This document shows, one piece after another, positions 1 to 64,000 of a DNA stretch of 64,000 nt (the stretch's first letter is position 1; each line of letters opens with the position of its first letter). A program made the position numbers and the translations under genes. The notes beneath the pieces are model-generated. The model was not told the DNA's origin. It worked only from the letters and a program-made list of their open reading frames with translations, and searched no databases. Source of the DNA: Gammaproteobacteria bacterium (lineage in GTDB: Bacteria; Pseudomonadota; Gammaproteobacteria; Steroidobacterales; Woeseiaceae); contig JAHZJK010000024.1 of NCBI GenBank assembly GCA_022600955.1, positions 248,003-312,002 of the forward strand, in the 5' to 3' direction.

Positions 1-902
1 ACCTCCACATACGGATCAGGTTCGCGCGTATCTGTTGTGCCTATACAGGTCTTTGGCCCCATCGGTATGACGAAAAACAGACGGCCATCACTCGCAAAAA
101 AAGCCAGGATGCGATTCGTCTCGGTTACTCGATCGACAACCAGGTGTACGCCCTTCGAGAATACATGACGATAGTCTGTCGCTTCGTCAGATGCCTGGTT
201 GTAGAGATCAACTTCAGGGCCGCAGGCATTAACGAGCACTTTGGCGCGAATGTTGATTGCTTCGCCGTTTATGCCGTCTGTGGCGGACACGCGCCAACTG
301 CCGTCCACGCGCTCAGCCTTTTGCGACTCAACGTAGTTGGCCGCAACAGTTCCGAAATCCAGCGATCCCCGAACGAAGCCGAACACGAATCGGGCGTCGT
401 TATCATGTAAGTAACAATCCGAATATTCGATTGCGGCGCGAGCATCGCTGGTTTCGACCTTGGGCTCGCGCTTTGCGAGGCGTCGCTTACTGAGGTAGAT
501 CGGTGGGCGAGTCTGGAATCGCCCCATCACCCAGTAGAGCAGCGATCCAAGGTAAATAAACAGCGGTGGAAATCGAAAACCTCGTTCAATCGTCGTCAGG
601 AATCGAATCTCCTTGACCGTCGACGGATAGCTGTTCGCGAGGTGATTGCGACTCCTGCACAAATTCCATACCAGCGGGAACTCCCAGGTTTCGAGGTACT
701 TGATGCCTCCCCACGCAAGATTCGAGGACTGTGAACTCGTGGAAGACGCGAAATCTCCCTTGTCAATCAACGCCACTTTTGCGCCTTGTGCCGATAGCGC
801 TGCCGCCGACACCGCTCCGTTAATGCCGCCACCGACGATACAGACATCGAAATTTTTCTTGCGTAACTTCTTGATATTGGTTTCGCGGAGACTGGCTGAC
901 AT
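1..902 (-). CDS. FAD-dependent glycerol-3-phosphate dehydrogenase-like oxidoreductase (C-terminus outside window)
   Basis: Reverse-strand reading from the ATG at 902 is open to the window edge: MSASLRETNIKKLRKKNFDVCIVGGGINGAVSAAALSAQGAKVALIDKGDFASSTSSQSSNLAWGGIKYLE; GxGxxG FAD motif and GlpD-like S-S-[QN]-S-S-N-L-x-x-G-G-[IL]-K-Y-L-E. Absent from the ORF track because it is open at the edge. Confidence 0.88.
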   Translation of the reverse strand, partial: MSASLRETNIKKLRKKNFDVCIVGGGINGAVSAAALSAQGAKVALIDKGDFASSTSSQSSNLAWGGIKYLETWEFPLVWNLCRSRNHLANSYPSTVKEIRFLTTIERGFRFPPLFIYLGSLLYWVMGRFQTRPPIYLSKRRLAKREPKVETSDARAAIEYSDCYLHDNDARFVFGFVRGSLDFGTVAANYVESQKAERVDGSWRVSATDGINGEAINIRAKVLVNACGPEVDLYNQASDEATDYRHVFSKGVHLVVDRVTETNRILAFFASDGRLFFVIPMGPKTCIGTTDTREPDPYVE

Positions 903-1125
903 TTAGCTCGCTCGGTTGGGTATTTCGACGCGCAAATGCGTCCGGTATCAGTAGCTAATTATCGCATCGAAACGCATCGCGCAAGCAATTAGTTGAACAA
1001 TCTGTCGCATTCCTTGTGGTGCTGTGAGTTTGCGTTTGCCAGCTGCTTTCGCGTAGCGTGGCCACGGTTCACGTTCCCGCAACACGAACGGCATGCGCTT
1101 TCGAGCGCTCGACACGGAGACAATA

Positions 1126-2829
1126 ATGGCAGCCGAAAACTTGTTCGTTACGCTGACAAGCTGTGCTTTCTTCATGGCGATAGTCGCGTGGGTCTCTTAC
1201 CAAAAAACCAAGGGTGAGGTCGATACTAAAGACGGGTACTTTCTTGCGGGCCGTGGTCTTACAGGCGTCTTTATCGCCGGATCAATGTTGCTCACCAATC
1301 TTTCCGCGGAACAGCTTATCGGCCTGAATGGTTCTGCCTACGGGTTTAATCTAAGTAGTATGGCGTGGGAGGTGACCGCGGCTTTCGCAACCATCTGCAT
1401 GGCGCTGATTTTCCTGCCTCGTTACCTGGCGGGCGCATTTACAACATTGCCGGAGTTTCTGAAGAGTCGTTTTGACGACGACGTGCGACGCATGTCTGTG
1501 GTCCTGTTCATGGTTGGCTACGGCTTGGTGACTATCCCGTCAGTCTTGTACTCGGGTTCGATCGCAGTTCTGCAACTGTTCGATGTTCCAGGTCTCTTGA
1601 ACGTCACATACGGACAAGGTCTCGTAATCACGATAGTCTCAATCGGCTGCGTCGGTGCTGTCTACGCGGTTTTTGGCGGCCTGAAGGCAGTTGCCGTTTC
1701 CGACACCCTGAACGGCGTCGGCCTGCTGATTGTTGGTGTGCTTGTGCCGGTTCTCGGTCTGGCAGCACTCGGAGACGGTAGCGTCATGCAGGGCCTTCAG
1801 ACTATTACGAGTACAGAAACACACAAGCTGAATGCGATCGGCGGACCAGAGGATCCGACACCTTTCGGAACGATTTTCACGGGTATGATTTTCGCCAACC
1901 TTTTCTATTGGTGTACCAACCAGTATGTGATTCAGCGAACGCTTGGCGCACAAAACCTGGCTGAAGGGCAGAAGGGCGTGTTGTTCTCCGGCTTCTTCAA
2001 AATCATGGTGCCATTCATGATGATGATTCCAGGGATCATCGCCTACCATTTGTATGGCGAAGGTCTCGCTTCGATCGATCTGGCCTACCCGCGGCTGATT
2101 CGCGATGTACTGCCATTGTACTTTTCGGGCTTTTTTCTGGCAGTGCTTCTTGGTGCAGTGTTCAGTTCATTTAACTCATTGCTCAACAGTGCTGCCACGC
2201 TGTTTTGCCTGGACGTTTACGCACCGCTGAAAAAGCAAATGCCCAGTGACGCCGAGATGGTCAGGGTGGCGAAGATTGCGAGCATTGTCATAGCGCTGTT
2301 CTCGTTCCTCGTCGCGCCGCTGCTCCAGTTTGCTCCTGAGGGATTGTGGCAGATCATCCGCATCTTCACTGGCTTCTACAACATACCGGTCGTTGTGATT
2401 GTCATCGTTGGGCTGTTCACGCATCGCGTGCCAGCGATAGGGGCGAAAATTGTCATCGTCTTTCACGTGCTGGTCTACGGACTCGCGAAATTCGTATTTG
2501 ATGACGTTGTGACGATGCACTTTCTACATCTCTACGCCGTGTTATTCATCATTGAGGTTGGAATCATGTTGTTGGCGGGTTACCTGCGGCCAATGGCAGT
2601 CGCCTGGACCTATGAGAAGCGCGATCTTGTCGACCTAACGCCCTGGCGCTACGCCGTTCCCGCAGCAATGACGCTGCTTTCAGCCGTCGTCTTTCTGTAT
2701 CTGCTGTTCTCGCCAGTAGGTCTTGTAAACGGCTTAAGTAAGCTGTTTTGGCCGCTCGTCAGCGCACTCCTGGCCGCTAACATCTTATTCTGGTGGCGCT
2801 ATCTGCGGAGTCACTCAAAGCTCGCCTGA
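1126..2829 (+). CDS. Sodium:solute symporter (SSS family)
   Basis: Multi-TM protein with SSS features (DGYFLAGRGLTGVFIAGSMLLTNLSAEQLIGLNG; NQYVIQRTLGAQNLAEGQKG). Start set to the internal ATG at 1126. Confidence 0.9.
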   Translation: MAAENLFVTLTSCAFFMAIVAWVSYQKTKGEVDTKDGYFLAGRGLTGVFIAGSMLLTNLSAEQLIGLNGSAYGFNLSSMAWEVTAAFATICMALIFLPRYLAGAFTTLPEFLKSRFDDDVRRMSVVLFMVGYGLVTIPSVLYSGSIAVLQLFDVPGLLNVTYGQGLVITIVSIGCVGAVYAVFGGLKAVAVSDTLNGVGLLIVGVLVPVLGLAALGDGSVMQGLQTITSTETHKLNAIGGPEDPTPFGTIFTGMIFANLFYWCTNQYVIQRTLGAQNLAEGQKGVLFSGFFKIMVPFMMMIPGIIAYHLYGEGLASIDLAYPRLIRDVLPLYFSGFFLAVLLGAVFSSFNSLLNSAATLFCLDVYAPLKKQMPSDAEMVRVAKIASIVIALFSFLVAPLLQFAPEGLWQIIRIFTGFYNIPVVVIVIVGLFTHRVPAIGAKIVIVFHVLVYGLAKFVFDDVVTMHFLHLYAVLFIIEVGIMLLAGYLRPMAVAWTYEKRDLVDLTPWRYAVPAAMTLLSAVVFLYLLFSPVGLVNGLSKLFWPLVSALLAANILFWWRYLRSHSKLA

Positions 2830-2863
2830 TGCCGTTGGCTCTTGCATGAACAAAAAGCATTCA

Positions 2864-2885
2864 AAAATACAAACGTTTGCATTTT
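2864..2885. promoter_or_regulatory. Predicted LacI-family operator upstream of TonB receptor
   Basis: AAAATACAAACGTTTGCATTTT, near-perfect 22-bp palindrome (one mismatched pair), matching the palindrome at 6354..6371 beside the lacI-type gene. Confidence 0.7.
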
Positions 2886-2936
2886 GTGGTTTCGAAGAGT
2901 AAAAATAGGCTCAGACCAATTCGAAAGGAGCTAACG

Positions 2937-5267
2937 ATGCGTCCACTCAGGGGGGTGACGCTTGCGATGCTCATCGCAGGCGTAGTGCAGTTTGGTATGG
3001 CGGCACCGGCTAATGCCCAGTCCGTTATTGAAGAAATCGTAGTCACAGCGCAGAAGCGCGAAGAAAACATCACTGACGTTCCGCTGGCGGTGTCAGTACT
3101 GGGACAACAGCAGATCGAAGGCTCATTTTCCAACAACATGGAAGATATCCAGGCCCTTGTTCCGTCTGTCAGTTTTCGTACAGGCAATACCACCCGCAAC
3201 AGTGCTCTGACGATACGCGGCATAGGCACAATCTCGTTTAGCGTGGCGGCAGAGCCCAGCGTGTCGACAGTTGTTGACAATGTCGTTCTTGGCCGATCAG
3301 GCCAGGCATTCGGCGATCTCTACGACCTCGAGCGCGTCGAAGTACTGCGCGGACCACAGGGAACGCTATTCGGCAAGAACGCATCTGCAGGTGTAGTCAA
3401 CATTACCACTCGGCGCCCGGGCGAGGAGCTTGAAGGCTATGTCAGTGGTACGTTCTATCAGGACAACGAATACCAGTTTCGCGCGCGTGTATCGGGCCCA
3501 TTGACCGACGACCTGCGCGGCAGCGTGACTGTGTTGAGCAGTGAGTTCGATGGTTACATCACAAATGTATTCAACGAGGAAACGATCAACGGCTACGACA
3601 AGCAAGGTATTCGCGCCATGCTCGAGTACGATGTCTCCGACGAAACAGAAGTGCTGTTTATCTTTGAGGACTATGAAGCGGACAACAACTGTTGCGTTGA
3701 TCTTGAGGCGCGACCAAGTGGGCGCAATCCTGCCTCGGATGCGGCGCCATCGGGTACCGGACTAGATCTGGACCAACGGCTTGCCGATCATGATTTCGAA
3801 ACTCGGACACTCGACGCGAGCACAGCGATGTCTGTACAGATCGAAACAGCGTGGGGTGATCACACGCTGACCTCGATAACCGCGCAACGCACCTGGGATA
3901 ACACCGAGTTTCGCGAAGGTGATTTCACATCAATCGCCGGTGATAGCGACCAGCCAGTATTCGGCGTTCCGTTCCAGTTGCACGATGTCGGCCCTCAAGA
4001 GTGGCGTCAATTTTCCCAAGAACTGCGGATAGCTTCTCCTACCGGCGAAGCCTTCGAATACCAGGTTGGCCTGTTTTACTGGAACATCGACTCTGAGCGA
4101 AACTTCACACGCGACGCGAGCTGCCAGAACAACAACGGTCAGCTAGATCTTGCGATCGCGAATCACCTTAACCAAACGCTCGGCTTGCCGAATACGCCGA
4201 CAGATGTAGCGAACTACATTGCAGCCAACAATATTACCTGCAATGCGAACGACATCGTCGCGGCAACCGGCTACATGAAGACGGAATTCGACAACTTCGC
4301 CGTATTCGGCCAGGGCAGTTATGACATCAGTGAGACGTTCCGTTTGCTATTCGGACTGCGATACACGAACGATGAAGTTTCTTTCAGCCAGAATCGCCGA
4401 AACCTGGATGTATTCGGCCGCCGAGGTGTCGGTGTTCGACCACGGTTCTCAGAAAACGGCAGCAACCAGACGGACACAGATCTGTTCGGCAGTACCGACG
4501 AATCGAACGTGTCGGGCAAGATTGGGTTGCAGTGGGATGTCAACGATCTGGTAATGGCATACGCGACTTACAGCACAGGCTACAAGGGCCCAGCCTATAA
4601 TGTCTTCTACAACATGGATGACGATGACGTAGAGCCGATCAAGGAAGAAACGTCTTCGAACATCGAGTTGGGCCTCAAGTACGCACCTTCATGGGGCTTG
4701 TTTAGCCTGGCCGTCTATAACACTCAAATCGATGACTTCCAGGCGAACAATTTCGATCCATCCAGTGGCACGACGGAGACCGGCTTTACGACGGGTGGCG
4801 ACGTAGAAACGCAAGGTGTTGAGCTCGATTTCATATGGGCTGCGTCAGACCAATTGACGTTTAGCGGCGGTTTCGCGTTCTCAGACTCTTACGCGAAAAT
4901 CTCGGGCGAGCCCGCGTTGCCGTTCGCCCCGGACACAAAGATCACCTTTGCCGGACTTTACGAAATGCCATTGTCAAACGGTGCAAGCATCAGGATAAAC
5001 GGGAATTACGTTTTCACCGACGAAAAGCTCTCTGGCAATATTGGCACGGAAGGTATCCTTAATCCGGAGGTTCTGCTGCCCGATTACAGTATATTGAACG
5101 GCAGTATTGGCTACCATAGCGAAGATGATCGACTGAGCGTTTCGCTTATCGGAAAAAACCTGACAGACGAGTCGTATGCAACGACCTATTCAGGTGATGG
5201 ATTCCGCTACCAGATTCCGCGAGATGCAAGTCGTTATTTCGGACTCAACTTTCGGGTTAACTACTAG
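2937..5267 (+). CDS. TonB-dependent receptor
   Basis: Signal peptide, TonB box-like IEEIVVTAQKREENITDVPLAVSVL, plug (LRGPQGTLFGKNASAGVVNITTRRP), C-terminal beta strand ending in aromatic (FGLNFRVNY). Start at ATG after AAAGGAG. Confidence 0.95.
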   Translation: MRPLRGVTLAMLIAGVVQFGMAAPANAQSVIEEIVVTAQKREENITDVPLAVSVLGQQQIEGSFSNNMEDIQALVPSVSFRTGNTTRNSALTIRGIGTISFSVAAEPSVSTVVDNVVLGRSGQAFGDLYDLERVEVLRGPQGTLFGKNASAGVVNITTRRPGEELEGYVSGTFYQDNEYQFRARVSGPLTDDLRGSVTVLSSEFDGYITNVFNEETINGYDKQGIRAMLEYDVSDETEVLFIFEDYEADNNCCVDLEARPSGRNPASDAAPSGTGLDLDQRLADHDFETRTLDASTAMSVQIETAWGDHTLTSITAQRTWDNTEFREGDFTSIAGDSDQPVFGVPFQLHDVGPQEWRQFSQELRIASPTGEAFEYQVGLFYWNIDSERNFTRDASCQNNNGQLDLAIANHLNQTLGLPNTPTDVANYIAANNITCNANDIVAATGYMKTEFDNFAVFGQGSYDISETFRLLFGLRYTNDEVSFSQNRRNLDVFGRRGVGVRPRFSENGSNQTDTDLFGSTDESNVSGKIGLQWDVNDLVMAYATYSTGYKGPAYNVFYNMDDDDVEPIKEETSSNIELGLKYAPSWGLFSLAVYNTQIDDFQANNFDPSSGTTETGFTTGGDVETQGVELDFIWAASDQLTFSGGFAFSDSYAKISGEPALPFAPDTKITFAGLYEMPLSNGASIRINGNYVFTDEKLSGNIGTEGILNPEVLLPDYSILNGSIGYHSEDDRLSVSLIGKNLTDESYATTYSGDGFRYQIPRDASRYFGLNFRVNY

Positions 5268-6294
5268 CAGTGTTACGGCGGGTGCTCCTCGGGGCGCCCG
5301 TCGATTCCCTGACGATCAATCGTGGCGGCGGAATTTTCGCCTGTTGCGGCTTCTTTCCTTCCCCAAGGCTGTAAAGGTAGCGAACACTCTGCTGCCCCAG
5401 TTCGTACATCGGCCAGGCAACGGTTGTGAGTGCAGGCTCGATGCAACCCGCCATTTGAATATTGTCATGCCCCGCAACGGAAATGTCGTCAGGTACGGCG
5501 ATTCCGCGTTGGCGTAGTGCGTGAATCAGCGCAATAGCGTTCACATCGTTATGCGCGTAGATAGCTGTTGGCAGTTCATCCAGTGCGCTCAGTTGTGCGG
5601 CAATTTTCTCGGTGCTATCGAAGCTGCCGTCAAAGGAAAAAATCAGTTCGGGCTCGTATGGAGCTCCAATTGATTCGAGGGCCTGTCGGTAGGCGAACAT
5701 TTTCGGCTCACGGCCGGGTGGGGCGGGGCCACGCACGAAGCCAATGCGCCGATGTCCCAGCTCAAGCAGGTGATTCATTATCAATTCACTGGCACCCACG
5801 GTATCGCAGTTAACCGTGTGTTCTGTATCGTCACTATTGACGTGCACGATCGGCGCTGCGGCATGCAGGTCATCGTAGTATTGCTGCGGACAGCGTGCCA
5901 TCGGCACGAGTAAGCCGTCGACCTTCAGTTCCAGGAACAGATTCACGGCACCTCTCTCCACGGCTTCCACGCCACCCGTGTCGCTGATCAGAACCCGCAG
6001 GTCATGCTTTGCCGCTTCGTCTTCGACACCCCGCGCGAGATCGGCGAAGAACGGATTGGTCATATCCGGAATGACGACACCCACGAGGCCGCTGCTGCGA
6101 TTCACGAGAGTTCGAGCCGCCATGTTTGGGACGTAGCCCATATCCGCCGCAAGCGCTGAAATCTTATTGCGCGTCGCCTCGCGAACGCGGTCGCTTCCCT
6201 GCAGAGCGCGAGTCACAGTCGATGGATCAACTGCTGCTGCTTTCGCGATGTCCTTGATCGTAACCCGGCGAGTTTGCCAGCTAGGCTTTGCCAT
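5257..6294 (-). CDS. LacI-family transcriptional regulator
   Basis: N-terminal HTH VTIKDIAKAAAVDPSTVTRALQGSDRVREATRNKI and periplasmic-binding-like effector domain. Confidence 0.95.
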   Translation of the reverse strand: MAKPSWQTRRVTIKDIAKAAAVDPSTVTRALQGSDRVREATRNKISALAADMGYVPNMAARTLVNRSSGLVGVVIPDMTNPFFADLARGVEDEAAKHDLRVLISDTGGVEAVERGAVNLFLELKVDGLLVPMARCPQQYYDDLHAAAPIVHVNSDDTEHTVNCDTVGASELIMNHLLELGHRRIGFVRGPAPPGREPKMFAYRQALESIGAPYEPELIFSFDGSFDSTEKIAAQLSALDELPTAIYAHNDVNAIALIHALRQRGIAVPDDISVAGHDNIQMAGCIEPALTTVAWPMYELGQQSVRYLYSLGEGKKPQQAKIPPPRLIVRESTGAPRSTRRNTASS

Positions 6295-6353
6295 TGATGA
6301 TTCCGTCGTGCTTGCCGAATTTGTTCAAGCTTACCCGAAACGCATCGAATAGG

Positions 6354-6371
6354 AATACAAACGTTTGTATT
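6354..6371. promoter_or_regulatory. Predicted LacI-family operator between lacI-type gene and oxidoreductase
   Basis: AATACAAACGTTTGTATT, perfect 18-bp palindrome in the divergent intergenic region. Confidence 0.75.
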
Positions 6372-6428
6372 TATGCTGGTGGCGGCGTAATATTGCTGTA
6401 TTCTTAGCGTGTTGACCGAACAATAATA

Positions 6429-7661
6429 ATGACAAGTCGAAATAAACCACGTCTACGCTACTTCGAAGAGGCATCGGGTCAGCGACATATAACGCCTGAC
6501 GATCGCTACCTGTATTCTCGCGACGCTGCCACTCACCGTGCCGTTGTAATAGGGACCGGGACCATCGGCCAGGAGCATATGCGTGTGGCGTCGATGCTCG
6601 GAAGGGTCGACATCCTCGGAATTTACGATGAATCAGACAAAAGCATGGACGTGGCTGCCGAGGAGTTTGCTACGTACTCAGCGGCGCCCTTGCGACGCTA
6701 TGAAGATGTGGGTAACGCGTGCAGTGACCCGGATGCCGATGTGCTGTTTATCTGTACACCCAATTTCTCTCATATCGATATTCTCGAATTGGCAGTCAAG
6801 TCCGGAAAGCCGATCTTTCTTGAGAAACCGATGGCCACAACACTCACAGATGCGAAGCGCATTGTTGAGTTGTCGCAGGCCTATCCAGCGTTCATCCAGG
6901 TAGGTCTTCAATATCGATACAAAGCGCCGTATGTAGAAGCGCGCCATGAAGTGCTGCAGCGAGAGACGCTCGGGAATATCAAGACACTCAGCATGAGCGA
7001 GTACCGGCCGCCGTTTCTCGACAAGGTTAAGCAGTGGAACAAATTTGAGAAATTCAGTGGTGGCACGCTGGTCGAAAAGTGCTGCCATTATTTTGACTTG
7101 CTGAACTTGTTCGCCGGGTCAGAACCGGAACGTGTCTATGCATCGGGACGTCAGGCCGTTAACTTTACGGCCTTTGAAAGGGACGGCGAGTTCGCCGATA
7201 TTGACGATTGCGCGATGGTTGTAATTGATTACAAAAACGGCATTCATGCGAGTTTCACTCTCAATATGTTCTGCCCCAATTTCTACGAAGAGCTCGTAAT
7301 CTGCGGGGCGGATGGACGGCTAGTCGCAAGCGAGAGTTTTGATTTTCAGCGCTGCGATAATGCCCGATCGAAAGTCTCCATCGAGCACGGAGAACTTCAT
7401 GCGTCGCGTGAAACTGAAGTCAGTTATACGAATACGATTGAACAAAGTGGTCATCACGGTGCAACTTACTTTGAGCACGTAGCGCTCGCAGATCAGCTCG
7501 ATGGCAAGTCAGCCGATTCGGCAACACCCCTGGAAGGTTTGTGGTCGATGGTGGTCGCCAGCGCCGCGCAGGAGTCTGCCAGGGTCGGACAGTCGATCTT
7601 GGTCGACGATTTCATAAGGGCCAATGAGCTGGATACGGTTCTGGGCCGCCGGGAAACATAG
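6429..7661 (+). CDS. Gfo/Idh/MocA-family oxidoreductase
   Basis: Rossmann motif VVIGTGTIGQEHMR and LEKPMATTLTDAKRIVEL typical of the family. Confidence 0.93.
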   Translation: MTSRNKPRLRYFEEASGQRHITPDDRYLYSRDAATHRAVVIGTGTIGQEHMRVASMLGRVDILGIYDESDKSMDVAAEEFATYSAAPLRRYEDVGNACSDPDADVLFICTPNFSHIDILELAVKSGKPIFLEKPMATTLTDAKRIVELSQAYPAFIQVGLQYRYKAPYVEARHEVLQRETLGNIKTLSMSEYRPPFLDKVKQWNKFEKFSGGTLVEKCCHYFDLLNLFAGSEPERVYASGRQAVNFTAFERDGEFADIDDCAMVVIDYKNGIHASFTLNMFCPNFYEELVICGADGRLVASESFDFQRCDNARSKVSIEHGELHASRETEVSYTNTIEQSGHHGATYFEHVALADQLDGKSADSATPLEGLWSMVVASAAQESARVGQSILVDDFIRANELDTVLGRRET

Positions 7662-8636
7662 ATGACGACAATCAAAGTAGGTGACGGCGCAATGCCATCA
7701 GTAGGCATTGGCACCTGGAAAATTGACCGCGAAGCGACACCACAGGCTATCGTTGACGCGATCAGTGCCGGATACCGGCACATTGACAGTGCCGCCGACT
7801 ACGGAAATGAAGTTGAGACCGGTCAGGGCATACGGCAATCTGTATCGTCGGGCCTCTGCGAACGAAGCGATTTATGGGTGACATCGAAGCTATGGAATAC
7901 CTATCACCGCAAGGAACATGTCCGCGCCGCTTGTGAGCGATCGCTTGGCGACCTTGGCCTGGAATATCTTGACCTGTATCTGATTCACTTCCCTATAGCG
8001 ACTCAATTCGTTCCGTTCGAAGATCGATACCCGCCTGAATGGGTTTTTGACCCAGACGCGGACGAGCCATCAATGCAATTCGATGCGGTGCCGCTGGCTG
8101 AGACCTGGGCCGCAATGGAGGATCTGGTGACAGCCGGTCTCGTACGCCAGATTGGCGTGTGTAATTACAATTCAGCACTGCTGATGGACCTCATGGCTTA
8201 CTGCAAAATCAAGCCAGCCATGCTGCAAATCGAATCGCATCCGTTTCTGACCCAGGAAAAACTGATTCGGCTAGCGAACCAACAGGGTATTGCGGTCACG
8301 GCATTTTCACCGCTGGGCGCGCTATCGTACGTGTCGATAGACATGGCGACACAAGAAGACACAGTTCTTGGCGCCGATCCGGTGGTGGCGGCGGCGAAAC
8401 GAGTAAGTCGTACCCCTGCGCAGGTGGTGCTGCGGTGGGGTATCCAGCGCGGTACCTCGGTAATCCCCAAGACCACACGGCCCGAGCGACTCGCAGAAAA
8501 CATCTCGCTGTTCGATTTCGAACTAACGGAAGCCGAAATGACATCGATATCAGCGTTGAATCAGAATCACCGGTTCAACGACCCCGGTGTGTTTTGCGAG
8601 CAAGCGTTCGGGACTTTCTGTCCTATCTACGACTAG
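7662..8636 (+). CDS. Aldo/keto reductase
   Basis: AKR motifs GYRHIDSAADYGNE, LDLYLIHFP, IGVCNYN, SVIPKTTRPERLAENI; ATG directly abuts the preceding stop. Confidence 0.95.
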   Translation: MTTIKVGDGAMPSVGIGTWKIDREATPQAIVDAISAGYRHIDSAADYGNEVETGQGIRQSVSSGLCERSDLWVTSKLWNTYHRKEHVRAACERSLGDLGLEYLDLYLIHFPIATQFVPFEDRYPPEWVFDPDADEPSMQFDAVPLAETWAAMEDLVTAGLVRQIGVCNYNSALLMDLMAYCKIKPAMLQIESHPFLTQEKLIRLANQQGIAVTAFSPLGALSYVSIDMATQEDTVLGADPVVAAAKRVSRTPAQVVLRWGIQRGTSVIPKTTRPERLAENISLFDFELTEAEMTSISALNQNHRFNDPGVFCEQAFGTFCPIYD

Positions 8637-8647
8637 CGGAAGTTGCC

Positions 8648-9649
8648 ATGAGCAAACCAATAATTGAAACAGTTAGTGTTGCAGACCAGCAGGATCACGG
8701 AGCAGTGTTCCCGCTCGCATACGCGCTCCAAACCAAGCAAAGCACACTAAGTGACATGCATGAATGGATTCAGAGTCGGCGCGATCAGTTGCTCGAACAA
8801 CTCGCGCAACACGGCGCGATCCTGTTTCGCGGTTTTCCGATCAAAGATGCCGAGGACTTTGATTCGGTCATTCGCACTTTTCGTCTCGACAGTTTCACGT
8901 ACCAGGAATCGTTATCGAACGCAGTTCGAGTGAACCGGACTGAACTCGTCTTCACCGCGAATGAGGCGCCGCCGGAGGTATCGATATTCCTGCATCACGA
9001 AATGGCACAAACGCCATTGTTTCCGTCGCGGCTATTTTTTTGTTGCGAGACGGCGCCAGAGAGCGACGGTGAGACTCCTATCTGTCGTTCTGATGTATTG
9101 CTGGATCGATTGCAGGAACGAGAGCCCGATTTTGTAGCTGCCTGTGAGAACCTTGGAGTGCGTTATTCTAATGTCATGCCGGCTCAGGACGATCCGGAAT
9201 CAGGCCAGGGGCGAAGCTGGAAAAGCACGCTGGACGCTGCCGATACCGCTGAGGCAGAGATGCGTCTCGACAAGCTTGGATATGCCTACGAATGGTTGCC
9301 GGACAATACGCTACGCGTAACAACACCGGTTCTTCCGGCAATTCGGACACTGGTAGGCGGACGTCGCGTGTTCTTCAATCAGTTGATCGCCGCATTCCGT
9401 GGCTGGCAGGACGTTCGCAATGACCCACGCAAATCGATCTGTTTTGGCGATGACTCGGAAATTCCAACGGACAGTATGAATGTTGCGATAGAGCTTGCTG
9501 ACGAACTGTCGTTCAATCTTGCCTGGCAGGACGGCGATGTCGCACTGATTGATAACTACCTGGTGATGCACGGCCGTCGACCGTTCAAAGGCAAGCGCCG
9601 CGTACTGGCATCGCTGGTTGCGGACGACGGCAGCCGCCTCGCTGCATAG
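8648..9649 (+). CDS. TauD/TfdA-like (SyrP-like) Fe(II)/2-oxoglutarate-dependent oxygenase
   Basis: HGAILFRGFPI, HxE motif in LHHEMAQTPLFPSRLFF, distal DNYLVMHGRRPFKGKRRVLASL; start re-set to ATG 8648. Confidence 0.88.
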   Translation: MSKPIIETVSVADQQDHGAVFPLAYALQTKQSTLSDMHEWIQSRRDQLLEQLAQHGAILFRGFPIKDAEDFDSVIRTFRLDSFTYQESLSNAVRVNRTELVFTANEAPPEVSIFLHHEMAQTPLFPSRLFFCCETAPESDGETPICRSDVLLDRLQEREPDFVAACENLGVRYSNVMPAQDDPESGQGRSWKSTLDAADTAEAEMRLDKLGYAYEWLPDNTLRVTTPVLPAIRTLVGGRRVFFNQLIAAFRGWQDVRNDPRKSICFGDDSEIPTDSMNVAIELADELSFNLAWQDGDVALIDNYLVMHGRRPFKGKRRVLASLVADDGSRLAA

Positions 9650-9665
9650 AGCCAGGTCGGCGTTC

Positions 9666-10445
9666 TCAGAGCTGCCGTGTCAGGTAACCGCCGACAGATT
9701 GCAGCGGCGCCTCTTGGCCCGCTCGTGAAACCCACGCGACGATCGCCCTGTCGGATGCTTCGATCCGGATGTCGGGCATTTTGAGTTTCGCCTCGAAACC
9801 GGCCGCCGCACGCTGCATATCAACAGACTCAACACCCAGCGCGACGAAATCGTGGCGCAGCGTCCTGCCCTTGTTCTCGCCGGCCCGAACGCGTGATTCG
9901 AGATTCATCCCGAGGACCGCGACATGGACAGTCAATCTCTCCTGCATCGTCGCGGCGGGCGTGTAACGCACGGTAAGCTCGTCCCCGGACACACGCAGCT
10001 GCAGTACGCCGGAATCTGCCGCGAGTTCGTAGTTAGACTCATTGTTTCTCCAGCCTACCCATTCTGTTCCATCAAGGAACAGCCCTGGCGTGTAGACGAA
10101 ACGCGCTCCGCCCTGGTCTATATATCGTCGTTGCCGGTGCGAAAAACTCGCCTGTGCAAAGCGATCTTTCCAGCCGATGTAGTCCCAGTAATCGACATGA
10201 AACGCGATTGGTGTGAAATCTTTCCAGAGGCGATCGTCATCGGTGAGTCCGGCCAGCCACTTGTCGGCTGGAGGGCAGCTACTGCAGCCTTCCGATGTAT
10301 AGAGTTCGATCAGGGCGACGCGGGATGACCCGCTGTTCAACACCAGGTCGCCGTTGTTGCCTGTCGCCGCGACCGGCAAGGACATTAGTAACGTGAGGCC
10401 AAAAAGCATTCGGAACATGCGCATCAAGCTTGCCCTGGTAAACAA
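9666..10445 (-). CDS. DUF1223 family protein
   Basis: ALIELYTSEGCSSCPPADKWLAGL with thioredoxin-like CxxC and signal peptide. Confidence 0.88.
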   Translation of the reverse strand: MFTRASLMRMFRMLFGLTLLMSLPVAATGNNGDLVLNSGSSRVALIELYTSEGCSSCPPADKWLAGLTDDDRLWKDFTPIAFHVDYWDYIGWKDRFAQASFSHRQRRYIDQGGARFVYTPGLFLDGTEWVGWRNNESNYELAADSGVLQLRVSGDELTVRYTPAATMQERLTVHVAVLGMNLESRVRAGENKGRTLRHDFVALGVESVDMQRAAAGFEAKLKMPDIRIEASDRAIVAWVSRAGQEAPLQSVGGYLTRQL

Positions 10446-10481
10446 ATCCTGCTTACCAAGACCGGCAATCGATCTCGAATG

Positions 10482-11726
10482 TTACAAGGACTGGTTAGTG
10501 CCCGACGTTGCCCGATCTATCTCATCCAGCATCTGATTGGACAAGATGACGAATGCGACAAGGCTCGCGTCCGCGGCAATGCGTTCTTCGATCAGAAGGT
10601 CGAGCACTTCTCGTTGAACATTCAGTACCTGCTGCTTCTGTATTTGGCTACCTGAATCAGCAGCAGTTTTCATCGTTTCGCGAATATCGATCAGACGTTG
10701 ATAGAAAACGTCAATACGGTCTTTTCTAACTTGCAGTCGATTTCGATACAGCGCGAATACGCCACTGAATGCCGCGAGCCCAATGGTCAGATATAGCGCG
10801 ATAACGTCGACATTTCGCTCGACAAAGCCAGGCCGATCTCGGTCGCGAAAACGGCGCGTTCCTGGGTGCAGCGGTAGCATCAACTCAGTTGCATCTAGGT
10901 CTTCCTGCAGTTCGCCGGTCACCAGGGGGTAGCTTTTCGAAATCTCCTGAGCATTTGTGAACAAGGCGCTCGCGATGTCAAAAGCGAGTTGTTCGTCGAA
11001 ACCCTCATGCGCGATCAGGACGGTACGAGTCGACAACGTCACGACCGCCGTCTCCGCAATGCCCGGGTACACGCCCTTCGGCAACAGGAAAGGGCGTAAA
11101 TGATGATGCCTCAGAGCGACAGCATCTGCGACAGATCCACCGTCAATATCATTGGGAGATGCAAAGTTGAATAGTCGGTAGTCCTCGAGAAAATTGACGT
11201 TTTCCTGCGACAGCAGACCCCCGAGGATGAAATACACATCCGGGCTAACAGTCCAGGGGTTATCAAGTACCTCAATATTGTCAGCTGACAGGCCGAAGTC
11301 CTCGGCAAGGTCCAGCAGGAGTTGATGTGCGGTACCGCCGATCGGGCCGGCATATACGCTTGTGCCATCAATAAGTGCCACAAAGTCGCCAGCTACTGCG
11401 GGTTGCCTGTGCAACACATGAAGAACGCTGGGGTATAGCGGACTCAAGGTCATAATTTGCGGCAGCGGATGGTCTGGCTCCTCAACAATTGCGAGATCGA
11501 GGTCTCCGTCGAGCACTGCGCGCATGGCTGCGGCCGGGTCGGAAGCGAATTGCAAGTCGAGAATGATGCCCTGAGTGTTGAGCGTGTCGCGAACAGAGTC
11601 GGCAATCGCCGGCGCGGGCTCCTCGCTCGAGCGTCCGAGCGTGAGCGAATGTTGTTCTGGCGCGCATGCCGCGGCAAGCAGGATCACACCCGGCAGTAAG
11701 AGCCTTCTCGGGCGATCTGACGTCAC
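10482..11726 (-). CDS. TAXI-family (TRAP-type) solute-binding lipoprotein with C-terminal TM segment
   Basis: Lipobox LLAAAC, SDPAAAMRAVLDGDLDLAIVEE, internal TM VIALYLTIGLAAFSGVFALY followed by a helical tail. Confidence 0.7.
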   Translation of the reverse strand: MTSDRPRRLLLPGVILLAAACAPEQHSLTLGRSSEEPAPAIADSVRDTLNTQGIILDLQFASDPAAAMRAVLDGDLDLAIVEEPDHPLPQIMTLSPLYPSVLHVLHRQPAVAGDFVALIDGTSVYAGPIGGTAHQLLLDLAEDFGLSADNIEVLDNPWTVSPDVYFILGGLLSQENVNFLEDYRLFNFASPNDIDGGSVADAVALRHHHLRPFLLPKGVYPGIAETAVVTLSTRTVLIAHEGFDEQLAFDIASALFTNAQEISKSYPLVTGELQEDLDATELMLPLHPGTRRFRDRDRPGFVERNVDVIALYLTIGLAAFSGVFALYRNRLQVRKDRIDVFYQRLIDIRETMKTAADSGSQIQKQQVLNVQREVLDLLIEERIAADASLVAFVILSNQMLDEIDRATSGTNQSL

Positions 11727-12244
11727 CGCAATTCTGAAAGTTCAGCAAAATTGTCGTCAGCCTGCCGACGAAATCCGGATGAGTCGGAATTCCACAAGAC
11801 ACGACCATTGGTGAACCCGGTTACTTCAAAAAGATACAGTCGATCGTCTTCCAGCTTGAAATTGGTGTACTCAGGACAAGTAACTCTGCCGAGCGCGAGT
11901 GTAATCGCACAGAAGCCGGAATAGGCAGGCAAATAGTAGTCTGGTCTTTCGAGGAACTGAAGTCGACGCTCGTCGCTGGCAAACCAGTATGTTCTCCCAG
12001 CGTGGGCGGCAGAAAACTGGCTATCACCCATGACCGGCCCGTCAGGATCTCGATAGCTAACGACATCGTATCCACCAAGCGAAACGCCATCCGGCGAGCA
12101 CATCGACCAATCGACAGCCGTACCAATTTCTACACCGGATTGACTCTTGACCATCATCGGAGCGTCGTCTTGCGCAAGAGCGCCCACCGCAGACAGGAGT
12201 GAAGTCAGTGCGATCAAACCTTGATAGATACGTTGCCTGTTCAT
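11723..12244 (-). CDS. YHS-domain-like secreted protein
   Basis: GVSLGGYDVVSYRDPDGPVMGDSQFSAAHAGRTYWFASDERRLQFLERPDYYLPAYSGFCA is YHS-like; ATGA overlap with next gene. Confidence 0.75.
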   Translation of the reverse strand: MNRQRIYQGLIALTSLLSAVGALAQDDAPMMVKSQSGVEIGTAVDWSMCSPDGVSLGGYDVVSYRDPDGPVMGDSQFSAAHAGRTYWFASDERRLQFLERPDYYLPAYSGFCAITLALGRVTCPEYTNFKLEDDRLYLFEVTGFTNGRVLWNSDSSGFRRQADDNFAELSELR

Positions 12245-12387
12245 AGTGTGTCCGATAGTTCAGAAGATTAGGACCCGGCACAAACCGGGAATATTGCAAG
12301 CTCAGCCAATTTGAACGCATGTTAGCGCACCGTGTGATCTGGCGCTTGTGCGATACTGTGCGACTCCCTGATTCATTAGGAAATTGA

Positions 12388-13473
12388 ATGGCTGAGTTTC
12401 AAGTCCGAAAAGACGCATTTACCGAGAGTCGCATCGTCGAAGGCATCAATGAGCCGCCTGTTGGCGATGGTGAGCTGCGGCTGGCTGTCGAGCGCTTCGG
12501 GTTCTCCGCCAACAACATTACTTATGCGGCCGTTGGCCACCGGATCGGGTACTGGCAGTTTTTTCCGGCTAGTGGCAACGACGTTGACAACTGGGGCGTG
12601 ATTCCGGTTTGGGGCTTCGGTGTGGTTACTGAGTCGAATTCGCAAGAAGTGCAGGTCGGCGAGCGCGTATTCGGTTATTTTCCGCCAGCAAATTCGCTGG
12701 TTGTTCGGCCGACTCACGTTGCAGCCGCGACGTTTGTAGATGGCTCTGAGCATCGAGCCAGTCTGCCAGCGGGTTACAACACCTATCGTCGTGTCGAGGG
12801 CGAGGCCAACTACAACCCAGACCTCGACGATCAGCGCATGTTACTCTGGCCATTGTTGATTACGTCTTTTTGTCTCTGGGATTCGCTACAGCAGAAATCC
12901 TGGTACGACGCACAGCAGATCATAATTGTAAGCGCTTCCAGCAAGACGGCTATTGGGCTGGCATACGCGAACCATGCTGATCCGGCCGCCCCGAATTCGG
13001 TCGGACTAACCTCGCAGCGGAACCTGGACTTTGTCAGCAACCTGCCACCCTACGATTCCGCAGTCTCCTATGATGATCTGTCGAGTATTGATAGCAGTAT
13101 CCCCGCCGTTATCGTTGACATGGCAGGCAATGCCGAGGTGCTCGGAAGGCTTTATTCGCATCTCGGTGACAACATGAAATATTGCATCAACGTCGGACTG
13201 ACGCACTGGGAAGAAACAGAGGCCACCGACGTCAACTTGCGAGAGCGAAGTGAGTTCTTTTTCGCACCCGATCATATCGGGGGGCGCATCAAGGACTGGG
13301 GCGCTGCCGGGTTTGCGCAGCGAACCTCCAGTTACATTGCAGATACTACGCAAAGCTGTGCTGAGTGGCTGCAGATCACACCACTGGCAGGACTGCAGGG
13401 GCTGTCGGATGTATACCAGGAAGTCTGTGACGGCAAGGTAGCACCAGATGACGGATTGATTGTCGTGTTATAG
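12388..13473 (+). CDS. DUF2855 family protein
   Basis: FGFSANNITYAAVGHRIGYWQFFP and GFGVV...GERVFGYFPP, recognised as DUF2855. Confidence 0.8.
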   Translation: MAEFQVRKDAFTESRIVEGINEPPVGDGELRLAVERFGFSANNITYAAVGHRIGYWQFFPASGNDVDNWGVIPVWGFGVVTESNSQEVQVGERVFGYFPPANSLVVRPTHVAAATFVDGSEHRASLPAGYNTYRRVEGEANYNPDLDDQRMLLWPLLITSFCLWDSLQQKSWYDAQQIIIVSASSKTAIGLAYANHADPAAPNSVGLTSQRNLDFVSNLPPYDSAVSYDDLSSIDSSIPAVIVDMAGNAEVLGRLYSHLGDNMKYCINVGLTHWEETEATDVNLRERSEFFFAPDHIGGRIKDWGAAGFAQRTSSYIADTTQSCAEWLQITPLAGLQGLSDVYQEVCDGKVAPDDGLIVVL

Positions 13474-13502
13474 CGTCTTCCGCTGGTCCGATTCTCTTTT
13501 GC

Positions 13503-15470
13503 TTAGTGGATCTTGCCGGAAAGCATTGCAATGACGTTGGTTTCAGAGCCATCAAACTCACACGCGTCGTAAGTAACGTATTCACCGTCCTTGGGGTAAA
13601 CAACGCAATTGCGGCCAGCTGCTTTCGCGTAGTAGAGAGCTTCATCTGTCGAGCGCAACAACACATCACTGCCGATCGGGGTTTTCGGCACGGTTGAGAC
13701 CACGCCGACACTGATACTGACATACTCATGGCCGGAGCCCGGGTGTGGTATCCGCAGGTCCAGCACGGCCTTGCGCATGCGTTCCGCGACGATGAGCGCC
13801 TCATGAATATTTGCATCACCAAGAATTGCGGCAAACTCCTCTCCACCATAGCGTGCCACCAGATCGAGCGGCCGACTGGCGCAGTCGTGCAACGCTTGCG
13901 CGACTCTGGTGAGACAGTTGTCACCTTGCTGGTGACCGAGCGCATCGTTGTAGATTTTGAAAAAGTCGATATCCATCAGAATCGTCGCAATGGGCTTGCG
14001 ATTTCTGAGTGCACTGCGCCACATACGCAATTGAAACGCATCAAACTCTCTTCGATTCGGGATTCCGGTCAAGGCATCGCTTTTGCTGAGGTCATGCAAC
14101 TGCTTATTGGCTTCTTCGAGGTCGGCAGTGCGGTCCGCGACCTCCGCTTCTTTGGTGGCTACGGCCCTGGTCAATTCGCGGCGCAGTTCTTCGCCCGCCT
14201 CAATCGAACGTCTCAGTCGTTTGTGCGCACGGCGCAGGTTCGCGGCACGCCTGCGAAAGTGGGCAAACAAGGGGCGGAACTCGCGCGGCGTTGATGCGGG
14301 TGTGAGGATGTTTTCCCCATCGCCATCCGCGTTGAAATGATCGATTGCATGACTCATCTCATTGACTGCGCGACTGACGCGAACCACGATTGAGCCTGCG
14401 GCTAGCAGTGACAAAATTATCGCAAACGCAACCAGGGCGGCACTGACGCCGTAATCGCTACGCATCTGTGCCGCTATCCTGTCGACATCTATGCTGACGA
14501 AAACGCGCCAGTCATTCTCTGTCCGTCTGGATACGCCCAGCAGTCGATGCTGATCGCCGTCCGCCTCAATCGTATAGTCGAAACTGCTGCCATCCGATGC
14601 CATGCGCGCGGCGGCGGCGACAGGGCTGGCCAGGACGGATTCCATTTCAGCGGGACCATCGTCGGAAGACGAGAATATGACCTGACCGTCCTGATCGACC
14701 ATGACAACATTGGTGTCCTCGAGGTAAGGCCGGTCCTGTTGCAGGCGGCGAAATATGCCGAGATTAACCGAGCCCTCAATGACTCCTATGGGCTGGTCGT
14801 GCTGGTTGCGCAGCGGCGCGCTAATGCCGACGATGGCATCGCTGCCGAGCGCGCGGCCACGAAATATCTCCGAGATAAACGGTTCGCCGGTCTGCATGGG
14901 TACGCGGAAATAGGAGCGGTCGCTGACACTCGTCGTGCCGTTTCTTGCTATGGATGTCAAAAACCCGCCCATGTTTGACGTAGCGGCGATCACGGCACCG
15001 TTTTCGTCGGTCGCGAGCATTGTCAGAAAGCTTTCGTAGGTGGCGTGATTCAGCATTAAAACACGCGTCAGAGACTCAGCGTCGAAATTTCCCGCCTCAC
15101 TTGCTGTGGATGCGGCAGTCGTCACGCCAGCGACATACATATCGAGTACATGATTGACCTCACGGACAATCCCTTCTGCGTTTCTTTCGAGGCGGTCTGA
15201 CATGCGATCGTAGCGCTGGTGCGCCGAGCGCTCTGCGAGAAACAGGCCAAGAGCCATCGTTGGCACGACGGCGATCACGACAAAAGAGACAATCAAGCCT
15301 GTGCGAAGAGAACCCCGATTCAGGAATCTTTGCCCAAATCGCGTGGAACGCGACAGGACAAATTGAAGGACCGCAAGACCGAGGAAACAGCCAAGAACGA
15401 CTGCCGTCGCAACGCCCACCCACTCATGCAAGGCGAACAGGGTATCTGATGAGAAGAAAGTATCTGACAT
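13503..15470 (-). CDS. Diguanylate cyclase: N-terminal TM, dCACHE-like sensor, HAMP-like region, GGDEF
   Basis: GGEEF active site (ARYGGEEFAAIL) with RPLD placed five residues upstream (RxxD I-site); two TM segments flank a periplasmic sensor. Confidence 0.92.
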   Translation of the reverse strand: MSDTFFSSDTLFALHEWVGVATAVVLGCFLGLAVLQFVLSRSTRFGQRFLNRGSLRTGLIVSFVVIAVVPTMALGLFLAERSAHQRYDRMSDRLERNAEGIVREVNHVLDMYVAGVTTAASTASEAGNFDAESLTRVLMLNHATYESFLTMLATDENGAVIAATSNMGGFLTSIARNGTTSVSDRSYFRVPMQTGEPFISEIFRGRALGSDAIVGISAPLRNQHDQPIGVIEGSVNLGIFRRLQQDRPYLEDTNVVMVDQDGQVIFSSSDDGPAEMESVLASPVAAAARMASDGSSFDYTIEADGDQHRLLGVSRRTENDWRVFVSIDVDRIAAQMRSDYGVSAALVAFAIILSLLAAGSIVVRVSRAVNEMSHAIDHFNADGDGENILTPASTPREFRPLFAHFRRRAANLRRAHKRLRRSIEAGEELRRELTRAVATKEAEVADRTADLEEANKQLHDLSKSDALTGIPNRREFDAFQLRMWRSALRNRKPIATILMDIDFFKIYNDALGHQQGDNCLTRVAQALHDCASRPLDLVARYGGEEFAAILGDANIHEALIVAERMRKAVLDLRIPHPGSGHEYVSISVGVVSTVPKTPIGSDVLLRSTDEALYYAKAAGRNCVVYPKDGEYVTYDACEFDGSETNVIAMLSGKIH

Positions 15471-15671
15471 ACCGATCCAAAGTTATTGCTTTGGTATCGG
15501 CCGTGCGGCGGCGTTCTTTAGATTCTTGCGTTGTTCCGACGAGCGTCGTGTTTTGAGCGACCAACGGTAACGAACTGATAAACGGCCTGTTTTGCCGGAT
15601 GGCCGACATTCCAATAGGGGACTCCGATCCCTAGGATTAAAAGCGTTACAGGAACAGACGGAGGCATGATT

Positions 15672-15890
15672 ATGTCAACCGAGAAAACAGGACAGATCAA
15701 CAGCGCTCAGGCGAAGCTCACGAAGAATCCTGATGTCGTTGCTGCGCAGGAGAAGCAGCAGCCCGCCATCGAGAGAATCAAGGTCAACGCTTTGCGTATC
15801 GATGAGTCTTTCGACGGCGATCACGACCCATACAACAGCACCGGTCAGCATCTTGCTGACAGGATTCGGGACAGGTACGGCAGCGATTAG
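15672..15890 (+). CDS. Small hypothetical protein (72 aa)
   Basis: ORF with upstream GGAGG; MSTEKTGQINSAQAKLTKNPDVVAAQEKQQPAIERIKVNALRIDESFDGDHDPYNSTGQHLADRIRDRYGSD; no family recognised. Confidence 0.6.
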   Translation: MSTEKTGQINSAQAKLTKNPDVVAAQEKQQPAIERIKVNALRIDESFDGDHDPYNSTGQHLADRIRDRYGSD

Positions 15891-15930
15891 CACGAGTTGT
15901 GCGGTGAAACAGATTCTGTTTTGCGTCGCG

Positions 15931-17100
15931 TTACTCGTCCGGCAGGTTCTGAAGCAAGAAGCGCTTCACGTTCTCACCCATGACCTTGCGGATTTCTTCC
16001 TCAGCGAAGCCTGCATCAAGCATAGTCTGAGTCAGGATGGCGAGCTCGCTTGTATCAAACCGGACGGCGACGGAACCGTCGTAGTCTGAGCCCAACGCGA
16101 CATGGTCGATACCGAGCAAATCTACGGCATACCGAATCGACCTTACAACGCCCGCTGGCGTGTCATCGCAGATCGCGCCGTTCCAGTAACCGATTCCAAT
16201 CAGCCCTCCTTTGGCGGCGAACTCTCGCATCAGTTCGTCGTCGAGATTGCGGGCAGAATCGCAGGCGCCTTTGACGCCGCCATGCGAAAGAATGGTCGGG
16301 GCGCTCGACAGGTCGAGAACGTCGCTGACCATTTGCGGCGACGCGTGAGCAATGTCGATGATCACGCCAAGCTCGTTGGCGCGTTGAACGACGTCGCGAC
16401 CAAACCCGGTCAGTCCCGCACCAGTGATGCCATGCAGTGAACCGCCGAGCTCATTGTCGAAGAAGTGTGTAAGACCGGCAATGCGCAACCCATCTTGATA
16501 AAGCCGGTCAAGATTCTCTACGTTACCTTCCAGCGGGTGCGCTCCCTCAATCAGGTAGACGCTCGCAACGACGGTTTCACCGGCATCCCGTCGCGCGACG
16601 AAATCGAGCATCTCGCTCTTGCTAGTGATGATCTCAATTTCATTGTCCGCCGCAAGATCGTGCAGTTTCTCAAGCTGATATGCGGCCCGCTCATAAAGAC
16701 TGTCCCAGGTGCGCAGCGGCCAAAGAGAGGCAATTGCCAGCATAGTGATGTTGTCGGAGTCAGCACGGTTGCGGTCGTAGTTTTGTCCCTTTGGACTCTT
16801 GGTCACCGCACTCATTACCTGCACCGCGACATTGCCCTGACGAAGGCGCGGCAGATCGACGTGACCGATCTCGGAGCGTTTCCGCAGATCGCGTTTCCAG
16901 AGCAGTGAGTCAGAATGGAGGTCGGCGACAAACAAGGAATCGTGCAGTTGCTGCGCTTGCGGACTAATGGTGTAGGTATCGTGGGACAGGTTGACGTTCA
17001 TCGACGACTCAACCTGCCCCGGCAACACCCACTGAAGAATGGCGAAACCCAGAAGCAGGGCTACCCCTAATCCAACGAGTAGCCGCTTCACAAGTTTCAC
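15931..17100 (-). CDS. Membrane dipeptidase (peptidase family M19)
   Basis: FVADLHSDSLLWKRDL (HxD), VIDIAHASPQMVSDVLDLSSAPTILSHGG, VALGSDYDGSV. Confidence 0.93.
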   Translation of the reverse strand: MKLVKRLLVGLGVALLLGFAILQWVLPGQVESSMNVNLSHDTYTISPQAQQLHDSLFVADLHSDSLLWKRDLRKRSEIGHVDLPRLRQGNVAVQVMSAVTKSPKGQNYDRNRADSDNITMLAIASLWPLRTWDSLYERAAYQLEKLHDLAADNEIEIITSKSEMLDFVARRDAGETVVASVYLIEGAHPLEGNVENLDRLYQDGLRIAGLTHFFDNELGGSLHGITGAGLTGFGRDVVQRANELGVIIDIAHASPQMVSDVLDLSSAPTILSHGGVKGACDSARNLDDELMREFAAKGGLIGIGYWNGAICDDTPAGVVRSIRYAVDLLGIDHVALGSDYDGSVAVRFDTSELAILTQTMLDAGFAEEEIRKVMGENVKRFLLQNLPDE

Positions 17101-17102
17101 TA

Positions 17103-18008
17103 TCAGGTGCTCGAAGCGTCCGTAATGCTCTGGATCGACGCGTCAAGCGTTGCATCGAATTCTTCGCTCGATTGTTGAGCGGACAAGCCTTCGGATAGCG
17201 CGCGCGAAAAACTTGCGACCATGCCATGCTGGCGAGACAGTCGGTCATTGGCTTCCTGACGGCTATAGCCACCTGACAGTGCAACAACGCGAGCGACATT
17301 TGGATGAGCGACGAAGTCTGAATACAGGCCGTCCGACTCCGGGAGGGTCAGCTTCAGCATGACAATTTCGTCAGCGTTCAGACGGTTCAGTTCATCCATG
17401 ATAGCGGCGTGAAGAATGTCCTCAGCAGCAGCCTTGTCCGGGCAGTGAATATCGACCTCAGGCTCAATAATTGGCACAAGACCTGCGGCACAGATCTGGC
17501 GACCAATTTCAAACTGTTGCTTCACGACGGCGGATATTCCCTGCGCGTTCGCCTGTTTTATGACTGAACGCATTTTCGTGCCGAACACACCATTGGCTTT
17601 AGCCTTGGTCAGAAGGTCGTCGAGCGTGGGCATCGGGTTCATGACCTGTGCACCGTTTTCCTCATCTGCGAGACCTTTGTCGACCTTCAAAAACGGTACG
17701 ACATTCTCAACCTGCCATAAATGTGTGGCGGTCGGCTGGCCATTAATCTCGCGATCCATGGTGTTTTCAAACAGGATCGCGCCGAGGATACGGTCGCCGT
17801 TAAACGCGGGACTCGTAATGATACGCGAGCGCATGGCGTGCACAACATCGAACATCTCGTCGTCGCTGGACCACGCATCTGGCGTAACGCCATACAGGCC
17901 AAGGGCTTTCGGTGTGCTGCCACCGCTCTGATCGAGGGCGGCGATAAATCCGGTCTGGGTTTTGATTTTCTCTAGTTGTTGGTCAAAGCTGCTCACTGTC
18001 GGGTTCAT
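17103..18008 (-). CDS. Class I fructose-bisphosphate aldolase
   Basis: GFIAALDQSGGSTPKALGLYGV, GAILFENTMDREINGQPTATHLW, EPEVDIHCPDKAAAE, EIVMLKLTLPE. Start re-set to internal ATG. Confidence 0.92.
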   Translation of the reverse strand: MNPTVSSFDQQLEKIKTQTGFIAALDQSGGSTPKALGLYGVTPDAWSSDDEMFDVVHAMRSRIITSPAFNGDRILGAILFENTMDREINGQPTATHLWQVENVVPFLKVDKGLADEENGAQVMNPMPTLDDLLTKAKANGVFGTKMRSVIKQANAQGISAVVKQQFEIGRQICAAGLVPIIEPEVDIHCPDKAAAEDILHAAIMDELNRLNADEIVMLKLTLPESDGLYSDFVAHPNVARVVALSGGYSRQEANDRLSRQHGMVASFSRALSEGLSAQQSSEEFDATLDASIQSITDASST

Positions 18009-18135
18009 CTCTGCTGCTGGAATGGAGCGCAAATTGTACAGCAAAACCCCAGCTTTTTTCCGCGCAGCGCTTGAATTGGGGTACGTACAACACGCAGCGA
18101 AGGATAACGGCTGCTACGGCTTTCAGATTTGCTGG

Positions 18136-19808
18136 CTAGGGCAGTCTGCAGCCAGGATCGACAGGGTCAGGCCGTGTCCAGGCGGGCTTATCGGAATCGA
18201 GAAACTCCTCGGCGCGCAGTGTTCCGCCGCGCTCAGCCAGCCAATCGATGAAGACATCGCGCGTCAGTGGCTGCCTGTCGTCAATCGGGAAGCCTTGCTC
18301 CGGTATCACGTCGTCCAGTATTCCATCGCCGCCGAAAGCGATGTAGTCGTTTACGACAACCCTGATGTTGTCCGTGTCATGGACAATGGTGCCGCCTTGC
18401 AGTTGCATGAGTACGTGCATCGCATTGTTGTCGCAACTCACTGTGACGCGCATGCCGTGAAAGCCGATACTCCGCGGCCCGCGGCGCGCGCTCTTCGCGA
18501 TCACCTTGCGCAACTCTTCGCCAGTGAGCTCAAGAATCACAGCACGATTCTCGAATGGTGACAAGGCGTAAACACTGCCGAAGGTCAGTTCGCCAGAGGG
18601 CAGGCTTGAGCGGAGTCCGCCTGCCACATTGTGAATCGCTACATCGACCGGTAGTGACTCGTACAAGGCTTGCGTAAAAAGATTACCGAGCGCCGATTCG
18701 GGATTTCCCGCAAGTGTAAACGGCGTTTCGAGACGAACACCCACAGACTCGTTTTTCTGCGCGCCGGCAACATCAAGCGCGGCATTCGCAATAGCAAGAA
18801 CCCGCTCATCGGGTACTACGTTTTGGCCTTCATACACATCGCCGGGTGTTGCGAGACGAGGTGCATGCACTTGCCGTGAAAGACGTTTGCCATTCTGTGC
18901 CGATAGAACGAAATCAACCCGCCCGAACGCACGGGTACTTGAGTAGCTTGACGATATAGAGATGCCATTGACGATGTGCGCCAGGCCCTCGTGCTTATGC
19001 CCCGCAAAAATATGATCCACGAGACCCGTTGGCAGTTCCCTGGCGACCCTGAAAATCTCGCCGGACTGATCACACGATGAGAGATCCAGAGGATCAGCAA
19101 ATTCCTCGCATTCGGCACCTGCATGTGATGTCACGATGACCAGGCTGGCACCGGCAGCTCGCAATGCTTCAGCTTCGTGTTCAATAGTGGCGGCGAGCGG
19201 CGCAACCCGCAGACCTGGTGTATTCGCCGCGATAGTAGTCTTGAGTGCCATAGACGTCATCACGCCTATAACGCCAATCCTGAATCCAGAAACTTCGAGC
19301 ATTACCGATGGACGAACGTTGGGCCAGTCAACCGGTTGGCCTGTTTCCATTCGATAAGATTGGCCGCGAGAAGTGGAAAATCTGCCTCTGAGGCGCGGGC
19401 CTTCAAAGCGCCACGAGGATCGTCTGTTTCCGACTCAGGGATGGGCGCAGGTCCGGCAGGCCCAAAATCAAATTCGTGATTACCAATAGCTGCAGCCGCT
19501 ACGCCCATGGCGTTATACGCATCTACTACCGCGGCACCCTCGTTCAGGTTAGATTCGATCGTTCCCTGCCACATGTCGCCGGCGTCGATAAGGAGCACTG
19601 CGCCATCTGCCGCGCGTACCTCCCGCAAGGCGTCAACGTATCCTGAGATAGTTGTGAGTCCGGCTTTGTCGGCATCGGGGAGAAGCTGTCCGTGCACATC
19701 GTTGAGGCCGATCAACGAAATAACCAGCGTTTCGTCGGACCGTTGGTCCGGCGTCGTGCAGCCCACCAACAGGCAAGCAAAAAAGAATAAGGGCAGGGTA
19801 CGAGTCAT
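18136..19808 (-). pseudogene. 5'-nucleotidase / metallophosphoesterase split into two frames
   Basis: ORF 19302..19808 (lipoprotein N-term, LNDVHGQLLP, IGNHEFDFG) and ORF 18136..19350 (VTSHAGAECE, FAGHKHE, C-terminal nucleotidase domain) are consecutive parts of one protein; adding one nt near GAATGGAAACAGG restores ...AANLIEW-ETGQPVDWPNVRPSVML. Confidence 0.8.
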
Positions 19809-19844
19809 TGAGTAGGACTATACCCTGCCTTGAGCTGTTTCTGG

Positions 19845-22271
19845 CTACTCGTAACGCAGCGCCCGGATGGGATTCGCTCTCGCGATACGGATGGCGTGTC
19901 CGGCGATCGTCGCCCACGCCAATAGTACCGAGACCAGGCCGGCGATTAGCAGAATGGCAAATCGCGAATTGATTCTGTCGGCGAAAAAGTCCAGGTAGAT
20001 TTGCGAACTGAAATAGGCAAGCGGCAAAGCAACCAACAATGCCCAAAGCACCGGGCGGGAAAACTGCCAGACTAGCAGACGCGCGATCTGTGCTGAGCTT
20101 GCGCCGAGTACTTTGCGAACACCAATCTCCTTGGTGCGCAATGCGGCCATGAAAGCGGCGAGCCCGAACAGACCGATCAGTGCGAGTGACAATGCGATAA
20201 ACGCGAATCCTGCGAGCGCCATATTCATGAAGCGCAGGATGTCATAAACATCATTAAATACTTCGTCGAGAAAGCGGCCTTGAATCGGATAGTTGGGTAT
20301 CACATCGTTCCAGACGCCTTCTATAGCATCTACCGTGTCCATTATGTTGCCACCCTTGATTCGAATGGAACCAATGCGCAGGCCAGCGGGAACATATTCG
20401 TAGAACCATGCTTTCTCCTGATTGAACAGGCCCACTATGTTTTGCGTCGGGACGACGCCAACTATCACGAATTCTCGTAGTGTCGACTCGGGGTCCAGCG
20501 TGTAGAAACTTTGGTTGATCGCCGCAGTGGCGCTCGCATATCCCAGTATCGGCAGTGCCAGCTCGTTGACCAGAACGTTAAGCACCTCCGACTCCTCTGT
20601 TCGGATGTCGTTGGTCATGTCGCGACTTAGCGGTCGGCCTGTGAGGACCGGAATGTCGTAAACTCTGAGAAAGTCGGGGGACATGTCGAGCCGCATTAGC
20701 GAGAACTCGGCAGCTTCATCCCCGGGAGTAGGAGTGAAGGTGCTGTTGCTGTTATTCTGCTCGTACGGCACCTGCGAAGAGAATGCCACGACATCAACGT
20801 TAGGCAGCGCTTCGAGTTCAACTTTTAGTGTGTCGAGGTTCTCCTCGATTCCCTCGACCCGCAGGCGGTCAATCGTATAGATTTCAGAGCGGGGAAACTC
20901 GTAGCTGGATTCCTTGATGCGCTCATTCTGCATGTAAACAATACTTACGGTTGCCAGCATGAACGCGGATATTGCAAATTGCACACCGATCATGAAGGAG
21001 CGCATCTTTGCACCCTTCTTGCCTTTCCTGGCAATGTCACGAAGCGCCTCGATTGGGCTTGTCTTGGTGATCAGCCAGGCGGGATAAAGACCCGCGAACA
21101 GTCCGACAAGGATGGTTGTGGCCAGAAGCCACGGTAAGGTGCTCGCGTAGTTCAGGGATAGAATCTTGCTGGAGGCGTTGTTGAACAGCGGGATAATGAT
21201 TTCCAATGCGGCGATCGCGATGATCATCGCAATCGTGGCAATAACCAGGCTCTCGATAAGAAACTGAGTGAGTAATTGTGTCTGCGTTGCACCCATTGTC
21301 TTGCGCATGCCGACCTCACGTGTGCGTCCAAGTGATTGCGCAGTGGCAAGATTGGTGTAATTGACGCACGCGATAACGAGAATCAGGAAACTCAGAAGCT
21401 GCACAGCGTCGATAACAGGAATTCCGATAAGATCCCATATAGCGGTATTCGCGCCGGAAATTGCGCTCACGGTGAAGCCAGAAATAACCTCAGTCTGGTC
21501 TTCGGGAACGAGTCGATCATAGAGGCTGTTCATTTGCCCTTGCAGCCAGTCCCTGTCAAAGCGCTCGTCGAGGAGCAAGTAGGTCATATTGCCCAATGAA
21601 AGGTTGTTCCAGTTGCCCTCGAGATCCCATTCACGCATCTTGTTGAGTGCAGTAATTGGTACAAGAAAACCCAGGTCCTCATCTTGTACCAGGCTGGAAC
21701 TAAAGTGCGAATTCAGTGGCACCTGCTTGATAATGGCAGCGACGTGGTAGTCGAACTCGTTGTCAAAAGTCACAACTTCACCAAGAACGTTTGTATGGCC
21801 GAAGTACTTGATAGCGACGTCGTCAGTAATCAATATTCCCGACGGGTCGTCGAGTGCTGTTTCATTACCGTGTATGTATTCGAAGTCAAATATTCGCAGG
21901 ATATCCGGGTCTGCAAAGCGGATGCCCTCGTAGAAGCTTTCCGACCCCATCGACAGTAAAAACTCTCGTAAGACAGTTCGTGCGACGCGCTCAACGTCTT
22001 CGAGTTCTGCCTCTACGATTGGCCCGACAGTGGTAAAGGTCGCATCCATGCGTTCAAAGCCAACATTGAGCTCTGGCGCCGCAATAGAGCCGATTGTGTA
22101 GATTCGATCGGCGTTCTGAAAAAACAGATCATGCGACTCTTCGTACTTGATCAGCAGGCTACCGAAGACGAAGATTGTGAGTCCGAGTGCAAGCCCGGAG
22201 ATATTGATCACCGCGAAACCTTTGTTCTTGCGCAGGTTACGCAGCGCGATAATGACATTGTTCAAGAACAT
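19845..22271 (-). CDS. ABC transporter permease, MacB/FtsX type with two FtsX cores
   Basis: NVIIALRNLRKNKGFAVINISGLALGL, RTREVGMRKTMGATQTQL and RTKEIGVRKVLGASSAQI repeated FtsX motifs. Confidence 0.93.
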   Translation of the reverse strand: MFLNNVIIALRNLRKNKGFAVINISGLALGLTIFVFGSLLIKYEESHDLFFQNADRIYTIGSIAAPELNVGFERMDATFTTVGPIVEAELEDVERVARTVLREFLLSMGSESFYEGIRFADPDILRIFDFEYIHGNETALDDPSGILITDDVAIKYFGHTNVLGEVVTFDNEFDYHVAAIIKQVPLNSHFSSSLVQDEDLGFLVPITALNKMREWDLEGNWNNLSLGNMTYLLLDERFDRDWLQGQMNSLYDRLVPEDQTEVISGFTVSAISGANTAIWDLIGIPVIDAVQLLSFLILVIACVNYTNLATAQSLGRTREVGMRKTMGATQTQLLTQFLIESLVIATIAMIIAIAALEIIIPLFNNASSKILSLNYASTLPWLLATTILVGLFAGLYPAWLITKTSPIEALRDIARKGKKGAKMRSFMIGVQFAISAFMLATVSIVYMQNERIKESSYEFPRSEIYTIDRLRVEGIEENLDTLKVELEALPNVDVVAFSSQVPYEQNNSNSTFTPTPGDEAAEFSLMRLDMSPDFLRVYDIPVLTGRPLSRDMTNDIRTEESEVLNVLVNELALPILGYASATAAINQSFYTLDPESTLREFVIVGVVPTQNIVGLFNQEKAWFYEYVPAGLRIGSIRIKGGNIMDTVDAIEGVWNDVIPNYPIQGRFLDEVFNDVYDILRFMNMALAGFAFIALSLALIGLFGLAAFMAALRTKEIGVRKVLGASSAQIARLLVWQFSRPVLWALLVALPLAYFSSQIYLDFFADRINSRFAILLIAGLVSVLLAWATIAGHAIRIARANPIRALRYE

Positions 22272-22295
22272 TGTTTTTTCCCGTCGAGATATTGC

Positions 22296-22976
22296 CTAAG
22301 CAGCGCGTGTATTTTCGGTCACGACGTGACCGTCGAACAGGTTCACTGTGCGGTGGGCGTAGTCAGCATGCGCCGGCGAGTGCGTGACCATAACTATAGT
22401 GGTGCCTTCTTTGTTCAGTGATCGGAGCAGTTCCATCACTTCCTGGCCGTGGACCGAGTCAAGGTTTCCTGTCGGCTCATCCGCAAGTATCAATGGTTGA
22501 TCACCAACTACCGCGCGTGCCACAGCAACGCGTTGTTGCTGTCCGCCGGATAGTTGCCCGGGCATATGCTTTGCGCGGTGCGCGATTCCCATGCGATCCA
22601 TCACCTTGGCGACACGCTGCTTGCGCTCTGATGCAGGCATGTCGTGATAGAGCAGGGCAAGTTCAATATTCTCGGCGACATTGAGTTCGTCGATCAGATT
22701 GAAACTCTGAAAAATGAAACCGATATTCTGCTTGCGAATCTTGCTGCGTTGAGCTTCAGAATAGGGTGCGACGTCCTCGTCAAAGAAAAAGTACTCACCT
22801 TCGGATGGGTTGTCGAGCATGCCAACAATGTTCAACAAAGTAGACTTGCCGCATCCCGACGGTCCCATGATTGCGACGAAATCACCTTGTTCGATTTCAA
22901 GGTTCACGCCGTTGAGTGCAACGGTTTCGACTTCGTCGGTTCTATAGATTTTGTACATATTGTGTAGCTTGAGCAT
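22296..22976 (-). CDS. ABC transporter ATP-binding protein, LolD/MacB type
   Basis: Walker A GPSGCGKST, signature LSGGQQQR, Walker B LILADEP. Confidence 0.96.
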   Translation of the reverse strand: MLKLHNMYKIYRTDEVETVALNGVNLEIEQGDFVAIMGPSGCGKSTLLNIVGMLDNPSEGEYFFFDEDVAPYSEAQRSKIRKQNIGFIFQSFNLIDELNVAENIELALLYHDMPASERKQRVAKVMDRMGIAHRAKHMPGQLSGGQQQRVAVARAVVGDQPLILADEPTGNLDSVHGQEVMELLRSLNKEGTTIVMVTHSPAHADYAHRTVNLFDGHVVTENTRAA

Positions 22977-23000
22977 TGCTTTAGTCCTCTTGGTGCAAGG

Positions 23001-24320
23001 CTATTCGCTATCAAGCGAAAGCCGGTCCATGTTTGTATAGCTGGTGTACGGTGAGGTAATAACCTTTTCGCCGGGTTCGAGGCCGTCGAGCACCTCGATA
23101 AAATCGACGTTACGTCTGCCGAGCCGCACCGTGCGCCGTATTGCTTCGCTGCCATCCGGCGAAACAACGAAAATCCAGTTGCCTCCCGTGTCCTGATAGA
23201 ACGAGCCATTTGGGATACGAATTACTTCTTCCGGGTCGCCAAGTGTCAGTCGGATTTGCATCGTTTGACCGCGGCGCAGTCCTGCAGGCTGCTCTGCAAG
23301 GGTCATGTCAACTTCGAATTGGCCGCCGTTGACCTGCGGGTATATCTTGGAAATTTCGAGTCGAATATCTCGTCCGTTGTGATCCGCAACAGCGACCTGT
23401 TGAAGGTCAACGCGGCCAAGATAGAACTCGTCGATCTTTACGTTCAACTTGTAGCCGTCCGGGTCATCGATCTGCCCAAGGCGACCTCCACGCACGATAG
23501 ATTGACCGATTTCAATATCGAAACCGGAGAGCTTTCCAGGTAGTGGTGCGCGTACGCTCAGGTCATCGATGTTCTTGCGAGCGAAACCGAGTCCAGCTTG
23601 TAGTTGTGCACCTGCATCGCGTAATTGAGAAAGTTGTTGTTGTTGCATGCGGGTACCCGTCGCCTGACTCTCGAGAGTCACATTCCGCCGCGCTACGTAG
23701 TAGTTCAGTTCATCGCGAAGGTCGTCCAGCTCAGACTGCGATACCAGATTGCGAGTTGCCAGGTCTTCCTGGCGATCGAGTGCTCGTCTCAGTCGGGTAA
23801 TCTGGTAGTCGATCTCGACCAGATTCCGTTTGTGTGACAAGCGGTTCTGCTCGAGTTGTAACTCAATAGTGCGCATGTTATTGAGCTGCTCGGTAACAGC
23901 AGCTTCGCGTCCAAGAACTTCGAGTTGCAAATTGGTATTCGAAAGGACTGCGATTGCGTCGCCGGCTTCTACCTGCGCGCCGTCCTCGACCAGAATCTGC
24001 TCGACTCGGCCACCTTCTATCGCATCCAGGTACACGGTGCTGCGTGGCACGAGCTGACCACGGGCCGGAATGATGTCCTCAAATGTGCCGACGGTTACTG
24101 CGTCAACGCCAATGCGTTGCGAGTCAATGCTAAGAGATCGTCCTCCGCTTACGGTACTGATGAACCACCAGCCGAAAGCGATGACAAGTAACACGGCTGC
24201 TGCATAGCTGGCCTTTTTCGTCCATGGAGTCTCCCTGACCACCTTGCGGTCCATGCTCTGGCCCGAGACTCCCATGCCAGGTGTTGGCGTTGCGCCCTTG
24301 AGCTTTCGTATTTTGTCCAT
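23001..24320 (-). CDS. Periplasmic adaptor (HlyD/MFP family) of efflux system
   Basis: TM anchor, EGGRVEQILVEDGAQVEAGDAIAVL, VRAPLPGKLSG, coiled-coil hairpin. Track start (24344) lies upstream of the predicted TSS; the start may be at 24320, 24275 or 24254. Confidence 0.88.
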   Translation of the reverse strand: MDKIRKLKGATPTPGMGVSGQSMDRKVVRETPWTKKASYAAAVLLVIAFGWWFISTVSGGRSLSIDSQRIGVDAVTVGTFEDIIPARGQLVPRSTVYLDAIEGGRVEQILVEDGAQVEAGDAIAVLSNTNLQLEVLGREAAVTEQLNNMRTIELQLEQNRLSHKRNLVEIDYQITRLRRALDRQEDLATRNLVSQSELDDLRDELNYYVARRNVTLESQATGTRMQQQQLSQLRDAGAQLQAGLGFARKNIDDLSVRAPLPGKLSGFDIEIGQSIVRGGRLGQIDDPDGYKLNVKIDEFYLGRVDLQQVAVADHNGRDIRLEISKIYPQVNGGQFEVDMTLAEQPAGLRRGQTMQIRLTLGDPEEVIRIPNGSFYQDTGGNWIFVVSPDGSEAIRRTVRLGRRNVDFIEVLDGLEPGEKVITSPYTSYTNMDRLSLDSE

Positions 24321-24332
24321 ACACGCATACAT

Positions 24333-24348
24333 AGCAAGTCGCATGCCA
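24333..24348 (-). promoter_or_regulatory. Predicted sigma-54 (-24/-12) promoter for efflux operon
   Basis: Minus strand TGGCATGCGACTTGCT versus TGGCACG-N4-TTGCW: one mismatch, exact GG-N10-GC spacing. Confidence 0.7.
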
Positions 24349-24354
24349 AGTTAT

Positions 24355-24376
24355 AACTGTTTGTTTTAAAACAGTT
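24355..24376. repeat. Inverted repeat in divergent efflux/regulator intergenic region
   Basis: AACTGTTT-gtttta-AAACAGTT, perfect 8-bp arms. Confidence 0.6.
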
Positions 24377-24388
24377 TTGAGGTTTAAG

Positions 24389-25840
24389 GTGTGGCGAAAC
24401 TGTACGTTATCGAACACTAAGTGTACGATTCCGGACAGTCTCGGGAGCACTGCACTGGACAAGACAGGCACCATTTTGATCGTCGATGACGATGAAGACA
24501 TCCTGACTGCGGGACGATTGCTGCTGCGCCGAGCTTTCGCCACCGTCGAAACGTCCAACAACCCGGAGCAGATTCCGGACTTTCTTGCCAGCCGTACTTT
24601 TGACGCGGTCCTTCTTGATATGAACTTCGGCCCAGGGGAATCTTCGGGAACTCAGGGCATGCAGTGGCTGCAGCACATTCTGAAGATCGACCCACAGATG
24701 GTGGTCGTGATGATCACGGCACACGGCAGCATGAGCACGGCGGTCGAAGCGATGAAGCTCGGCGCGACTGACTTCGTTGCCAAGCCCTGGCGCAACGAGA
24801 AAGTTATCGCCACGGTGTCGGCAGCCGTGAAACTAGGCCGTAGCCGCAGAGAATCTGCAATCCTGAAACAGGCAAATCAGGTATTGCTGAAAGAAACCGC
24901 TACACGAGATAGCAAGATCGTCGGCGATTCAGAAGAGATGCAAGCGGTGTTTTCTATCGTAGAGCGCGCGGCACCCACTGATGCGAACGTCTTGATTCTC
25001 GGTGAGAATGGAACCGGAAAGGAGCTGCTAGCCAGAGAACTGCATCAGCAATCGCACCGCGCTGGAAACGGCTTTCTCACCATAGATATGGGATCGCTAA
25101 GCGAGTCTTTGTTCGAGTCCGAACTCTTTGGGCATACAAAGGGTGCGTTTACTGATGCCAGCGAAGACCGGATGGGCCGTTTGCAGGCAGCCAACGGCGG
25201 CACCATTTTTCTCGATGAAGTTGGTAATTTGCCGCTGCATTTGCAAGTAAAACTGTTGCGTGTTCTTGAAGAACGCAGCGTGACGCCGGTGGGTACAAAC
25301 GAGTCTGTTCCGATCGACGTGCGGGTAATTTCCGCTACTAATGTCGCTCCAAAGCAACTAAAAGACGCGGCTCACTTTCGACAGGACCTGTTGTTCCGGC
25401 TGAACACAGTTGAGCTCACGGTGCCTCCATTGCGAGACAGGAAGTCCGACATTCTTCCCATTGCAAAGCACTATGCCGGCATTTACTCGCGCAAATACGG
25501 CGGAAAAATACGGCGCTATTCGGAGGCCGCAGAGACTGCGCTTATGGCATACGACTGGCCGGGTAATGTTCGCGCACTGCGACATGCTGTAGAGCGCTCA
25601 ATTATCCTCGCGGAAGGAGAAACGATTGAGCCCTGTGACTTGCAGCTCGACTACACTGACTTGCCAGTTAATGTCGACAGTGTCGCGGCCGCGCCTGCGA
25701 TGCTGAATCTGGATCACCTGGAGAAAGAGACTGTCCAGAAAGCGCTGCGCAAACATGGTTTCAATATTTCACGCGCCGCAGCTGAACTCGGATTGACCCG
25801 GGCGTCGCTTTATCGGCGTATGGAAAAGCATGATCTTTAG
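24389..25840 (+). CDS. NtrC-family sigma-54-dependent response regulator
   Basis: Receiver ILIVDDDEDILTAGRLLL...DAVLLDMNF; AAA+ Walker A GENGTGKE, GAFTDA loop, FLDEVGN; Fis-type C-terminal HTH. GTG 24389 with GAGG 5' preferred over the TTG at 24377. Confidence 0.9.
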   Translation: MWRNCTLSNTKCTIPDSLGSTALDKTGTILIVDDDEDILTAGRLLLRRAFATVETSNNPEQIPDFLASRTFDAVLLDMNFGPGESSGTQGMQWLQHILKIDPQMVVVMITAHGSMSTAVEAMKLGATDFVAKPWRNEKVIATVSAAVKLGRSRRESAILKQANQVLLKETATRDSKIVGDSEEMQAVFSIVERAAPTDANVLILGENGTGKELLARELHQQSHRAGNGFLTIDMGSLSESLFESELFGHTKGAFTDASEDRMGRLQAANGGTIFLDEVGNLPLHLQVKLLRVLEERSVTPVGTNESVPIDVRVISATNVAPKQLKDAAHFRQDLLFRLNTVELTVPPLRDRKSDILPIAKHYAGIYSRKYGGKIRRYSEAAETALMAYDWPGNVRALRHAVERSIILAEGETIEPCDLQLDYTDLPVNVDSVAAAPAMLNLDHLEKETVQKALRKHGFNISRAAAELGLTRASLYRRMEKHDL

Positions 25841-27182
25841 ACAATTCACGCTGCTGCTGATCGTGCGGTTGACGCTTGTCGGCTTTGCAATGGCGGTGTT
25901 GGTGTGGCTTGCTCTGCGGCCCGGTTATCACAGTGCTATGTTAATCAGCGGCACGATCCTGTTATTGCTCTCTGCCGAGCTCTGGCGATTTGTCAGTCGG
26001 ACCAACCGCGAGGTCGTGAGGTTCCTGGGCGCGGCCCGTTACGCTGACTACTCACAGCGTTTCGACTTCTCAAATGACGGGGCGGGATTCCGCGCACTTG
26101 GTGAGGCGTTCACCGACATCATTGGTCGAATGCGCGAGCGGCGCGCCGATCAGGAGCTCGAAGTTCGCCGGCTACGGGCGCTGATCGAGCATATCCCGGT
26201 GCCACTGCTGACGTTGCATAGCGATGAGGCCATATCATTGCAGAACAATGCATCGCGACGCTTGTTCGGTGCAGAGCATGTCACACGACTGCGAGACCTT
26301 CGAAAGTTTGGAACCAGCTTCGCCGACGCAGTTTCCAGTGCAGTTCCAGGCGAAAGGCGACTGGTTACTTTCGCCGTTGAGGGAATCGAATACCACCTGA
26401 CGCTCGCAACAACAGAAATCATTATCGCGGGACAGAGTGAACGCCTGGTGTCGCTTCAGGATATTCAGTCGGAGCTGGACGCGACTCAGGCGGAAGCCTG
26501 GGAAGATCTTGTGCGAGTACTGACACACGAGATAATGAACTCGATAACCCCGGTGACGTCTTTGGCAATGACCGCTTCGGACGTTGTCGACGACGTGCTA
26601 CGAAAACAGAAGCTGGGCGACCCGCTTGACGAAGACCTTGAAGACTTGCGGGATGCGGTAACAACGGTTGCGCGACGATCAAAGAGCCTTACACAGTTCG
26701 TTGACAGCTACCGGCAGATATCGCGACTCGCGCCGCCAGAAAAGAAGCGCGTTCACCTGGGTGATCTGTTCGCGAGCGCAGCACAGCTCGCGAAGTCTGA
26801 GTGGCCGGAGACCGACCTGGAGGTCGATGTTGTCGTTACACCGTCAGAGCTCGACGTCTTTGCTGATCGTGACTTGCTGGAGCCGGTACTCCTGAACTTG
26901 CTGCGCAACGCGTGGCAGAGTACGCGGCAAATTGACAGACCAATGATAAGCTTGAGTGGGCGCCTGAATCGTCGCAATAACGTCGTTATCGAAATAGCGG
27001 ATAATGGACCAGGAGTACCTGACTCGATTGCCAAGAAAATTTTCGTACCGTTCTTCACAACGAAGGAGGGCGGGTCCGGAGTTGGACTGGCGCTTGCTCG
27101 ACAGGTCATGATCGCTCATGGAGGCTTCATTCGCCTGAGCCGAAACGACTCAGGCGGGGCGACATTCAGTCTTACATTCTAG
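25830..27182 (+). CDS. Sensor histidine kinase
   Basis: H-box VLTHEIMNSITPVTSLA, N-box LLNLLRNAWQS, G-boxes DNGPGVPD and KEGGSGVGLALARQVM; overlaps regulator gene by 11 nt. Confidence 0.94.
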   Translation: MIFRQFTLLLIVRLTLVGFAMAVLVWLALRPGYHSAMLISGTILLLLSAELWRFVSRTNREVVRFLGAARYADYSQRFDFSNDGAGFRALGEAFTDIIGRMRERRADQELEVRRLRALIEHIPVPLLTLHSDEAISLQNNASRRLFGAEHVTRLRDLRKFGTSFADAVSSAVPGERRLVTFAVEGIEYHLTLATTEIIIAGQSERLVSLQDIQSELDATQAEAWEDLVRVLTHEIMNSITPVTSLAMTASDVVDDVLRKQKLGDPLDEDLEDLRDAVTTVARRSKSLTQFVDSYRQISRLAPPEKKRVHLGDLFASAAQLAKSEWPETDLEVDVVVTPSELDVFADRDLLEPVLLNLLRNAWQSTRQIDRPMISLSGRLNRRNNVVIEIADNGPGVPDSIAKKIFVPFFTTKEGGSGVGLALARQVMIAHGGFIRLSRNDSGGATFSLTF

Positions 27183-27555
27183 GCTGGCCGCCGCTAATCA
27201 GACTATCCAGATAGTCGTATGCCTGATCGGAATCAGACTGAGCAATGCCGAACAAGGCCGCTTCGCGCATGTGCTTGTCGAGTTCTCTCATTTCAACGAA
27301 TTGCCGAAACCACAGATAGCTCTCGCTGGCTGCGACAAGGCCGTGGTCGGTCACTTCGCCTTTTGGTGGTCGGATGCAGTCACCGTCGTGGGTACGAATC
27401 CGTGTCGGTCTGCCGTCTTGCAGACGAACATAGACAGTCGTCTCATGCTTGTTGTCGATCTGCCAGCGGTGCCAGCCCGAGGCACTATTTCCCGGGAGGT
27501 CGGCCGCGGCGACACCGCCGCACAAAAGCAAGGCGGCAAACAGGAGGGTGCGCAT
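27172..27555 (-). CDS. Hypothetical secreted protein
   Basis: Signal peptide MRTLLFAALLLCGGVAAA; start codon overlaps the upstream stop by 1 nt (TGATG). Confidence 0.65.
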   Translation of the reverse strand: MRTLLFAALLLCGGVAAADLPGNSASGWHRWQIDNKHETTVYVRLQDGRPTRIRTHDGDCIRPPKGEVTDHGLVAASESYLWFRQFVEMRELDKHMREAALFGIAQSDSDQAYDYLDSLISGGQPRM

Positions 27556-28445
27556 CAGAGTCCACCATCCAGAGCAGCATCGACCAGCTGCCATACTTCA
27601 TCACTCCCCATCATGACGAGATACTCCAGCAGCTCTTTCTTCTCGGCGGGGCTATCCGACGCGCGGTACAACTCAATTACGCCAGTGTCATGCCCGGAAA
27701 TCAGCATGCCGTCCAGTGCGGCTTCCCGAATTCTCTCAGATTGCGCATCTTTATAGATTTGCACGAGTGTGGTACCAACGTCGTCGCCACCAACGATACC
27801 CATTGCCTCGATCGCTTCTGCCTGCAATTCAGGCTTACTGCTGTCCTGTGCAATGTTTTTCAATGCATCAAGATCACCCGAAATTGCGTAAGCATCTATC
27901 AGTTCCTCTGAAGCTCCGACCCGACTGCTAAGTTCGCGAAGTTCTTCACGCGCGCCCATCGCACCAAGCATGTCGACAGCCTCTTCAAAATCGTCACCTT
28001 CAGCGGTCACGGCGATATCGAAAATGGCCTGCTTGTCATCGGCGATCAGGTAAGCCTCCAGTACTGCCTCACGCGTCTCGCTGCCGCCAGATGCGTAAAT
28101 CTCTCGCAGTCCCTCGAGGCTTGTGTCATTGCCGCCGATACCGATCATGCGTATGGCTTCTGCCTGCAGCTCGCCATTTGCCTCGGTTGCGAAACGCATC
28201 AGCGTTGCCTGTGCCTCCGGCTTGTCGATCTGGCTCAAAACGAACAGGGCTTTTTCCTTGGCGTCAGCGCTATGGTCGCCTGCGAGCACTTTGTTGACGA
28301 GCGGCAGGGCACGTTCAGGCGGAGCGGAAATTAACGCCTCAATAGCGGCCATTTTCAGCTCTTCGGCTGCGTTGTCCTGTGCAGCGGCATTCGATGCTAG
28401 CAGCAGTGCAGTAATCAAGATGGTAAGTTTTGCCAGAGATTTCAT
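27555..28445 (-). CDS. Secreted HEAT-repeat protein
   Basis: Signal peptide, repeating ~30-aa helical units (QAEAIRMIGIGGNDTSLEGLREIYASGGSETREAVLEAYLI / QAEAIEAMGIVGGDDVGTTLVQIYKDAQSERIREAALDGMLI). Confidence 0.8.
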   Translation of the reverse strand: MKSLAKLTILITALLLASNAAAQDNAAEELKMAAIEALISAPPERALPLVNKVLAGDHSADAKEKALFVLSQIDKPEAQATLMRFATEANGELQAEAIRMIGIGGNDTSLEGLREIYASGGSETREAVLEAYLIADDKQAIFDIAVTAEGDDFEEAVDMLGAMGAREELRELSSRVGASEELIDAYAISGDLDALKNIAQDSSKPELQAEAIEAMGIVGGDDVGTTLVQIYKDAQSERIREAALDGMLISGHDTGVIELYRASDSPAEKKELLEYLVMMGSDEVWQLVDAALDGGL

Positions 28446-28458
28446 GTCAGTCCTTCAA

Positions 28459-29088
28459 TCAGGTTGTTTGTGAATCATCTGATGACTCACGGGCTAACTT
28501 CGTTAGCATTACTTTCAGTTCAAAAGAGAGCTGCTCTCGCAAGGCAGCAGCATCTGCCGGTGCGATATCGTCGGCGGCGAGGCGCAATAATATAGGCTCG
28601 AAGGCGCGCAATACGCGTGCAAGTCTGGGTGCGTTGCCGTTCTCCGCAGCGGCTTCGTACAGGCGATTTTGCTCAACAATGTCGAGCACCATTGTTGTTA
28701 CGTCAGTGTCTTCATTGACGTCGACCAGCATTTGCTGGCTTTCTCGCAAGTGGTAGTGAAGCCCGCGCGCCAATGCTACAGGCACCGCTTTCGGTGGTTC
28801 CGCAACACCGTTGTTTTCGGTTGCGACAGTGTGTCCTGGGGGCAGGTCGAGCACCTTTGGCTTGTCCCACTGATAACCTATACCGACGCCCAGTGCGAGT
28901 GCCGCTGTGACGGCCATGCCAAACAGGAAAGACACGGGATGCCAGCCCGCCCTGGGTGCTGCTTCACGGCCACGCTCCAATGCAGCCGCCTCGTCAATTG
29001 ACGCATGCCACTGTTGTACCAGATGCGCTGGTGCCTTGTGTGTCTCGGCGCGGTGTGCCGCGACAAGTTCGTCGATATTCTCAGTCAT
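28459..29088 (-). CDS. Putative anti-sigma factor (single TM protein)
   Basis: Position after and 8-nt overlap with ECF sigma gene; cytosolic N-term, one TM (SFLFGMAVTAALALGVGIGY), periplasmic helical domain. No HxxxCxxC zinc motif. Confidence 0.6.
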   Translation of the reverse strand: MTENIDELVAAHRAETHKAPAHLVQQWHASIDEAAALERGREAAPRAGWHPVSFLFGMAVTAALALGVGIGYQWDKPKVLDLPPGHTVATENNGVAEPPKAVPVALARGLHYHLRESQQMLVDVNEDTDVTTMVLDIVEQNRLYEAAAENGNAPRLARVLRAFEPILLRLAADDIAPADAAALREQLSFELKVMLTKLARESSDDSQTT

Positions 29089-29620
29089 AATTCTCTACCT
29101 TCATGTGGTGCATGCTGATGCGCAACTTCTTTACCGCACGATGCACAGCCTGTTTAACCTGACCTTCGTTAAGGCCCAGCTCTTCGGCAATTTCGCGTGC
29201 CCGCCATTGTTCCAGGTGTTTCAGGACAAAGCAGACGCGCTCTACTTCTGTCAGGCGGGCCAGCGCCTGGGCAAGATCGCATTCCAGCTCGTGTTCTTCC
29301 CAGGCCTGGTGAGGCGTTACGTCGTCGCTTTCATAGTCTGCCTCGAACGCTGAGAACATTCCGGGCTTGCTCTTGCGGATCAGGTTCAGCGCGGCGTTGA
29401 TTGCGATACGGTGAATCCAGGTATCGAGCCTTGCGGTCTGCTCAAACTGGTGGCGCTTGTTCCAGGCATTGAGCAAGGCGTCCTGGACAGCATCCGCGGC
29501 CAGATCCGGGTTACGGGTAATTTTCAGGCACGCCGAATACCAGCGGTCCGACCGGGTCGATATCGCCTCGTGAAAATCCGCTTGCGTCGGCATTCCACCG
29601 GAATTCATTGCTGCCACCAT
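29081..29620 (-). CDS. ECF-type RNA polymerase sigma factor
   Basis: DAVQDALLNAW...DTWIHRIAINAALNLIRK, REIAEELGLNEGQVKQAVHRAVKKLR (sigma2 and sigma4). Confidence 0.92.
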   Translation of the reverse strand: MVAAMNSGGMPTQADFHEAISTRSDRWYSACLKITRNPDLAADAVQDALLNAWNKRHQFEQTARLDTWIHRIAINAALNLIRKSKPGMFSAFEADYESDDVTPHQAWEEHELECDLAQALARLTEVERVCFVLKHLEQWRAREIAEELGLNEGQVKQAVHRAVKKLRISMHHMKVENYD

Positions 29621-29662
29621 TAGAGCTTGGATGCAAAGCTGGCAGAAAAGGTTAGCAAAGAA

Positions 29663-29693
29663 AACGGCCCCGTAGTTTCCTGACGGGGCCGTT
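29663..29693 (-). terminator. Rho-independent terminator downstream of ompW
   Basis: AACGGCCCCGT-N9-ACGGGGCCGTT stem; on minus strand followed by TTTCTTTG. Confidence 0.75.
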
Positions 29694-29753
29694 GGAGAAG
29701 TTCACGCCGGCCATGATTGACGTAAACCTGTTGCTTTCAGCTGTGTTTAAGGC

Positions 29754-30350
29754 TCAGAAGCGATACCCCAGCGTAATCCCGGCAACCAGCGGGTTGATCT
29801 TGGCCTTGGTTACCACGACACCATCCAGCTTGGCGTCCGACTCGATCTGCATGTAGCGAACTTCGGCATTCACGAACCAGTTGTCATTGATATCGAGGTC
29901 GGCCCCCAGCTGTGCGGCCAGTCCGAACGAGCCATCCAGCTCCAGCTTGGAGCCCGCCAGCGGCCCTTCAGCCTTTTCATCGAAGAACAGGGTGTAGTTG
30001 AGTCCAGCGCCAACATATGGGTGGAAACTGCCGTCGATTGAAAAGTGATACTGCAAACTGAATGTCGGTGGCAGGTGTTTCGTCTCACCGATCGCTGTAC
30101 CGTCTATCAGGTTGATGTCATGTGAAAACGGCGTTGCTGCGAGGACTTCGATCGCCCAGTTCGGCGAGTAGAAATAGGTAAAGTCGAAACCAAGTGCGAC
30201 ACCGTCGTCGACGCGAACGAGATCGCCATTATTGGATTCAGGATTGACGGTGTAAGGCCCGGCGCGGAACGACCAGTCACCCTGTTCCGCTGCTGAGGCA
30301 ATGTTTGTAAGTGCGAGTAGACCTGCAGCTACCCATAACGCGGTTTTCAT
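29754..30350 (-). CDS. ompW: OmpW-family outer membrane protein
   Basis: GDWSFRAGPYTVNPESN, TYFYSPNWAIEVLAATPFSHDI, C-terminal GITLGYRF; start at ATG 30350 after GGAG. Confidence 0.9.
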   Translation of the reverse strand: MKTALWVAAGLLALTNIASAAEQGDWSFRAGPYTVNPESNNGDLVRVDDGVALGFDFTYFYSPNWAIEVLAATPFSHDINLIDGTAIGETKHLPPTFSLQYHFSIDGSFHPYVGAGLNYTLFFDEKAEGPLAGSKLELDGSFGLAAQLGADLDINDNWFVNAEVRYMQIESDAKLDGVVVTKAKINPLVAGITLGYRF

Positions 30351-30415
30351 TTCTTGCTCCATATTTGTTGCAGTAATTAGGAGCAAAGATGTTAACGAGG
30401 AACGCCGAACTGGAC

Positions 30416-30429
30416 TTGATCTGGATCAA
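30416..30429. promoter_or_regulatory. FNR/Anr-type box upstream of ompW
   Basis: TTGATCTGGATCAA: perfect match to TTGAT-N4-ATCAA. Confidence 0.85.
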
Positions 30430-30449
30430 TTTGGGGGCGTGAGTAATGA

Positions 30450-31184
30450 CTAGTTTTGTTGGTATTTACCGCAGCTGGTATCACCTGACAATTCACAGAG
30501 AGCTGCTATATCGTCGATGACGATACGTCGTCGCCGAGTGGTAAGCAGCCCATCTTTCGACAGTTTCGTCAGTGTTCGGGTGACGGTTTCGTGGGCGAGG
30601 TTCAGAAAGCTGCCAATCTCCGCTCGAGTCATTGGCAAAGTGAATCTGCGGGCATCTGCGCCTCGTGCAGAGCGCTTGTCGCTGATCTCAAGCAGAAACG
30701 CCGCGACGCGACGCTCTGCACGCAGGTTCTCCGTAACAAGCCAGCGATGGTGTCGTGCGCAGTCGTTACTCAGTATCTTCATAAGTTGCCGCTGCATCGC
30801 AGGTACATTTGCGGCAATGCGGTCAAAATCCGCCATTGTGATACGACAAACCGTCACATCTGTTAGAGCCATGGCGCTGACTTCGTGTCTGCCTTTGTGT
30901 AGAGCCTCAAGTCCGAGCGTGTCGCCGTCCATGTGGAAAGCAACGATACGTTCCTCGCCGCGACGGTTCTGCGCATACTGCTTGGTGTAGCCGGACTTGA
31001 TGGCAAAGAAGCAACTAAAATTGTCGCCCGCCCTATAAAGGAGTTCGCCGCCGCGAATAACGGAGTGCTGACTGACCTTGCTTACCAGTTGCAGGCGCTC
31101 TTCTGGCGGTAGCGCTGAGCAAAGGCAGACGCCGCCCAGCTGACAAACGCCGCAGGCTGTCGGTACCGGCTCGTTGGTTGGCAA
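30450..31184 (-). CDS. fnr: Crp/Fnr-family regulator with Fe-S cysteine set
   Basis: N-terminal C-x2-C-x5-C (CGVCQLGGVC), further Cys in DVTVCRITMADFD, HTH AHETVTRTLTKLSKDGLL. Confidence 0.9.
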   Translation of the reverse strand: MPTNEPVPTACGVCQLGGVCLCSALPPEERLQLVSKVSQHSVIRGGELLYRAGDNFSCFFAIKSGYTKQYAQNRRGEERIVAFHMDGDTLGLEALHKGRHEVSAMALTDVTVCRITMADFDRIAANVPAMQRQLMKILSNDCARHHRWLVTENLRAERRVAAFLLEISDKRSARGADARRFTLPMTRAEIGSFLNLAHETVTRTLTKLSKDGLLTTRRRRIVIDDIAALCELSGDTSCGKYQQN

Positions 31185-31286
31185 AGTGTTTCCTCGATCA
31201 AGCAGAGCCGTCGCCCCTGGTCAAAGCAGGGCCAACGCTACCTGTGCCTAAAGCGATCTGCTATTTCGGAAATCACGCATAGTGGC

Positions 31287-32471
31287 TCACACGGTTTGTC
31301 CGGCCGCATTGCCGGAGGCCCAGGCCCATTGAAAGTTGAAGCCACCCAGATGTCCGGTCACGTCGACCACTTCCCCGATGAAATAGAGGCCGGGTTGCAA
31401 GCGGCTCTCCATCGTTTGCGATGATAACTGGTCTGTATCGACACCGCCCAAAGTCACTTCGGCAGTGCGATAACCTTCCGTTGCCGCAGGTTTCATCGAC
31501 CAGGCGCTGAGGCTGTCCGCCAATGCTCGCAATTTCTGGTCCGGAATCTCACCCAGCGGCAGGTTCGAAATCGCGGGCCACAGCAGATCCTGAAGTTCTG
31601 CTACCAGCGCCCGCGGTAGAAATTCGCTTAAGACACTGCGCAACAAGGCTTTGGGTTTGCGCAGCTTGCTCTCTCCGAGGATGTCGGCGGGATATTGTCC
31701 CGGGAACAGGTCGACAGCAATTGATTCGCCAGGCAGCCAGTAATTTGAAGCCTGCAACATCGCAGGACCACTCAGGCCGCGATGTGTGAACAGAATGCCT
31801 TCCGTAAACGTCTTTCCACCGGCGGTCACTGCAGCAATGCAGCTCACGCCGGAAACTCGTTCGCTCAATTGTTGCAGTGCGCCCGTTAACGTAAAAGGAA
31901 CAAGTCCTGCGCGCAACTCGACTACGATGTGGCCAAATTGTCGGGCGATTCGGTGACCGAAATCAGATGCGCCCATTTTGGGGATGCTCAAGCCACCGCT
32001 CGCGATGACCAGCGATTCGGCGGAAAAACGTCCCTTGCTGCAATTGACTTTGAAGTGCTCTGCAAAAGCTACTCGGGTGTCAGCGCAATCGGTGAGTATC
32101 TCTACATTCGCCTGATCACATTCCGCACGTAACATTGCGACAATATCTTTCGAAGAACGGTCGCAAAACAGCTGCCCGAGAGTCTTTTCGTGATATGGGA
32201 TCGAGTGCCTCTCGACCATCGCAATGAAGTCCCACTGGGTATAACGGCTCAGTGCCGATTTGCAGAAATGCGGATTCGACGAAAGGAATCGGCCAGGTTC
32301 GCAATGCAGGTTCGTGAAATTGCAGCGCCCGCCACCGGACATGAGTATTTTCTTGCCAATCCGGTTGGAGCTTTCTAGAACGATGACCTTGCGTCCTCGC
32401 CTGCCCGCTGCAATTGCGCACATCAGGCCCGCGGCGCCACCACCTATTATGACAACATCGGCATCGATCAT
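31287..32471 (-). CDS. NAD(P)/FAD-dependent oxidoreductase, HI0933/YhiN family
   Basis: VVIIGGGAAGLMCAIAAGRRGRKVIVLE, KILMSGGGRCNFTN, GGVDTDQLSSQTMESRLQPGLYFIGEVVDVTGHLGGFNFQWAWASG. Confidence 0.93.
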   Translation of the reverse strand: MIDADVVIIGGGAAGLMCAIAAGRRGRKVIVLESSNRIGKKILMSGGGRCNFTNLHCEPGRFLSSNPHFCKSALSRYTQWDFIAMVERHSIPYHEKTLGQLFCDRSSKDIVAMLRAECDQANVEILTDCADTRVAFAEHFKVNCSKGRFSAESLVIASGGLSIPKMGASDFGHRIARQFGHIVVELRAGLVPFTLTGALQQLSERVSGVSCIAAVTAGGKTFTEGILFTHRGLSGPAMLQASNYWLPGESIAVDLFPGQYPADILGESKLRKPKALLRSVLSEFLPRALVAELQDLLWPAISNLPLGEIPDQKLRALADSLSAWSMKPAATEGYRTAEVTLGGVDTDQLSSQTMESRLQPGLYFIGEVVDVTGHLGGFNFQWAWASGNAAGQTV

Positions 32472-32493
32472 ACTGGAAGGATAACAGCGTGGA

Positions 32494-33000
32494 CTAGACT
32501 CTTACGACAGCGTTGTCTGCCTGTTCGTCGAGCATGCGCATTCGCTCAAGCAATGTGAGCTGGGACTTTTCTTCGGTGTAGATGATTTTTGTCGACGTAT
32601 CGCCGCTTTTTTGCAGAGCCTTGATAAAACGGTGCAGGTGATCCATGTCGATAGCGATGACATCGAGGCATAAAAGCCCGTCACCGGCGATGACCGAAAT
32701 TGTAAGAACCTCGGGTTGTACGCGCAGCGTTTTGCGCAGCGACTCGGCGGTCTGGCTCGGGATGCTGATCTCGACGGCCGCTCGTACCCCGAAACCCAGT
32801 GACTCGTAGCAAAGGACTTCCGCATCGTCTTTGAGTACTTGTGCACGTTTAAGCGCAGTAATGCGGCGCGAAACAGCGGTTCGCGATAAATGAACCATCG
32901 ACGCAAGTTCGACTGTCGTCAGCCTGGTGTTGGTTGCGAGTGCAGATAGTATCGCGATGTCGTACTTGTCCAGACCTGCATTTCTTTGATTGGTACTCAC
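32494..33000 (-). CDS. Lrp/AsnC-family regulator
   Basis: LDKYDIAILSALATNTRLTTVELASMVHLSRTAVSRRITALKRAQVL HTH; GTG start at 33000 preceded by GGGGGAG. Confidence 0.87.
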   Translation of the reverse strand: MSTNQRNAGLDKYDIAILSALATNTRLTTVELASMVHLSRTAVSRRITALKRAQVLKDDAEVLCYESLGFGVRAAVEISIPSQTAESLRKTLRVQPEVLTISVIAGDGLLCLDVIAIDMDHLHRFIKALQKSGDTSTKIIYTEEKSQLTLLERMRMLDEQADNAVVRV

Positions 33001-33079
33001 AGTTCTCCCCCGGCGCAAAAACGCAACTGCATATTCTGTGACAGTTGTGCTGATCGCAAGGTTCATACTTTTTAGCGAA

Positions 33080-33110
33080 TAATTAACGTTCAGTTGAAAC
33101 TAATTAACGT
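33080..33110. repeat. Two 10-bp direct repeats TAATTAACGT, 21-bp period
   Basis: TAATTAACGT at 33080-33089 and 33101-33110 in the lrp/lysR intergenic region. Confidence 0.7.
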
Positions 33111-33257
33111 ATGAAAAACTCCGCACGTTTCGTTCGTGTTTGTTTTTTTCAACGCACGATTTGTAACAACCCTTTTCGAGTTTGCGGTGTCTTAGTTTAG
33201 GTAGATCATTCTTTTTTCCATTTTGCTTGGCGCATTGATATTCCGGGGAGTAATAAG

Positions 33258-34166
33258 ATGCAAGGTGAGTTGAGACAGGTTGCGGATTTGGCGTTGTTCG
33301 CAAAGATCGTCCAGACAGGTGGTATTTCGCGTTGTGCGGCAGATCTCGGCATGGAGCGTACAACCATTAGCCGTCGTCTCGGTACGCTGGAGAAAACGCT
33401 CGGAGTGAAGCTGCTCGATCGGTCGCCGAAGCATATTTCGGTTACTGACGCCGGACGGCGCTGCCTCGAACAGTGTGAGCAGTTGCTTGAGTCTGCGCGA
33501 AACGCACAGTCACTTGCGACGATCGGTTCCATTATTGCCAGTGCGACACCGATAGTCGTCGGCGCGCCACCCGATATTATCGATCGATATCTCGAGCCTC
33601 AATTGTCGTTGTTTGAAAGTGAAAACCCTGGTATCAGCATTGAGCGCCGGCCCCTGTCGCTGTGGACAGAAGAGGCGATCGACTCGGTTGATCTGGGCGT
33701 AACTCTGGCGCCCGTGGCGATTACTGGTGGCTGGACCAACACCATTGCATATGTGAGGCAGTCTGTATTTGCCAGCAAGGACTATGCGGAAAACCACGCC
33801 CCGATCCTGACCCCATTCGATCTTGACGCTCACGACTGCATCGTCGAGCGCAGTAATAGTGACAAGCATGCATGGCGTTTCGACCGCGGCGGCGATACTA
33901 CAACGGTTAGCATCAATTCCCGGCATGTTGTGTCAAGTCTGCTCGAGGCACGTGAAGCAACGCTGGCGGGCCTTGGAATATGTCTGTTGCCGCAATACCT
34001 GTGCGAACCGTACCTGCGGTCAGGGCATCTTGTGGACCTGATGCCGGATACCGACTCAAGCGGACGAGAGGTGGTGGTTATTAGCCCGCGCCAGAGGCAA
34101 CGCAAATCCGGCACCGCTGCGCTGAGGTTGCATCTCGAGGCGGCGTTTAAGAAAGAAACTATCTAG
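33258..34166 (+). CDS. LysR-family regulator
   Basis: N-terminal wHTH LALFAKIVQTGGISRCAADLGMERTTISRRLGTLEKTLGVKLLDRSPKHISVTDAG. Confidence 0.93.
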   Translation: MQGELRQVADLALFAKIVQTGGISRCAADLGMERTTISRRLGTLEKTLGVKLLDRSPKHISVTDAGRRCLEQCEQLLESARNAQSLATIGSIIASATPIVVGAPPDIIDRYLEPQLSLFESENPGISIERRPLSLWTEEAIDSVDLGVTLAPVAITGGWTNTIAYVRQSVFASKDYAENHAPILTPFDLDAHDCIVERSNSDKHAWRFDRGGDTTTVSINSRHVVSSLLEAREATLAGLGICLLPQYLCEPYLRSGHLVDLMPDTDSSGREVVVISPRQRQRKSGTAALRLHLEAAFKKETI

Positions 34167-34173
34167 CGAATTT

Positions 34174-34209
34174 GCGGCAACACCAGTTAGCGCAATTTGG
34201 TGTTGCCGC
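34174..34209 (+). terminator. Hairpin after lysR-type gene, possible terminator
   Basis: GCGGCAACACC-N14-GGTGTTGCCGC perfect 11-bp stem; no clear U-tract. Confidence 0.5.
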
Positions 34210-34486
34210 GACACCACACGTAGCAGGCACGCAATGCGTTAAAAACGCCGTTGTCTTTTTGCTTCGTTAGATAGTGACCGCGGCCATTGAACTTTCCCTT
34301 ATGTTTTTCCCGCTTATCGTTGCAGCGCGATGTAATTGCAACGCATCAAAAGCGCCGATGCAAAAATGCCACGTAAACCTTATTGGGTCATATTCACAAC
34401 ACTTTTCCCGGATGCTCATATCCACGCATGAGCCATGCCGCCGTGGCGTGGTGTTCTTTCTATTTCTTTAAAGCGGGGAAACAACT

Positions 34487-37312
34487 ATGAGTAGACCCAA
34501 GTGGTTATCCAGTCGATCCTGGATGCTTGCGAGCTGTCTGGCACTCGTCATTCCTGGCGGTGTTTCTGCACAGGCGCCAGCTGACGGAGTCGCACTGGAA
34601 GAGGTCGTCGTAACGGGTTCACGAATCAAACGTGGCGACAGTTCCAGTATTAGTCCTATCTCGGTACTTACCGAGCAGGATATTGCCGTGTCGGGCAACC
34701 TGACATTGGAAAACTTTATCCAGGATTTGCCAGCCGTGAACGGTGGTGACTTCGGTGCCGGTGTTAACAACGGTAATCCGGGCATTGCATCCGTTTCTTT
34801 GCGTGGTCTCGGTCCTAACCGTACCCTGGCGCTTGTCAACGGAAAACGATTCGCATCTGCTTCAGTAAATGGTTTCGTCGACCTCAACATGATTCCGACG
34901 GCAATTGTAGAGCGGGTCGAGGTCTTGCGTGACGGCGCGTCAACTGTCTACGGCTCTGACGCGATCGCCGGTGTTGTCAATATCATCACGAAAAAGGATT
35001 TCGAAGGTGTTGATGTGCAATTCGGCTACGACATCACGGATGAGAGTGATGGCGAAATGATTAACGGATCAGTCGTATTCGGAAACTCATTCGAGAGAGG
35101 CAACTTCGTAGTTGGTGCACAGGTTAACAAGCGCGAAGAAATTCGCCAGGGTGACAGAGCGTTCGCTGCGTGCCCGTTCTTTGACGACGGCACCAACCTG
35201 ATTTGTGGTGGCAGCCCGACAACGACACCGGCTTCTTTCACGCCGCTGGTAGACGGGGACCCTAGCCAGGGTGGACTCCTGACTGAAGCTCAGGTTTTGG
35301 ACGCAGGTGGGTTTACACGGGACTTTGACGCAGCTACTGATGCGTTCAATTTCGCTGCACTCAGCTACCTGACCACTCCTCAGGATGTTTTCAGTGCCTA
35401 CGCGGCAGCAAACTACGAGTTGATGGAAGCGCCAGTTTTGGGTGCGATCAATGCAAGCCTGGAAATGAATTTCTCGAATCGGGAATCAGATCAGCTGCTT
35501 GCTCCTGTCGGTACTTTCGGCGGTTGGATTACTTCCCAAGAGCATCCAGATAACCCGTTCGGCGATGCACTGTGTGCGAGTAATCCTGACTGTACGACAC
35601 CGCAGGACGTAGCGACGTCCCGTCGACTAACCGAATCTGGTGGTCGTCGATTTACGCAGGATGTCAACGCCTGGCGTATAGGAACAGGTCTTGACGGTCA
35701 GTTTGAGAATGGCTGGACATGGGATGTGAACTACACTCTTGCCAAATGGGAAGACGGTCGGCGAAATGAAGGTCGACCGAATCGCCCGAACATTGAAAAC
35801 ATGATGGATCCGACCCTGTGCGCTGCCGCGACGAACGGTTGCCCAGGCGTTTTCAATCCGTTCATCGCTGATAGTATGACCGACGCTCAGGTGGCCTATG
35901 GTTTCGTTGGTGTAAACACCAAGAACGAATCCACACTGAACGTGTTCCAACTGAACTTCTCCGGCGATATGGGTGGATTCGAAATGCCAGGCGGCGAAAT
36001 CGGTTGGGCATTCGGCTATGAAAATCGCCGCGAGGAAGCCGCATCCAAGCCGGATGGTGGTGCAGCGATTGGTGCCATTGCGTTTACGCCGGGCAACGTC
36101 ACGGGCGGTAAGTACCAGGTCGATGAGGTATATGGTGAGTTTGTACTTCCGATTCTGTCTGGCGCACCTATGGCTGAGTTGCTATCACTTGAAGCATCGG
36201 CCCGCTGGACCGACGTCGATTTCCTGAATGACTCCGACACGGTATTCAAGGTCGCAGCAGAATGGGCTCCGATTGCAGATATCCGCATCCGCGGTACGTT
36301 CTCCGAAGGATTCCGTGCGCCGAACATCAGCGAGCTGTTCCTCGGTCAACAACAATCAGCGGAGCAGTACACCGATCCTTGCCGGAACTATGGCACGGCG
36401 GGTACGGATGCCAACACGGTCGCAAACTGCCAGGCAGACGGGTTGGCGCCGGATTTCAATCTGGCAACATTCCAGGCAACAACGCTGCAGGGTGGTAACC
36501 CGGATCTCGTGCCAGAGACTTCTGAGTCGCTGACATTCGGTGTTGTTTTGACGCCGAGTTTCGCTGACAACCTGGTTGTCTCTATCGACTACTTCGACAT
36601 TGAGATTGAAGATGCGGTCGGTACGGCGCCAACATCGGAAGTTGTTTCAGCTTGTTATGCAAGCCCGAACTTTTCTGATCCGTTGTGTGCGTTTATCGTC
36701 GGCCCGGCCTTCCCGGGTATTGATGAAACGCCGTCGCCAGCTGCACCGACTCGCCGTAACTCCAATCGGCAGATCTCGGGAGTCCTCCAGACAAACGCGA
36801 ACCTGGCTACCTACAAAACCAGTGGTATCGACTTCCAGGTCGACTATGGCTTCGAGACCGGGCTGGGACTTATCGACTTGCGCGTCTCCGGCACCCACCT
36901 CAGCGAATACGACTACCTGCCGTTTGTCGGCGGGCAATTGATTGAGCTGTCTGGTTTCTTCGGTGGAGATCCCGCGTTTGGTAACTCAGCTACATTCGCT
37001 GAGTGGCAGGTAAACTACGGCGTCACATTGACCCGTGACGACTGGGGCGCTAACTTGACGGCGCGATACATGAGTGAAACGGACGACATTGACGCTGCTC
37101 CTGCAAATCTGTCAAACGTCGCCGATGCGATCACGTATTTCGATATCCAGGGTTACTACAACTGGAACGACGTCACGTTTACCGCAGGTATTCGTAACCT
37201 GACTGACGAAGATCCACCATATGTCACCTCTTACGATGACATGAACACGCTGCAGTTCAGCTACGATACCCAAGGTCGCTACATCTACGGAAGGGCGTCA
37301 GTAAGTTTCTAA
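34487..37312 (+). CDS. TonB-dependent receptor
   Basis: Signal peptide, ALEEVVVTGSRIKRGDSSSISPISVLT, plug VEVLRDGASTVYGSDAIAGVVNIITKK, C-terminal GRYIYGRASVSF. Confidence 0.95.
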   Translation: MSRPKWLSSRSWMLASCLALVIPGGVSAQAPADGVALEEVVVTGSRIKRGDSSSISPISVLTEQDIAVSGNLTLENFIQDLPAVNGGDFGAGVNNGNPGIASVSLRGLGPNRTLALVNGKRFASASVNGFVDLNMIPTAIVERVEVLRDGASTVYGSDAIAGVVNIITKKDFEGVDVQFGYDITDESDGEMINGSVVFGNSFERGNFVVGAQVNKREEIRQGDRAFAACPFFDDGTNLICGGSPTTTPASFTPLVDGDPSQGGLLTEAQVLDAGGFTRDFDAATDAFNFAALSYLTTPQDVFSAYAAANYELMEAPVLGAINASLEMNFSNRESDQLLAPVGTFGGWITSQEHPDNPFGDALCASNPDCTTPQDVATSRRLTESGGRRFTQDVNAWRIGTGLDGQFENGWTWDVNYTLAKWEDGRRNEGRPNRPNIENMMDPTLCAAATNGCPGVFNPFIADSMTDAQVAYGFVGVNTKNESTLNVFQLNFSGDMGGFEMPGGEIGWAFGYENRREEAASKPDGGAAIGAIAFTPGNVTGGKYQVDEVYGEFVLPILSGAPMAELLSLEASARWTDVDFLNDSDTVFKVAAEWAPIADIRIRGTFSEGFRAPNISELFLGQQQSAEQYTDPCRNYGTAGTDANTVANCQADGLAPDFNLATFQATTLQGGNPDLVPETSESLTFGVVLTPSFADNLVVSIDYFDIEIEDAVGTAPTSEVVSACYASPNFSDPLCAFIVGPAFPGIDETPSPAAPTRRNSNRQISGVLQTNANLATYKTSGIDFQVDYGFETGLGLIDLRVSGTHLSEYDYLPFVGGQLIELSGFFGGDPAFGNSATFAEWQVNYGVTLTRDDWGANLTARYMSETDDIDAAPANLSNVADAITYFDIQGYYNWNDVTFTAGIRNLTDEDPPYVTSYDDMNTLQFSYDTQGRYIYGRASVSF

Positions 37313-37340
37313 GAAAGATACATTTTCGATGTTTAACGAG

Positions 37341-37370
37341 ACCTCCAGGGGAAACCCTGGAGGTTTTCTT
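37341..37370 (+). terminator. Rho-independent terminator
   Basis: ACCTCCAGGG-gaaa-CCCTGGAGGT followed by TTTCTT. Confidence 0.88.
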
Positions 37371-37379
37371 GGATGTAAT

Positions 37380-37862
37380 ATGAAGAAATCACCATTGCCG
37401 CTGTTGTTCTTGTTTGCCCAGCCCGCGTTAGCAGTTGATGATGCGCTGAGCCAGTGTCGACAAATATCGGAAACCCTGGAACGGGTCGCTTGCTATGATA
37501 GTTTCGTCGATGCGCGTCATACGACGGAGTCGGGCAATAGCACAGAATCGAGTAAACCGTCGGCGCCCGATGCCCAGTCCTTGTTCGGTACGCCCGATGC
37601 CGAGGCCAAGCGCATCGTTTCTGCCTCTCTGGAAATCGAACAGATAGAGCAGATTGAAGCGACAATCACCGATGTTCGAAAGTCACGAACCAGAAAGCTA
37701 ACTGTAACTCTCGACAATGGGCAGGTCTGGCGACAGCTAGACAGCCAGCCTATGCGTCTCGAAAGTGGTGAAGCTGTCGTTGTCCGGAAAGCCAGTCTCG
37801 GTTCATACCAGATGGAGAAAAAGTCTGGCGGTCGCCGAATCAGAGTCAAGCGCGCTAATTAG
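37380..37862 (+). CDS. Hypothetical secreted protein
   Basis: MKKSPLPLLFLFAQPALAVDDALSQCRQISETLERVACYDSF; start moved downstream of the terminator. Confidence 0.7.
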   Translation: MKKSPLPLLFLFAQPALAVDDALSQCRQISETLERVACYDSFVDARHTTESGNSTESSKPSAPDAQSLFGTPDAEAKRIVSASLEIEQIEQIEATITDVRKSRTRKLTVTLDNGQVWRQLDSQPMRLESGEAVVVRKASLGSYQMEKKSGGRRIRVKRAN

Positions 37863-39013
37863 CGAAGACTCGATTCAAGCGCTTTCAGCTTGCTCTCGTA
37901 TCCCGAGATCAACTGCGCTTTCTGCGCGGTGTCTCTTGCCTGTTCGTAGTCTCTCGCGGCCAACTCGTAGTCATTAATTGCATAATGAACAAGGCCTCGC
38001 AGGGAGTAAAACTGATGCTCATCTGATTTTAGTTTTACCGCGTTCGCCAAAAAGGACAGCGCGTCCTCATGCTCTTTATCGCGGTAGGCAGCTCGTGCCT
38101 TGTAATAGTAGTAATATGGATTCCGGTCTCTGTAGTACGCGACTTTCCTGGAGTAGTATCTGGACTCGTCTTCGCGCCCCAGAAAAAGCAGGAGACTCGC
38201 CAGGTTCGTCAGCGCCGACTTGTTGGAAGGTTGGATTGCTAGCGCCTGGTGGTACGCTTTTTCTGCAGTTTCGTAGTGTTTGTTGCGGGAGTACAGTGCG
38301 CCGAGATTCACCCAGAGTCCGGCAATGCCCGGATCCGTCTCAATTCCCTTTTTTAGATATCGAAACGCCATTTTCGAATCGCCTGCCTGCATCGATTCGA
38401 CAGCTACATTGCTGTAGTACAACGCAATCGCATAATCGTCAGACACTCTCTTTGTATCGTAATTACCGTTGTATTCAGCAGTATTGAAGTCTACGACGTA
38501 CCGGCCTACGTGATTAATGTCTCGCCGAACACCCTTGACCAGTACATTAATATGATTGTTCAGAATAATCATGTCGCCATCGGCTCGAAAACTGGGTGGG
38601 ATATCCACCATTTGGAACGTCAAATCCAGATCTGCCTCTCGAGCCAGCGCCGCAAACAGGATTGAGAAAGAAAGGCAGTTGCCCCGCCGATTTTCAAAAG
38701 TCTCGATCGCCGAATAGGTGAGGTTTGGGTCGTAGTCCAAGTTCAGCAACCCATCGTCGATCATGCCGCGAATCAGTTTTCGTAGTCTTGATCGCGCCTG
38801 CGGATCGCCGTGAACTCTGGAGGCAACGTAGTCACGCATTTCATCATTCAACGTCAGGATTTCGTCTGAGTGGATATCAGCGACATCCACGATTTCGCCG
38901 AACAGCACCTGCCCGGATAGCAATTCAACGCTGTAGTCGGGAGCAGGAACCCCGAAAGGCGCACACGCAGCCAGCCAGGTACAAGCGATCAAGAGTATGT
39001 GAGTGAATTTCAT
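37859..39013 (-). CDS. Lipoprotein with transglutaminase-like domain and TPR repeats
   Basis: Lipobox-like TWLAAC; RRGNCLSFSILFAALAREADLDLTFQMV / NNHINVLV / YVVDFN (Cys-His-Asp order); TPR units GIAGLWVNLGALYSRNKHYETAEKAYHQALAIQPSN. Confidence 0.82.
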   Translation of the reverse strand: MKFTHILLIACTWLAACAPFGVPAPDYSVELLSGQVLFGEIVDVADIHSDEILTLNDEMRDYVASRVHGDPQARSRLRKLIRGMIDDGLLNLDYDPNLTYSAIETFENRRGNCLSFSILFAALAREADLDLTFQMVDIPPSFRADGDMIILNNHINVLVKGVRRDINHVGRYVVDFNTAEYNGNYDTKRVSDDYAIALYYSNVAVESMQAGDSKMAFRYLKKGIETDPGIAGLWVNLGALYSRNKHYETAEKAYHQALAIQPSNKSALTNLASLLLFLGREDESRYYSRKVAYYRDRNPYYYYYKARAAYRDKEHEDALSFLANAVKLKSDEHQFYSLRGLVHYAINDYELAARDYEQARDTAQKAQLISGYESKLKALESSLR

Positions 39014-39217
39014 AGAGGCATTCTTGCAACGGTTGATAACGAAGATCCCTGATTTCGGTGGCTAAGCGGGAGTACATATATTGAGACAAGCAAAACAAGT
39101 TGCAAATTCCGCCTCGTTTTCATTCGTTGGCGCACAGCCCGTGCGTTCTTGGGCGAAAGCTTGACTCTCGGAACGCCGAATGGACACTGAGTAAGGCAAC
39201 GAATTTCGGGGCGCACA

Positions 39218-39862
39218 ATGCGACTTAGGTTCGAAAACTATCTGGCAGTTCTCCTGGCGTTATTCGCGTTCACCAACGCGCACGGCCAGACCGTCTATTC
39301 ATTCGATACGGCCGAAGATTTTTTTGCACCGGCTGACAGTTGGCCGGCCTGGCAAGAGACGCTGGATCAACATGATTCTGAACGCCAGTCAATTTACGAA
39401 TGCCTGAATAATGCAGCAGCCTGTGCTTCACGGCTGAAGAGCCTTCGGCATGTGTTGCTCAAAGGCGCAGACCTTACGGCGGAACAACAGGTACGCCTCG
39501 TGAATCGCTATATCAACAGGCAGCGCTACAAAGAAGACCGAGTGAGTTCGCGGTCCCAGGCTGGCAATCAATGGACGACTCTGACCCGGTTTCTGCAGGA
39601 TGGTGGCGACTGCGAGGACTTCGCGGTCGCGAAGTATTTTGTCTTACGAGAATTTGGCGTTGACGCTGAGAACATGCGCATCGTCATAGGAAGAGAACCG
39701 CAGCGTGCTACCCATCACGCAATGCTCGCAATCAGATTTGACGACAGCGTCTGGTTACTTGAGAACGACAATACGATACGACGAAATGGCTACCAGGATA
39801 TCGATAGCTTCGTCTATGCGATCAATGAGCAGGGGATCTGGGACCACGAAAGAGGGGATTAG
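39218..39862 (+). CDS. Transglutaminase-like cysteine peptidase (BTLCP / LapG-like fold)
   Basis: DGGDCEDFAVAKYFVLREFGVDAENMRIVIG; THHAMLAIRFDDSVWLLENDN (Cys-His-Asp order); signal peptide. Confidence 0.8.
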   Translation: MRLRFENYLAVLLALFAFTNAHGQTVYSFDTAEDFFAPADSWPAWQETLDQHDSERQSIYECLNNAAACASRLKSLRHVLLKGADLTAEQQVRLVNRYINRQRYKEDRVSSRSQAGNQWTTLTRFLQDGGDCEDFAVAKYFVLREFGVDAENMRIVIGREPQRATHHAMLAIRFDDSVWLLENDNTIRRNGYQDIDSFVYAINEQGIWDHERGD

Positions 39863-39877
39863 ATAACAGAAGAGGAA

Positions 39878-40135
39878 ATGAAGATGAAAAAGCTATTACT
39901 AGTGTGTGTGTTCGGGGGTGTTTTTTCGTCGGCGGCTATAGCGGCGGACCCTTACGAAAGATGGCTAACGATGCAGAGCCAGCGCGGAACAGAGATCGAG
40001 TTCATCCGCGTTGCCAGTGAGAAGCCGCTGGCTGCAAGCGAAGAGACGGATGCGGAGGTTGCAAGCATCTTGAAGGAGATTGAGGCGATCGAGGAAGAGG
40101 ATCGAGCCAGCGAGGCAAGCGAAGATTCCTCATAA
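39878..40135 (+). CDS. Small acidic secreted hypothetical protein
   Basis: Signal peptide KKLLLVCVFGGVFSSAAIAA, mature part rich in E/D/S; 15 nt after the peptidase gene. Confidence 0.65.
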   Translation: MKMKKLLLVCVFGGVFSSAAIAADPYERWLTMQSQRGTEIEFIRVASEKPLAASEETDAEVASILKEIEAIEEEDRASEASEDSS

Positions 40136-40162
40136 GTAACACTCGAAGTATCTGGCGTTAGG

Positions 40163-40190
40163 AGAGGGCCGCAGCGCGGCCCTCTTTTTT
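40163..40190 (+). terminator. Rho-independent terminator
   Basis: AGAGGGCCGC-agc-GCGGCCCTCT followed by TTTTT. Confidence 0.9.
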
Positions 40191-40245
40191 ATTGGAGATC
40201 ACTGGTATGCTTTGCGCCTGCTAATTTCTCCACTAGGCGGTAACA

Positions 40246-43200
40246 ATGAACCTTGATACGAATCTCGCAGTGCTGTTCTCCTTGTTGCTCGCTTCTCCTG
40301 CCAGTCATGCGGTAGAAGAAGAGGCTGAGGGCTGGGACGTGAACTCGATACCGGGCGAATCCCGGGAAGTCACAATAGACACGACGTCCGGCTCGTGGAT
40401 GAGCCTCGACGTTAGTCCGGACGGAAAGACGATTGCGTTCGACCTGCTTGGTGACATCTATGTTTTACCCGTTGAAGGAGGCAATGCACGCGCAATCAAT
40501 AGCGGTTTGTCATGGTCCATGCAGCCGCGTTTCTCACCGGATGGCAGCGAGATCGCGTTTACGAGCGATGCTGGCGGCGGTGACAATATCTGGATCATGA
40601 GCGTCGATGGCAGCAATGCGCGCCAGCTTACGGAGGAGAGTTTTCGCCTCTTGAACAACCCGTACTGGTCGCCGGATGGTGACTACATCGCAGCGCGCAA
40701 ACATTTCACAACGTCGCGTTCGCTCGGCACCGGAGAAATCTGGCTCTATCACCGCAATGGTGGTGGTGGTGTTGCCGTGGTTGAAAAACCCAGCGAAGCA
40801 CATCAAAAAGAGCTAGGTGAGCCGGCATTTTCTCCAGACGGCCGCTATATCTACTACACACTCGATCAGACACCTGGGTCGACGTTTATCTATGCCCAGG
40901 ACTCTAATGGCGAAGTTTTTGCGATTCGGCGCCACGATCTGGAAACGGGCGAAAATGAGTTGTTCGTCTCAGGTGCCGGCGGTTCTGTGCGACCAACGCC
41001 CTCGCCGGATGGCAAATACCTGGCTTTCGTGCGACGTATTCGCAATGAGAGTGCGCTGTTCGTCAAAGACCTGACGAGTGGTGCCGAATATCCGGTTTAC
41101 GAGGGCCTTGACCGCGACCTGCAGGAGGTCTGGGCTGTACACGGCGTTTATCCGAATATGGACTGGTTGCCGGATTCGAGTGCCGTTGTATTCTGGTCCG
41201 GAGGTGGCATCAAGCGCGTTACGATCGCAGACAAATCTGTTGTGGACATAGAATTCAAGGTTAGCGATACACGCACCGTGTACACGGCGCCACGAGCAAA
41301 GCGGCAGGTCGCACCAGCATCATTCGACACCACGATGGTGCGAAATACGGAAACGTCTCCGGATGGCACGAAGGTCGTTTTCGAAAGCGCGGGACTCTTG
41401 TATGTAAAGAGCCTGCCTGATGGTGAGCCGCGCCGGCTGACACGCGACGCCGCAGATCATTTTGAATACGACCCAAGCTGGTCGCGCGATGGCAAGAGTA
41501 TCGTTTTCGTCACCTGGGACGATCAGGAACTCGCTCACGTGCACCGTGTTCGTGCAGCAGGTGGTCGAAGCGAGCGATTGACGACGGTGCCGGGTCACTA
41601 TCACGCGCCGAGATACTCACCGAACGGCAAGACTATCGTTTTTGAAGCGGGCGGCGGTGGCTACCTGACGTCGCCGGACTGGGCGATGCAAAACGGCGTA
41701 TTCGCTCTCTCAGGCAATGGCGGTGACGCGCGGCTGCTAACGAAGGATGGTAGCAATCCGCACTTTGGCGCTCGCGATGACAGACTCTACGTAACGCGCC
41801 GCGGTGAGGGCGGTCGCGCACTTGTGAGTGTCGACATGAACGGCCTGAATCCCAGAACACACGCAGTCGGCGAGCACCTCACGCGCTACGAAGTTGCGCC
41901 CGACGACAAGCACTTCGCGTTTCGGCAGAACTACCATATCTATGCGTTGCCGCTGCCTCCGGGTGGCAATCCGCTATCGATATCGACCAGCGTTGCGAGC
42001 GTCAACATGACACGCGTGAGTGGCGACGGCGGCAACTATCCGCACTGGAGTAATGCGGGTAATACGCTGGCCTGGAGTCTTGGGCCGACACTGTTTAAGG
42101 CCGACGTTGACGCGATGTTCGTCGTTAGTGCGGACGGTGAGGACGCAGGGTACGAAGCACCTGACATCGGCGTATCAATGTCGATGCAGTTACAGGCAGA
42201 CGTGCCATCTTCGCTGGTTGCATTGACAGGTGCCCGTATCGTTACGATGGCGGATGACGCTGGTGGGGTCATCGAGGACGGTGTGATTGTCATTGACGGT
42301 AATCGTATTCGTGCAGTTGGCGCAGCGGCTGATATAGCGACTCCCGAAGGCGCCCGGACCGTAGATCTGTCTGGCAAGACCATAATTCCAGGGCTTATTG
42401 ACGCGCATGCACATGGAGCGGCGGGCGTAGGGATGATTCCGGAGCAGAACTGGTCGGCGTACGCGACTCTCGCTTTCGGTGTGACCACAATTCACGATCC
42501 GTCGAATGATGCTACGGAAATATTCTCGGCAGCAGAAATGCAACGAACGGGCCAGATTCTTGCGCCGCGTATTTTCTCGACTGGCGATATTGTTTACGGC
42601 GCCCGCTCCACCTATTTCGCCGATATCAATTCTGTTGATGAGGCACGCGAGCACATTCGACGTTTGAAAGCGCAGGGCGCGGTTAGCATCAAAAATTACA
42701 ACCAGCCCCGCCGCGAGCAACGCCAGCAGGTAACGACCGCTGCCCGAGAAGAAGGCATGCTGGTCGTGTCGGAGGGCGGTTCGCTATTCCATATGGACTT
42801 GTCGATGGTTGCGGACGGCAACAGCGCGATTGAACACAATCTACCCCAGTCGATGCTGTACGACGATGTGTTGCAGTTCTGGAGCCAGACGAACGTCGCC
42901 TATACGCCTACTCTTGGCGTTACCTATGGTGGCTTGCGAGGCGAGGATTATTGGTATCAGTCGAGCGACGTCTGGACGCATCCCATTCTGTCGAACTTCG
43001 TTCCGCCGCACATATTGCAGCCTCGCTCAGTGCGACGGCAGCTGGCGCCCGAAGGCGACTATTACCATGACGTGAGTGCGGCCACGGCAAAACTGCTGGC
43101 CGATCGGGGCGTCATGGTCAGTATCGGCGCACATGGCCAGCGCGAAGGACTCGCGAGTCACTGGGAAATGTGGAGTTTCGCACAAGGCGGTATGGGCGCC

Positions 43201-43443
43201 ATTGAGGTACTGCGCACAGCAACAACAGCACCGGCCCAGGCACTCGGGTTTGATGACGACATCGGCTCAATTGAAGTTGGCAAACTGGCAGACCTCGTCG
43301 TAATCGATGCGAATATCGTGGAAGACATCTTTCAGTCCGACAAGGTCAGCATGGTCATGCTCAACGGGCGGCTATATGACGCCGCCACGTTGAATGAAAC
43401 CGTGACCGGAGACAGGCAAACCAAACCGTTCTACTGGCAGTAA
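40246..43443 (+). CDS. Secreted two-domain protein: TolB/PD40-like beta-propeller plus amidohydrolase
   Basis: Repeated [FW]SPDG / PD40-type units (LDVSPDGKTIAFDL, PRFSPDGSEIAFTSD) then IIPGLIDAHAHGAAG and GSIEVGKLADLVVIDANI. Confidence 0.92.
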   Translation: MNLDTNLAVLFSLLLASPASHAVEEEAEGWDVNSIPGESREVTIDTTSGSWMSLDVSPDGKTIAFDLLGDIYVLPVEGGNARAINSGLSWSMQPRFSPDGSEIAFTSDAGGGDNIWIMSVDGSNARQLTEESFRLLNNPYWSPDGDYIAARKHFTTSRSLGTGEIWLYHRNGGGGVAVVEKPSEAHQKELGEPAFSPDGRYIYYTLDQTPGSTFIYAQDSNGEVFAIRRHDLETGENELFVSGAGGSVRPTPSPDGKYLAFVRRIRNESALFVKDLTSGAEYPVYEGLDRDLQEVWAVHGVYPNMDWLPDSSAVVFWSGGGIKRVTIADKSVVDIEFKVSDTRTVYTAPRAKRQVAPASFDTTMVRNTETSPDGTKVVFESAGLLYVKSLPDGEPRRLTRDAADHFEYDPSWSRDGKSIVFVTWDDQELAHVHRVRAAGGRSERLTTVPGHYHAPRYSPNGKTIVFEAGGGGYLTSPDWAMQNGVFALSGNGGDARLLTKDGSNPHFGARDDRLYVTRRGEGGRALVSVDMNGLNPRTHAVGEHLTRYEVAPDDKHFAFRQNYHIYALPLPPGGNPLSISTSVASVNMTRVSGDGGNYPHWSNAGNTLAWSLGPTLFKADVDAMFVVSADGEDAGYEAPDIGVSMSMQLQADVPSSLVALTGARIVTMADDAGGVIEDGVIVIDGNRIRAVGAAADIATPEGARTVDLSGKTIIPGLIDAHAHGAAGVGMIPEQNWSAYATLAFGVTTIHDPSNDATEIFSAAEMQRTGQILAPRIFSTGDIVYGARSTYFADINSVDEAREHIRRLKAQGAVSIKNYNQPRREQRQQVTTAAREEGMLVVSEGGSLFHMDLSMVADGNSAIEHNLPQSMLYDDVLQFWSQTNVAYTPTLGVTYGGLRGEDYWYQSSDVWTHPILSNFVPPHILQPRSVRRQLAPEGDYYHDVSAATAKLLADRGVMVSIGAHGQREGLASHWEMWSFAQGGMGAIEVLRTATTAPAQALGFDDDIGSIEVGKLADLVVIDANIVEDIFQSDKVSMVMLNGRLYDAATLNETVTGDRQTKPFYWQ

Positions 43444-43449
43444 TCAGCG

Positions 43450-43481
43450 CCGCCGGCTTGTCAGTCGCGATAAGCCGGCGG
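43450..43481. terminator. Hairpin between convergent amidohydrolase genes
   Basis: CCGCCGGCTT-N12-AAGCCGGCGG; overlaps the 3' end of the minus-strand gene; no strong U-tract. Confidence 0.4.
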
Positions 43482-44756
43482 TTGTCCCGAATCCGATTTC
43501 AGGTAGCGGTCACGTAGCAGTGTTTGCCTGCTTTGCATCGGTATTGCCTTGCCGTTAATGAACACCTGGTCCGGGTAGTTCGTCAGCTCCAGCGGGTCCG
43601 CAGACCAAATGACGATATCAGCGGCCTTGCCAGGTTCGATGCTGCCCGCGATGTCAGCCACGCCGTAGATTTCCGCGGGCGTCAGTGTTATCGCGCGCAG
43701 CGCAAGATCCCATGCCAGGCCGTCAGCGACTGCATTGCCAGCGGACTGTGTGATGTTGCGTGCGTTATGGGTCGCGCTTTGACCGTCCGTCAATGCGAAG
43801 CGGACGCCGGCTTCGGCCAGGACCACAGCTGCGCCACGGCGTGCGTTGAGACGGTCAAAATCTCCCGGCAAATTGTAAGTGGCGGCAACCAGGACGGAAA
43901 TGTCCGCCGCGGCCAGTTCATCGGCAAGCATCCATGCTTCTGTTCCACCATTGATAATTGCGCGCAGGCCGTATTCTTTGCAGAGTGCGATCAGCACTTC
44001 GATATCGCTGGCCCGGTCCAGTGCGACGAGCATGGGCACAGTACCTGACAAGACTCCCTGTAACGCCTCAAGATCGGCGACGCTGTGCTCGTATTCGCGC
44101 CGCAGGCCGCGTTCGAAATCGCCCTTGTGATTTCGGTAGTCGCGAGCCTCGTCCAACGCATTGCGCAGCGTTAGCCAGGCACCGGCGCGACTGCCACCCG
44201 CCAGACCGCTGCCACGTTCACCGAGTGTAACGACCATCGCTGCACGGCGCTGGTCAATGACGCCATCGTCACCGAGGTTGACGATAGCCGCCTGGCCGGA
44301 AAGCACATGGCCCACCGCGCCAAAATCGTCCGCGCCTCCAGGCGCCGGCGCTATCAGTGCACGTGTAACACCTTCAATACGATTGATGGCGATTAGTGTC
44401 GAGCGCGGGTTGTAGGCATCAGCAACATCAAAGCCTGCTGTGAACAGTTCGCCACGTTGCAGCGCGTCGGCGGGACCGGCAGAACTACTGACCTCTACAA
44501 GACCCAGTCTGCCGAACGGACTGAACAGGCCCGGCGTTATGATCTTGCCGGTAGCGTCCAGTACGACGGCGCCATCGGGTGCGCTGACGTCGCTGCCGAC
44601 GGCGATAATCTTATCGTCACGTATGACAATAGTCGCATTCATAAGGGTGCCCTGCGGCCCGACGGTATGCACTTTCGCACCGACGATTGCAGTTGTCTCG
44701 GCAAAGGCGCTGAAGGTCAGAGCCAGTGTGGCAATACCAATAAACAGGCGCTTCAT
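43461..44756 (-). CDS. Amidohydrolase-fold protein lacking the HxH metal motif
   Basis: Signal peptide; KIITPGLFSPFGRLGLVEV where family has PG[LI]ID.H.H; C-terminal GSIEPGKAADIVIWSADPL. Confidence 0.85.
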   Translation of the reverse strand: MKRLFIGIATLALTFSAFAETTAIVGAKVHTVGPQGTLMNATIVIRDDKIIAVGSDVSAPDGAVVLDATGKIITPGLFSPFGRLGLVEVSSSAGPADALQRGELFTAGFDVADAYNPRSTLIAINRIEGVTRALIAPAPGGADDFGAVGHVLSGQAAIVNLGDDGVIDQRRAAMVVTLGERGSGLAGGSRAGAWLTLRNALDEARDYRNHKGDFERGLRREYEHSVADLEALQGVLSGTVPMLVALDRASDIEVLIALCKEYGLRAIINGGTEAWMLADELAAADISVLVAATYNLPGDFDRLNARRGAAVVLAEAGVRFALTDGQSATHNARNITQSAGNAVADGLAWDLALRAITLTPAEIYGVADIAGSIEPGKAADIVIWSADPLELTNYPDQVFINGKAIPMQSRQTLLRDRYLKSDSGQPPAYRD

Positions 44757-46123
44757 TTTGCACCTCCTGTTGCTGTCGTCGTACCAACACTAAAGTCTGT
44801 CACGGGATTCACGGCGGTGTTGCCGCGTTCAAACGCCAAAGCGCCGTCGATGTAGACACGTTCCGCTTTGCTGTAGACGCTGAATGGATTGTCACTCCAG
44901 ACGACGACATCCGCCATTTTGCCAGCCTCCAGCGTGCCGGTCATTTCGGCAATTCCGAGAGACTTGGCGGCGTTGCTCGTGATCCAGCGAATTGCTCGTT
45001 CCGGCGCAATATCGATTCCAACACGGGCTGCAGACCCCATGATCTTGGCCGACTCCTGGTTCAGGCGCTGAATACCAAGATCATCGTCGGAATGGATGAC
45101 CGCACAGGCACCAGCCTTGTCTATGAGTGCAGCGTTTTCGCGAATTCCGTCATACGCCTCCATCTTGAATCCCCACCAGTCAGCCCATACGGCTGCACAA
45201 GTGTCTGCCTCGGCAAGCAGGTCTGCGATCTTGTAGGCTTCAACGGCGTGATGAAAGGTGCCGACCTTGTAACCGAACTCTTTTGCAATATCGAGCATCA
45301 CGGACATCTCGTCGCCACGATAACAGTGGTTGTGAACGAGAATTTCGCCATCCAGAACGCCGGCGAGTGTTTCCAGCCGCAAATCGCGAGTCGGAGCTTC
45401 GCCCTGGCCGTCGTCAGCTGCTGCCAGCTTGTCACGATACTCCGCGGCCTCGATCCAGGCCGTGCGGTAACCGGCAACGTTCCCCATACGTGTTCCCGGT
45501 GCCTGCCCGCGGCCGCCGTATACGCGTTTCGGGTTTTCGCCGCAGGCCATCTTCAGGCCATACGGTGCGCCGGGAAACTTCATTTCCATGACGTTTCGGC
45601 CAGGCACGTTCTTGAGTGTGACACTGCGTCCGCCAATCAGATTGGCTGATCCCGGCAGAATTTGCAGCGAGGTCACACCGCCCGCGAGCGCCGTCACGAA
45701 ACCCGGGTCGTGTGGCCAGACGCTATGCTCCGCCCACACCTGCGCAGTAACTGGCGCGGTTGCTTCATTGCCGTCCGAGTGAGATGCGGTGCCGGGCGAC
45801 GGGTACACACCAAGATGTGAATGAACATCGATGATTCCCGGAGTAATCCACATGCCGGATACATCGATCACAGCGGCCTCACCGGCATCGAGTTCCGCTC
45901 CGACGGAAACAATTTTGCCGTCAGCGAGTAGTACGTCGGCATTGTCGACTCGCTCGCCCGTTCCCGTCAGAACGGTGGCGTTGCGAAGCAGTGTACTCGT
46001 CGACGACAGTGGTACATAGCGACTCGCATATGGGGCCATGCCCGAATCGTCGTCATCACTACTATCGCTGCACGCTGTGATAAACACGGCCGAAGTCGCC
46101 AATGCGACAATAAATTTATTCAC
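44753..46123 (-). CDS. Amidohydrolase with intact HxH motif
   Basis: Lipobox FITAC; MWITPGIIDVHSHLGVY; EILVHNHCYRGDEM; GTLEAGKMADVVVWSDNPF. Confidence 0.92.
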   Translation of the reverse strand: MNKFIVALATSAVFITACSDSSDDDDSGMAPYASRYVPLSSTSTLLRNATVLTGTGERVDNADVLLADGKIVSVGAELDAGEAAVIDVSGMWITPGIIDVHSHLGVYPSPGTASHSDGNEATAPVTAQVWAEHSVWPHDPGFVTALAGGVTSLQILPGSANLIGGRSVTLKNVPGRNVMEMKFPGAPYGLKMACGENPKRVYGGRGQAPGTRMGNVAGYRTAWIEAAEYRDKLAAADDGQGEAPTRDLRLETLAGVLDGEILVHNHCYRGDEMSVMLDIAKEFGYKVGTFHHAVEAYKIADLLAEADTCAAVWADWWGFKMEAYDGIRENAALIDKAGACAVIHSDDDLGIQRLNQESAKIMGSAARVGIDIAPERAIRWITSNAAKSLGIAEMTGTLEAGKMADVVVWSDNPFSVYSKAERVYIDGALAFERGNTAVNPVTDFSVGTTTATGGAK

Positions 46124-46201
46124 GCTGAATTCCCCTCAGGAAGAGCTTTATTGGTTCTTGTGGGGCCTATAATACAGCAGGTACGAGATGTGGGGATCTG
46201 A

Positions 46202-47302
46202 ATGAAGGAATTCGCGTTAGGGCGCTGGACCATGCTGCCGCTGTTGACACTGTTGATAGCCGGCTGCTCCACGGAAACGGGCCCGGCTGAGCCGACGATG
46301 ACACGCCACGTGCTGCAGCATGACGGGCTGGAAAGAGAGTATTTCGTGTTCCTGCCGTCCGCTTACGACGGCCAGAAAGAGTTTCCCGTTGCACTTTTTC
46401 TACATGGCTACGGTGGTTCGGCAACCGGTACCGAGGCCGAGGTAACGCAGGGTCTGAACTTCTATGCTGAGAAATTCGGATACGTTCTGATCTATCCGCA
46501 AGGCACCTGGTTCATGGCCGGCGACACTGCGGCGAGCCGTTGGGAGGCGACCTCCTGGAACCACATATCGGATGCATTCGACACGGGTCCGGACGGACCA
46601 ATTTGTGCGCATGACGAAAACCCGGTCGAGTGTCCGCCAGAGTGTGGTACGTGCGGCAAGTGTGGGTGGACTTCGTGCCACGACGACATCGGATTCCTGC
46701 GGCAGCTTGTCGCGAGGATAACGGGCGATCTCAGTGTCGACAATCGCAGTGTGTTCGTTTCAGGGTTCAGCAATGGCGCAATGATGACTCATCGCATTGC
46801 TTGCGAGGCGTCCGAATTGTTCGCTGCGGCCGCACTCGTTGGAGGCCGTGTCGAGCGAGGCTTTGAATGCACGCCGCAAAATCGTATACCGCTGCTGCAG
46901 ATGAACGGCGGCGCTGATGAAACCGTGCCCAGTGACGGACGGGTAAGTGACGATGGCTACTATTTTGCAAGCACTGTCGCTGTGACTGAACGTTGGAATG
47001 ACGGCGAATCGTGCGGGATTAAACTGCAGGACTGGAGCTCAGCAACTATAGAGGCCACAACGGCGCAGTGCACGATCGCCTGTGGCGATACGACGCACCC
47101 GTCAATCGACTGTTTGTGGCCGGAGGGCAATCACCGCTGGCCCGGGACCCCCGGCTTTCGCGGCAGCAACGGCTATTGCGTCAGTGAGTTGCAGGCTGAC
47201 AGCATGCCGGAACAGTCGATATGTATTGACCCTGATCCATCCGCGGATACATGGGGGTCCAGCCTGTTGTTCGAGTTTTTTGACGCTCACAGGGGGAGCT
47301 GA
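46202..47302 (+). CDS. Poly(3-hydroxybutyrate) depolymerase/LpqC-like esterase
   Basis: FLPSAYDGQKEFPVALFLHGYGG, lipase box GFSNG, Cys-rich CPPECGTCGKCGWTSCHDDIGFL, lipoprotein signal LIAGC. Confidence 0.85.
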   Translation: MKEFALGRWTMLPLLTLLIAGCSTETGPAEPTMTRHVLQHDGLEREYFVFLPSAYDGQKEFPVALFLHGYGGSATGTEAEVTQGLNFYAEKFGYVLIYPQGTWFMAGDTAASRWEATSWNHISDAFDTGPDGPICAHDENPVECPPECGTCGKCGWTSCHDDIGFLRQLVARITGDLSVDNRSVFVSGFSNGAMMTHRIACEASELFAAAALVGGRVERGFECTPQNRIPLLQMNGGADETVPSDGRVSDDGYYFASTVAVTERWNDGESCGIKLQDWSSATIEATTAQCTIACGDTTHPSIDCLWPEGNHRWPGTPGFRGSNGYCVSELQADSMPEQSICIDPDPSADTWGSSLLFEFFDAHRGS

Positions 47303-47303
47303 G

Positions 47304-50033
47304 ATGCACTTTATTTTCATTGTGATCGGCGCATTCATCGGTGCCTGGCTGGGGGATGTCGGCGATGAAGTGCTTGGCACATTGGCGGGAATCCTGATCG
47401 CTTCATTGCTCTTCAGGCTGTCGCGCGCGGCCTCACGTATTGATCAGCTGCAAGAACAGGTCGACCGACTATGGCAGCGCGACATCTCCGCCATGCCGCG
47501 CGCCGCCCAGGAGAGTACAGCCTCCAGGCCCGTGTCACTCTACGAGCCCGAGCCAGCGGAGCCTGAGGATTCGCCGGCGGCCGCATCAACAACCGCAACG
47601 ACGGCTGCAACACCGACGCCTGCCTCCGACCTGACGCGGGCCAAATTCGTGCCGCGCCCCGCGGAACAACCGGAAACCGTCGTTCACGAACGAAAACCCG
47701 AAACATCACCAGCTGCGAGCCCGTTGTCGCATACCGTCGACGTCGCGAAACGTTGGCTGACGACCGGCAACGTGCCTGTGAAAGTGGGTATTGTTCTTTC
47801 ATTTTTCGGTGTCGCTTTTCTTCTCAAGTACGCCGTAGAGAATTCCGTTCTCGAAATCCCCATAAGTGTTCGCTACCTCGGCGTTGCGGCTTTCGCCGCC
47901 GTTCTGCTCGGTATCGGCTGGCGCATGCGTGGTAAGCAAAAAGTCTATGCTCTGAGCTTGCAGGGTGGTGGCATCGGTGTCTTGTTCCTGACGGTATTTG
48001 CTGCGTTCAACATACACGGCTTGTTGTCGCCGTCGCTCGCGTTCGGAATTTTGATCCTGGTCACAGTTGCTGCTGGCATGCTTGCCATCAAGCAGGAGTC
48101 ACGTGCGCTCGCAATACTGGGTACGACCGGTGGATTCCTCGCACCATTGCTGGTGTCCACGGGCAGCGGGAATCATGTCGCACTATTCAGCTATTACCTG
48201 TTGCTCAACTGCGCGGTGCTGGGTGTTGCCTGGCATCGTGCGTGGCGTGAGCTAAACATTATCGGTTTCGTGTTTACGTTCGGCGTTGGCACCTTGTGGG
48301 GGTTTCAATATTACGTGCCCGAGAAGTTTGCGACGACCGAACCGTTCCTGGTGCTGCACTTCCTGTTCTATACGGCGATCGCCGTTCTGTTCGCGTTTCG
48401 CCAGCGCCCGCAACTGCGTGGCTACGTTGACGGTTCCCTCGTTTTCGGCACGCCGACGATTGCTTTCGCGCTACAGACTCAGCTGCTGGGCGACAGCGAG
48501 TACGGTCTTGCTTACAGCGCCGTGGCCGTTGCTGCCTTTTACGCGCTGATCGCATTGTGGTTAAAGCGTACGCAGGAAAAAAACTTCGACTTGCTGTCGC
48601 AGTCTTTTGTCGCGCTCAGTGTTGCGTTTGCGACGATTGCCGTGCCGCTCGCACTTGATGACCGCTGGACCGCGATCGCATGGGCGCTTGAAGGCTGTGC
48701 CCTGGTCTGGATTGGCGTTCGCCAGAGTGGCACGATGGCCAGGGTCACGGGAGCTATACTTGCGTTCGTTTCCGGTGTGATTTTCGTCAACTACGGATGG
48801 GATGACGGTCTTGGTATTGCTGTTCTGAATGGCAATTATCTTGGAGCCGCGCTTATCGCCGCAGCGTCGCTGGTTTCCGCACGTCTGTTCGCAAGCAGGA
48901 CAGACGAGTTTGAGTGGCACCGCGCTTTTTCGGTTGCTTTGCTCGCATGGGGTCTGGTCTGGTGGTTCGGGGCCGGTTTTGCGGAAAGCTTCGATCGCGT
49001 GTCCGGCGGTGAGGCGTTTCACGTGTTCTTCCTGTTTTTTAATGTCAGCTTTGCGGCCATCGCCTGGTTCGCTCGCCGCGACCATTGGACGGCACTGTCC
49101 CGATCAACCCTGCTGATGCTGCCGTTGCTCGCGCCATTTGCTGTTTATTATCTTGCCGAAAAAGACCATTTCTTTGACGGCTTGGGTGCCGTTGCCTGGG
49201 CAACCGCGATACCACTACACGCGTGGATTCTGTACACCTTCGCTGGTGAGAAAAGCCGCGCTGAGATGCTCTGGCACACTGCGGGCGTTGTGTTCTTCGT
49301 ACCGTTGCTTGCCTACGAGCTGTTCTGGCAGCTGGATCGGGTTGTGCTGAATGATGTCTGGTCGGCGTCTGCGGCACTACTGGTGCTGGCTGCCGCGGTG
49401 TTTTTTCTGCTACGTAATCGCGCTGCATCCTACTGGCCGTTTAAGCCCCACTCTGACGCGTACTACCTGGGCGCGCTAGCCCTGGCAGCAGGGTATTTGC
49501 TATTGCTTGTCCTGGCTTGTATCGACGAACCGGGTAACCCGTCGCCGCTCCCTTACATTCCGGTCCTGAACCCGTTCGATGTTCTTTCTCTGCTGGCGCT
49601 GGGCTTGTTGTGGATGATGAAAAGCGATTCGAGTGAGCGCTGGCCACTGGCACTCTGGGGTGGCAGCGCGTTCGTCCTGGCGACACTTGCGTTGTTGCGT
49701 GCCGTGCATCACTGGGCGGGTGTGGGCTGGAGTGCTGACGCCATGATGAATTCCGTAACGGCGCAAACGTCGCTGACTATCTTCTGGGCGGCACTCGGGC
49801 TCGGCGGCATGCTGCTGGGTGCGAGGCGGGAAAACCGCAGTATCTGGATGCTTGGCGTCGGGTTGATGGTGATCGTTGTCGCCAAAATGGCAGTCGTCGA
49901 TCTCGGCAGCACGGGTACTGTGCAACGCATAGTGTCATTCCTTGGTGTCGGTATCATGTTGCTGATCGTCGGTTACTTCGCGCCGGTGCCGCCACGAGGC
50001 GAGGAGGGCGAAGAAAACACTGTCGCAGACTAA
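47304..50033 (+). CDS. DUF2339 polytopic membrane protein
   Basis: N-terminal short TM/coiled-coil then more than 20 hydrophobic segments; PVKVGIVLSFFGVAFLLKYAVEN typical; start re-set to 47304. Confidence 0.88.
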   Translation: MHFIFIVIGAFIGAWLGDVGDEVLGTLAGILIASLLFRLSRAASRIDQLQEQVDRLWQRDISAMPRAAQESTASRPVSLYEPEPAEPEDSPAAASTTATTAATPTPASDLTRAKFVPRPAEQPETVVHERKPETSPAASPLSHTVDVAKRWLTTGNVPVKVGIVLSFFGVAFLLKYAVENSVLEIPISVRYLGVAAFAAVLLGIGWRMRGKQKVYALSLQGGGIGVLFLTVFAAFNIHGLLSPSLAFGILILVTVAAGMLAIKQESRALAILGTTGGFLAPLLVSTGSGNHVALFSYYLLLNCAVLGVAWHRAWRELNIIGFVFTFGVGTLWGFQYYVPEKFATTEPFLVLHFLFYTAIAVLFAFRQRPQLRGYVDGSLVFGTPTIAFALQTQLLGDSEYGLAYSAVAVAAFYALIALWLKRTQEKNFDLLSQSFVALSVAFATIAVPLALDDRWTAIAWALEGCALVWIGVRQSGTMARVTGAILAFVSGVIFVNYGWDDGLGIAVLNGNYLGAALIAAASLVSARLFASRTDEFEWHRAFSVALLAWGLVWWFGAGFAESFDRVSGGEAFHVFFLFFNVSFAAIAWFARRDHWTALSRSTLLMLPLLAPFAVYYLAEKDHFFDGLGAVAWATAIPLHAWILYTFAGEKSRAEMLWHTAGVVFFVPLLAYELFWQLDRVVLNDVWSASAALLVLAAAVFFLLRNRAASYWPFKPHSDAYYLGALALAAGYLLLLVLACIDEPGNPSPLPYIPVLNPFDVLSLLALGLLWMMKSDSSERWPLALWGGSAFVLATLALLRAVHHWAGVGWSADAMMNSVTAQTSLTIFWAALGLGGMLLGARRENRSIWMLGVGLMVIVVAKMAVVDLGSTGTVQRIVSFLGVGIMLLIVGYFAPVPPRGEEGEENTVAD

Positions 50034-50164
50034 ACGCGTTTGCGACCGCTCGGTTACAGCGTGCGGACAACAAGTGCGACGACGCGCTCGGATACTTGAT
50101 AAAAATCAAAGGTGCTGACGACGCAGTCATCCATACTGCCAGAAGGAGAAAATCGGGGGATAAC

Positions 50165-51916
50165 ATGATCGGCGTCGATGACCGCCTGGTCACACCAGCG
50201 ACAATGAAGTGGGTCAGGATTGGCCTGCTGGCAGGGCTGGCGACGATTCCAACCACCATTCTGCTGTACTACGTGCTTGGGCTCGCTATTGATGCCGCTT
50301 TTGCAGGCAGCAACCTGCTGCGTAACTGGATGCTGCTCTTTGCTGGACTGGTACTGCTCAAGGCGGCGCTCGCCTGGATCTTCCGTACCGGCCAGTTTCG
50401 GGCGTCGAGCGAGGCCAAGCTCAATGTTCGCGACCAGATCTACAAGCAAGTCGTCAAACTCGGCCCTGGTTTGCTCGGTAAGCGGCGCACGGGTGAGATC
50501 GCCAACACCGCAACCGAGGGTGTCGAGTATCTCGACTACTATTTCAGTGTCTACTTTGTGCAGATATGGGTCGCAATTGCGATTCCGGTGTTTCTTGTCA
50601 TTGCGATCTTTTCGATCGACTGGGTCGTCGGCCTGTGGATGCTTGCAGGCGTCCCGCTGACACCACTGTTCGTCGGCAGCTCTGCGCGTGGATTTCGCCG
50701 CATTTCAAAAGCCAATGAAGAGGTAAAAAATCGCAACGCGTCTGCCTATCTCGACTCCATCCAGGGCATGGCCACGCTAAAAATGTTCAACCAGGGCCTG
50801 CGACGCGGCCAACAGATGGAGGCGGACAACGAAAAGCAGCGTAAGACGACAATGAAACTCCTGCTGGTCGCGCAGGCGCAGTTTATTCTCCTGGAACTTG
50901 GTTTCGCATTGTTCTCAACGGCCGTGGCGATGGGGGTTTCCCTATATCGTTACAGCGGCGGTTACATGACACCGGGTGAGGTCGTCGCAGTAGTGTTCAT
51001 GAGTCTTGAATTCAGTCGTACACTGCTCCTGATAGGCGAATTCTTCTTTGCCGGCGCGCTGGGTCGCGAAGTGGCGGCTGAAGTGGTGAAGTTTCTTGAC
51101 GAAGAGGCGCCCGTGACCAGCGCTGAGGGTGAACGCCCCGACACACCTGCAGGGCAGGCCGCCGAGATCGAATTTCGCAGTGTGACCTTTACCTACCCGG
51201 GCGCGAATGATGCCGCGATCAAGAATCTGAGCTTGACGTTGCGACCGAATGAGACAGTCGCACTGATCGGTAAAAGTGGTTCCGGAAAGACCACGGTCAC
51301 AAACCTGTTACTACGCACTCTTGACCCGCAAGCAGGCCACATTTATTTCGATGGTGTTCAGGATGAGAAGTTGTCGCTCGAGTGGATTCGCGAGCAGATT
51401 GCTTTGGTCCCGCAAGATCCGTTTCTGTTCTATGGCACCGTCGCAGATAATTTGAGAATCGCCCGTGACGATGCGAGCGACGCGGAACTGCTAGCCGCAC
51501 TGAAAGACGCTGAATTACTGGATTTCGTTGAGTCGAATCCAGCGGGGCTCGACACGATGGTCGGCGACCAGGGGATGGCGCTGAGTGGCGGCCAGGCACA
51601 ACGGCTGGCGATTGCCCGGGCAATCCTGAAAGACGCACCTGTCGTTATTCTGGATGAGCCAACGTCACAGATCGATGTCGAAACGGAGGCGCTGCTGAAC
51701 AAGGCGCTGCAACGTTTGACCGAGAATAAAACGGTGCTGCTTATCGCACATCGATTAAGCACCATTGAGCAGGCCGACAGGATACTGGTCATGCACAACG
51801 GTGAGCTTTCTGAGTCCGGAACGCGGGAACAGCTACTTGCCAGCGGCGGGATTTACGCCAGCATGATCAGTACGAAGCAGGCGATTGAGCGGCAGGAGGC
51901 GAAGCATGCAGAGTAA
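50165..51916 (+). CDS. ABC transporter permease/ATPase, CydD-like
   Basis: Six-TM domain; Walker A GKSGSGKTT, signature LSGGQAQR, Walker B VVILDEPTS. Confidence 0.88.
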   Translation: MIGVDDRLVTPATMKWVRIGLLAGLATIPTTILLYYVLGLAIDAAFAGSNLLRNWMLLFAGLVLLKAALAWIFRTGQFRASSEAKLNVRDQIYKQVVKLGPGLLGKRRTGEIANTATEGVEYLDYYFSVYFVQIWVAIAIPVFLVIAIFSIDWVVGLWMLAGVPLTPLFVGSSARGFRRISKANEEVKNRNASAYLDSIQGMATLKMFNQGLRRGQQMEADNEKQRKTTMKLLLVAQAQFILLELGFALFSTAVAMGVSLYRYSGGYMTPGEVVAVVFMSLEFSRTLLLIGEFFFAGALGREVAAEVVKFLDEEAPVTSAEGERPDTPAGQAAEIEFRSVTFTYPGANDAAIKNLSLTLRPNETVALIGKSGSGKTTVTNLLLRTLDPQAGHIYFDGVQDEKLSLEWIREQIALVPQDPFLFYGTVADNLRIARDDASDAELLAALKDAELLDFVESNPAGLDTMVGDQGMALSGGQAQRLAIARAILKDAPVVILDEPTSQIDVETEALLNKALQRLTENKTVLLIAHRLSTIEQADRILVMHNGELSESGTREQLLASGGIYASMISTKQAIERQEAKHAE

Positions 51917-53708
51917 CGCCCAAATCATTCGCCGCCTGTTGACGTTCATGGCACCGTTTAACACGATAATGGTGAGCTCGCTGGTGGCGCGCGTGATCAA
52001 GTTTTGTGGCCAGGCCGCCGTGCTGGGAGTAGCCGCCGCGAGCGTCGGTATCTATGTGAACGCAGCCGTACCTGGCGTCGTCAATTGGGACATTATCTGG
52101 GGACAGGTTGGCTGGATCGCATTGTTTGGCACGATTGTCGGGTTCGCGTCTTACATCGAAAACTACACAGGTCACTACGTCGCATTCAAGATCCTTGCCG
52201 CATTTCGCGATAACTTCTATTACTCAATGTTGCCGCTGGCGCCGGCCCGCACCGCTAAGCTGCAGTCTGGCGATGCCGTCAGCCGAGTTATGACCGACTG
52301 CGAGCGTATCGAGCCGTTCTACGCGCATACGATCGCTCCGGCAATCGCTGCGATTTTCGTGCCTGCGATCTTGTTAGCCTGGTGTTGGCGGGTTGACCCG
52401 GAGCTGGTCTATGCCCTGGCGCCGTTTTACATCGCGAACACCTTACTATTGCCATGGTTGGTGAGTCGTCTCGGTGGGGACGGCGTCGAGTATCGAAACC
52501 AGATCGGCCAGGTCAATGCCTTCGTTGCAGACAGCATTCAGGGCGTGCGTGACACCGTAGCATTCGGCTATGAAGGCCGTCGTGCGCAGCAGCTGTTCGA
52601 TATCGGTGCGTCGATGCAGGAGGGGCAAGACAAACTCTATGGTGCTGATGCATGGCAGAGGGCGCTGGCTGAAATCTTCATAACGGTCGGTATTCTCGCG
52701 TCTGCCTGGATCGGTATAGAACTGGCACTGGCTGACAAGATTGACGCTCTTGTGCAGTTGCCAGCCGTCGTTGCAGTGAACATCGTGGGTTTTTATCTTT
52801 CGGTAGGCCTCGCGAATAATTACACGGACTTCCGGGTGTCGATCATCGCCGCACGCAGGCTGTTCGCAATGATGGACGCAAAGCCAGCTGTCGAAGAGAC
52901 TGCAGCGGGGCCAGTTGCCGGCTGCATCACGCCGACAATCAAATTTGATGATGTGCGATTTGAATATGACGCAGATGATGCCGAGTGGAGCCGTGGCAAG
53001 ACTATCTTTGATGGTTTCACCCTGAGCATCGATACAGGCAAACACGTCGCGCTGGTCGGACCGAGCGGAACCGGCAAATCGACAGTCGTTAATCTGTTGC
53101 TGCGGCAATGGGATCCACAACAGGGCACGATCAGCCTGGGCGGCAAGCGCCTGACAGAGTTTCCACTCGCCGATTTGCAGCGCATGTTCGCGGTGGTCTC
53201 GCAACGCAGTTTTATCTTCAACGATACCGTGAGGGAGAACATTCGCATGGGCCGCTGGGAGGCCTCAGACGCGGAGATTGAGGCAGCAGCTGCGGAAGCC
53301 GGACTTGCCGATTGGCTCGCATCAACGCCCGAAGGACTTGATACTGACGCTGGCGAGCGTGGCAGCAAAATATCAGGCGGTCAGCGGCAGCGTGTCGCAA
53401 TAGCCCGTGCGGTTCTTAAAAACGCACCGGTCGTTCTTCTCGACGAGGCGACTTCCAGCCTCGATATTGAAACTGAACAAGGTGTGATGCGGTCGCTGCG
53501 AAAATTGTGCGCTGGCCGAACGACGTTGACGATTGCACACCGGTTGGCGACGATCGTTAATAGTGACGAGATACTGGTGATGTTGCAGGGCAAGATCGCC
53601 GAGCGTGGCACACACGCCGAGCTGATGGACCGCGGTGGATGGTATGCGAAGATGTTCGCACTGCAACAGGATGAAGTGGACGTTACACTGACGGTCAAAC
53701 AAGAATAA
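51906..53708 (+). CDS. ABC transporter permease/ATPase, CydC-like
   Basis: Six-TM domain; GPSGTGKST, ISGGQRQR, VVLLDEATSSLD; overlaps the previous gene by 11 nt. Confidence 0.88.
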   Translation: MQSNAQIIRRLLTFMAPFNTIMVSSLVARVIKFCGQAAVLGVAAASVGIYVNAAVPGVVNWDIIWGQVGWIALFGTIVGFASYIENYTGHYVAFKILAAFRDNFYYSMLPLAPARTAKLQSGDAVSRVMTDCERIEPFYAHTIAPAIAAIFVPAILLAWCWRVDPELVYALAPFYIANTLLLPWLVSRLGGDGVEYRNQIGQVNAFVADSIQGVRDTVAFGYEGRRAQQLFDIGASMQEGQDKLYGADAWQRALAEIFITVGILASAWIGIELALADKIDALVQLPAVVAVNIVGFYLSVGLANNYTDFRVSIIAARRLFAMMDAKPAVEETAAGPVAGCITPTIKFDDVRFEYDADDAEWSRGKTIFDGFTLSIDTGKHVALVGPSGTGKSTVVNLLLRQWDPQQGTISLGGKRLTEFPLADLQRMFAVVSQRSFIFNDTVRENIRMGRWEASDAEIEAAAAEAGLADWLASTPEGLDTDAGERGSKISGGQRQRVAIARAVLKNAPVVLLDEATSSLDIETEQGVMRSLRKLCAGRTTLTIAHRLATIVNSDEILVMLQGKIAERGTHAELMDRGGWYAKMFALQQDEVDVTLTVKQE

Positions 53709-53720
53709 TGGGCAACTACC

Positions 53721-54662
53721 TTGAATCTTTCTATTAGCGAGCTCGACGCATTACGAATTGTGCTGGACCCAGTCGGTCAGGCAGGCGTCGTTATTGCTCT
53801 GATGGTCGTGATGTTTGGCGTTGCGCTTGGACTGAAGGTCGGTGACTTTCGGGTTCTGTTGCGCCAGCCAGGCGTATTTCTAGGTGGTGTGTTTGCGCAG
53901 CTGCTGTTGTTGCCGCTGGTTACATTCGGCCTGATACTGGTACTTCAGCCGCCGGCCTCGATCGCACTCGGTATGATCGTGGTTGCCTGTTGCCCGGGAG
54001 GTGCGATCTCAAACCTGCTGACACATATATCGCGAGGCGAGTTGGCTGTGTCCGTTGCTCTGACCGCTACATCCAGCTTGCTGGCGGCACTATTGATGCC
54101 CGCGCTGACTGTTTTCTGGTCACAGGCATACGAACCGACCGCGATACTGCTGCGTTCACTTGAGGTTGATCCGTTATTGTTTATTGGGCAAACGACGCTG
54201 CTTCTGGCAATACCACTCGCGGCGGGCATGACGGTTGCCGCGCGCTACCCGGTCGTGGCCTTTGCCCTGCGTCGAAAAACGACACTCGCGGGTGGCGTGG
54301 TGCTGGCGGCGACTATTATCTACGGCATCGCGTATTTTTTTCCTGTCCTGTGGCCGGCCGCCGGACTACTGCTGGGGGTTACTGTCTTGCAGAATAGTGC
54401 CGCGTTCGCGACCGGTGCTATGACCGGGTGGCTCGTGTCCCGTGACAGCGCCGTGCGCCGCGCTTTGACCTTCGAGATCGGCATTCAGAATTCGGGACTG
54501 GCGTTGATAATTTTATTGTCACAGTTGCAGGGCGTGGGCGGGGCTGCCGCGATTGCTGCGGTGTGGGGGGTTTGGCATATCGTCGCCGGGAGTACGCTGG
54601 CGATGGGTTTCAACATTCTGGATGGACGCAGACATGAAAGACGAAAAGCGCTCAAGGTTTGA
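53721..54662 (+). CDS. Bile acid:sodium symporter family protein
   Basis: VGVAL/FGVALGLKVGDF, IALGMIVVACCPGGAISNLLTHISRGELAVSVALTATSS; start codon (TTG) uncertain. Confidence 0.88.
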   Translation: MNLSISELDALRIVLDPVGQAGVVIALMVVMFGVALGLKVGDFRVLLRQPGVFLGGVFAQLLLLPLVTFGLILVLQPPASIALGMIVVACCPGGAISNLLTHISRGELAVSVALTATSSLLAALLMPALTVFWSQAYEPTAILLRSLEVDPLLFIGQTTLLLAIPLAAGMTVAARYPVVAFALRRKTTLAGGVVLAATIIYGIAYFFPVLWPAAGLLLGVTVLQNSAAFATGAMTGWLVSRDSAVRRALTFEIGIQNSGLALIILLSQLQGVGGAAAIAAVWGVWHIVAGSTLAMGFNILDGRRHERRKALKV

Positions 54663-55542
54663 TCCGTACCGACCGCCGCTGGTTGGTATTCTCGTTATGT
54701 TGTTGTTGATTTTCGAGAAGTTTCTCGCACATACATACACCGTAATCACTATCTACGTGTTGCCGGCACCCTGGAAGTTTTGGGTACCGGGCGTGCTTGG
54801 TGCGCTCGGTATATTCATGATCATTCGCGGGCTGCGCCAGGACGAAGTAAAAGGAACGTTGCTCGGCTACAGTGGTGCGGCGCTTGTCTGGATGTCGTGG
54901 TTTGAAAACGGCCTGCCGCAGCTGGCGCGCTACAGCGAGATCAAGACATTCCTGCCGACCGAAGGGAACCGGATGGCGGGATTGCTGGGTGAACATGTGA
55001 TTCTGCAGGCGAGCGGCGTTTTCTGCCTCGTGGCACTGTTTTTCATCATGTTGAACAAAGACGTTCGTTGCCGAATGCTGCTGTGGTTGCGTCGCCGCCT
55101 TGGATTAGCCACGGCCGTTGGCGTTCCTGCACCCGGTAGTCGTCCGAACGTCGCGCGCGTCGCGGCGATTGAGTACTTTTTCGTCACATGGTTCATGTAC
55201 GTTCTTATGTTGCTTATCGTCGATCCGCGCATCAACGGTCTGTATCACCCGGTAACATACGCACTTTCTGTTGCGATTGGCTTGTGGGGTATCTACTTGC
55301 TCTACAAGCTCACACAACAGCGTGAAGTGGGATTTACCATACGCTACGGAATCGGGGCAGTTGGTGTCGCCTGGTACATCCCGGAAATACTGGCGCTATA
55401 CGAAAAGCTATACGAGTTCTACCTGTACGCTGACAAACACCCGATCGCGATACTGGCTGTGCTGGTTATCTTCGTGTTCATCTTCGTGGTGCTCTGGCGG
55501 ACACCAGTAGATAAAGAGTCGGGCAGAGCACTCATACGCTAA
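54634..55542 (+). CDS. Hypothetical polytopic membrane protein
   Basis: Multiple hydrophobic segments; ATG at 54634 overlaps the upstream gene by 29 nt. Confidence 0.7.
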   Translation: MKDEKRSRFDPYRPPLVGILVMLLLIFEKFLAHTYTVITIYVLPAPWKFWVPGVLGALGIFMIIRGLRQDEVKGTLLGYSGAALVWMSWFENGLPQLARYSEIKTFLPTEGNRMAGLLGEHVILQASGVFCLVALFFIMLNKDVRCRMLLWLRRRLGLATAVGVPAPGSRPNVARVAAIEYFFVTWFMYVLMLLIVDPRINGLYHPVTYALSVAIGLWGIYLLYKLTQQREVGFTIRYGIGAVGVAWYIPEILALYEKLYEFYLYADKHPIAILAVLVIFVFIFVVLWRTPVDKESGRALIR

Positions 55543-55557
55543 CGAGGGGGCGAGATA

Positions 55558-56001
55558 GTGAACATCACTCGGGCTGACCAGTCGCATGTAACGGGCGTTG
55601 CGCGGCTATTCGATCTCTACCGGCAATTCTATGAGTGCGATGCAGACTTGCCACTGGCGACGCGCTACATCAGTGAGCGGATTGAGAATGACGAGTCTGT
55701 TATCTTCGTTGCTACTGTCGGGGATACGACACAGGGTTTTGTACAGTTATACCCGTCATTCTGCTCCGTCGAAGCCATCAGGATTCTGGTTCTGTACGAC
55801 CTGTTCGTCGACGTGGCAGGTCGCAATAAGGGAATCGGTGCGCGGTTGATGAATCGTGCGACGGAATACGCGCGAGAATCAGGTGCAGTACGCCTTGACC
55901 TGTTGACCGAGAAAAGCAATCACGCAGGTCAGCATTTGTATGAAAAGCTTGGCTACAAGATTGTTAACGAGGAATTTCTGGCGTACTCGCTGTACGCTTA
56001 A
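55558..56001 (+). CDS. GNAT-family N-acetyltransferase
   Basis: LYDLFVDVAGRNKGIGARLMNRATEYARESGAVRLDLLTEKSNHAGQHLYEKLGY acetyl-CoA motif. Confidence 0.93.
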   Translation: MNITRADQSHVTGVARLFDLYRQFYECDADLPLATRYISERIENDESVIFVATVGDTTQGFVQLYPSFCSVEAIRILVLYDLFVDVAGRNKGIGARLMNRATEYARESGAVRLDLLTEKSNHAGQHLYEKLGYKIVNEEFLAYSLYA

Positions 56002-56007
56002 GCATGG

Positions 56008-56787
56008 CTAAAACTCTTCGAGCAGTCGACCCTTACCAATAATCTTGTCGTCAATTCCCGATGCGCGCAAGGCATGCCATATACAGGCTATGTTTATCGG
56101 GATGAGCGGCTTCTGTAGCCAGTGCTCCATGGTCGGAAAAATGTCGACCGTTGACAGGTTGGTACCGCATTGAATAATCGCATCGACATCATCACCGTCA
56201 ATTTCGCGAACTGCGTCCATAACCATTGGAATAGTCGTTTCTGCGATAGCGGTTGCTGATGGTCTGGCCAGTCCCTTGATTGCCTTAACCTCGAAGCCAA
56301 TATCGTTGAAAAAGCGGACGACGTTGTCATCGCCAACCTGAGGGTAGGGTGTAATTACAGCAATTCTTCTGGCACCGAACTTGTGCAATGCATCACGTGC
56401 GGCAGCTGCACCGGTTGTCAATCCGAGGTCTCCGATTTGCTCTGTTATGCCGGCTTCAAAGGCATGGTTGCCCTCAAGTCCGCCCCAAAACGTCTCAGCA
56501 GACATACCGAGCATCAGATGGCTGATCTCTGCACTGAGCACGTTGCGAATGGACAATGGCAGCTCGTCTCGCAGGGCGTCCAGGAAACGCTCGAAGACCG
56601 TATTGAAATCATCGCCTGAGCGTTCCGATTCGCCGGCCCAGTTGGCGATCTGAATCCAGAATCGAGAAGGGTGCCAGGTCAGGCCTTCCAGCGAAAATTT
56701 TTGCAGATCATATTCGACTCCGGTATTGGTCGAGGGAATCAGCACGCCGATGCGTGCCCGCTTTACGATCTGGTAGTTGTCCATCAA
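56008..56787 (-). CDS. Maleate isomerase / arylmalonate decarboxylase-like protein (Asp/Glu racemase superfamily), copy 1
   Basis: ARIGVLIPSTNTGVEYDLQKF, LMLGMSAETFWGGLEGN, LTTGAAAARDALHKFGARRIAVITPYPQVGDDNV, IIQCGTNLSTVDIFP. Confidence 0.82.
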   Translation of the reverse strand: MMDNYQIVKRARIGVLIPSTNTGVEYDLQKFSLEGLTWHPSRFWIQIANWAGESERSGDDFNTVFERFLDALRDELPLSIRNVLSAEISHLMLGMSAETFWGGLEGNHAFEAGITEQIGDLGLTTGAAAARDALHKFGARRIAVITPYPQVGDDNVVRFFNDIGFEVKAIKGLARPSATAIAETTIPMVMDAVREIDGDDVDAIIQCGTNLSTVDIFPTMEHWLQKPLIPINIACIWHALRASGIDDKIIGKGRLLEEF

Positions 56788-56814
56788 AACTCTTCACGCT
56801 CCCTGTGAGAAAAG

Positions 56815-56849
56815 CCAGGCTCGCGGCGGGGAGAACACCGCGAGCCTGG
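56815..56849 (-). terminator. Rho-independent terminator downstream of TonB receptor
   Basis: CCAGGCTCGCGG-N11-CCGCGAGCCTGG; on minus strand followed by CTTTTCTC. Confidence 0.8.
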
Positions 56850-56856
56850 TTTGCCA

Positions 56857-59529
56857 CTACTCTCCGAAAGAATAGCGGAATCGCATACCCGCTGTGCGTG
56901 GCGTCGGCAAATACAGGCTTACTGCCTGCGGGACGCTTTGACCGTCGGGCAGCAAGGCATAGTCAACGTTGCCCAGGCCGGACTTGACCTTGTCATCATT
57001 CGACAGATTCGTGACGTAGAAGGTCAGCTCCCAATTGTCGCGCGCAAGGCCTGCAAACAGGTCCAGCTCGGTGTACTGAGGCAGCCACGCGAGGTTGCCC
57101 TCTCCAACGAAACGCTCCGAGTTGTACACCGCCAGCAGTTCGACGTAGCCGCTCATGCCGGAGTCGAAGTTAGCATCCATGCGTAGCGACGCAGTTGCCG
57201 CGTCTTCCGGCGTCAGTGGTGGGATTTTCCCGGAGAAGTCAGCTTCATTGTTTCCAGCTTTGACACGGTTGAACGCGTTTGGAGTACCACCAGCCTGAGC
57301 AAGAATGTCTGTCAGGTTGAAGCTCGTGAACTCGGCATCCGTATGCGTGTAGGAAATACGCGCCGACAGTCCTTCAAGAAACGCCGAATTCCAGGTCAGA
57401 TCAACTTCATAACCCTTGATCTCCGTCTCACCGGCGTTAATAACCGTGGTTTGCAGCAGTCCGGTTGTCGGGCTGATGAACTGGTACGGAACCTGTTGGT
57501 CGGTGTAGTCGTAGAAGAATGCAGCTGCATTCAATCGAATAGATCGATCACGCAAGGTTGACTTGAAACCGAACTCATACGTGTCGAGTTTTTCCGAGGT
57601 GTATTCGCCCGTTGTTACATCACCGTTGGCATCGGTCGTGCTGATACCGCCTGGCTTGAACGCCTGCGAGTAGTAACCGTACATCAGCATGTCATCGCTA
57701 AGTGACCAGTCGAAGGTGACCTTCGGTACAAACTCGTCTTCTTCGACAGAGTTGTAAGTCATTTCACCGGGACCGAACATGAAGCCCCACCATGGGTCCT
57801 GACCGAACTGCGAAAAGAATCCGATGTCAGCTGCGCCGCCCGCATAGTCAATTACTTCATCGAGGTAGCGGCCTTCCAGTGAGACGACAAAGTTGTCGGT
57901 GACATTGATCGAGACCAGCCCTGCGATCGATGAGTGCTTCGTTTCTCGGTGCAATGGTACGTAAGGCGTATTGCCCGGCCCGGTGGCCAGAGACGTTACC
58001 CGAGGTACACATCCTGCAACGCCAGGATAGATCAGGTCGCAAAAGTTGTTCACAAACGGTGGCGCGATAGGTTGTTGCAGATAGTTGAACGGTGCTCCCG
58101 GCGTGTCGTTGAGCAGGTTCAGTACCAACGCCGGGTCGCCACCTTCACGTAGCCACCATTCGTCGTCGAACTGAGAATCCATTGTCTCGGTCCAGTGCAG
58201 CAGACTCAGCTTCCAGTCGATGCGATCGGTGTTTCCGGACAGGCGCAGCTCGTGGTTCCACTGCGAAGTATCAATCCGTTGCTCGGACATCGCCGACAAA
58301 CCGTACTGCGAGAATGGGAATGGTCCAAACGGCACGGCGACAATCGGGTTATTGCTCTTGTCAAAGTCCTCCTGCACGTGTGCCTTGCTGTCCGCGTATC
58401 CCAGGATGTATCGAAACTCCATGCCGTTGTCGAAGTCCACGTCAATATCGTAGTGAAAACGCGAAATGTCGATGTCGGAACCAAGGAAGTCTCGCCCGGT
58501 TCGTGGGTCTGGTGACAGGTCGATGTCGGCTTCTGTCGCGTGCAATTGTCCCGTGACCAGCGCACGACAGGTGGGCCCAAGTCCGAATGAGTCGTAATTT
58601 GGCTGCAGGCGATCAATGCCGTTGCAAGTGGCTGGGAACATATGCGGAAATGACGTCGCAGCATCCGTGACCGTGCCCGTGCCGAGGAAGTTGACGGCCG
58701 GGTCGAATTGCGGTGTCAGCGCCTGAATAAATGCTTCAGCGCGCGGGGTAGCCTGGTAGTTACTACGTTCGTAACGGAAGTACGTGTCGATGCTGTCATT
58801 GAACTGGTACGTCAACGCGATGGCGCCGCCAATCGTCTCCGAACTTCCCAGGAACTGGCCGGTGTTCGGATTGCGGTAATCGCCTTTTTGATCGTCTTTC
58901 ATGAACGACACGCGAGCGCCCATCTTGTCATCGATGACAGGCCCGGACAGGCTGAATCCAAATTCAGACGATGAGTCCTCGTCGTATCCAACCGTTACGT
59001 GGCCCTCGAATTCGTCGCCAGGCTTCTTGGTGACATAGTTGATGGCGCCCGTAAACGCAGATCGACCATACAGTGCGTTCTGCGGACCCTTAATAACCTC
59101 AACACGCTCGACATCGAGCAACGCGAGATTGGCTGTTATGCCGCCACCGGCAACCGTTAGTGCTTCGCTGGAAACATCGACGAAGTCAACCAGGATACCG
59201 ACGTTCGGGCGCCCGCGCAGCGCGTTAGCGCCACGAATAACGGGTCGAGTATCCATTGGCAGAACGCCCTGATCATAGGTTAGCGACGGCGTGTAGCGCG
59301 CCAGGGTACTAACCGTGTCGATCGATAGCTGTTGCAGCCGTGCTTCCGTAAACACGTCAACTGCAATAGGCACTTCCTGAAGCGACTCGTCGCGCTTTCG
59401 TGCGCTGACGACAATCTCCTCAAGAGCAAGCGAATTGCCGCTGTCGTTCTGGGCAAAACTGGCCGCAGTCGGCAGTGCAGAACACACTGCAGCAGCCATG
59501 GCCAGTACAAGCTTTATTTCAGATTTCAT
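56857..59529 (-). CDS. TonB-dependent receptor
   Basis: Signal peptide, ALEEIVVSARKRDESLQEVPIAVDVFTEARLQ, plug VEVIKGPQNALYGRSAFTGAINYVTKKPGDEFEG, C-terminal GMRFRYSFGE. Confidence 0.95.
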   Translation of the reverse strand: MKSEIKLVLAMAAAVCSALPTAASFAQNDSGNSLALEEIVVSARKRDESLQEVPIAVDVFTEARLQQLSIDTVSTLARYTPSLTYDQGVLPMDTRPVIRGANALRGRPNVGILVDFVDVSSEALTVAGGGITANLALLDVERVEVIKGPQNALYGRSAFTGAINYVTKKPGDEFEGHVTVGYDEDSSSEFGFSLSGPVIDDKMGARVSFMKDDQKGDYRNPNTGQFLGSSETIGGAIALTYQFNDSIDTYFRYERSNYQATPRAEAFIQALTPQFDPAVNFLGTGTVTDAATSFPHMFPATCNGIDRLQPNYDSFGLGPTCRALVTGQLHATEADIDLSPDPRTGRDFLGSDIDISRFHYDIDVDFDNGMEFRYILGYADSKAHVQEDFDKSNNPIVAVPFGPFPFSQYGLSAMSEQRIDTSQWNHELRLSGNTDRIDWKLSLLHWTETMDSQFDDEWWLREGGDPALVLNLLNDTPGAPFNYLQQPIAPPFVNNFCDLIYPGVAGCVPRVTSLATGPGNTPYVPLHRETKHSSIAGLVSINVTDNFVVSLEGRYLDEVIDYAGGAADIGFFSQFGQDPWWGFMFGPGEMTYNSVEEDEFVPKVTFDWSLSDDMLMYGYYSQAFKPGGISTTDANGDVTTGEYTSEKLDTYEFGFKSTLRDRSIRLNAAAFFYDYTDQQVPYQFISPTTGLLQTTVINAGETEIKGYEVDLTWNSAFLEGLSARISYTHTDAEFTSFNLTDILAQAGGTPNAFNRVKAGNNEADFSGKIPPLTPEDAATASLRMDANFDSGMSGYVELLAVYNSERFVGEGNLAWLPQYTELDLFAGLARDNWELTFYVTNLSNDDKVKSGLGNVDYALLPDGQSVPQAVSLYLPTPRTAGMRFRYSFGE

Positions 59530-59547
59530 TTTTACCTCTCCCCTTTT

Positions 59548-59569
59548 GTCCAGTCATTGCTGACTGGAC
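59548..59569. repeat. Short perfect hairpin upstream of TonB receptor start
   Basis: GTCCAGTCA-ttgc-TGACTGGAC in the 5' leader of the minus-strand receptor gene. Confidence 0.55.
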
Positions 59570-59631
59570 GACGTGAGCCGCTTGCGCGACCCGTTATTGG
59601 CAGTAGTGGCACTTCGCCACCACTGCGTCAT

Positions 59632-60468
59632 CTAGTGCTCTTCGAACAATCGTCCGAAGTTGTCGTATCGATCATTAACACCGCAGCTGCGAAGCGCATG
59701 CCACGCAGTTGCTACGTTGATAGGTAAGGCGGGCTTGCCCAACCACTTTTCTATGGTCGGAAATATGCCGCTCGTGGACAGATTGGTTCCCACCTGCACA
59801 ATGGCATCAATGTTGTCGCCGTCAACTTGCCGTACCAGGTCTGCAACCTGGTGCTCGGGCACAAGCGCAATGGCGTCCGTTGTGTTTTCGCAGCGCAGAC
59901 CAACAAGGTTTTTTACGTTGTAACCGGAATCCTCGAAAAAAAGTCGCACGTTCTGGTCGCCGATTGGCTGGTAAGGCGTGATGATGCCGAGGTTCTTGCC
60001 ACCGTCCCCGTCAACGCCAAGCGCGTTCAGCGCAGCGATAACCGCATTGGCTCCGGTAGTCAGCCCCGTTTCATGGCCCACCTGTTCATGAATACGATCG
60101 ACAAAACCATCGTTGCCTTCTATGCCGCCCCAGAAAGTCTCCGCCGACATTCCCATCATCACGTGATCAGGCTTGCACGTCATGAGGCTCTGAATAGATG
60201 CGCCGATAGTTTCACGCAGTAATTCCAGAAACCGCAGGAAGTTCTTGTCGTCGCTGAGATCGGTGTGTTCGATATAGAAACGTGTGGTATGCCAGGTGAC
60301 CCCGCGAGGCAGAATGCGCTGGCAATCGTATTCGACAGATGTGTTCGTCGAAGGAACCACAACACCGATCTTGGCGCGATGGCCAATGTAGTTATCCTGG
60401 TGACCGTTCGTCAGTTGTTCGCGGTCGCGATTGCGTGACAAATCGATTGGTCCGAAAGCACTCGTCAT
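59632..60468 (-). CDS. Maleate isomerase / arylmalonate decarboxylase-like protein, copy 2
   Basis: AKIGVVVPSTNTSVEYDCQRILPRGVTWHTTRFYIEH, VMMGMSAETFWGGIEGN, LGIITPYQPIGDQNVRLFF, AIVQVGTNLSTSGIFP. Confidence 0.82.
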   Translation of the reverse strand: MTSAFGPIDLSRNRDREQLTNGHQDNYIGHRAKIGVVVPSTNTSVEYDCQRILPRGVTWHTTRFYIEHTDLSDDKNFLRFLELLRETIGASIQSLMTCKPDHVMMGMSAETFWGGIEGNDGFVDRIHEQVGHETGLTTGANAVIAALNALGVDGDGGKNLGIITPYQPIGDQNVRLFFEDSGYNVKNLVGLRCENTTDAIALVPEHQVADLVRQVDGDNIDAIVQVGTNLSTSGIFPTIEKWLGKPALPINVATAWHALRSCGVNDRYDNFGRLFEEH

Positions 60469-60487
60469 ATTTCTCTCCCGGTCGTCC

Positions 60488-61705
60488 TCATGCAGCAGCC
60501 TGACTGTCTCTAAGACAATTGATCATGGCTCTTTCAAGCAAAAACTCGCGAGCAGCCATCGGATCAGCGGCTGTTCTCATTAGCATCTTCTGCCGTTTCT
60601 TCTGAATGTCAGGGTCAGTTGATTCCATCAGTTTCTTATTCTGAATCGTGTGTTCCTGAACAAAGCGCACGGCGACGTCTTTTCGCTGCCGGTCGTAATG
60701 TGCCAGCGCATCGTGATAGTCGGCGCCTTCGTTGTATATCGCATCGAATTTTTCGCCGAGACAAAATGCATCGTGCAACCCGCCGTTCATACCCATTCCG
60801 CCGAGCGGGTTGTTGATATGGCAGGCGTCGCCAATCATGGCCATACGTCCGCTCGTGTAGGTTTCTGCAACGCGCTGGTTTACGGCGTAGAGGCTACGAT
60901 GCTTAATGTCGTAGTCGCCATCCAGGTCGTACAGGTGATGCAGGCGCTCCTGGATAAACTGCTCTGACAACAATAGCTGCTCGTCCGCGTCGGTCTCCGG
61001 TGTCGTTGGGAACAGCACGCGCCAGTGCTTGTCGGTTCGCAACACGACGCACCATTCTTCCGGATCCGCAACATAGTTGACGTAAGAGAAGTCATCAAAG
61101 ACTTGCTCAAATGGAAATGAGGTGCTGACGACCAGGAATTTCTCATCGTAGGTGAAGCCCAGAAAATCGATGCCGGCAGATTTTCGAACATTGCTGCGAG
61201 CACCCTCAGCACCGACAACAAATGCGCCGTCCAGCTGCATCTCCTCGCCGTCGTTGAGTACTTCAACCTGCACGCAATCGCCTGACTCGTGGTAGCCGGT
61301 AACCTCGTGTCCGAAACGGACATCGACGCCATCACAGGATTGCAACCGTTCACAGGTAAGGCGCGTGAGTTCGTACTGTTCGAGTTGCAAGCGGAATGGA
61401 AACCCGGTTTCATCCGCGATGAGCTGCATGTCAAAGGTTGCGGTTTCACCGCTGCGACGGTCGCGATACTGATAGCGAGGCGCTTTCAATCCTCTCGCCA
61501 GCATGTTCTCGACGATCCAGGGGTCAAGCTCTGCCAAGAGGTCCAGCGATGCCGGGTGAAAAGTCGATGCGCGCAGGTCAACCGGCAAAGCGAGTTGTTT
61601 CTCCAGCAAAACCACCGGTATGTCTTTTTTCGCCAGGCAGAGAGCCAGCGTAGAGCCGCTGGGTCCTGCGCCGGCAATGACAACGGGCAGACGGTCAGCA
61701 GTCAC
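60488..61705 (-). CDS. FAD-dependent group A aromatic monooxygenase
   Basis: VVIAGAGPSGSTLALCLAKKDIPVVLLEKQ, DG-like VVGAEGARSNVRK, GD motif RMAMIGDACHINNPLGGMGMNGGLHDA; GTG start overlapping upstream stop (GTGA). Confidence 0.9.
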   Translation of the reverse strand: MTADRLPVVIAGAGPSGSTLALCLAKKDIPVVLLEKQLALPVDLRASTFHPASLDLLAELDPWIVENMLARGLKAPRYQYRDRRSGETATFDMQLIADETGFPFRLQLEQYELTRLTCERLQSCDGVDVRFGHEVTGYHESGDCVQVEVLNDGEEMQLDGAFVVGAEGARSNVRKSAGIDFLGFTYDEKFLVVSTSFPFEQVFDDFSYVNYVADPEEWCVVLRTDKHWRVLFPTTPETDADEQLLLSEQFIQERLHHLYDLDGDYDIKHRSLYAVNQRVAETYTSGRMAMIGDACHINNPLGGMGMNGGLHDAFCLGEKFDAIYNEGADYHDALAHYDRQRKDVAVRFVQEHTIQNKKLMESTDPDIQKKRQKMLMRTAADPMAAREFLLERAMINCLRDSQAAA

Positions 61706-62499
61706 TGTGCTGCCTCCCGGGGAAAGAAGTTTCGCAGTAAATCGGCAACTTCCGCACTGTGCGTTTCGCAAACATAGGTCTTCGCACCATCGATTGTGCG
61801 CGTAATGGCGTTCCCCATTAGCCCGGCCGCCGCGTCCAGTTGCTCAAACATCGGGTCGCCTGTTCCGGCAAACAGCAGCGCCGGGGCCTCGCAGGCTTTA
61901 AGAGATGTTGCGAAGTCCTGCGCAATAACGGCTGCATAGGCTTGCGAGTAGCGCTCACCGAGTTGCAAGCCAAACAATGTCTCGCGCAGTGCCAGCTCCA
62001 ATGGTAGTTCGCCATCCTTGTTGCGCATGCGTTGCCACATACGTTGTACGTGCTCGCCGTTTTCGCTCAATGGGAAGGTCTGTGCCGCAGCAGGCAGCGA
62101 AAGTTTTTGTTCCTCGGTGAGCAATGTCGGGCCGGACATGGCGATTGCGGTAACGATGCGAGGTCGTATTGCGGCGATCTCCGCTGCGATAGAGGCGCCA
62201 GTGTGATGGCCAAAAAGACAACATGCATCGAGACCCAGCTCGTCAAAGAACTCCAGCATTGCATCTGCGAAATCCGTGATGCTGGAGTCACCGGGTAGCG
62301 GATCACTCATACCCATGCCCGGAATATCCGGTGCAAGCAGTCGGAAGTCGGTGGCTAGCAGCTGCATTAGCTGCTCGAACATCGCCGAATTACTTGGCGT
62401 CTGGTGCAGCAGCACGACCACTGGCTTGTTCGTCGTGCCAGCGAAGCGATAGTGCATCTGGCCAAATGACACCGGTACATAGCCACGACCCGCATTCAT
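61702..62499 (-). CDS. Alpha/beta-hydrolase-fold protein with non-canonical nucleophile elbow
   Basis: PVVVLLHQTPSNSAMFEQLM, LLAPDIPGMGMSD, elbow LFGHHTGASIA; ATGA overlap with ALDH gene. Confidence 0.88.
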   Translation of the reverse strand: MNAGRGYVPVSFGQMHYRFAGTTNKPVVVLLHQTPSNSAMFEQLMQLLATDFRLLAPDIPGMGMSDPLPGDSSITDFADAMLEFFDELGLDACCLFGHHTGASIAAEIAAIRPRIVTAIAMSGPTLLTEEQKLSLPAAAQTFPLSENGEHVQRMWQRMRNKDGELPLELALRETLFGLQLGERYSQAYAAVIAQDFATSLKACEAPALLFAGTGDPMFEQLDAAAGLMGNAITRTIDGAKTYVCETHSAEVADLLRNFFPREAAQ

Positions 62500-63944
62500 T
62501 GAGCACCGCCAAGTTCGATGCTGACCCACTTGAGCTCAGAAAACTCGAGTGTTGAGTAGTGGCCGCCGCTCTTCCCGAGACCTGACATGCCCAGACCACC
62601 AATTGGTGCCAGCGCATTGCTCTGAAACGAGTGCATACCGATGTGCACTGAACCAGCTCGGATTTGACGCGCGGCGCGAAAAGCCCACTTGACGTTGCTG
62701 GTCAGGACCGCCGCAGAGAGGCCAAAGTCGCTGTCGTTCGCAATAGAGATTGCGTCGTCAAGGTCGACCGCCGCCACGAGGGATGCTATAGGGCCGAAGC
62801 TTTCATCGCGCCACAATGTCGAATCTCGCGGCGGTTCAACGACGATCGTTGGTTCATACACAAGGCCTTGTCTGACTTTGCCACCAGTCAACAATGTCGC
62901 ACCTCGCTCGAGGGCATCTTGCTGGTGCTGCTGAATCTTGGCCAATGCATTGCGGCTGATTACCGGTCCGTATACACATGCCGGATCCAGTTGATCGCCT
63001 ATTGGCAAGGACTCAAGGCAGGATTTGAGTTCTGCTGAAAAGTCATCATAGACAGGCGCCTCAACAATCATTCTCGAGTTCGCCATGCAAATCTGGCCAG
63101 CATGAGCAAACATGCCTTCTGCGGCGATGCGTGCTGCCTCTCGCGGATCGGCGTCGCGCAGCACGAGTACGGCACTCTTGCCTCCCAGCTCGAGCTGCAC
63201 TCGCCGCATACGCTGCATGGCGGCACTACCGACGGCAACACCTGTTGCGGTAGACCCCGTTAGTGCTACGCAGTCGATGTCAGTGTGTGATACCAATGGC
63301 TCACCACAGTCCTGTGGAAAGCCGGTGACCACATTGACGGTGCCATCCGGAATGCCAGCTTCCTTGAGGATGCTGGCATAGGTCATCGCGGTAAGCGGTG
63401 TCTCTTCAGATGGCTTGATGACGACACTGTTGCCGGCAGCCAATGGAAACGCAGACATCTTCACGGTAAGTGACAGCGGTGCGTTGTACGGCGCGATAAC
63501 AGCAACAACGCCTATTGCCTCGCGAAATACCATCGATACACGGTCGTTGCGATCGTTCGGAAAGGTGTCGCCGTACAAGCGACGCGCTTCACCTGCCGCA
63601 GTCCGGAGCAGGTCGACGGAGTAAGCGATTTCGCCGCGTGCCTTGCTGATCGTCGAACCACTCTCCTGCATTAGCGTTTGCAAAATGCGTTGCTCGCCCT
63701 GCGCGGCAATAATATCCGCGGCTCTGAGCAAGGCCGCCTCTCGCTGTGCTGGGGACATTGTTTGCCAGCGCGCAAAGCCGATACGTGCCGCTGTGACGGC
63801 CTTGTCTACATCATTCACGGTCGCAGTTGCTGCGTGACCGATAACTTCTTCGGTCGCCGGCGAGAATACTTCGAAGCATGCATTGCCCGTTGCGGCAACC
63901 ATGTTGCCGTCGATGAAGAGACCGTTGTTGATGAGCGCAGTCAC
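62496..63944 (-). CDS. Aldehyde dehydrogenase (benzaldehyde/vanillin dehydrogenase-like)
   Basis: VQLELGGKSAVLVLRDAD (Glu), FAHAGQICMANSRMIVE (Cys), TLWRDESFGPIASLVAA; GTG start. Confidence 0.93.
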   Translation of the reverse strand: MTALINNGLFIDGNMVAATGNACFEVFSPATEEVIGHAATATVNDVDKAVTAARIGFARWQTMSPAQREAALLRAADIIAAQGEQRILQTLMQESGSTISKARGEIAYSVDLLRTAAGEARRLYGDTFPNDRNDRVSMVFREAIGVVAVIAPYNAPLSLTVKMSAFPLAAGNSVVIKPSEETPLTAMTYASILKEAGIPDGTVNVVTGFPQDCGEPLVSHTDIDCVALTGSTATGVAVGSAAMQRMRRVQLELGGKSAVLVLRDADPREAARIAAEGMFAHAGQICMANSRMIVEAPVYDDFSAELKSCLESLPIGDQLDPACVYGPVISRNALAKIQQHQQDALERGATLLTGGKVRQGLVYEPTIVVEPPRDSTLWRDESFGPIASLVAAVDLDDAISIANDSDFGLSAAVLTSNVKWAFRAARQIRAGSVHIGMHSFQSNALAPIGGLGMSGLGKSGGHYSTLEFSELKWVSIELGGAQ

Positions 63945-63949
63945 AATTC

Positions 63950-64000
63950 TTAGTCCGGCACCCCTTGTGGAACGCCTATCACACGCGAGCCACGAAAGAA
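63950..64000 (-). CDS. C-terminal end of an unidentified upstream gene of the operon
   Basis: Reverse-strand reading ...FFRGSRVIGVPQGVPD-stop is open to the window edge; it ends 5 nt before the ALDH GTG. Too short to classify. Confidence 0.5.
   Translation of the reverse strand, partial: FFRGSRVIGVPQGVPD

Follow-up and report, generated by a model that had tools for sequence, protein, structure and literature searches.

The window analysed here, a stretch of 64,000 nucleotides (C35:248003-312002) within a 3.86-Mb assembly, ends in a series of genes whose order and minus-strand placement had been proposed from the sequence alone and were borne out by the open reading frames and their Pfam families. 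From the end of the window inward, the features are:

63950..64000, minus strand: C-terminal end of ALDH2, a second aldehyde dehydrogenase (PF00171); the whole gene (L005:11953-13413, minus strand) runs beyond the window to contig position 313412
62496..63944, minus strand: ALDH1, an aldehyde dehydrogenase of 482 amino acids with the motif GQICMA (PF00171)
61702..62499, minus strand: ABH, a protein of the alpha/beta-hydrolase fold with the motif GHHTG (PF00561), its start set by the ATGA overlap with ALDH1
60488..61705, minus strand: FMO, a group A FAD monooxygenase (PF01494), its start set by the GTGA overlap with ABH
59632..60468, minus strand: AMD2, an Asp/Glu-racemase-superfamily protein (Pfam Amdase, PF17645) lacking either catalytic cysteine
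56857..59529, minus strand: TBDR, a TonB-dependent outer-membrane receptor (PF00593/PF07715)
56815..56849, minus strand: terminator-like hairpin after TBDR, a pattern match with 14 pairs (11 of them G-C) and a T-rich tail
56008..56787, minus strand: AMD1, an AMDase-like protein (PF17645) lacking the first cysteine and possessing the second (QCGTNLS)

The stop of ALDH2 is directly upstream of the start of ALDH1. The overlaps claimed earlier are present: ATGA joins ALDH1 and ABH at 62499-62496, and GTGA joins ABH and FMO at 61705-61702. The open reading frames as called are 61702-62529 for ABH and 60488-61771 for FMO, and the overlaps indicate that 62499 and 61705 are likely to be the true starts. 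The tightly overlapping run ALDH1-ABH-FMO is consistent with translational coupling. The proposal of a single compact operon stands as far as gene order is concerned, but AMD1 may form a separate unit, since a strong terminator-like hairpin lies between TBDR and AMD1. The hairpin scan was a pattern match that yields near the chance number of matches in this region, among which the one at 56849-56815 has by far the longest stem. A scan for sigma-70 promoters gave matches at chance level.

Past the end of the window the operon continues on the same strand with ALDH2, an acyl-CoA-dehydrogenase-like protein (ACAD) and a long carbon-nitrogen hydrolase (CNH; PF00795, 124 bits) that keeps the Glu-Lys-Cys triad of the nitrilase superfamily in conserved PEF, KQ and SCMDG motifs. 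Beyond CNH there are genes for an MFS carrier, an SDR, a Rieske/VanA_C oxygenase, an RCC reductase (RCCR; PF06405), an alpha/beta hydrolase and a flavin reductase, followed by a Crp-type regulator, a second RCC reductase and a second SDR; a Ring_hydroxyl_A Rieske gene and an ABC transporter are located farther out. The two PF06405 genes lie approximately 14 and 21 kb from the operon in the same genome:

L006:2870-4015: linked Rieske oxygenase (Pfam Rieske and VanA_C, with KshA_C sub-threshold)
L006:4122-5033 and L006:11649-12464: linked RCC reductase family genes (PF06405, 45.3 and 47.8 bits against a gathering score of 24.9)

ABH2 gave only a sub-threshold match to the PETase family. A conserved protein (L006:6060-7031) had no sequence match in the PDB, and its predicted model (pLDDT 43.8) was set aside. 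With a GC content of 0.55 to 0.58 throughout, the cluster does not stand out as foreign DNA. Neither an RCC reductase nor a close AMD2 orthologue was found in the 36 genomes of the same genus that were searched.

Catalytic residues and the comparison with nicotinate catabolism

The sequence-only reading held that these enzymes carry non-canonical catalytic residues, and the residues are indeed present and conserved across orthologues, which excludes sequencing error as their source. AMD1 and AMD2 all have the motif GMSAETFWGG without variation and hence lack the first cysteine; the second site is valine in every AMD2 and cysteine in AMD1, except at two loci (L021 and L030) where AMD1 has alanine. 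Apart from those two, AMD1 matches the single-cysteine pattern of arylmalonate decarboxylase (C188, with no cysteine at position 74). Relative to the cysteine pair of NicE-type maleate isomerase (C76 and C194), methionine occupies the first place and the second cysteine is absent from AMD2. The scores are well below the NCBIfam cut-offs for arylmalonate decarboxylase (NF052327 equivalog, 61.6 and 41.8 bits against 225) and for EutA (TIGR02990, 61.6 and 66.1 bits against 318). The alphaproteobacterial relatives examined carry the annotation arylmalonate decarboxylase, and most of them show the cysteine-free pattern as well.

In all orthologues of ABH that were seen, including those of Chloroflexota, the serine of the nucleophile elbow (GxSxG) is replaced by histidine (GHHTG), leaving ABH without the nucleophile expected of NicD (N-formylmaleamate deformylase) or another serine hydrolase. 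These conserved losses of residues suggest that the chemistry of the AMD proteins is likely to be thiol-independent and that ABH probably does not work as a conventional serine hydrolase. FMO has the FAD_binding_3 fold (176 bits against 22) and the GxGxxG and GD motifs of group A flavoprotein monooxygenases, with GAGPSG and GDACHINNPLGG present. Its DG motif is EG, as in the RCCR-linked gammaproteobacterial orthologues, and is DG in the two orthologues from genomes without RCCR. The best solved relative of FMO is PnpA.

The resemblance to nicotinate catabolism that had been pointed out earlier is one of superfamilies, shared with NicC, NicD and NicE and, in relatives of the operon, with NicF as well. 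A variant of the nicotinate, maleate or vanillin pathway is nevertheless highly improbable: every NCBIfam score is far beneath its equivalog cut-off, the catalytic cysteine pair and serine are absent, no ring-cleaving dioxygenase was recognized in the stretches that were read, and the neighbourhood is of a different kind. Orthology to a nic, maleate or vanillin locus was rejected on those scores. Pfam was run on a part of the open reading frames on either side of the operon, and among these none was recognized as a ring-cleaving 2,5-dihydroxypyridine dioxygenase. The reported absence of a maleamate amidohydrolase is correct for the operon of the window genome, where an isochorismatase was searched for and is absent, but orthologous operons contain an isochorismatase of that class. 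The genes past 64000 (RCC reductase family, Rieske oxygenase, carbon-nitrogen hydrolase and more) are part of the same conserved cluster, and no evidence points to the pyridine carboxylate, vanillin or hydroxyphenyl substrates suggested earlier. What survives of the sequence-only reading is an apparent TonB-linked catabolic operon, judged from its genes, with enzymes that depart from NicC, NicD and NicE; that it encodes a pathway yet to be described is a reasonable view.

Linkage to RCC reductase across genomes

The cluster is conserved. AMD2, one of the proteins carrying the GMSAETFWGG motif that had been proposed as a query for neighbourhoods, was scanned against 84,980 species genomes and gave 19 loci, 17 of them gammaproteobacterial (69-82% identity) and two in Chloroflexota (44-46%). 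The cluster has orthologues in Halioglobus, Microbulbifer, HTCC2148, Pseudohalioglobus and Aestuariicella. The order in most gammaproteobacterial loci is CNH-RCCR3-ACAD-ALDH1-ABH-(isochorismatase)-FMO-AMD2-AMD1-TonB; most related loci have an ALDH1 orthologue (57-69% identical) in the corresponding position, and FMO orthologues are 61-72% identical. When the compared stretches were extended to approximately 55 kb in Halioglobus, HTCC2148, Microbulbifer and Aestuariicella, all four contained RCCR1 or RCCR2, SDRs, MFS carriers and conserved unknown proteins, and a Rieske gene was present in all except the Microbulbifer stretch, where none was seen.

The partner operons contain an isochorismatase-type amidohydrolase, and the partner clusters add amidase, imidase-type hydrolase, dehydratase and lyase genes in varying combination: a PuuE-type hydrolase pair with a second isochorismatase, a methylisocitrate-lyase-like enzyme, an isopropylmalate-isomerase-like pair, and CoA-transferase/HMG-CoA-lyase pairs. 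The imidase pair, the dehydratase and the HMG-CoA-lyase pair were not seen in the cluster of the window genome. Cyclic imide hydrolases are found among the PuuE/PgdA-type proteins (PMC9304392), and the conserved neighbours fit the opening of imides or amides and the breakdown of branched C4 diacids.

PF06405 is present in 17 of the 19 genomes with AMD2-type loci. In a sample of 399 genomes from the phylum it was present in one, the window's own, and it was found in two of 301 Chloroflexota genomes and in four of 60 genomes related to that of the window. The link between RCC reductase and the operon is not chance (Fisher p ~1e-25, or 7e-17 with one genome per genus, which allows only crudely for relatedness). 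RCCR and an operon gene are on one contig in 13 genomes, spaced 1.7-33 kb apart. When the search was reversed and started from RCCR alone, both of the Chloroflexota genomes found carry a contiguous CNH-RCCR-FMO-ALDH. A conserved RCCR-linked gene supercluster exists, with a catabolic role, substrate and chemistry that are predicted.

The linkage has exceptions. The three other gammaproteobacterial RCCR genes inspected, all of the RCCR2 type, have different neighbours, indicating that this type is not tied to the operon, and two loci (L025 and L029) possess AMD2 and FMO in genomes that lack RCCR, indicating that FMO-AMD can occur without it. The FMO-AMD pair occurs in two further copies in the window genome (C27 and C8). 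On alphaproteobacterial plasmids where RCCR is not annotated, AMD-like genes accompany FMO and isochorismatase, an ICL/PEP-mutase-family protein, or CoA-transferase and HMG-CoA lyase. These modules would be expected if the FMO-AMD operon served an unrelated N-heterocycle or amide of the hydroxypyridine, imide or lactam type and RCCR were a separate neighbouring function. That explanation is quite unlikely, because in relatives from two phyla the operon itself contains RCCR or RCCR3 and co-occurrence with RCCR is far above background. The FMO-AMD module can be read as a general tail for the breakdown of N-heterocycles, fed from tetrapyrroles by this supercluster.

RCC reductase identity and the source of the proposed tetrapyrrole substrate

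Searched against the PDB, the profile of RCCR1 and RCCR2 reaches 1.6e-19 for plant RCCR and approximately 1e-5 for bilin reductases. Of the catalytic residues of plant RCCR, Asp291 has a kept equivalent in the aspartate of a DPxN motif that is invariant in eight aligned proteins, and Glu154 is not kept, its aligned place being occupied by alanine or valine. The linked PF06405 genes belong to the RCC reductase family by domain score; reduction of red chlorophyll catabolite is their predicted activity. RCCR3 belongs to the operon in relatives, whereas in the window genome it lies near it. Pfam gives no match for RCCR3, yet it aligns to the RCCR profile by hhalign (97.7%), and its predicted model, of modest quality (pLDDT 63), best matches RCCR, PebB, HY2 and PcyA. 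RCCR3 is accordingly predicted to have the RCCR/bilin-reductase fold. To our knowledge, the known enzymes of this fold, including coproporphyrinogen oxidase, all act on tetrapyrroles.

The Rieske proteins of the clusters are of the VanA_C or Ring_hydroxyl_A types, with no match to the PaO domain. The linked Rieske oxygenase (L006:2870-4015) lacks the C-terminal domain of pheophorbide a oxygenase in Pfam, and its best solved relatives are NdmA and SxtDIOX. A search for the Staygreen Mg-dechelatase gave no match, the positive control likewise giving no signal, so this result does not count towards its absence. Reported products of chlorophyll include mono- and dipyrrolic ones, with maleimide-type monopyrroles among them (PMC7318184).

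Bilins derived from heme or phycobilisomes (biliverdin, phycocyanobilin, bilirubin) could be the substrates of the supercluster with no change to the downstream chemistry, considering that the RCCR family and the bilin reductases are homologous and that the TonB receptor could import free bilins shed by algae and cyanobacteria. Ten cluster genomes, searched with working controls, contained no heme oxygenase of PF01126, which favours a non-heme source, although imported bilins would need no heme oxygenase at all. Since the RCCR1/2 profile is also far nearer to RCCR than to bilin reductases and the genes are accompanied by Rieske oxygenases, a heme or phycobilisome source is unlikely.

Proposed route and related systems

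The operon is probably the pyrrole-fragment-degrading part of a conserved supercluster for catabolism of linear tetrapyrroles that are likely derived from chlorophyll. Gene content, order, conservation and folds were observed, and from the families and their linkage we infer the substrate and every reaction. Catabolism would lead first to pyrrole fragments and from there to substituted C4 dicarboxylates. To begin with, the TonB receptor and MFS carriers would import a tetrapyrrole, either open or closed and most likely derived from chlorophyll breakdown, which one or more Rieske oxygenases and the enzymes of the RCCR/bilin-reductase fold would open and reduce, by analogy with plant PAO and RCCR. 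FMO, the His-elbow ABH and the ACAD-like flavin enzyme, the last together with the flavin reductase linked to it, may then cleave the product to mono- or dipyrroles, and aldehydes resulting from bridge cleavage would be oxidized by the ALDH proteins. The carbon-nitrogen hydrolase, joined in relatives by isochorismatase and PuuE/imidase-type hydrolases, is predicted to open a lactam or imide ring and free ammonia. The cysteine-poor AMD1 and AMD2 might isomerize or decarboxylate alkyl-substituted C4 dicarboxylates without the usual thiol chemistry, and the skeleton could enter central metabolism by means of the dehydratase and lyase, or the CoA-transferase and HMG-CoA-lyase, of the partner clusters.

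Few pigments made on Earth are as abundant as chlorophyll, and its breakdown in plants is known as far as phyllobilins. We found no description of bacterial genes that take a tetrapyrrole to central metabolism. The open-licence papers searched yielded no description of such a cluster or of bacterial chlorophyll-catabolism clusters matching the locus, which is weak as an absence, and the locus is not described in that literature on the natural role of arylmalonate decarboxylase or on the module of FMO, isochorismatase and maleate isomerase. As the cluster is shared by marine gammaproteobacteria and in part by Chloroflexota, with relatives of plant RCCR, it may serve the use of chlorophyll-type pigments. 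It is conceivable, and we lean slightly against it, that the supercluster accomplishes complete bacterial mineralization of chlorophyll-type tetrapyrroles by opening of the macrocycle, bilin reduction, cleavage to monopyrroles, hydrolysis of imides and a route through dialkyl-maleates to central metabolites, with new chemistry in a cysteine-free AMD and a His-elbow ABH. The cluster is conserved, easily recognized and present in marine bacteria that can be cultured, so the chlorophyll question can be tested directly. If the assignment is true, the operon is a way in which some bacteria consume chlorophyll-type pigments, and it provides a physiological setting for arylmalonate-decarboxylase-like proteins, many of which are so named in databases despite having no catalytic cysteine.

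Among known systems, the plant PAO/RCCR pathway is similar in that RCC-reductase-family proteins stand beside a Rieske oxygenase with an SDR and an alpha/beta hydrolase nearby. It differs in that the bacterial Rieske proteins are not PaO by Pfam, the equivalent of Glu154 is lost, and the bacterial cluster has ring-opening hydrolases and C4-diacid enzymes that are absent from the plant route. The pre-PcyA/bilin-reductase clusters of heterotrophic bacteria likewise place enzymes of the bilin reductase superfamily in non-photosynthetic bacteria, but are biosynthetic and include heme oxygenase, globins, V4R and Fe-S proteins, none of which were seen here, where the context appears catabolic; RCCR-like sequences served that study only as an outgroup (PMC10151467).

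The aerobic nicotinate pathway (NicC, NicD, NicE, NicF) has in common with the operon a group A FMO, an alpha/beta hydrolase and an Asp/Glu-racemase-superfamily protein, plus isochorismatase in relatives, whereas here no ring-cleaving dioxygenase was recognized, the catalytic serine and cysteines are not conserved, and there is linkage to RCCR. Arylmalonate decarboxylase resembles the AMD proteins in PF17645, which scores over its cut-off, and in the single second cysteine of AMD1, but the NCBIfam equivalog cut-off is missed and AMD2 has no cysteine at either place.

Anaerobic nicotinate fermentation employs a dimethylmaleate hydratase (aconitase family) and a dimethylmalate lyase (ICL/PEP-mutase family). 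The partner clusters contain a dehydratase and a lyase of the same two families; in contrast, the host here is aerobic, and the large subunit of the dehydratase scores as isopropylmalate dehydratase, so that a housekeeping role is possible. The nicotinate route of Aspergillus employs a FAD monooxygenase, a cyclic imide hydrolase of the PuuE/PgdA type (imidase HxnM) and then an amide hydrolase (amidase HxnN), the same kinds of proteins that the partner clusters hold, but it is fungal, begins from a pyridine and lacks RCCR and any AMD-like protein (PMC9304392).

Further monooxygenase and AMDase-like modules

The window genome encodes two further modules of a group A FAD monooxygenase (FMO) and an AMDase-like protein, and the cysteine patterns of their AMDase-like proteins differ:

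L007:9363-13814, contig C27, module with no cysteine of the pattern
L008:8756-12067, contig C8, module with the first cysteine only

An isochorismatase gene (C8:106626) lies close to the C8 module. Cys-free AMDase-like genes of Leisingera and Rhizobium (L095:7995-13053, L096:7995-13097) adjoin an NRPS-type gene and a tautomerase gene, reflecting another use of the family, which may be biosynthetic. In the window, the operon is preceded by a pair resembling exporter halves:

50096-53708, plus strand, two consecutive ABC-type ATPase/permease half-transporters

Broken reading frames and absence counts

Two genes of related clusters are interrupted, which may be due either to sequencing error or to decay:

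L021:8757-9973, HTCC2148, FMO gene split into two frames
L015:18299-19939, Rariloculus MAG, RCCR1 gene with a frameshift

Absence counts for PF06405, the RCCR family, call for caution because the same Roseilinea genome (handle G076) yielded one match in one profile search and zero in another.

Protein families associated with RCCR

Past the window end, two genes represent families that are 52-82% identical across clusters, with RCCR nearby in every case:

L006:6060-7031, protein with no match in Pfam
L006:2272-2865, protein with no match in Pfam

Both families are predicted to be mainly beta, and pigment binding is possibly their function. The Halioglobus cluster also includes:

L061:15935-16942, DUF169 protein with a PCP_red domain

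The HTCC2148 cluster has such a protein too. A PCP_red domain also occurs in the protochlorophyllide reductase subunit.
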